A stretch of DNA of 22,141 bases from positions 1 through 22,141 of IMG/VR virus record IMGVR_UViG_3300008012_000230; one strand, 5' to 3'. Source of the stretch: a virus. Under the pieces are notes generated by a model. It searched no databases, had not been told where the DNA came from, and saw only the letters and a list, made by a program, of their open reading frames with translations. Shown in pieces: positions 1 through 22,141 of the stretch. Within the stretch, counting starts at the first letter, position 1, and each line of letters starts with the position of its first letter. The position numbers and the translations under genes were made by a program.

Positions 1-1
1 A

Positions 2-151
2 GAAGAGTTTCGTCAGCAGAATCGTGGAGATGTAGCACCTTCTGTTCCCCAATCACTCAAAGATGAACTTGATAGTCTGAGTTCTTCTAAAATGACTGAA
101 GATGAGGACGATGATGCAATGTCCTACTTTGCCCGTCTTGCCGAAGATTGA
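2..151 (+). CDS. C-terminal fragment of an acidic-tailed phage protein (partial)
   Basis: An open frame enters from the left edge and ends at TGA 149-151, giving 49 residues. The visible tail is hydrophilic, with a Ser/Leu-rich stretch, then a strongly acidic run (EDEDDD) and a final AMSYFARLAED. Acidic tails ending in a short hydrophobic patch occur in T4 replication and transcription proteins: the gp32 single-strand-binding protein has one, and gp33/gp55 have C-terminal clamp-binding tails. Either type is possible in a T4-like genome, but too little is visible to choose, so I give no symbol. It is the last gene of its transcription unit, because an intrinsic terminator follows 7 bases after the stop. 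It converges with the minus-strand gene gp53. Confidence 0.6.
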   Translation, partial: EEFRQQNRGDVAPSVPQSLKDELDSLSSSKMTEDEDDDAMSYFARLAED

Positions 152-158
152 TAGAGTT

Positions 159-183
159 GGGGAGGGAAACCTCCCCCTTTTTT
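159..183 (+). terminator. Rho-independent terminator after the left-edge gene
   Basis: GGGGAGG (159-165) pairs perfectly with CCTCCCC (170-176) across a GAAA tetraloop, a very stable GNRA-type loop. It is followed by C177 and six T residues (178-183). This is a complete intrinsic terminator for plus-strand transcription. The minus strand has no T-run after the stem, so it should not act equally on the converging gp53 transcript, whose stop codon (182-184) overlaps the T-tract. Confidence 0.93.
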
Positions 184-835
184 ATGCAGGTGGTATGGTA
201 TTTCTAGTATTCTCTGTTATAATTAATCTTTCATCAATGTATTGAGAAGAAGTTTGATAAGTCATGATTTGTCTCATGTCATTCAAGAATTGTTGTAAGT
301 ATCTTGGTTTTAAAAGATATATATTAGATTTTTCTTGATTTTTTCTAACTTCGTATTCATAATTTGTAATTCCTCTGACTGGATTTAATTTTTGTGCAGT
401 ATAATCATCTGGATTAGGAATTTTAAAATCGCTATTAACTTCTTTTCCTTTTGGTAAAATTAATCGACCATTATTATCTTTTACTTCAGTTGTTTCATAG
501 TGGTGAATTGCATTGATGTCATCATACTTATTATTAGCGTATTCATATAGATGATAATTTGATAGAGGCCATTCATCTCTTATGTTAACAATACCTGCAG
601 TCATTATAACAACCCAATCTAGTTCTGCACTTCCATATAATTCTTCGGCAATCGTGTCTGGTCTTGCACCTTCTACAATTTCATACTTATTAAACAAAGT
701 AAAAACATTTTGGAGGTCATCACGAAGTTTGTTTCTTCTAAAAAGATTTTTTACCGCAACGTATTGATCAGAAGTATTTCTATTTGTCAGTGGTGATTGA
801 TAAAGTAAATTTGGTAGTTCTCTGAAATATCCCAT
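182..835 (-). CDS. 53: Baseplate wedge subunit gp53
   Basis: This 217-residue protein matches the T4 gp53 family in length (T4 about 196) and pattern. The key segment is residues 57-78, GARPDTIAEELYGSAELDWV, which parallels the T4 segment GSPRPEELANAIYGNPQLYWV. The C-terminal part (RYLQQFLNDMRQIM, about residues 178-191) parallels the T4 region ending FMNDLIRIM. In T4, gp53 joins the wedge after gp25 and links adjacent wedges around the hub. It is the last gene of the minus-strand unit and starts 1 base after the gp48 stop, which suggests coupled translation. Its stop codon lies on the T-tract of the converging terminator. The identification rests on remembered family similarity, not a search. 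Confidence 0.88.
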   Translation of the reverse strand: MGYFRELPNLLYQSPLTNRNTSDQYVAVKNLFRRNKLRDDLQNVFTLFNKYEIVEGARPDTIAEELYGSAELDWVVIMTAGIVNIRDEWPLSNYHLYEYANNKYDDINAIHHYETTEVKDNNGRLILPKGKEVNSDFKIPNPDDYTAQKLNPVRGITNYEYEVRKNQEKSNIYLLKPRYLQQFLNDMRQIMTYQTSSQYIDERLIITENTRNTIPPA

Positions 836-836
836 T

Positions 837-2024
837 TTAGTATCCTGTTCCGCCTACGTCATCGTGATCACTATAATATACTGGTGATAACTCTTGAAAT
901 GCTAATTGCATCGTACTCGAAACTGGAGCACCATCAGCATAAGTAGCATAATTTCCTTCACCAGTATAATTAATGCTCATATTTGTGAGAGCACAAAGTT
1001 TAAACCTATTTAAATAATTACTTCCCTTACCAATATATGATAATTTAAAAATATTCGGAGTTTGCATAAACTTATCTCCTGGAGATGATATTGGACTCAT
1101 GTTTTGTTTAAAAACCCTCATGATATCTTTAACCATCACTGCTTCTTTTTGATATCTTGGAGTGAATTTAAATTCGAAATTAAATTGTCTTAAAGTTGGA
1201 CCACTAAATAATAATTCCATATTTGGATTTATTATTGATCCAGTTGCTCTTGCAAATAATTGATCTGTGCTTACGTTTGCTCCTAGACTAGAAACTGCCT
1301 GTGAAGCAAAAAATAACCGCAACGCAGCTTGTACTTTTCGATCTTGCGCTATTTTTGCAGCATCAATTGTACTTGATGCTAATGATGTTGCTAATTCTTC
1401 TGGACTACCAGAAGATATTCCCTTTAGAGCAGTGCCAATAGCAGCAGCATAAAAATTGTTTAAATTACTTTCGCCAAAATTTGTTGCATTAGTATCAGAT
1501 ACTTGTCCAGGAATTGGTAATATTATTGATCCCAACCGATTTTCTGCAGTAGGATTACGAGCACCTCCAACAAATGGGTTATCAAAAGCATTCTGGTTTC
1601 TTACATTAATTATTGTAGTTCCCTTTTCAATATAATCGGTTCCATCTTTATTCTTTTCAAATACCTTTACTTGCTCTCCTGATGTATAACTAATACCTTC
1701 TGATTTTTTTCTTTCATACTTAATAATATCAAATTTTATATGATCTTGATCAAGATTAATACTTGCTATGGGATATCTTAAATTTGATTCTAATTTTTTT
1801 ATATTACGTCCAGCACCCAATTTTTCTATTTTGGGATCTTTATTGTAATCAGCATGGTCTTCTGTTATTCCCTCTCTACGACCATCAGGACCATAAACAT
1901 TTCCAAGCACTTCATAGTATTGGGGGTTGCCAGCATTATTAGGAGTATTATTAGGAGTATTATTAGGAGTAGGTCTGGGTCTTCCTCCACTATATCTTGT
2001 TCTACTTGCTCCTGTGTATGTCAT
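837..2024 (-). CDS. 48: Baseplate tail-tube cap/junction protein gp48
   Basis: The 395-residue protein resembles T4 gp48 (364 residues), which sits between baseplate and tail tube. Shared features are a low-complexity N-terminal third, a central IILPIPGQVSDT-type segment followed by a small-residue helical stretch, and a C-terminal tube-fold half. That half contains FEFKFTPRYQKEAVMVKDIMRVF and ends in a beta segment with a Tyr-rich tail; T4 has FTWDLTPRSTEDLMAIINIYQ at the matching place. The N-terminus carries a TPNN repeat (separate entry). A CTAAATAG late-promoter-like motif lies 15 bases upstream of the start, inside the end of the preceding gene. The gene sits in a minus-strand run with gp53 downstream. 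gp54, its T4 partner and relative, is encoded on the other strand here. Confidence 0.8.
   Translation of the reverse strand: MTYTGASRTRYSGGRPRPTPNNTPNNTPNNAGNPQYYEVLGNVYGPDGRREGITEDHADYNKDPKIEKLGAGRNIKKLESNLRYPIASINLDQDHIKFDIIKYERKKSEGISYTSGEQVKVFEKNKDGTDYIEKGTTIINVRNQNAFDNPFVGGARNPTAENRLGSIILPIPGQVSDTNATNFGESNLNNFYAAAIGTALKGISSGSPEELATSLASSTIDAAKIAQDRKVQAALRLFFASQAVSSLGANVSTDQLFARATGSIINPNMELLFSGPTLRQFNFEFKFTPRYQKEAVMVKDIMRVFKQNMSPISSPGDKFMQTPNIFKLSYIGKGSNYLNRFKLCALTNMSINYTGEGNYATYADGAPVSSTMQLAFQELSPVYYSDHDDVGGTGY
1935..1970. repeat. Three perfect 12-bp tandem repeats in gp48
   Basis: ATTATTAGGAGT occurs three times head to tail (1935-1946, 1947-1958, 1959-1970). On the coding (minus) strand it encodes a TPNN repeat in the N-terminal linker of gp48. 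The copies are identical, including third codon positions, so the array is young and likely to change copy number by replication slippage in steps of four residues without breaking the frame. Confidence 0.9.
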
Positions 2025-2035
2025 TATCGTTTTTT

Positions 2036-2410
2036 CTAACTATTTAGAATGAATTTTTGAATTGGAAGCTCTCTTGCATCTGCAAGCTCATCTGGATATA
2101 TTTGGTATAATGATCCAACAACTTCTTCCCAAGAATATTGACGATATTGTCTCCAGTGATAATTGATTCCACGAAATCCCCAACGAAATATATCAGTAAC
2201 TGCCACCAAAGGATTTTGATCGTATTGTATTAGAGGAGTTTTCGGTCTATAAACAAATACATAATACTTTCCAACATCTGGAACAAGCGTAGAGTCACTA
2301 CTAAGAGCATTCATTAATTCCATCATGATATCATCGGCATCTTCTGTGCCAATTAGATTATCAACCACTCCACGAATGCGATTGCTATTAATGTCTGTTG
2401 GATATCTCAT
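2036..2410 (-). CDS. Conserved-looking phage protein of unknown function, 124 aa
   Basis: I do not recognise this protein. It has no signal peptide, membrane segment or repeat. The N-terminal third is acidic and helical (TEDADDIMMELMNAL). The second half is aromatic-rich and looks like a compact alpha/beta domain: YYVFVYRPKTPLIQYDQNP, then FRWGFRGINYHWRQYRQYSWEE. It lies between gp4 and gp48, overlapping the gp4 start-to-stop junction by 4 bases (ATGA type), so it is translationally coupled to gp4 and probably made late with the structural proteins. A small head- or tail-completion or baseplate accessory role is inferred from position only. Confidence 0.8.
   Translation of the reverse strand: MRYPTDINSNRIRGVVDNLIGTEDADDIMMELMNALSSDSTLVPDVGKYYVFVYRPKTPLIQYDQNPLVAVTDIFRWGFRGINYHWRQYRQYSWEEVVGSLYQIYPDELADARELPIQKFILNS
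2040..2047 (-). promoter_or_regulatory. Candidate late promoter (CTAAATAG) for gp48-gp53
   Basis: Read on the minus strand, 2047-2040 is CTAAATAG, close to the T4-type late consensus TATAAATA and matching the CTAAATA core of the divergent pair at 2848-2887. It lies 15 bases upstream of the gp48 start codon, within the last codons of the upstream gene. An AT-rich 8-mer can arise by chance, so the position is the main support. Confidence 0.45.
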
Positions 2411-2847
2411 TTATGAATTCCCAATTCGTCTTCGGTGATTACTTTAAATTCCCATTGACGATCTTCACAGAAATCTTTTGCTGCTCTCCACTTTGCCTGA
2501 TTTCTTACATACTCTTTGACTTCGTAAATATATCCTTTAGTCTTTCTTTTTGGTCTTATTGGTTCAACACACTGCTTTTTGGGTTTTACCTCAATTAGCA
2601 TTTTTTTAATTGCACCATTAGATTCTTTTACTTTGATGTAGAAGTCAGGATAGTAACGATGAATTCTATTATCCAATGGTGAACGATAAGGGAGTGCAAT
2701 TTCTTCACTTGCCCATTCTAAAATATTTTCATTCTTATCACAATAAACCATAAACTTTCGCTCCCATAGAGAACGATATACTATATTTGATGGATTACCT
2801 TTATATTTTTTAGGAAAGGATGGTTGGTATTTTCCTTTATATGCCAT
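2407..2847 (-). CDS. 4: Head completion protein gp4 (PD-(D/E)XK nuclease-like)
   Basis: The 146-residue length fits T4 gp4 (about 150), a head-completion protein acting after DNA packaging and before tail joining. The sequence shows the layout of a TnsA-like PD-(D/E)XK fold: a basic N-terminus, then SLWERKFMVYCD with E29, PDFYIKV with D68, and LIEVKPK with E86 and K88. The D...ExK set is intact, so metal-dependent nuclease activity is chemically plausible but not shown. It is the first gene of the minus-strand unit. A CTAAATAC motif lies 32 bases upstream, and no strong ribosome-binding site is visible before its ATG. Assignment to gp4 comes from family knowledge; the catalytic set is seen directly. 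Confidence 0.85.
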   Translation of the reverse strand: MAYKGKYQPSFPKKYKGNPSNIVYRSLWERKFMVYCDKNENILEWASEEIALPYRSPLDNRIHRYYPDFYIKVKESNGAIKKMLIEVKPKKQCVEPIRPKRKTKGYIYEVKEYVRNQAKWRAAKDFCEDRQWEFKVITEDELGIHK

Positions 2848-2855
2848 CTAAATAC
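2848..2855 (+). promoter_or_regulatory. Candidate late promoter (CTAAATAC) for gp54
   Basis: CTAAATAC lies 33 bases before the gp54 ATG at 2889, the expected distance for a T4-type late promoter plus a short leader. It mirrors an identical motif on the opposite strand at 2880-2887, so the 41-bp gap is a symmetrical divergent promoter. The leader also carries AAGG (2877-2880), a plausible ribosome-binding site 8 bases before the ATG. Confidence 0.6.
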
Positions 2856-2879
2856 TTAATAATGTAGGATTCGTATAAG

Positions 2880-2887
2880 GTATTTAG
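2880..2887 (-). promoter_or_regulatory. Candidate late promoter (CTAAATAC) for gp4
   Basis: The plus strand reads GTATTTAG here, so the minus strand reads CTAAATAC, identical to the plus-strand motif at 2848-2855. It lies 32 bases upstream of the gp4 start codon. The matched spacing on both strands is the main argument that both are functional late promoters recognised by a gp55-type sigma factor. Confidence 0.6.
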
Positions 2888-2888
2888 G

Positions 2889-3644
2889 ATGCCAAGGATA
2901 AATGACTTAAAAGTAGGTGCTATCGAAAGAAGTCAAATTACCAATGTATCATTATCGAATTATTATCAAGTTCATATGACTGGACTTTCGGAAGGAAGTG
3001 GTCTTATGAAATTTCTTAAAAAATATGGATTAAAGGTGGATTGGTTGAGCAATAATCTTGGATTGATGTGTTCTGAGGCAACACTTCCCACTAGTTCTCT
3101 TGCCACAGCAGAGGTAAAAGATAATTTTCATGGTATTAATGAGCAATATGCTCATACGAGATTATATACCGATAGTGATTTTACTTTTTATCTTGATGGG
3201 GATTATCGAGTTTTGAAATTTTTTGAGGGTTGGATAGATTATGTTGCCGGTGAAAATAATTATCCAGTGAATAAGCAAGGTGGTCAAGTTTCGGTAGCAC
3301 ATGATGGATATTATAAAAGATTCAATTATCCTTTAGATCCCATTGATGGGTATAAATTGGATGGACTGTATATAACAAAGGGTGAAAAAGATTCAAACGA
3401 AAGAGAGAGACCAATTATATCCTATAGATTTTTTCATGCTTTTCCTAAAGCAATTACTTCTATTCCAGTTTCTTATGGAAGTGCAGAAGTTTTAAGAGTT
3501 ACAGTTTCTTTTGCTTATGATAGGTATATTGTTGAGCAATATAGAGGATGGAATAAAGGTCCTTTTCATGATTATCCTACTAATAAAACAGGATTGAACA
3601 TTGATGGGGATGATCAAGTAGGTCTTCCTCCTGGCGTGGGGTAA
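2889..3644 (+). CDS. 54: Baseplate tail-tube initiator gp54-like protein
   Basis: This is a 251-residue tail-tube-fold protein. Seen in the sequence: SNYYQVHMTGL near the start, GLMCSEATLPTSSLATAEV (about residues 57-75), LYTDSDFTFYLDGDYRVLKFFEGWIDYV in the middle, and a C-terminal strand pair SAEVLRVTVSFAYDRYIVEQY. In T4, gp54 binds the hub and starts tail-tube (gp19) polymerisation, with gp48 next to it. The pattern of a target domain, an 'F..WI/V.D.V' helix and a final 'V.FAYD' strand matches the gp19/gp54 fold. T4 gp54 is longer (about 320), so the exact identity (gp54 or another tube-like protein) is less certain than the fold. The start is supported by AAGG 8 bases upstream. It opens the plus-strand late run. 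Confidence 0.72.
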   Translation: MPRINDLKVGAIERSQITNVSLSNYYQVHMTGLSEGSGLMKFLKKYGLKVDWLSNNLGLMCSEATLPTSSLATAEVKDNFHGINEQYAHTRLYTDSDFTFYLDGDYRVLKFFEGWIDYVAGENNYPVNKQGGQVSVAHDGYYKRFNYPLDPIDGYKLDGLYITKGEKDSNERERPIISYRFFHAFPKAITSIPVSYGSAEVLRVTVSFAYDRYIVEQYRGWNKGPFHDYPTNKTGLNIDGDDQVGLPPGVG

Positions 3645-3650
3645 TAAATA
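3643..3650 (+). promoter_or_regulatory. Candidate late promoter (AATAAATA) for gp26
   Basis: AATAAATA fits the T4-type late consensus NATAAATA exactly. It overlaps the gp54 stop codon (TAA 3642-3644) and ends 26 bases before the gp26 ATG at 3677, in the longest gap (32 bases) of the plus-strand run. Confidence 0.55.
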
Positions 3651-3676
3651 ATCATACCTGAATTGTATCAAACAGT

Positions 3677-4399
3677 ATGCCTTTACCCAAGATTTCGACA
3701 CCGACATATGAGTTGGAATTGCCTTCAAATGGAAAATTAATTAAATATCGTCCATTTCTTGTAAAAGAAGAAAAAATTCTTATCATGGCACTGGAGAGTG
3801 AAGATCTTAAACAAATTTCAAATGCAATTAAAACTGTTATATCAGATTGTATTATTACAAGAGGAATTAAAGTAGATCAGTTATCAACTTTTGATATTGA
3901 ATATTTGTTTTTAAATGTTCGTGCAAAATCCGTAGGAGAATCTGTAGAAGTAAGTGTAACATGTCCAGATGATGGAGAAACACAATTACAAGTTGAAATT
4001 GATATTGATTTAATTAAGGTTCAAAAGAATCCTAATCATAGTAATATTATTAAATTGGATGATAATCTTTCGGTTAAAATGAAATATCCATCTTTAAATC
4101 AATTTGTTGAAAGTAATTTTGAAGTTGATAATAAAAATGAACAAGTTGATAAGTCTATTCAAGTGATAGCATCTTGCATTGGTCAAGTATTTACTGATGA
4201 AGAATCTTGGGATGCTTCTGATTGTAGTAAGAAAGAATTGAATGATTTCATCGAGCAAATGAATACCAAACAATTTAAGAAAATTGAAGAATTCTTTAAC
4301 ACGATGCCAAAATTATCACATACAATTAATGTGAAGAATCCAAAGACAGGTGTGGAGTCAGAAGTTGTATTGGAAGGGTTAGCAAGTTTTTTCAGTTAG
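3677..4399 (+). CDS. 26: Baseplate hub protein gp26 (tail-assembly-chaperone-like)
   Basis: The 240-residue protein starts PKISTPTYELELPSNGK and continues KYRPFLVKEEKILIMALES, the signature of the T4 gp26/T4 baseplate protein family (T4 gp26 is 208 residues). A second half rich in acidic and Lys residues follows, with CPDDGE (about residues 96-101) inside a Cys-containing beta region. In T4, gp26 is needed for hub assembly around the tape measure. Its last codons are GCA AGT TTT TTC AGT TAG. The stretch T TTT TTC (4387-4393) is a canonical -1 slippery heptamer two codons before the stop, so a second 301-residue gp26-gp51 product is likely (see next entries). No strong ribosome-binding site precedes the ATG; an AATAAATA motif lies 26 bases upstream. 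Confidence 0.88.
   Translation: MPLPKISTPTYELELPSNGKLIKYRPFLVKEEKILIMALESEDLKQISNAIKTVISDCIITRGIKVDQLSTFDIEYLFLNVRAKSVGESVEVSVTCPDDGETQLQVEIDIDLIKVQKNPNHSNIIKLDDNLSVKMKYPSLNQFVESNFEVDNKNEQVDKSIQVIASCIGQVFTDEESWDASDCSKKELNDFIEQMNTKQFKKIEEFFNTMPKLSHTINVKNPKTGVESEVVLEGLASFFS
4387..4393 (+). promoter_or_regulatory. Programmed -1 frameshift site (T TTT TTC)
   Basis: The heptamer TTTTTTC is placed in the gp26 frame as T TTT TTC, which fits X XXY YYZ exactly. After a -1 slip both tRNA-Phe re-pair on TTT TTT and reading continues CAG TTA GCG into the gp51 frame. The gp26 zero-frame stop follows immediately (AGT TAG). A perfect 8-base palindrome CTCATGAG lies at 4406-4413, 12 bases downstream, but it is a weak stimulator; I see no strong pseudoknot by eye. 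Confidence 0.68.
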
Positions 4400-4581
4400 C
4401 GCTGGCTCATGAGAGTTTGGAAAATTATTACAAAACAAACTTTGCCTTGATTCAGCACCATAAATATTCATTGACGGAACTAGAAAATATGATACCTTGG
4501 GAAAGAGAAATATATGTTTCTCTTTTGCAACAATATATTGAGGAAGAAAATTTAAAACAGCAAAAACAGAGTGGTATTTAG
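4393..4581 (+). CDS. 51: gp51 hub assembly catalyst, expressed as -1 extension of gp26
   Basis: The frame -1 to gp26 encodes 62 residues after the slip site (QLALAHESLENYYKTNFALI, then HHKYSLTELENMIPWEREIY and a Glu/Gln-rich end). The -1 frame was closed by TAA 4327-4329. Between 4330 and 4416 it contains no ATG, GTG or TTG, and the first ATG (4489) would leave only 30 residues. The open frame therefore has no sensible start of its own, yet it is well formed and looks like the 'LxxLExMxxWExE' C-terminal part of tail-assembly chaperones. Position between gp26 and the tape measure matches gp51 of T4-like cyanophages. Expected product: a 301-residue gp26-gp51 fusion made in minor amounts. Its TAG overlaps the next gene by 11 bases. 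Confidence 0.72.
   Translation, partial: QLALAHESLENYYKTNFALIQHHKYSLTELENMIPWEREIYVSLLQQYIEEENLKQQKQSGI
4459..4466 (+). promoter_or_regulatory. Possible internal late promoter (CATAAATA)
   Basis: CATAAATA fits NATAAATA exactly and lies inside the gp51 frame, 104 bases before the GTG start of the tape-measure-like gene. The long leader and location inside a coding region make chance occurrence likely. Listed because the same octamer occurs at 9679-9686 just before another gene. Confidence 0.25.
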
Positions 4582-6340
4582 TAGTCAAAGTTTTACGGCA
4601 CCTACTTTAGATAAAAAACCAAAGTTGGGGAAGAAAATGATTTCTTCTTCAGTTTTTCGTGGTGCCTTTAAATCTATTGGAAAATCGACTACTATCAAAA
4701 TTCCTAAAGGAATGCAAATAGGGGCAAGTAAGTCTTATGTTGATCCAAGTTATTTAAGAAAAGAAGAAAGCACGCCAATTGAACAAACATTAGTAGAAAC
4801 AAACAATATTCTTATAGAAATACAAAATCAGTTAGCAACTGATTTTGCTTATAGGATTGCAAAAGAGAAAGAAGATATACAAAAAATAAAAATTACATCT
4901 GATAAGGAAAAAAAGAGTAGGGCAGAAGCAGGTGTAGAAAGTGTAAAAAAAATTGGTGGTTTTGTTAAAAATCAAGTTGATAAAGTTACTACTCCTGTAA
5001 AAGGATTTTTTCAAAAAATACTTGACTTTTTTGGTGCCATTATTACTGGATTTGTAGTTAATAAGGCGATTGATTGGTTAACAAAACCAGGTAATGCTGA
5101 AAAAATAGCGGGGATATTTACTTTTATTGGGAAACATTGGAAACCAATTCTTGCTGTTATTGGCGGTTTTCTTTTAACTAATGTTGTATTAAAAATTTAT
5201 CGATTATATAAACTTATCCGTGGAGCACTGAGACTTATTGGTATTGGTAGACGTGGTGCTGGTGCTGGTGCTGGTGATGCTATAAGGAGAGGTGGTTTAA
5301 TTAGAAATGCTGCCGGTGGTAGAAGAGGTGTTAATGTTGAGATGGAAAGAATTACCAGAGCAAAACCTGGTTCTGGTGGACTACTTCATGAGAGAGTAGA
5401 TGTATATAAGAGAACTAAAAATCCAGTAGCAAAGGCAGTTCAAAAAGCAGAAGTATTATCAAAGTTAGCTGGTAAAAAGGTAGTAAAAGCACTTGGTGCA
5501 AAAGGTCTCATGAAATTTTTGAGACCAGTATTTAAAAGAGTACCTGTATTTGGAGCACTAATTGATTTTGCCGTGTCTCTTGCTCTTGGAGAGCCAATAG
5601 GTAGGGCAGCAGCAAAGTCGGTTGGTATGTTGCTTGGTAGTGCTTTAGGAACATTAATTCCAATTCCTGGTGTTGGAACATTTGCTGGGGGTTTACTTGG
5701 TGACTTTGTTGGTGGTAAAATTTACGATGCAATTGTTGGAGAAAAACAGGAAGATCCTTTAAAAATGAATAGAGGTGGTATTGTTCCTGGACCCAATATT
5801 AATAAGGACATTGTGCCAATACTTGCTACTCCTGGAGAGGCTGTTGTCCCTAAAAAAGAAACAGCAAGATTTTCGGGATTTTTATCTGATATTATTAGTA
5901 ATGGTGGAGAATTATTTGAGAAAATGTTTCTCTCATTGAGAAAACAAGAATATAATAATAATATATTTAAAGAAGCGAATGAAAAATTTGAAGAATCTAT
6001 AGAAGTGCTTTCCAAGTACTTTAAAAAAGAAACATTAAAAGCGCTTGATCCCAACTTATATAATAAATTATATGGTGCCATTGGAGGACCACGAGATTCA
6101 ATGGCAAATAAATCTTTGAATCCTGTGAAGAAAAATACTTCAAACATGTCAATGAGATCTATGAATAGGTCTCCATCGATTACAATGTTGCCTCCGATAA
6201 GTGCTGCCACTAATTTATCTGCTTCTAAAGTAAATTCAACACCCTCTGGTGGAGATTCGATAATTGCACTTGATGCAGAGGATAATGATAATTTTTATGT
6301 TTCATACTACACTGCATCTTCTCTTGGATTGGGAGTGTAA
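4571..6340 (+). CDS. Tape-measure-like hub protein (gp29-type)
   Basis: The 589-residue length is close to T4 gp29 (590), which sets tail length and lies in the hub. In order: basic N-terminus; a likely coiled coil (about 70-115, EQTLVETNNILIEIQNQL and a Lys/Glu run); a hydrophobic amphipathic region (about 141-205) with PVKGFFQKILDFFGAIITGF; Arg/Gly/Ala-rich linkers (about 226-260); a small-residue glycine-rich hydrophobic stretch near 325-390; then RGGIVPGPN at 401-409 followed by VPILATPGEAVVPKKE. The GGIVPG...TPGEAVVP motif is typical of tail tape measures. The gene lies directly behind gp26/gp51, the usual chaperone-then-tape-measure order. The start is GTG 4571, overlapping gp51; an in-frame ATG at 4637 behind GGGGAAG (567 residues) is an alternative. 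Confidence 0.75.
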   Translation: MVFSSQSFTAPTLDKKPKLGKKMISSSVFRGAFKSIGKSTTIKIPKGMQIGASKSYVDPSYLRKEESTPIEQTLVETNNILIEIQNQLATDFAYRIAKEKEDIQKIKITSDKEKKSRAEAGVESVKKIGGFVKNQVDKVTTPVKGFFQKILDFFGAIITGFVVNKAIDWLTKPGNAEKIAGIFTFIGKHWKPILAVIGGFLLTNVVLKIYRLYKLIRGALRLIGIGRRGAGAGAGDAIRRGGLIRNAAGGRRGVNVEMERITRAKPGSGGLLHERVDVYKRTKNPVAKAVQKAEVLSKLAGKKVVKALGAKGLMKFLRPVFKRVPVFGALIDFAVSLALGEPIGRAAAKSVGMLLGSALGTLIPIPGVGTFAGGLLGDFVGGKIYDAIVGEKQEDPLKMNRGGIVPGPNINKDIVPILATPGEAVVPKKETARFSGFLSDIISNGGELFEKMFLSLRKQEYNNNIFKEANEKFEESIEVLSKYFKKETLKALDPNLYNKLYGAIGGPRDSMANKSLNPVKKNTSNMSMRSMNRSPSITMLPPISAATNLSASKVNSTPSGGDSIIALDAEDNDNFYVSYYTASSLGLGV

Positions 6341-6343
6341 TAA

Positions 6344-7855
6344 ATGGAAAGCGTCGAGAATTTAAAACTTAATGTTAGTAATATAAAAAGTGTATTGACT
6401 ACATCAAATAAAAATTTGAAACAGTTACAAATTAAAAAGACAAGTATATTAAGGAAACAAATACAAGGCGAAAAAAGATTTGAAAGAGAGAAAAAAATAG
6501 AGACCCCTAGAATTCCTGGATCCGAACTTGCCAAAGGAATTGTAAGAAAAATTGCAAGTCCTGTTATGGGAGTATTTGATAGAATAATGGGATTTTTCAG
6601 TGCTATATTACTTGGATTTGTAGTTAATAATTTGCCAAAAATAATTGCAGAGTTGACTCCTATTTTTGAAACTATGAAACCAATATATGAAGGTTTTATG
6701 AAAGGATTGGGATTTGTGATAAATGGAATAGGATTTTTGTATAATTCTGTTGCGCCATTATTTTTTAATGAAAATGAAGCACGAAATAATATTAAAACTG
6801 CAGAAGATACACTCAAATTAATTGATAAGGATTTAGATGAAGGTTTTGAATTGTCAAAAGATAATGATAATACTGAATCTGAGACAACTCAAACTCAAGA
6901 AGTAAATAATTATACGGATCCTTCTACGCCTGTCATTCAACAACAAACTCAAGTAAAACCGGAAATACAAAAAAGAAATACTGGTGGTTTAGTAAACAAA
7001 AGACAAAATGCGAATCTTCCACCAAGAAGAAATAATTATGAAAATGCAAAAACAAATCCTTTAAGGTTATTTGGAAAGGTAACAGAGCAAAACAGCGAAA
7101 ATGTAAATCTATTTGAAAAAAATAATGATAAATTAGAAGAAATTGCAAAATTATTAAAATCATCAGAAAGGAAAAAATCTATTACTACTAATGATAATAA
7201 ACCGGCAACTGATAATAAAGTTGTAATTAGTGATGGTAAAATTACCGGACAAATTGTTGGAAGAGTTGGGCATAGTGGGTATACGATCCCAGAAGGTCCA
7301 GAGGGTTCTCACATTCACATTGAAACTGGAAGGGGGGAAGGAGGAGCGGGAGGAGAGATTCCTTCATCAGTTTTGAGTAATATTATTGTTGGTGGTAAAC
7401 CATTGTCTGATTGGCCTCAAACTTCAACAATTGGTGATGGTAGAGGGCACCGTGGATTGGATTATGGTATTCCGAAGGGGACACCAATTACTCTTAAAGG
7501 GGGATTGAAACTTGTTGATTATGATACGGTTAGAGATCCAAGTGGATATGGAAATAATATAGTTATTGTGGATAAATATGGAAATTATTATTTAATTGCT
7601 CACTTATCCAGTGGACCAGAGAAATCTAAAGATGGTGAAGGTGGGCAGTTAAATAATAGTATAACATCTAGACAAATAATTCCTTTAAGTGACGAAATTA
7701 AGAAACAAATTATTATAGTTCCTGTAGAAAAGTTAGTGCCTATTGAAACTCCAGTTCCAGTTACTGGCAATTCTACAAAGGTCTATAGACCTGGTGGAGG
7801 AAAAGATTATGGTGGACGACCTTTAAATCCCTGGCAAACGAGAGGACCTCAATAA
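6344..7855 (+). CDS. Tape-measure-related protein with a permuted M23 peptidase signature
   Basis: This 503-residue tail protein starts 3 bases after the previous stop with a GGGAG ribosome-binding site. Residues 1-50 are helical and basic. Residues 68-95 (PVMGVFDRIMGFFSAILLGF core) are clearly related to residues 137-163 of the upstream tape-measure protein. NTGGLVN at 212-218 recalls the tape-measure GGxVPG motif, and Asn/Gln-rich linkers surround it. From about 305 the sequence reads as an M23 metallopeptidase in two blocks with swapped order: GRVGHSGY...GSHIHIETG (H323, H325), then GHRGLDYGIPKGTP (H369, D373), then GYGNNIVIV...YYLIAHLSS (H420). All zinc and catalytic histidines of M23 are present, so peptidoglycan cleavage during entry is a reasonable inference. 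The C-terminus is Pro/Gly-rich and extended. The stop overlaps the next ATG by one base. Confidence 0.75.
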   Translation: MESVENLKLNVSNIKSVLTTSNKNLKQLQIKKTSILRKQIQGEKRFEREKKIETPRIPGSELAKGIVRKIASPVMGVFDRIMGFFSAILLGFVVNNLPKIIAELTPIFETMKPIYEGFMKGLGFVINGIGFLYNSVAPLFFNENEARNNIKTAEDTLKLIDKDLDEGFELSKDNDNTESETTQTQEVNNYTDPSTPVIQQQTQVKPEIQKRNTGGLVNKRQNANLPPRRNNYENAKTNPLRLFGKVTEQNSENVNLFEKNNDKLEEIAKLLKSSERKKSITTNDNKPATDNKVVISDGKITGQIVGRVGHSGYTIPEGPEGSHIHIETGRGEGGAGGEIPSSVLSNIIVGGKPLSDWPQTSTIGDGRGHRGLDYGIPKGTPITLKGGLKLVDYDTVRDPSGYGNNIVIVDKYGNYYLIAHLSSGPEKSKDGEGGQLNNSITSRQIIPLSDEIKKQIIIVPVEKLVPIETPVPVTGNSTKVYRPGGGKDYGGRPLNPWQTRGPQ

Positions 7856-9171
7856 TGAATGCAGCACAAGCAAGTATATTTGAAGAATTTATAATTACAT
7901 CTGATGACGGAAGTAATTCTGTAAATCTTTATGATGGTCAGATAAGAATTATTAGTTTTGATTACTTTGAATCTATATTATCACCGTGCATTACTGGCAC
8001 AATTATAATTTCTAGTGGATCTGATGCTGCTGTATCGAGGGAAGATCCCCAAAATAGAGTAGGAAGTATATTATCGCATTTACCTCTTCGTGCAGGATCA
8101 ATAATATCGACAAAAATACGCACAAAAAATGGAGTATTGAATTTTTCTGGAGATGATTATAAAGTTTTATATGTGACAAAGGTTGTTCCTCTAATCCAAG
8201 ATTCTAATTCAGAAACAATATCTATAAAGTTTACATCTAAAATTGGATGGTTAAATGAAACTACCAGAATTACACGATCATTTAATGGAAAAATTACCAA
8301 ATCTGTAGAATCTATATTAACAAAAGAATTGGGTATAAAATCTAATAAAATTTTTATTGAAGAAGCAATCAATAGTCTCACATTTACTGGAATGAGAAAG
8401 AGACCATTTGATTTATTAATAGGACTTTTATTAAAACAATCTATACCCCCCAATACAGTAAATCCTGGTTATTTTTGTTATGAAACAAAGAGTGGATTTA
8501 ATTATGTTTCTATTGATACTTTGATAAATCGAGAGGAATTTAAAATTCCTTATGAATATAATGGCAAAAATATATCATCTTTTGAAACTAAAGATGACAG
8601 TGCTGATTTTAAGGTAGCAACATTTTCGACAGAAAAAGATCAAGATTTGTTGATGCAAATTAGATCTGGAATGTATGCTACAAAAAATTTATTTTTCAAT
8701 CCACTAACTTTTAAATTTACCGAAATTGACATATCTGTGATAACAAATTCAAAGTTTTCTTCATTGGGTAAAAAACAAAAACTTCCAAGAATTTTAGATC
8801 AAGATTTCAATGAGGGGAAAAAATATCATCGAGTTCAGTCTGCTATCCTAGATATAGGAAGTAATACAGAAGAAAAAACTCAAAATAATAATCCAGAACT
8901 TTACTATGCAGCAGGAACTACTAGATATAATGCATTATTTTCTCAAATTCATAATGTAACAATTCCATCAAATATTTTACTTGAAGCTGGAGATTCGATT
9001 ATTTTAAATATTGAAAGTATATCTAATGATAAGGTGCAAGGTGTTGATCAAGTTAAAAGTGGTAAATATATAATTAGGGGAATAAGGCATCATTTTACTC
9101 CTAAAGTATCTACTACTGGATTAAAACTTATTCGCGATTCTTATGGATTACATTTTAGTAAGAGCAAATAA
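7855..9171 (+). CDS. 27: Baseplate central hub gp27-like protein
   Basis: The 438-residue protein compares with T4 gp27 (391), the trimeric hub ring that carries gp5 and docks the tail tube. Its N-terminal domain begins FEEFIITSDDG...VNLYDGQIRIISFDYFESI and includes a tube-like beta region ending FTSKIGWLNETTRI. The centre has the helical segment RPFDLLIGLLLKQSIPP followed by NPGYFCYETKSGFNYVSIDTL, typical of gp27-type hub proteins (read peptide, then 'sid' strand). The C-terminus, about 370-430, returns to beta structure (ILLEAGDSIIL...SGKYIIRGIRHHF), as in gpD/VgrG-type hubs. ATG overlaps the preceding TAA (TAATG), with AGAGGA 8 bases upstream, so translation is coupled. The next gene, its expected partner gp5, begins in the same overlapping way. 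Confidence 0.8.
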   Translation: MNAAQASIFEEFIITSDDGSNSVNLYDGQIRIISFDYFESILSPCITGTIIISSGSDAAVSREDPQNRVGSILSHLPLRAGSIISTKIRTKNGVLNFSGDDYKVLYVTKVVPLIQDSNSETISIKFTSKIGWLNETTRITRSFNGKITKSVESILTKELGIKSNKIFIEEAINSLTFTGMRKRPFDLLIGLLLKQSIPPNTVNPGYFCYETKSGFNYVSIDTLINREEFKIPYEYNGKNISSFETKDDSADFKVATFSTEKDQDLLMQIRSGMYATKNLFFNPLTFKFTEIDISVITNSKFSSLGKKQKLPRILDQDFNEGKKYHRVQSAILDIGSNTEEKTQNNNPELYYAAGTTRYNALFSQIHNVTIPSNILLEAGDSIILNIESISNDKVQGVDQVKSGKYIIRGIRHHFTPKVSTTGLKLIRDSYGLHFSKSK

Positions 9172-9683
9172 TGGAAGGACTAAATTCGGCACAATTTAAT
9201 TTTTATGGTTTGGGGACAAATGAGTGGATAGGTATGATATTGCCCTTTGAATCCCAAAAAGATCAATCTACGGGAAAGAAAGGATTTGGTTTTCGTTATC
9301 GAGTGGCTATTATGGGTTATCATCCACTTGATAATAGTATAACTGATGAAGAAATTACTTATGCCATAACTGGATTCTCACCTGCTGATGGCGGCGGCGG
9401 TGGATCGTGTTATAAAACATCTAAATTGACTCAAGGAGATGTTGTTTTGGGTAAATTTTTAGATGGTGATAATAAACAATTGCCAATTATATTGCATGTT
9501 TTATGTAGAACGTCTGATATACAATATGGATATGGATCTGGTAGATTTGATCCAAAAACTGGATTTGTTGGAAGTAGAAAAAAGACATCATTAACAAAAA
9601 ATCAAGAAACATGTGAACAAAAAGGAATATGCACGCCAAGACTAATACCTGGGAATGGGAAACAAGGTAGAACATCTCCATAA
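9171..9683 (+). CDS. 5: gp5-like baseplate hub OB-fold protein without lysozyme
   Basis: The 170 residues look like only the N-terminal OB domain of gp5 (T4 gp5 is 575, with OB fold, lysozyme and beta-helix). Evidence: NEWIGMILPFE near residue 17, GFRYRVAIMGYHP (40-52), a poly-Gly turn at 74-78, and QGDVVLGKFLDGDNKQLPII (88-107). The last is the typical 'V.V.FLDGD...PII' strand pair of gp5/VgrG OB folds. The C-terminus is Lys/Gly/Cys-rich and extended (CEQKGICTPR). No lysozyme motif or beta-helix repeats follow. A separate spike-like gene occurs 1.5 kb downstream (11194-11724). TAATG overlap with the gp27-like gene suggests stoichiometric coupled translation, as expected for a gp27-gp5 complex. 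Confidence 0.75.
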   Translation: MEGLNSAQFNFYGLGTNEWIGMILPFESQKDQSTGKKGFGFRYRVAIMGYHPLDNSITDEEITYAITGFSPADGGGGGSCYKTSKLTQGDVVLGKFLDGDNKQLPIILHVLCRTSDIQYGYGSGRFDPKTGFVGSRKKTSLTKNQETCEQKGICTPRLIPGNGKQGRTSP

Positions 9684-9686
9684 ATA
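9679..9686 (+). promoter_or_regulatory. Candidate late promoter (CATAAATA)
   Basis: CATAAATA fits NATAAATA exactly, overlaps the end of the gp5-like gene and ends 13 bases before the ATG at 9700. It could start a separate late transcript for the distal spike and fibre genes. The leader would be very short unless transcription starts close to the motif. Confidence 0.4.
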
Positions 9687-9699
9687 ATTCAAAAAATAT

Positions 9700-11190
9700 A
9701 TGTCAGTTTGTGCAGATCCTATCAGTAATACATCTGGTCATGTAGTAATTCTTCCAGATCCTTGTAAAGATAATACCTTTGCGAAGGCAGAAGCATATCT
9801 GGAAAACTTTTTTGCTTTGGTAACAAAACCACTTGATTCATCCTCAAGTTTAGATCAAGAATTGAAAAAAACCGTGAAACTTCTTTCTATTGGTATGAAA
9901 GGTTTTGTAAATTCTGTTGTGGGAAGATTTCAAGATGAATTGATTGAAAGAATAAAAGGTGGACTTGCAGGACTGGAAAATGCAGTTAGATCTTCATATA
10001 AAGGAAATGAATTATTCAAAGCTCTTGATGAATTAGCAAAAAAACAAGGCGCTCAAATTGATCCAGTTGATAATCTGTTTAAGGCACTTGCTTGTTTGGC
10101 AAATAAGGTTACGGATGCCGCAGAAAAAATATTCACTGATTTGCTATCACAAGCAGTAAAAAATGTATTGAATGTCCCTATTTGTGCAGTTGAGCAAATA
10201 TTGGGTGCATTTACTAATAAGATGATAGATATCATTGAGAGCACCGTTTCACCAATATTGGAACCGATTAAGAATGCATTAGAATTTGTTTTTGATGTAA
10301 GAGATTTTCTTGTTGGTGTAGTGAAAACATTGAGAAAGGTTGAAAATCTTTTAAATTGTAATGAGAAGAAAAAGTGTCCTCCATCTACAAAATATAAAAT
10401 CAATCAAGGATTGTTGAGAGATAGGGGAGAAGGAGAGCAGAAAGACGCCTTTGATAGAATATTTGCAAAAGGAGCACTGTCAAGAGGTGCTGCAAATCTT
10501 GCAAATGATTTTGAAAATCAATATGGATCATGGTCTATATTTGGCGAGACCCTAGAAAATGCTGATCCAAATTCGGGTTGTTATACTGGAAATGTTGTCA
10601 GTTGTGGCACACCAAATGTAGAATTTTTTGGTGGTGATGGTGCAGGAGCATTTGGAAGAGTAATACTTGGCAATATTATTAATGAAGTTGATAGTGAAGG
10701 TGTAATTGATTCTGCACAAAGGACTGCAAGTATTGTTGGTGTAGAAATTCAAGATCCCGGAAGTGGATATACAACTCCACCAATTGTATCTTTTACTGAT
10801 GCATGTGATAAGGGATATGGTGCATATGGCAGAGCAAACATAGATACAAATCCTAGTTCTCCAACTTATGGTCAAGTTACTTCTATAAGTATTATTAGTA
10901 AAGGAGAAAATTACCCAACGGAAGGTCTTATTGAAGATCCATTATACATTGAAGATATTGTAATTGAAAATCCCGGATCTGGATACTCTGAAGGTGATTC
11001 TGCTCAAGGGATTAAATTAACAATTCGTGATGGTCAAATTGTTGACACTGAAATTGAAAACTTAGGATACAATGGATTGCCTGACCTAAATATCAACAGT
11101 AACACTGGGTTTGGAGCTGTGCTAAGACCAATAATGGCAGTTGTTCCGCCACAGAGAGAAGTTATTCAAGTTATAGATTGTGTGAGGTAA
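9700..11190 (+). CDS. Unknown virion structural protein with helical N-half and GSGY beta repeats
   Basis: I do not recognise a named family for this 496-residue protein. Residues about 25-230 are predicted helical and amphipathic with few aromatics (repeated LFKALACLANKVTDA-like stretches). Residues about 270-480 are beta-rich and carry PGSGYTTPP (353-361) and PGSGYSEGD (425-433), two copies of a module about 72 residues apart; such GSGY modules are frequent in marine phage structural proteins. About a dozen Cys are spread through it, including CNEKKKC and a Cys four residues from the end, unusual for its neighbours. It lies between the gp5-like OB gene and the spike-like gene. A hub or spike-associated structural role is inferred from this position. 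No ribosome-binding site is obvious; a CATAAATA motif precedes it. Confidence 0.75.
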   Translation: MSVCADPISNTSGHVVILPDPCKDNTFAKAEAYLENFFALVTKPLDSSSSLDQELKKTVKLLSIGMKGFVNSVVGRFQDELIERIKGGLAGLENAVRSSYKGNELFKALDELAKKQGAQIDPVDNLFKALACLANKVTDAAEKIFTDLLSQAVKNVLNVPICAVEQILGAFTNKMIDIIESTVSPILEPIKNALEFVFDVRDFLVGVVKTLRKVENLLNCNEKKKCPPSTKYKINQGLLRDRGEGEQKDAFDRIFAKGALSRGAANLANDFENQYGSWSIFGETLENADPNSGCYTGNVVSCGTPNVEFFGGDGAGAFGRVILGNIINEVDSEGVIDSAQRTASIVGVEIQDPGSGYTTPPIVSFTDACDKGYGAYGRANIDTNPSSPTYGQVTSISIISKGENYPTEGLIEDPLYIEDIVIENPGSGYSEGDSAQGIKLTIRDGQIVDTEIENLGYNGLPDLNINSNTGFGAVLRPIMAVVPPQREVIQVIDCVR

Positions 11191-11193
11191 CAT

Positions 11194-11724
11194 ATGGCAA
11201 ATTCTGATAGTTTATATCGAGAGGTTTGTAGTCCAAAATTAGTTATTGAGTCGAATTCTGAAGAGCAAACTACTGCCGGTAAATGTGCCTTTTCTATTAA
11301 AAGTGAAAACGAGTCTGGTATTCGTTGCTCACAAGGATTGTATGAAAATGGGATGTTTCATCAAGGAACAGAAGGACGGTTTGAAATAGAGTGTGGAGAT
11401 AAAAATAGAGATGGACAACCAGATTTTACTTTAATTGCACATAATGGCAATATTCATTTTAATGCTGATAGTGGATCATTCGTTGTAGGTGCAGAAACAA
11501 TTACTTTAAAGGCAACAGATGAAATTGTAATAGATGCTCCTTCAATTAGAATTGGAAATAATGAAGGGCAAACAAATAAAATTGAACTTCATGCACAAAA
11601 TTTGATTCCTGTAGAGAATGGAAAAATAAAAAAATTTGAATTGAAAGAAGCACTAATGTCTTCAAGCACAGTTGCATCTTTTAAAGGGTCATTAGCTTCT
11701 GGAAATCCAAAATTAAAAGCATAA
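11194..11724 (+). CDS. Small beta-helix spike-like protein (possible gp5 C-terminal equivalent)
   Basis: The 176-residue protein has a polar N-terminus and, from about 60 to 135, short alternating strands: RFEIECGD, DFTLIAHNGNIHFNADSG, ETITLKATDEIVIDAPSIRI. This 'xIxLxAxxxIxIxAxxIxI' pattern is that of the triple-stranded beta-helix needles of gp5 and VgrG spikes. A DKNRDGQPD loop (69-77) looks like a Ca-binding turn. The last 35 residues are Lys/Ser-rich. It lies 1.5 kb after the gp5-like OB gene, so I infer that it supplies the membrane-piercing spike carried on gp5 in T4. The ATG has GAGG 5-6 bases upstream. Confidence in the fold is moderate, in the role lower. Confidence 0.6.
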   Translation: MANSDSLYREVCSPKLVIESNSEEQTTAGKCAFSIKSENESGIRCSQGLYENGMFHQGTEGRFEIECGDKNRDGQPDFTLIAHNGNIHFNADSGSFVVGAETITLKATDEIVIDAPSIRIGNNEGQTNKIELHAQNLIPVENGKIKKFELKEALMSSSTVASFKGSLASGNPKLKA

Positions 11725-11727
11725 AAA

Positions 11728-14700
11728 ATGGGAATACCAAGAATAAATCCAGATTTTTCTCAATTAGGTAATTCGATATTTGAAACCGTATATATTTACG
11801 ATAAACTTTATGCGAATGAAATTGTTGTAGATAACACAATTTTTACTGGTGATGTTAATCTTGATGTTTTACGAGTAAGAAAATATTTTAGTGTAGGTAC
11901 TAAGGAAAAACTTTTAAATGTTAATGATAATACTAAAAGAATTGGAATTAACACATTAAATCCTGATAGATCAATTGTTGCGATTGGTAATGTTGGAATA
12001 GGAGGAACGGTTGATATTAATGGTGGTAGGGTAGGTATTAATTCTGATTATATTGATCCAACAGGCAATAGAGTTCTTGAAGTTGGTGGAAGTATAAAGA
12101 TCACAAAATACATTTATGATCAATTTGATAAAAGAGGTAATAATACAAACGTTCTTTCTGTTGATGCAAATGGAATTTTCTGGAAAGAATTAAGTACAGA
12201 AGTTCAGGAAGGTGTCTTTTTACAAGAAGAAGGTGTTGAAGTAGGACAAGGGGTTTCTTTCACAAATATTAATTTCGTGGAGAGAAACAGTCTTGGTATT
12301 TTGACCGAGACTCTGGGAATTACATCTTCCGGAATTTTAGGACTTGCCACTATATTTTCCAATGATTATTGGGGAAATGCAATAGGTGGTGACAAGGCAG
12401 TTGCCGATAATAACATTTATAGAATGACCAATGTTGGTATTTTTACCAATAATCCATTAGTTGCACTACAGATTGGTAAAAATACTTCTGGTGTGGTTGC
12501 CATTACATCGGAGGGTAATCTTGGAATAGGAACTACAAATCCAAGATTTCCTTTGGATGTTTATGGCGGTGTCTCTATTAGTGGTGTAACAACTCTTGCA
12601 TCTGATGGAGGTATTACAACAACCGGTGGAGACTTATTTGTTGATAATGGTCTTTCTGTAGGAGGTGCTGCTACTATAGGAGGTGCTGCTACTGTAGGTG
12701 GTGAATTATTTGTTAAAGATGATTTATCTGTTTTTGGTGGAGATATAAAAACTAATCAATCCACATTTAACTTATTAAACACCACTGTAACCACATTAAA
12801 TCTTGGTGGTGCTGCAACTTCTATTGAGATAGGTAAGAATGATGCTACGGGCATTATAAGCATAAATTCTACGAAGGATTCAACCAGTAAAACAACAGGC
12901 GCATTAGTTGTTGATGGTGGTGTAGGAATTGCAAAAAGATTAACCGTAGATAATGTAAGTATTGCTAATACAGTTGGTGTTGGAAGTACTGCATATTTTG
13001 AGGATGAAGTTGATATTGATGGCACTCTAATACTAAATTCTTTTATACAGGATGTTAATGATTCTACTGGTGGCGATAAAGATTATCGTCTTGCTGCAGT
13101 TGGAAGTGGTGTTTCTTGGAGACCTTCTGGTGTTCAAACAAAGAGAACTATTTGGGTTTCGGAGAGTGGTAACGATGCCAATAGTGGATTACTTGAGGGT
13201 GATGCAAAAAGAACAGTTGGTGGTGCAGCAGCAATAGCAGAAGCGAGTGATACAATTGTTATAAGACCCGGAACATATGATGAAAACAATCCAATTGGAT
13301 TAAGAACTGACGTATCTGTTACAGGTCAAGATTTGAGATTGGTTACAATCAGACCTCAAAATTTGATGCGTGATATTTTTCATGTAAGAAGAGGATGTCT
13401 CATTGAGAATTTGAATTTTGCCTGTAAAAATAATGATGGAGATCCAAATGACAATGGAGTAAGTGTTGCAAATACTGGAGGAGGAGCAGTTGCATTTCCT
13501 CCAACACAAACAGACATTGATGCCGGGACTGCATATCAAGCGGTAAGTGGATTTACTGATGTTGGACCAGCAACAGAAGGTCCTACGGGAAGATGGAGAA
13601 GTCCATATATTAGAAATTGCACAAACTTCATGACCAAAAGTATTGGCATGAAGATTGATGGTAATCATGCCACAGCATCAAGTGATGGTGCTAATTTGAA
13701 ATCAATGGTTTGTGATTCATTTACTCAATACAATGAAGCAGGTATTGGAGTATCACTTACCAATGAAGCATATGCCCAATTAGTTTCTATATTTACAATT
13801 AATAATGATATAGGAATTTATGCTGATACTGGTGCTCAGTGTGATTTGACTAATTCTAATTCTTCCTTTGGAAATTATGGATTGGTTGCAGTTGGATTGG
13901 GAGCAACTCAATACACTGGTTTTGTTACTTCTAATACTGCTGGAGTTGCTTATGATTTTAATAACACCGATATTATAGTTGGCACTGCTGTTACCGACAG
14001 ATCCAATGTATATCAAAGACCTTTTGATGGGCAGGCAGTTTGGTTTGCGATTGATCTTGCAAACTATCCAGATGCAACTCCACCAAGTGGAAGCACAATA
14101 CTTCCATCTCCTATGAGAGAAGTTGAGAGAATTGATTTAATACCTAATGCTACTGGTAACTCTGGATTTAGTGCTGCTTCTCCTCCTAATGTGATTATAG
14201 AAGATTTTGATGATACTTTAGTTGAACCTAAAGGTCCTCAATCTATTGCTGCTCAAGCAACTGCAACTGTAAGTGCAGGAGGATCCATTACCCAAATTAA
14301 TTTAATTAGTAATGGTAGAAATTATCTTCCAACTCAAAATATAGTTGTTAGTATTAATGGAAATACTGGAATTGCGACTGCTATCATGAAACCTATCTAC
14401 TATACAGTTTCTGAAGCGGGCGATTTCAATTCTGTGGGTATGACGACTATAACCTTTAATGAATTTATACCATATGAATTATTTGAAGGAGATCCAATTT
14501 ATTTTGCAAGAATAAGTCGTATTCTTACATCTTCACATTCATTTGAATACATTGGTACTGGGACCACTATAAATAGTGCGTTACCCTTTGAGGGTGCAGT
14601 TCCAATCAAAGCTAATGAAGTTGATGCCAGAGATGGAGCACAAATTCCGTTTACTAGCACCGACCAAAAAGGAAATTTTGATATAGGAGAGGGGATACAA

Positions 14701-14790
14701 ATCGACCAAACAACGTCAACAATTAGAGGTAGAGATTTTAGTAGAGCAGTTCAGGCAGAAATTACACCATTAATACTTGCATTAAATTAA
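11728..14790 (+). CDS. Large virion structural/fibre protein with right-handed beta-helix domain
   Basis: This 1020-residue protein has a baseplate- or fibre-like N-terminus (PRINPDFSQLGNSIFETVYI). A fibre region with GIGTTNPRFPLDV-type and 'NVGIGG' repeats follows (about 90-470), including an 18-bp duplication. From about residue 472 there is a pectin-lyase-like/DUF1565-type domain: TIWVSESGNDANSGLLEGDA, then TIVIRPGTYDENNPI and a ladder of N-rich turns up to about 740. The C-terminus (about 820-1020) has beta modules and a last segment FTSTDQKGNFDIGEGIQIDQ followed by RDFSRAVQAEITPLILALN. Proteins of this layout are common in T4-like cyanophages as baseplate or fibre components. The domain could bind or cut cell-surface glycan; no catalytic set can be assigned by eye. 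No S74 chaperone is present. Confidence 0.8.
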   Translation: MGIPRINPDFSQLGNSIFETVYIYDKLYANEIVVDNTIFTGDVNLDVLRVRKYFSVGTKEKLLNVNDNTKRIGINTLNPDRSIVAIGNVGIGGTVDINGGRVGINSDYIDPTGNRVLEVGGSIKITKYIYDQFDKRGNNTNVLSVDANGIFWKELSTEVQEGVFLQEEGVEVGQGVSFTNINFVERNSLGILTETLGITSSGILGLATIFSNDYWGNAIGGDKAVADNNIYRMTNVGIFTNNPLVALQIGKNTSGVVAITSEGNLGIGTTNPRFPLDVYGGVSISGVTTLASDGGITTTGGDLFVDNGLSVGGAATIGGAATVGGELFVKDDLSVFGGDIKTNQSTFNLLNTTVTTLNLGGAATSIEIGKNDATGIISINSTKDSTSKTTGALVVDGGVGIAKRLTVDNVSIANTVGVGSTAYFEDEVDIDGTLILNSFIQDVNDSTGGDKDYRLAAVGSGVSWRPSGVQTKRTIWVSESGNDANSGLLEGDAKRTVGGAAAIAEASDTIVIRPGTYDENNPIGLRTDVSVTGQDLRLVTIRPQNLMRDIFHVRRGCLIENLNFACKNNDGDPNDNGVSVANTGGGAVAFPPTQTDIDAGTAYQAVSGFTDVGPATEGPTGRWRSPYIRNCTNFMTKSIGMKIDGNHATASSDGANLKSMVCDSFTQYNEAGIGVSLTNEAYAQLVSIFTINNDIGIYADTGAQCDLTNSNSSFGNYGLVAVGLGATQYTGFVTSNTAGVAYDFNNTDIIVGTAVTDRSNVYQRPFDGQAVWFAIDLANYPDATPPSGSTILPSPMREVERIDLIPNATGNSGFSAASPPNVIIEDFDDTLVEPKGPQSIAAQATATVSAGGSITQINLISNGRNYLPTQNIVVSINGNTGIATAIMKPIYYTVSEAGDFNSVGMTTITFNEFIPYELFEGDPIYFARISRILTSSHSFEYIGTGTTINSALPFEGAVPIKANEVDARDGAQIPFTSTDQKGNFDIGEGIQIDQTTSTIRGRDFSRAVQAEITPLILALN
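12661..12696 (+). repeat. 18-bp tandem duplication inside the beta-helix/fibre gene
   Basis: GGAGGTGCTGCTACTATA (12661-12678) is followed at once by GGAGGTGCTGCTACTGTA (12679-12696), differing at one base. It encodes GGAATI-GGAATV, lengthening a Gly/Ala shaft by six residues without a frame change. A recent slippage event is the simplest explanation. Confidence 0.8.
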
Positions 14791-14791
14791 T

Positions 14792-15463
14792 ATGGCAGTA
14801 GCACCATTAAATAAATTTATAACTGTAGCAGTACCGGTTGCACCTGGAATTAATACTGTATATACAACTCCTGTTGGTGTAAGTGCTATTGTATTATATG
14901 CCGGAGTTTCAAATGTTGGTTTAGGAACGACTACTTCATATCCAACAGTAACGTTTACGCACCAAAGAAAATCCACGGGAACAAGAACATTTGGTAATAC
15001 CAGAGATACGAGAATTGTAAAAGATATTGAGGTGCTACCGAATGATACATTGTTTCTTATTGATGGAAGATTAGTCTTAGAAAGAACTGCTGCTGTATCG
15101 GATTCATTGACTATTATTAGTGATCAGCATGGTGTCAGAGATATTCAGGGTGTTGAATATCATGCTCCTAATGGGGTAACTACTGTAACTACCACAACTC
15201 CTCATGGATTCCAAGTTGGTGATGAGATTACTATGGCAGATATTCAATTCACTTGTACGGGAGATGGATACGGAATAACCACAACGTTTTTCCCCTCACC
15301 ACAGAGAAGTTTTACTGTAGATGTATCAGATACTCCAACAACTTTTGAAGTAAATTCTGGTAAGAGTGTTGGCATTGCTCACAATCATGTTAGTGGAACA
15401 GGAAAAGTAGCACCCTTAAGATTGGAATTAACCCTTAGTATTCTTGAAAATAGTCTTGCATAA
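14792..15463 (+). CDS. Virion structural protein of unknown function, 223 aa
   Basis: This beta-rich protein has no recognised family. It begins APLNKFITVAVPVAPGINTV with TTPVGVSAIVLYAGVSN and a GTTTSYPTVTF strand. This resembles the small Ig- or jellyroll-like 'fibre-associated' proteins found between large fibre genes in marine T4-like phages. A second module at about 125-200 has VTTTTPHGFQVGDEITM, a motif frequent in such virion proteins, and ends with a strand LRLELTLSILENSLA. The ATG lies 1 base after the previous stop and its own stop is 2 bases before the giant fibre gene, so all three are tightly coupled. A fibre connector or accessory is inferred. Confidence 0.75.
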   Translation: MAVAPLNKFITVAVPVAPGINTVYTTPVGVSAIVLYAGVSNVGLGTTTSYPTVTFTHQRKSTGTRTFGNTRDTRIVKDIEVLPNDTLFLIDGRLVLERTAAVSDSLTIISDQHGVRDIQGVEYHAPNGVTTVTTTTPHGFQVGDEITMADIQFTCTGDGYGITTTFFPSPQRSFTVDVSDTPTTFEVNSGKSVGIAHNHVSGTGKVAPLRLELTLSILENSLA

Positions 15464-15465
15464 CA

Positions 15466-18400
15466 ATGGCAAAATATTTAAGCGGAAGAGTAAAAAGAAA
15501 AGAACAATCCAAAGTAGCAATTTCTACGGATCGCTACCGTTATCTTGGACTTAATGAAACTGAACCAAATTTAGGTGATCCTCTTTCCGGGACATTTCAA
15601 GACACTCCACCTGCTGGTACAAGATATCAAATAGTTTCCGTTGAAGGATATCCTGGAGAAAGATATTGGATTCCTGTTGAGGGTGGAATCATTCCAGGAT
15701 CTATTACTGTCTATGATGAATCTACTAAACTTGTTGGTAATATTAGTAGTATAACTCAACTCAATTTTATTGGTGCTGCTATAACTGCAACATCAGATTC
15801 ATTTAAAGAAACAACATTAACTTTAAGTGGCAATCATAGTTTTTCTGTTGGTTTAGGTATTACACAGGGTAACAATAATGTTACTGGTTTTGTAAAATAT
15901 TCTACAACAACAGTTGGATATGTTACTGTCACTAATGTTGAGGGATCGTTTGCTCAAAATGCAAGTGATGAAATTTATGAGGATGGAGTAACCACTGGAT
16001 TAACCGTAGATTCTTTATCTTCGATTATTGAGACTGGAGTTAAAGCAGACATAACTGTTTCTCCACAATTCTTTTCTGAAAATAAAGAATTAATATTTAA
16101 TGATAATGGGGAATTTAATGGTGCTAGTGTTTATTGGGATAAGTCTAATACACGATTAGGTATTAATAGTAGTGATCCTGCACATACTTTAGATGTTACA
16201 GGAGATATTGATGTAAGTGGTAGCATTAAAGTTGGAGCAACTATCTATGATAGTGATGGTGATCCAGGAACTGACGGGCAAATTCTTGCGAAGGGAGCAG
16301 GAAATCCTGGGACAATAGATTGGGTTCGTTTGGAATCTATTATTACTGGTGCTGGTGGAACAATTGGTAATATTCAGTTTCATGGCACTACTGGATTGGT
16401 TCAGGGTGATGATGAATTAAATTTCAATCCTTATAATGAGTTTATTGGTATTGGTACTAATGATCCGGCACAGAAGTTTCAAGTTGGAGTAGATGGAAAA
16501 AGATATACAACAAAGAAATTAACTTTAGATAGTGCTATAGGTGATAATTATAGTGCAGGAGATTTAGTTCAATTGAGAACGGCAGCTTCTCCATTTGGAC
16601 TGCAGGATATATTTGGAACTCTTGTATATGATGTACCTTCTGCTGGAACAGCACTAACGGTTAGAAATAGTAATTACGAAACAAAAGGTACTCAATGGAG
16701 TTCTTTTACTGGTAATGGGTATAGAATATACTTTAATAACACTGTTTTAGCTACTGGCAGGTATATAACTTCTGTTGGAAATGATGCCACCATACCAGAA
16801 ACTACCTACGAGGGAGATGATGTCTTTGTAGTTACTAGCACTGGTGATGTTGGTATTGGCACAGTAAATCCAAGGACAAAGAGAGATTCTACGACAGTTA
16901 ATTTAGATGTTGCCGGTGATGTTTTATTTAAAGGTGATAATAACTATGATCTTCACTGGGACAAGAGTGCTTATAGTTTAATACTCGATGATAATGCCAA
17001 GTTTGCCGCAGGCACTGACTCTGATTTAGAAATATATCATAATGGCACTACTGGATATATTGAAAACAACACCGGACATTTTTATATTAGAAATGCTGGG
17101 TCAAATATTAATTCAGACATTTATATTCAGGCAAGAAGTGGAGAAAATAGTATTATTTGTAACGATGATGCTGGCATAGATCTTTATTATAATAATAGTA
17201 GAAAAGCATATACAGATATCAGTGGTTTTCGTATAGATGGTAGATTATATGTTGATCACAGCACATCAGAGTTTCATGGAGATGTAAGATTTGATGGAAA
17301 TACTGCTGGTCGTGATATTTACTTTGATGTGAGTGAAAACTCTTTATATGCTTATGATAATGCAGAATTTCGTGTAGGGACAACTGCCGACCTACGAATT
17401 TACCATGATTCTACACTCACCAAAACATATGTTGGGTTAGATTCTAGTGGTGGTAAGACATTAGACTTCGTTTCTTTTGATAATAATCTTGGCATAAGCA
17501 CTGCCATGAGAGTGACACATGTTAATAGTGGAGATAATTATAATACTTATGTAAATCTATACTATAATGGAGTTGAAAAATTAGAAGTAACGGAAAATGG
17601 TATTGATGTAACGGGTCATGTAGAAACCGATACATTAAATGTTTCTTCTGCATCAACTATTTCTAATATTAAGATTGGTGGTCTTGGTGGAAATCTTTCT
17701 AATACAATAGATACAACTTCTGGAAATTTAATTATTAATGCTCAAGGTGGTTCTAATACAATTGTTACTGATAGCGAACTGCAAATTAATAGTACTGAAC
17801 CAACCACTGGTAATAATGATGGTGCTTTAATTGTTGCTGGTGGTGTTCATATCAGAAGTGATTTGATATTATGTAATGATCCTGATATCGTGGATACTAT
17901 TGACCCCGTTAAAGTTGGTATTGCAACAAGAACTCCTGTTGATAGACTTCAAATAGGATCACGGAACGAATTTATACCAGTTGTAAATACAAATACTGGA
18001 GATCTTGCTGCTCCTGTTGGTGGTTTGGGTACCAATGAAATTACTGGAATCACAATATCTGGATCTGGTATTGTATTGGGACAAGAAGTAAAATCTGGAT
18101 TCCATACAGTTGGCACGAAGATTTCAAATATTGTTGGAAATACAATTATTGTTGATACTTATGCAACTAATACTGTAGCACAAACTAATGTTCCTATTAC
18201 TTTTGGTATAAGAAATGATAGTGCTGTTATTGCTATTGGACAAACCGGTTCTGTTGGAATAGGCACTACAAGTGCCGAAGCAAAATTAGATGTTCGTGGT
18301 AATTTACAAGTTACTGGAATTGCATCAGTCAGTGAAACTATAAAAGTTGGTGCGGCTGTAACGATTTCATCAAGTGGAGATACATTCATATCTGGTATCA

Positions 18401-21400
18401 CATCTGTAGGCACTGGTGTGACCATTACTCCATCTAATGGAGGTATTGCCGTCACCGGAATTATAACAGCAACTGGTGGATTTATTGGCACAGTTAATAG
18501 TAGTGATATTGTTGGTGATATAACAGCAACTAATATTAATGTTACCGAAGAAAGTACTGATGCCGAGTGTAATATAGTTTTTGTAACCGCATCTAATGGA
18601 ATTCTTCCACCAAAAACTAATGCCAACTTAACTTATGATTCAAGTACTGGAAAATTGCAATCTGCTAGTTTTGAGGGTGATGGATCTTTACTGACTGGTG
18701 TTATTGGTGTAGGCACTGGCGTTGAACTTCAATCAAATGGAACTTCGGTTGGAGCTGCAGCAACAATTAATTTTAGTGGAGGATTTAATGTATTACTTTC
18801 TACTTCAAGTGGTGTTGCGACAGTAACTCCAACAGCAACGGATAGAAGTGTTTTCTCTCATTATTCTGATTATGCAAGTCATAGTGAAACATCAAATTAT
18901 GCATACGGTATTGTAGGTATTGCAAACACTTCTTACAATGAAGTAGGAATACTTACTGCAAATTCATCTTCTGCAGATAGTTTTGGATGGTCAGTAGCAA
19001 CCAGTGCTGATGGCAAGACTATTGTTGTTGGAGATCGCTTTGGTGATGGTAATGCAACAGATTCAGGCGCAGTTTATGTCTTTGATCGTGAAGGAAATAC
19101 CTATAGTCAAGTAGGTGTCTTGACAGGTTCTTATTCTACCGATAATTATGATAATTTTGGACAAGCAGTAGCAACCAGTGCCGATGGTAAGACCATTGTT
19201 GTTGGTGCTTTTGATGATGAAACTTCTGGCACTACTGGTTATGGTCTTGTTTATGTTTATGATCGTGTTGGAAATGACTTTAATGAAGTAGCAATTTTAA
19301 CTGGTTCTTATGCCACCGAATCTTTTGATTACTTTGGATGGTCAGTAGCAACCAGTGCCGATGGTAATACTATTATTGTTGGTGCTTATGGTGATGAAAC
19401 TTCTGGCACTACTGGTCATGGTCTTGTTTATGTTTATGATCGTGTTGGAAATGACTTTAATGAAGTAGCAATTTTAACAGCATCTGATCAAGGTGCAGGT
19501 GATTCTTTTGGACAGGATGTTGCATGTAGTGTTGATGGTAAGACTATTGTTGTTGGTGCTGGTGGTCATGACGATCTTTCGGGACATACATCTTCAGGCG
19601 CAGTTTATGTCTTTGATCGTGTTGGAGATGATTTTAATGAAGTAGGAATTTTAACAGCATTTGACAGTAATAATTACTACTTTTTTGGAAATGAAGTAGC
19701 AACTAGTGCTGATGGCAAAACTATTTTTGTTGGTAGAAGTTCTATTTCTGCTAATCAACCTGGTGCTGTTTATGTTTATGATCGTGTTGAAAATGACTTT
19801 AATCAAGTAGGAATTTTAACAGGTTTTTATGCCGATGATGATGATCAATTTGGGATCTCTGTGGCATGTAGTGCCGATGGTAAGACGATTATTGTAGGAG
19901 CTCAAAGTGATGAGTATCCTGGTTCTGGCAATGGTTCTGGTCTCGTTTATGTTTTTAATCGTCAGGGAAACAACTTTAATGAAGTAGGAATTCTCACCGG
20001 ATCTTATGCTTCTAATACTGGTGATTATTTTGGACATTCTGTAGCAACCAGTGCCGATGGTAAGACCATTATCGTTGGTGCTTACAATGATGAGATTAAT
20101 AGTGAACAAGGTCTTGTTTATGTTTTCGATCAAAATGTAAATACAAAATCACTTTTAAGGACTATAGATGAAAAAAATATAATTATAGAATCTAATTTAA
20201 CAGTAACGGGTGATATTAAAGGAACTGCAGATAATGCCGATAGAAGTATTTTCTCTTCCTATTCCGATTATGCAAGTCATAGTGAAACATCAAATGGATC
20301 TTATAATCTTGTAGGTATTGGATCAACTTATATTGAAGTAGGTGCTATAGAACTTGATAATCCTAACTCTAACGATGAATTTGGACACACAGTAGCAACC
20401 AGTGCTGATGGTAAGACCATTATCGTTGGTGCTCCCGATCATGATACTAATTCATTATCAAATGTAGGTGCAGTTTATGTCTTTGATCGTGAAGGAAATA
20501 CTTATAGTCAAGTAGGTTTCTTTACTGGTTCTTATGCTACCAGTAGCAGCGATTATTTTGGACAAGAAATTGCATGTAGTGCCGATGGTAAAACCATAGT
20601 TGTTGGCAACCAATATAGTGAATTACCAGGATCGGAGTCGAATAGTGGACTTGTTTATGTCTTTGATCGTGTTGGAAATGATTTTAATGAAGTCGGTATC
20701 TTAACCGGTTCTTATGCTTCTCAAAATAGTGATAATTTTGGATCGTCAGTAGCAACCAGTGCCGATGGTAAGACTATTGTTGTTGGTGCTCTTCTGGATG
20801 AGAAGGGTGTTGATAGTGTTGATGGCGGAGGTGTAGTTTATGTCTTTGATCGTGTTGGAAATGATTTTAATGAAGTAGGTATTCTAACAGTATCAAGTGG
20901 TGCATTTGTTTTTGATTATTTTGGATATTCTGTAGCAACCAGTGCCGATGGTAAGACTATTGCTGTTGGTGCGTATGGTGATGAAAGTGGCGTAACAGTA
21001 ACTGATGTAGGTGCAATTTATGTCTTTGATCGTGTTGGAAATGATTTTAATCAAGTAGGTATTCTAACAGCATCTTACGATACCGTGCGCTATGACTTTG
21101 GACGCGAAGTAGCAATCAGTGCCGATGGTAAGACTATTATTGGTAGTGCTTATTATGAGTCTGGGACCGGTGATCCTACTAAAGGCACTGTTCATGTCTT
21201 TGATCGTGTTGGAAATGATTTTAATGAAGTAGGTATTCTAACAGCAGGAACTGAATATGCTGATAATCATGATTATTTTGGATGGTCAGTTGCATGTAGT
21301 GCCGATGGTAAGACTATTTTTGTTGGTGCTCCCAATGATGAATATTCATCTACTTTTACTACTGGCATTGTTCATGTTTTTAATCGTCAGGGAAATAACT

Positions 21401-21996
21401 TTAATAAAGTAGGTATTATAACCGGTTCTTATGCTACTAATCTTGCTGATAAATTTGGATACGCAGTGGCATGTAGTGCAGATGGTAAGTCTGTTATTGC
21501 TTCTGCTCTCAATGATGAGATTGGAGGTACTAGTGCTGCCGGTGTCGTTTATGTCTTCGATCAAACAACAGTTGCCAGAGATGCAATTACGGCAACAGAT
21601 ACTGGTGTTTTAATTACCGGAGATCTCAATGTAACTGGTGATATTACTGCATTCTATACTTCTGATGAAAGATTAAAGGATAATATCACTCCAATTGATG
21701 ATCCTTTGGCAAAGGTAATATCAATTAGTGGTAACACATTCGATTGGAATCAAAATTCCAATAAGTCTGGTCATGATGTTGGTGTTATTGCACAAGAAAT
21801 AAAAGAAATTCTGCCAGAAGCTGTTACTGAAAGAGATAATGGGTATCTTGCGGTTGATTATTATAAAGTAATTCCTCTCCTAATTGAGGCAATCAAGGAA
21901 CTTTCTGAAGATAGAAATATCATAACTTCTAAAAACGGAGTTAAGTATCGTTTCGTTGTTGACGATGATGGAAACCTATCAACTGAGAAGGTCTAG
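15466..21996 (+). CDS. Giant tail fibre with two FG-GAP propeller arrays and S74 chaperone
   Basis: This 2176-residue fibre is probably the main or an accessory adhesin. In order: N-terminal attachment region (1-120, KYLSGRVKRKEQSK start, GTRYQIVSVEGYPGERYWIP); fibre shaft with GINSSDPAHTLDVTGDIDVS-type and 'DLEIYHNGTTGYIENNTG' repeats (about 200-1120); a DRSVFSHYSDYASHSETSN linker (1126); seven FG-GAP_2-type repeats (about 1155-1556), each with FGxSVATSADGKTIxVGA and VYVFDRxGNxF; a second copy of the linker (1592) and seven more repeats (about 1620-2033); then LITGDLNVTGDI and a C-terminal S74 domain from S2066, SDERLKDNI, ending in VGVIAQEIKEILPEAV. S2066 and K2071 have the S-x4-K spacing of the endosialidase self-cleaving chaperone, so the last 111 residues should be released after trimer folding. 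It is the last gene of the late run. Confidence 0.92.
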   Translation: MAKYLSGRVKRKEQSKVAISTDRYRYLGLNETEPNLGDPLSGTFQDTPPAGTRYQIVSVEGYPGERYWIPVEGGIIPGSITVYDESTKLVGNISSITQLNFIGAAITATSDSFKETTLTLSGNHSFSVGLGITQGNNNVTGFVKYSTTTVGYVTVTNVEGSFAQNASDEIYEDGVTTGLTVDSLSSIIETGVKADITVSPQFFSENKELIFNDNGEFNGASVYWDKSNTRLGINSSDPAHTLDVTGDIDVSGSIKVGATIYDSDGDPGTDGQILAKGAGNPGTIDWVRLESIITGAGGTIGNIQFHGTTGLVQGDDELNFNPYNEFIGIGTNDPAQKFQVGVDGKRYTTKKLTLDSAIGDNYSAGDLVQLRTAASPFGLQDIFGTLVYDVPSAGTALTVRNSNYETKGTQWSSFTGNGYRIYFNNTVLATGRYITSVGNDATIPETTYEGDDVFVVTSTGDVGIGTVNPRTKRDSTTVNLDVAGDVLFKGDNNYDLHWDKSAYSLILDDNAKFAAGTDSDLEIYHNGTTGYIENNTGHFYIRNAGSNINSDIYIQARSGENSIICNDDAGIDLYYNNSRKAYTDISGFRIDGRLYVDHSTSEFHGDVRFDGNTAGRDIYFDVSENSLYAYDNAEFRVGTTADLRIYHDSTLTKTYVGLDSSGGKTLDFVSFDNNLGISTAMRVTHVNSGDNYNTYVNLYYNGVEKLEVTENGIDVTGHVETDTLNVSSASTISNIKIGGLGGNLSNTIDTTSGNLIINAQGGSNTIVTDSELQINSTEPTTGNNDGALIVAGGVHIRSDLILCNDPDIVDTIDPVKVGIATRTPVDRLQIGSRNEFIPVVNTNTGDLAAPVGGLGTNEITGITISGSGIVLGQEVKSGFHTVGTKISNIVGNTIIVDTYATNTVAQTNVPITFGIRNDSAVIAIGQTGSVGIGTTSAEAKLDVRGNLQVTGIASVSETIKVGAAVTISSSGDTFISGITSVGTGVTITPSNGGIAVTGIITATGGFIGTVNSSDIVGDITATNINVTEESTDAECNIVFVTASNGILPPKTNANLTYDSSTGKLQSASFEGDGSLLTGVIGVGTGVELQSNGTSVGAAATINFSGGFNVLLSTSSGVATVTPTATDRSVFSHYSDYASHSETSNYAYGIVGIANTSYNEVGILTANSSSADSFGWSVATSADGKTIVVGDRFGDGNATDSGAVYVFDREGNTYSQVGVLTGSYSTDNYDNFGQAVATSADGKTIVVGAFDDETSGTTGYGLVYVYDRVGNDFNEVAILTGSYATESFDYFGWSVATSADGNTIIVGAYGDETSGTTGHGLVYVYDRVGNDFNEVAILTASDQGAGDSFGQDVACSVDGKTIVVGAGGHDDLSGHTSSGAVYVFDRVGDDFNEVGILTAFDSNNYYFFGNEVATSADGKTIFVGRSSISANQPGAVYVYDRVENDFNQVGILTGFYADDDDQFGISVACSADGKTIIVGAQSDEYPGSGNGSGLVYVFNRQGNNFNEVGILTGSYASNTGDYFGHSVATSADGKTIIVGAYNDEINSEQGLVYVFDQNVNTKSLLRTIDEKNIIIESNLTVTGDIKGTADNADRSIFSSYSDYASHSETSNGSYNLVGIGSTYIEVGAIELDNPNSNDEFGHTVATSADGKTIIVGAPDHDTNSLSNVGAVYVFDREGNTYSQVGFFTGSYATSSSDYFGQEIACSADGKTIVVGNQYSELPGSESNSGLVYVFDRVGNDFNEVGILTGSYASQNSDNFGSSVATSADGKTIVVGALLDEKGVDSVDGGGVVYVFDRVGNDFNEVGILTVSSGAFVFDYFGYSVATSADGKTIAVGAYGDESGVTVTDVGAIYVFDRVGNDFNQVGILTASYDTVRYDFGREVAISADGKTIIGSAYYESGTGDPTKGTVHVFDRVGNDFNEVGILTAGTEYADNHDYFGWSVACSADGKTIFVGAPNDEYSSTFTTGIVHVFNRQGNNFNKVGIITGSYATNLADKFGYAVACSADGKSVIASALNDEIGGTSAAGVVYVFDQTTVARDAITATDTGVLITGDLNVTGDITAFYTSDERLKDNITPIDDPLAKVISISGNTFDWNQNSNKSGHDVGVIAQEIKEILPEAVTERDNGYLAVDYYKVIPLLIEAIKELSEDRNIITSKNGVKYRFVVDDDGNLSTEKV
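18841..20238 (+). repeat. First copy of a 1398-bp internal fibre module
   Basis: The unit begins with the codon for D1126 (ATDRSVFSHYSDYASHSETS context) and runs through seven FG-GAP repeats and a NLTVTGDIKG exit segment. The second copy begins at 20239 at the equivalent Asp, exactly 1398 bases (466 codons) later. A 30-base stretch starting GATTATGCAAGTCATAG is identical in both (18868-18897 and 20266-20295), and repeat number is seven in both. Confidence 0.85.
19216..19478 (+). repeat. 86-base near-identical blade repeat in propeller 1
   Basis: Positions 19216-19301 and 19393-19478 are the same 86 bases (starting GATGAAACTTCTGGCACTAC) with one silent-scale difference (GGTTATGG versus GGTCATGG, Tyr to His). 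The period is 177 bases, exactly 59 residues, so one whole blade was copied. The identity at synonymous sites marks this as recent compared with the other blades. Confidence 0.85.
20239..21636 (+). repeat. Second copy of the internal fibre module
   Basis: It starts at the Asp codon 20239 (NADRSIFSSYSDYASHSETS context), contains seven FG-GAP repeats (FGHTVATSADGKT first, FGYAVACSADGKS last) and exits through LITGDLNVTGDI directly into the S74 chaperone. The end is approximate. The blades differ from those of copy 1 in loop sequence and length, so the duplication is older than the 86-base blade duplication within copy 1. Confidence 0.8.
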
Positions 21997-22023
21997 GACA
22001 CTCACCCGACTGGCACACACCCC

Positions 22024-22052
22024 TTGACCACCCGGTCCAGATGCCCTATAAT
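22024..22052 (+). promoter_or_regulatory. Near-consensus sigma70 promoter
   Basis: TTGACC (22024-22029) and TATAAT (22047-22052) are separated by 17 bases, one mismatch from the full host-type sigma70 consensus. The next start codon is 23 bases after the -10 box, leaving a leader of roughly 17 bases. The late genes before it have T4-type motifs instead, so this promoter should drive an early gene read by host polymerase before late functions appear. GACC/GGTC around ACCC (22026-22037) could form a small hairpin in the -35 region. Confidence 0.8.
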
Positions 22053-22075
22053 ATGGGGGTAATCAACGGAACAGC

Positions 22076-22141
22076 ATGAACGAGTACGTCAAAGGCATCG
22101 TGATCGACATTTGCTCTCGCTCTTTCCTTCTGCTCAGCAGC
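22076..22141 (+). CDS. N-terminal fragment of a small unknown (probably early) gene
   Basis: ATG 22076 opens a frame that runs to the window edge (22 residues visible, beginning MNEYVKGIVIDICSR). It has no recognised family. A near-consensus sigma70 promoter ends 23 bases upstream and GGAAC (22068-22072) could serve as a weak ribosome-binding site. The base composition of this end is clearly higher in GC than the fibre gene before it. An early, host-interaction gene is inferred from the promoter type only. Confidence 0.55.
   Translation, partial: MNEYVKGIVIDICSRSFLLLSS

Follow-up and report, generated by a model that had tools for sequence, protein, structure and literature searches.

A putative programmed -1 ribosomal frameshift joining gp26 and gp51 in the tail assembly chaperone locus of T4-like phages

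Organization of the gp26-gp51 locus

The window, i.e. the whole stretch of 22,141 nucleotides of viral DNA that was analysed (IMG/VR record IMGVR_UViG_3300008012_000230), carries the following features in the region of gp26:

3677..4399, + strand: gp26, putative short tail assembly chaperone (TAC-N, lambda G-like), from the ORF, PF12322, phrog_150 and the predicted model
4372..4378, + strand: GGAAGGG, Shine-Dalgarno-like stretch, proposed stimulator, 8 bases upstream of the heptamer
4387..4393, + strand: candidate slippery heptamer T_TTT_TTC, in phase for a -1 slip
4393..4581, + strand: -1 frame extension "gp51" (putative T domain, 62 aa plus stop), to be read after the slip, from the open frame, phrog_634 and the junction alignment
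4571..6340, + strand: next gene, candidate tape measure of 589 aa overlapping the gp51 end, from a weak family match

The gp26 ORF runs from the ATG at nt 3677 to the TAG at nt 4397–4399 and codes for a protein of 240 aa, matching PF12322 (T4_baseplate, the gp26/gp51 family) with an E value of 6e-76 (255.4 bits, above the gathering cut-off of 24.5) and phrog_150 with an E value of 2.5e-81. Its terminal codons read AGT TTT TTC AGT TAG, with a single sense codon (AGT) between the heptamer and the stop; an earlier note on this DNA had correctly placed the in-frame T TTT TTC at nt 4387–4393, the "two codons before" the stop mentioned there including the stop itself. The gp51 frame lies -1 relative to gp26 and is open from nt 4330 to nt 4581. 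No ATG, GTG or TTG occurs in it from nt 4330 to nt 4416, either in the window or in the identical locus L001, the first permitted start being a TTG at nt 4417 (+20 with respect to the gp26 stop codon) and the first ATG lying at nt 4489. ORF reading was therefore in agreement with the earlier note as regards the register, the startless stretch and the position of the first ATG, and translation gave the same 62-residue addition, for a predicted slip product of 239 + 62 = 301 residues. The -1 frame shows homology with phrog_634, "baseplate hub assembly catalyst" (E 2.6e-32), and also with positions 228–278 of phrog_150, indicating that the latter family already includes proteins with both parts joined. 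A search against NCBIfam returned nothing useful.

The structural comparison with chaperone folds suggested by the earlier note was performed with an AlphaFold2 model of gp26 (mean pLDDT 87.1), and bore it out for the N-terminal part. Eleven out of 997 PDB chains aligned with VIA-align 2 had a Z of 2 or more, the best being 3fgx (Z 8.2, rmsd 4.2, 86 aligned), followed by HK97 gp13 (2ob9; Z 8.0, rmsd 3.8, 84 aligned) and YqbN (3klu; Z 7.2, rmsd 4.2, 86 aligned), and then by 5ir0 (5.3), 6vek (4.2) and matches from 2.0 downwards. A Z near 8 is middling according to the tool's own note and alone is no proof; that three chaperones head the list over residues 1–96 makes the chaperone-like fold persuasive. 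All three top matches are termed tail assembly chaperones in the relevant part of PMC9603447. With Foldseek, 2ob9 ranked only 16th (E 1.6), yet with the highest probability (0.57) among the 50 matches listed, while a PDB sequence search with the gp26 profile gave no match. The N-terminal part of the gp26 model, at approximately residues 1–96, thus resembles HK97 gp13 in its predicted fold, as well as YqbN and 3fgx (Z 7.2–8.2), although identity with these proteins is 5–10% and gp26 has at least about double their length.

The 589-aa ORF following gp51 has a weak match to the tape measure family phrog_934 (E 0.0012), and families labelled endolysin or unknown match it better. In 232 of the 262 heptamer-bearing loci gp51 is followed by a long open frame, and tape-measure family matches were obtained for the following ORFs of MED4-213 (E 8.4e-13) and D486 (E 1.1e-6). 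When the ORFs lying downstream of gp51 in Vibrio, Aeromonas, Pseudomonas and Stenotrophomonas phages were compared by profile with those of the window relatives, no match was obtained, and neither was one obtained with T4 gp29, so that identification of the next gene as a tape measure by homology to T4 gp29 was abandoned. Two further genes of the window were observed downstream. The first (nt 6344–7855), after the 589-aa ORF, codes for a protein of 503 aa whose end region shows a weak match to M23 peptidase (E 0.00013, under the Pfam cut-off) and which may belong to a split tape measure or a tail lysin. The second (nt 9171–9683) codes for a 170-aa protein matching only positions 16–147 of the 932 of phrog_1922, that is the N-terminal part of this hub/tail lysozyme family, and by this match is a putative short gp5-like protein without the lysozyme part.

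Conservation of the slip site and start codons of the gp51 frame

Relatives were collected on the basis of their similarity to the window, S-PM2, Melnitz, PX29 and T4 gp51, cyanophage-like lineages weighing most, and 265 of the 277 loci collected were counted, in 164 clusters at 90% identity. The motif T_TTT_TTN is kept in 161/164 clusters, a figure from which T4-type loci, which do not have this arrangement, largely fall outside, since the 12 excluded loci are T4 (L081), Aes012 (L096), nine T4-type gp51 loci without a + strand gp26 match at the cut-off (L103–L108, L110–L112) and L215, whose contig ends first. The last base of the heptamer is C in 131 clusters, T in 14, A in 13 and G in 3. By comparison, elsewhere in the same genes just 17 of 519 F[FL] dipeptides are encoded by T_TTT_TTN. 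The three clusters without the heptamer are Vibrio K413, the gp26 of the T4-like phage ECp13 and one T4-type gp51. The length of the -1 extension, measured in 158 clusters (three having no heptamer and three being cut by the contig end), ranges from 56 to 69 aa.

Among the first 80 IMG/VR relatives, five of them 100% identical to the window gp26, TTTTTTC is found at the same place in all 80. In the 69 close relatives differing by more than 5%, third-base entropy is zero at all three slip codons, the third base being invariant even at the first one, where Ser is encoded in only 88% of the sequences; on the contrary, third-base variation is seen in the nine other conserved Phe columns, and the TTT:TTC ratio over the rest of the genes is 510:166. 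Across relatives the second slip codon alternates between Phe and Leu with the T run unchanged. The heptamer is also present in Aeromonas PX29, Stenotrophomonas BUCT608, Sinorhizobium phiM9 and phiM19, Pseudomonas pf16, Rhizobium IC12, and Vibrio D486 and phi-Grn1, whose gp26 is 22–36% identical to that of the window, and both it and the -1 register persist down to identities of only 22–28%. The isolates S-PM2 and MED4-213 share this arrangement. The slip site is therefore not a freely varying one, and the conservation that the earlier note proposed to examine was found both for the heptamer and for the register.

This distribution bears on two explanations other than ribosomal slipping. That an ordinary in-frame fusion gene was disrupted by a sequencing or assembly error, for which nothing but the shape of the locus speaks, has a practically nil probability, the same arrangement recurring in 161/164 clusters from many assemblies and isolate genomes. 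A change of frame by RNA polymerase, instead of the ribosome, slipping on the T run is hardly credible: the 14 clusters with TTTTTTT, where longer runs could permit polymerase slip, speak for it, whereas 131/164 clusters carry TTTTTTC, a run which we consider short for polymerase slipping, and the site lies in the phase of ribosomal slip with a Shine-Dalgarno-like stretch upstream.

The absence of a gp51 start codon, as claimed by the earlier note, stood for the window and, more generally, for the 60/164 clusters in which no start is found up to +14. It did not stand for the 98/164 clusters in which an ATG lies from -1 to +14 relative to the gp26 stop, in 82 of them at +5, even if on average without a Shine-Dalgarno match, so that part of what the earlier note had named as refuting its reading was in fact observed; in 6/164 clusters the near start is GTG or TTG only. 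In only 1/164 clusters does the -1 frame contain a start codon situated more than 10 bases before the gp26 stop. Based on these counts, the near ATGs count against a slip-only model in the lineages carrying them, where translation of a free gp51 could begin. On average the gp51 ATGs are not preceded by a Shine-Dalgarno match (mean -0.04 kcal/mol, n=95), as compared with a mean of -2.97 kcal/mol at gp26 starts (n=158).

Indeed, gp51 might be a separate small protein, translated by coupled re-initiation after the gp26 stop, with the T run merely coding for a conserved Phe-Phe. Besides the near ATGs, the annotation of gp51 as a gene of its own in S-PM2, phiM9 and phiM19 agrees with this explanation, which we nevertheless consider very unlikely: a near ATG is missing in 66/164 clusters, among them the window, the ATGs present have the above-mentioned average pairing energy and, in a group of 77 rows, sit within a hairpin arm, and the third bases of the slip codons are fixed, with the T run staying while the second slip codon changes between Phe and Leu. 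Both products might also coexist, with the fusion made by slipping everywhere and ATG-bearing lineages making, as a third product, the T domain in free form. The co-occurrence of heptamer and near ATG in 95 clusters suits such a combination, which we regard as doubtful given the mean absence of Shine-Dalgarno pairing at the ATGs and given that the fusion may simply tolerate Met or Leu at this position. As a separate observation, in Vibrio phage K413 (L091:2845–3800), the gp26 relative without heptamer, the ATG of the T-like frame overlaps the stop (TAATG), and in this lineage the T domain may have turned into a separate gene without duplication.

Candidate stimulators of the frameshift

Pairing with the anti-Shine-Dalgarno sequence was calculated for the 6–20 bases upstream of the heptamer, obtaining a mean of -6.68 kcal/mol (n=161), as compared with -1.05 for 805 in-phase controls. 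A motif among GGAGG, AGGAG, GAGGG, GGAG, GAGG and AGGA ends 7–11 bases upstream of the heptamer in 126/161 clusters; in their place the window has GGAAGGG, in a 14-base stretch with a duplex energy of -6.0. The conserved Glu codon that builds this upstream stretch is biased towards GAG (GAG:GAA 101:40 versus 1067:2717 elsewhere, p 1.6e-25).

Downstream of the slip site, folding compared with shuffled sequences had a mean z of -2.18 over 60 nt (n=160) and of -2.58 over 40 nt, the mean being -0.48 for a control 60-nt stretch in gp26, and a perfect 9-bp stem was found within 52 nt downstream of the slip in 72/160 sequences as compared with 69/800 control windows. Structure alignments were built on 40 (A2) and 24 (A3) chosen rows. 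In the 77 ATG-bearing rows, which include S-PM2 with a hairpin of its own in another register, an 11-bp stem was defined with 87.2% of cells paired and changes on both sides in 5/11 pairs. The covariation score of these rows was 0.132, as compared with 0.102 after shuffling and at most 0.071 after sliding, although cells changed on both sides numbered 17, below the 23 of a slid control, so that the hairpin covariation has to be taken as supportive and not as proof. Covariation of the hairpin was weak in the ten S-PM2-like rows. No compact hairpin follows the slip in the window (z 0.07 over 60 nt, 0.16 over 40 nt and -1.85 over 80 nt), and a single hairpin common to all lineages was rejected, the registers being different and the window having no compact one.

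The slippery sequence A_AAA_AAG is rated much more shift-prone in E. coli in the pertinent section of Atkins 2016 (PMC5009743). At T_TTT_TTN, the upstream Shine-Dalgarno-like stretch and, in many relatives, the downstream hairpin probably raise the slip rate.

Relationship with T4 gp26 and gp51 and proposed expression strategy

In T4, genes 26 and 51 are divergent. T4 gp26 (208 aa) matches PF12322 across nearly its full length, while T4 gp51 (249 aa) matches it over residues 1–201 (E 3.9e-52) and has a C-terminal part matching phrog_634 (E 1.2e-23). The two proteins align with each other (E 2e-6), and the extension of the window aligns with approximately 50 residues at the C-terminus of T4 gp51 (E 3e-5). 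No gap was observed at the junction when the predicted fusion of L001, the same as that of the window, was aligned with a profile of eight T4-type gp51. Against this profile the fusion scored better than gp26 alone in 157/158 clusters (median 46.8 vs 19.3 bits), and 157 alignments spanned the junction. Since T4 gp51 holds a whole PF12322 domain followed by the T tail, on sequence grounds it is best described as a diverged paralogue of T4 gp26 in which a gp26-like domain is followed by T, and as the probable long form, encoded by a second gene. No chaperones figured in the VIA rows for the model of a T4-type gp51, a result that says nothing on its fold. T4 gene 26 also has an annotated internal in-frame product, 26' (L081:4803–5090), that is the C-terminal part of the same protein.

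The T4-type gp26 (7 rows) and the T4-type gp51 (8 rows) each formed one well-supported group in a tree of 43 chosen proteins, unrooted and with long branches, by which the branching order of T4 gp26, T4 gp51 and the frameshifted genes is not fixed; the two separate groups are consistent with one duplication. The earlier note had taken T4 gp26 and gp51 as the G and T parts of a chaperone system, and this assignment has to be given up, T4 gp51 being a whole gp26-type domain with a T tail. The other half of its overall reading was retained, namely that one gene probably gives a short and a frameshift-extended chaperone.

By a wide margin, the locus is best read as a tail assembly chaperone gene whose long form arises from a programmed -1 frameshift, and this reading is very probably right. 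It is based on the conservation of site and frame, on the predicted chaperone-like fold, on the continuous alignment to T4-type gp51 and on paralogy; from these we infer the slipping itself, its rate, the effect of the stimulators and the division of labour between the products. Most ribosomes would terminate at TAG 4397, producing gp26 of 240 aa, and a minority would pause at T_TTT_TTC and slip one base back, with tRNA-Phe re-pairing on TTT TTT, to add 62 residues and give the 301-residue long form. By analogy with lambda G and GT, coating of the tape measure would fall to the short form and recruitment of the tail-tube protein to the long one. T4 would obtain these products from two genes, gp26 as the short form and gp51 as the in-frame long form, a diverged paralogue. 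We lean slightly towards an ancestral cassette, made of the Shine-Dalgarno-like stretch, T_TTT_TTN and often a hairpin, spread across the T4 superfamily and replaced once, in T4 and near relatives, by duplication and in-frame fusion of T; some frameshifting lineages may in addition start a free T domain.

As in lambda G/G-T, a short form and a -1 frameshifted long form would be encoded ahead of a long gene, here the candidate tape measure. The lambda G/GT slip site differs from T_TTT_TTC, and gp26 is larger, its model having extra strands and helices after the chaperone-like N-terminal part. With T4 gp26 and gp51, the hub assembly chaperones, the locus shares the protein families, T4 gp26 corresponding to the putative short form and gp51 to the long one; the differences are the two divergent genes in place of one slip-site locus and, in the T4-like ECp13, a gp26 end without T_TTT_TTN. 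The roles of lambda G and G-T are described in the sections of Atkins 2016 (PMC5009743) dealing with them, where G-T frameshifting is said to be widely conserved in long-tailed phages "except T4". As portrayed in part of PMC12846349, the chaperone locus of Vandenendeviridae and Andersonviridae likewise has a conserved -1 frame and a T-run motif close to where the short form ends, the motif there being GTTTTT. One short and one longer fusion gene, with no frameshifting, are reported for some T4-like phages in a passage on PRFect (PMC10885494, citing Vladimirov 2022), and the short/long chaperone pair of T4-like phages is credited to Vladimirov, Gautam and Davidson 2022 in the corresponding passages of both PMC12846349 and PMC10885494. 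Judging from these passages, both halves of the idea in the earlier note appear to be already in print for T4-like phages, while no paper on the cyanophage slip site itself was found in the literature searched, most subscription journals lying outside that search.

A gp26 relative is present in 673 deposited phage records. None of the 22 records examined marks a joined coding sequence at gp26-gp51, and in four of them (S-CAM1, S-SSM4, S-PRM1 and S-WAM1; L097, L098, L099 and L102, respectively) the gp51 region is unannotated, tblastn finding the gp51 protein between gp26 and the next gene. The main idea being already published for T4-like phages, what is gained here is breadth, likely stimulators and a corrected annotation. 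Likely roles are thereby offered for the hub "assembly catalyst" gp51 and the "hub subunit" gp26 of T4-like marine phages and, with T4 gp51 as the putative long-form paralogue of gp26, the old puzzle of T4 hub assembly would become a question of tape-measure chaperoning.
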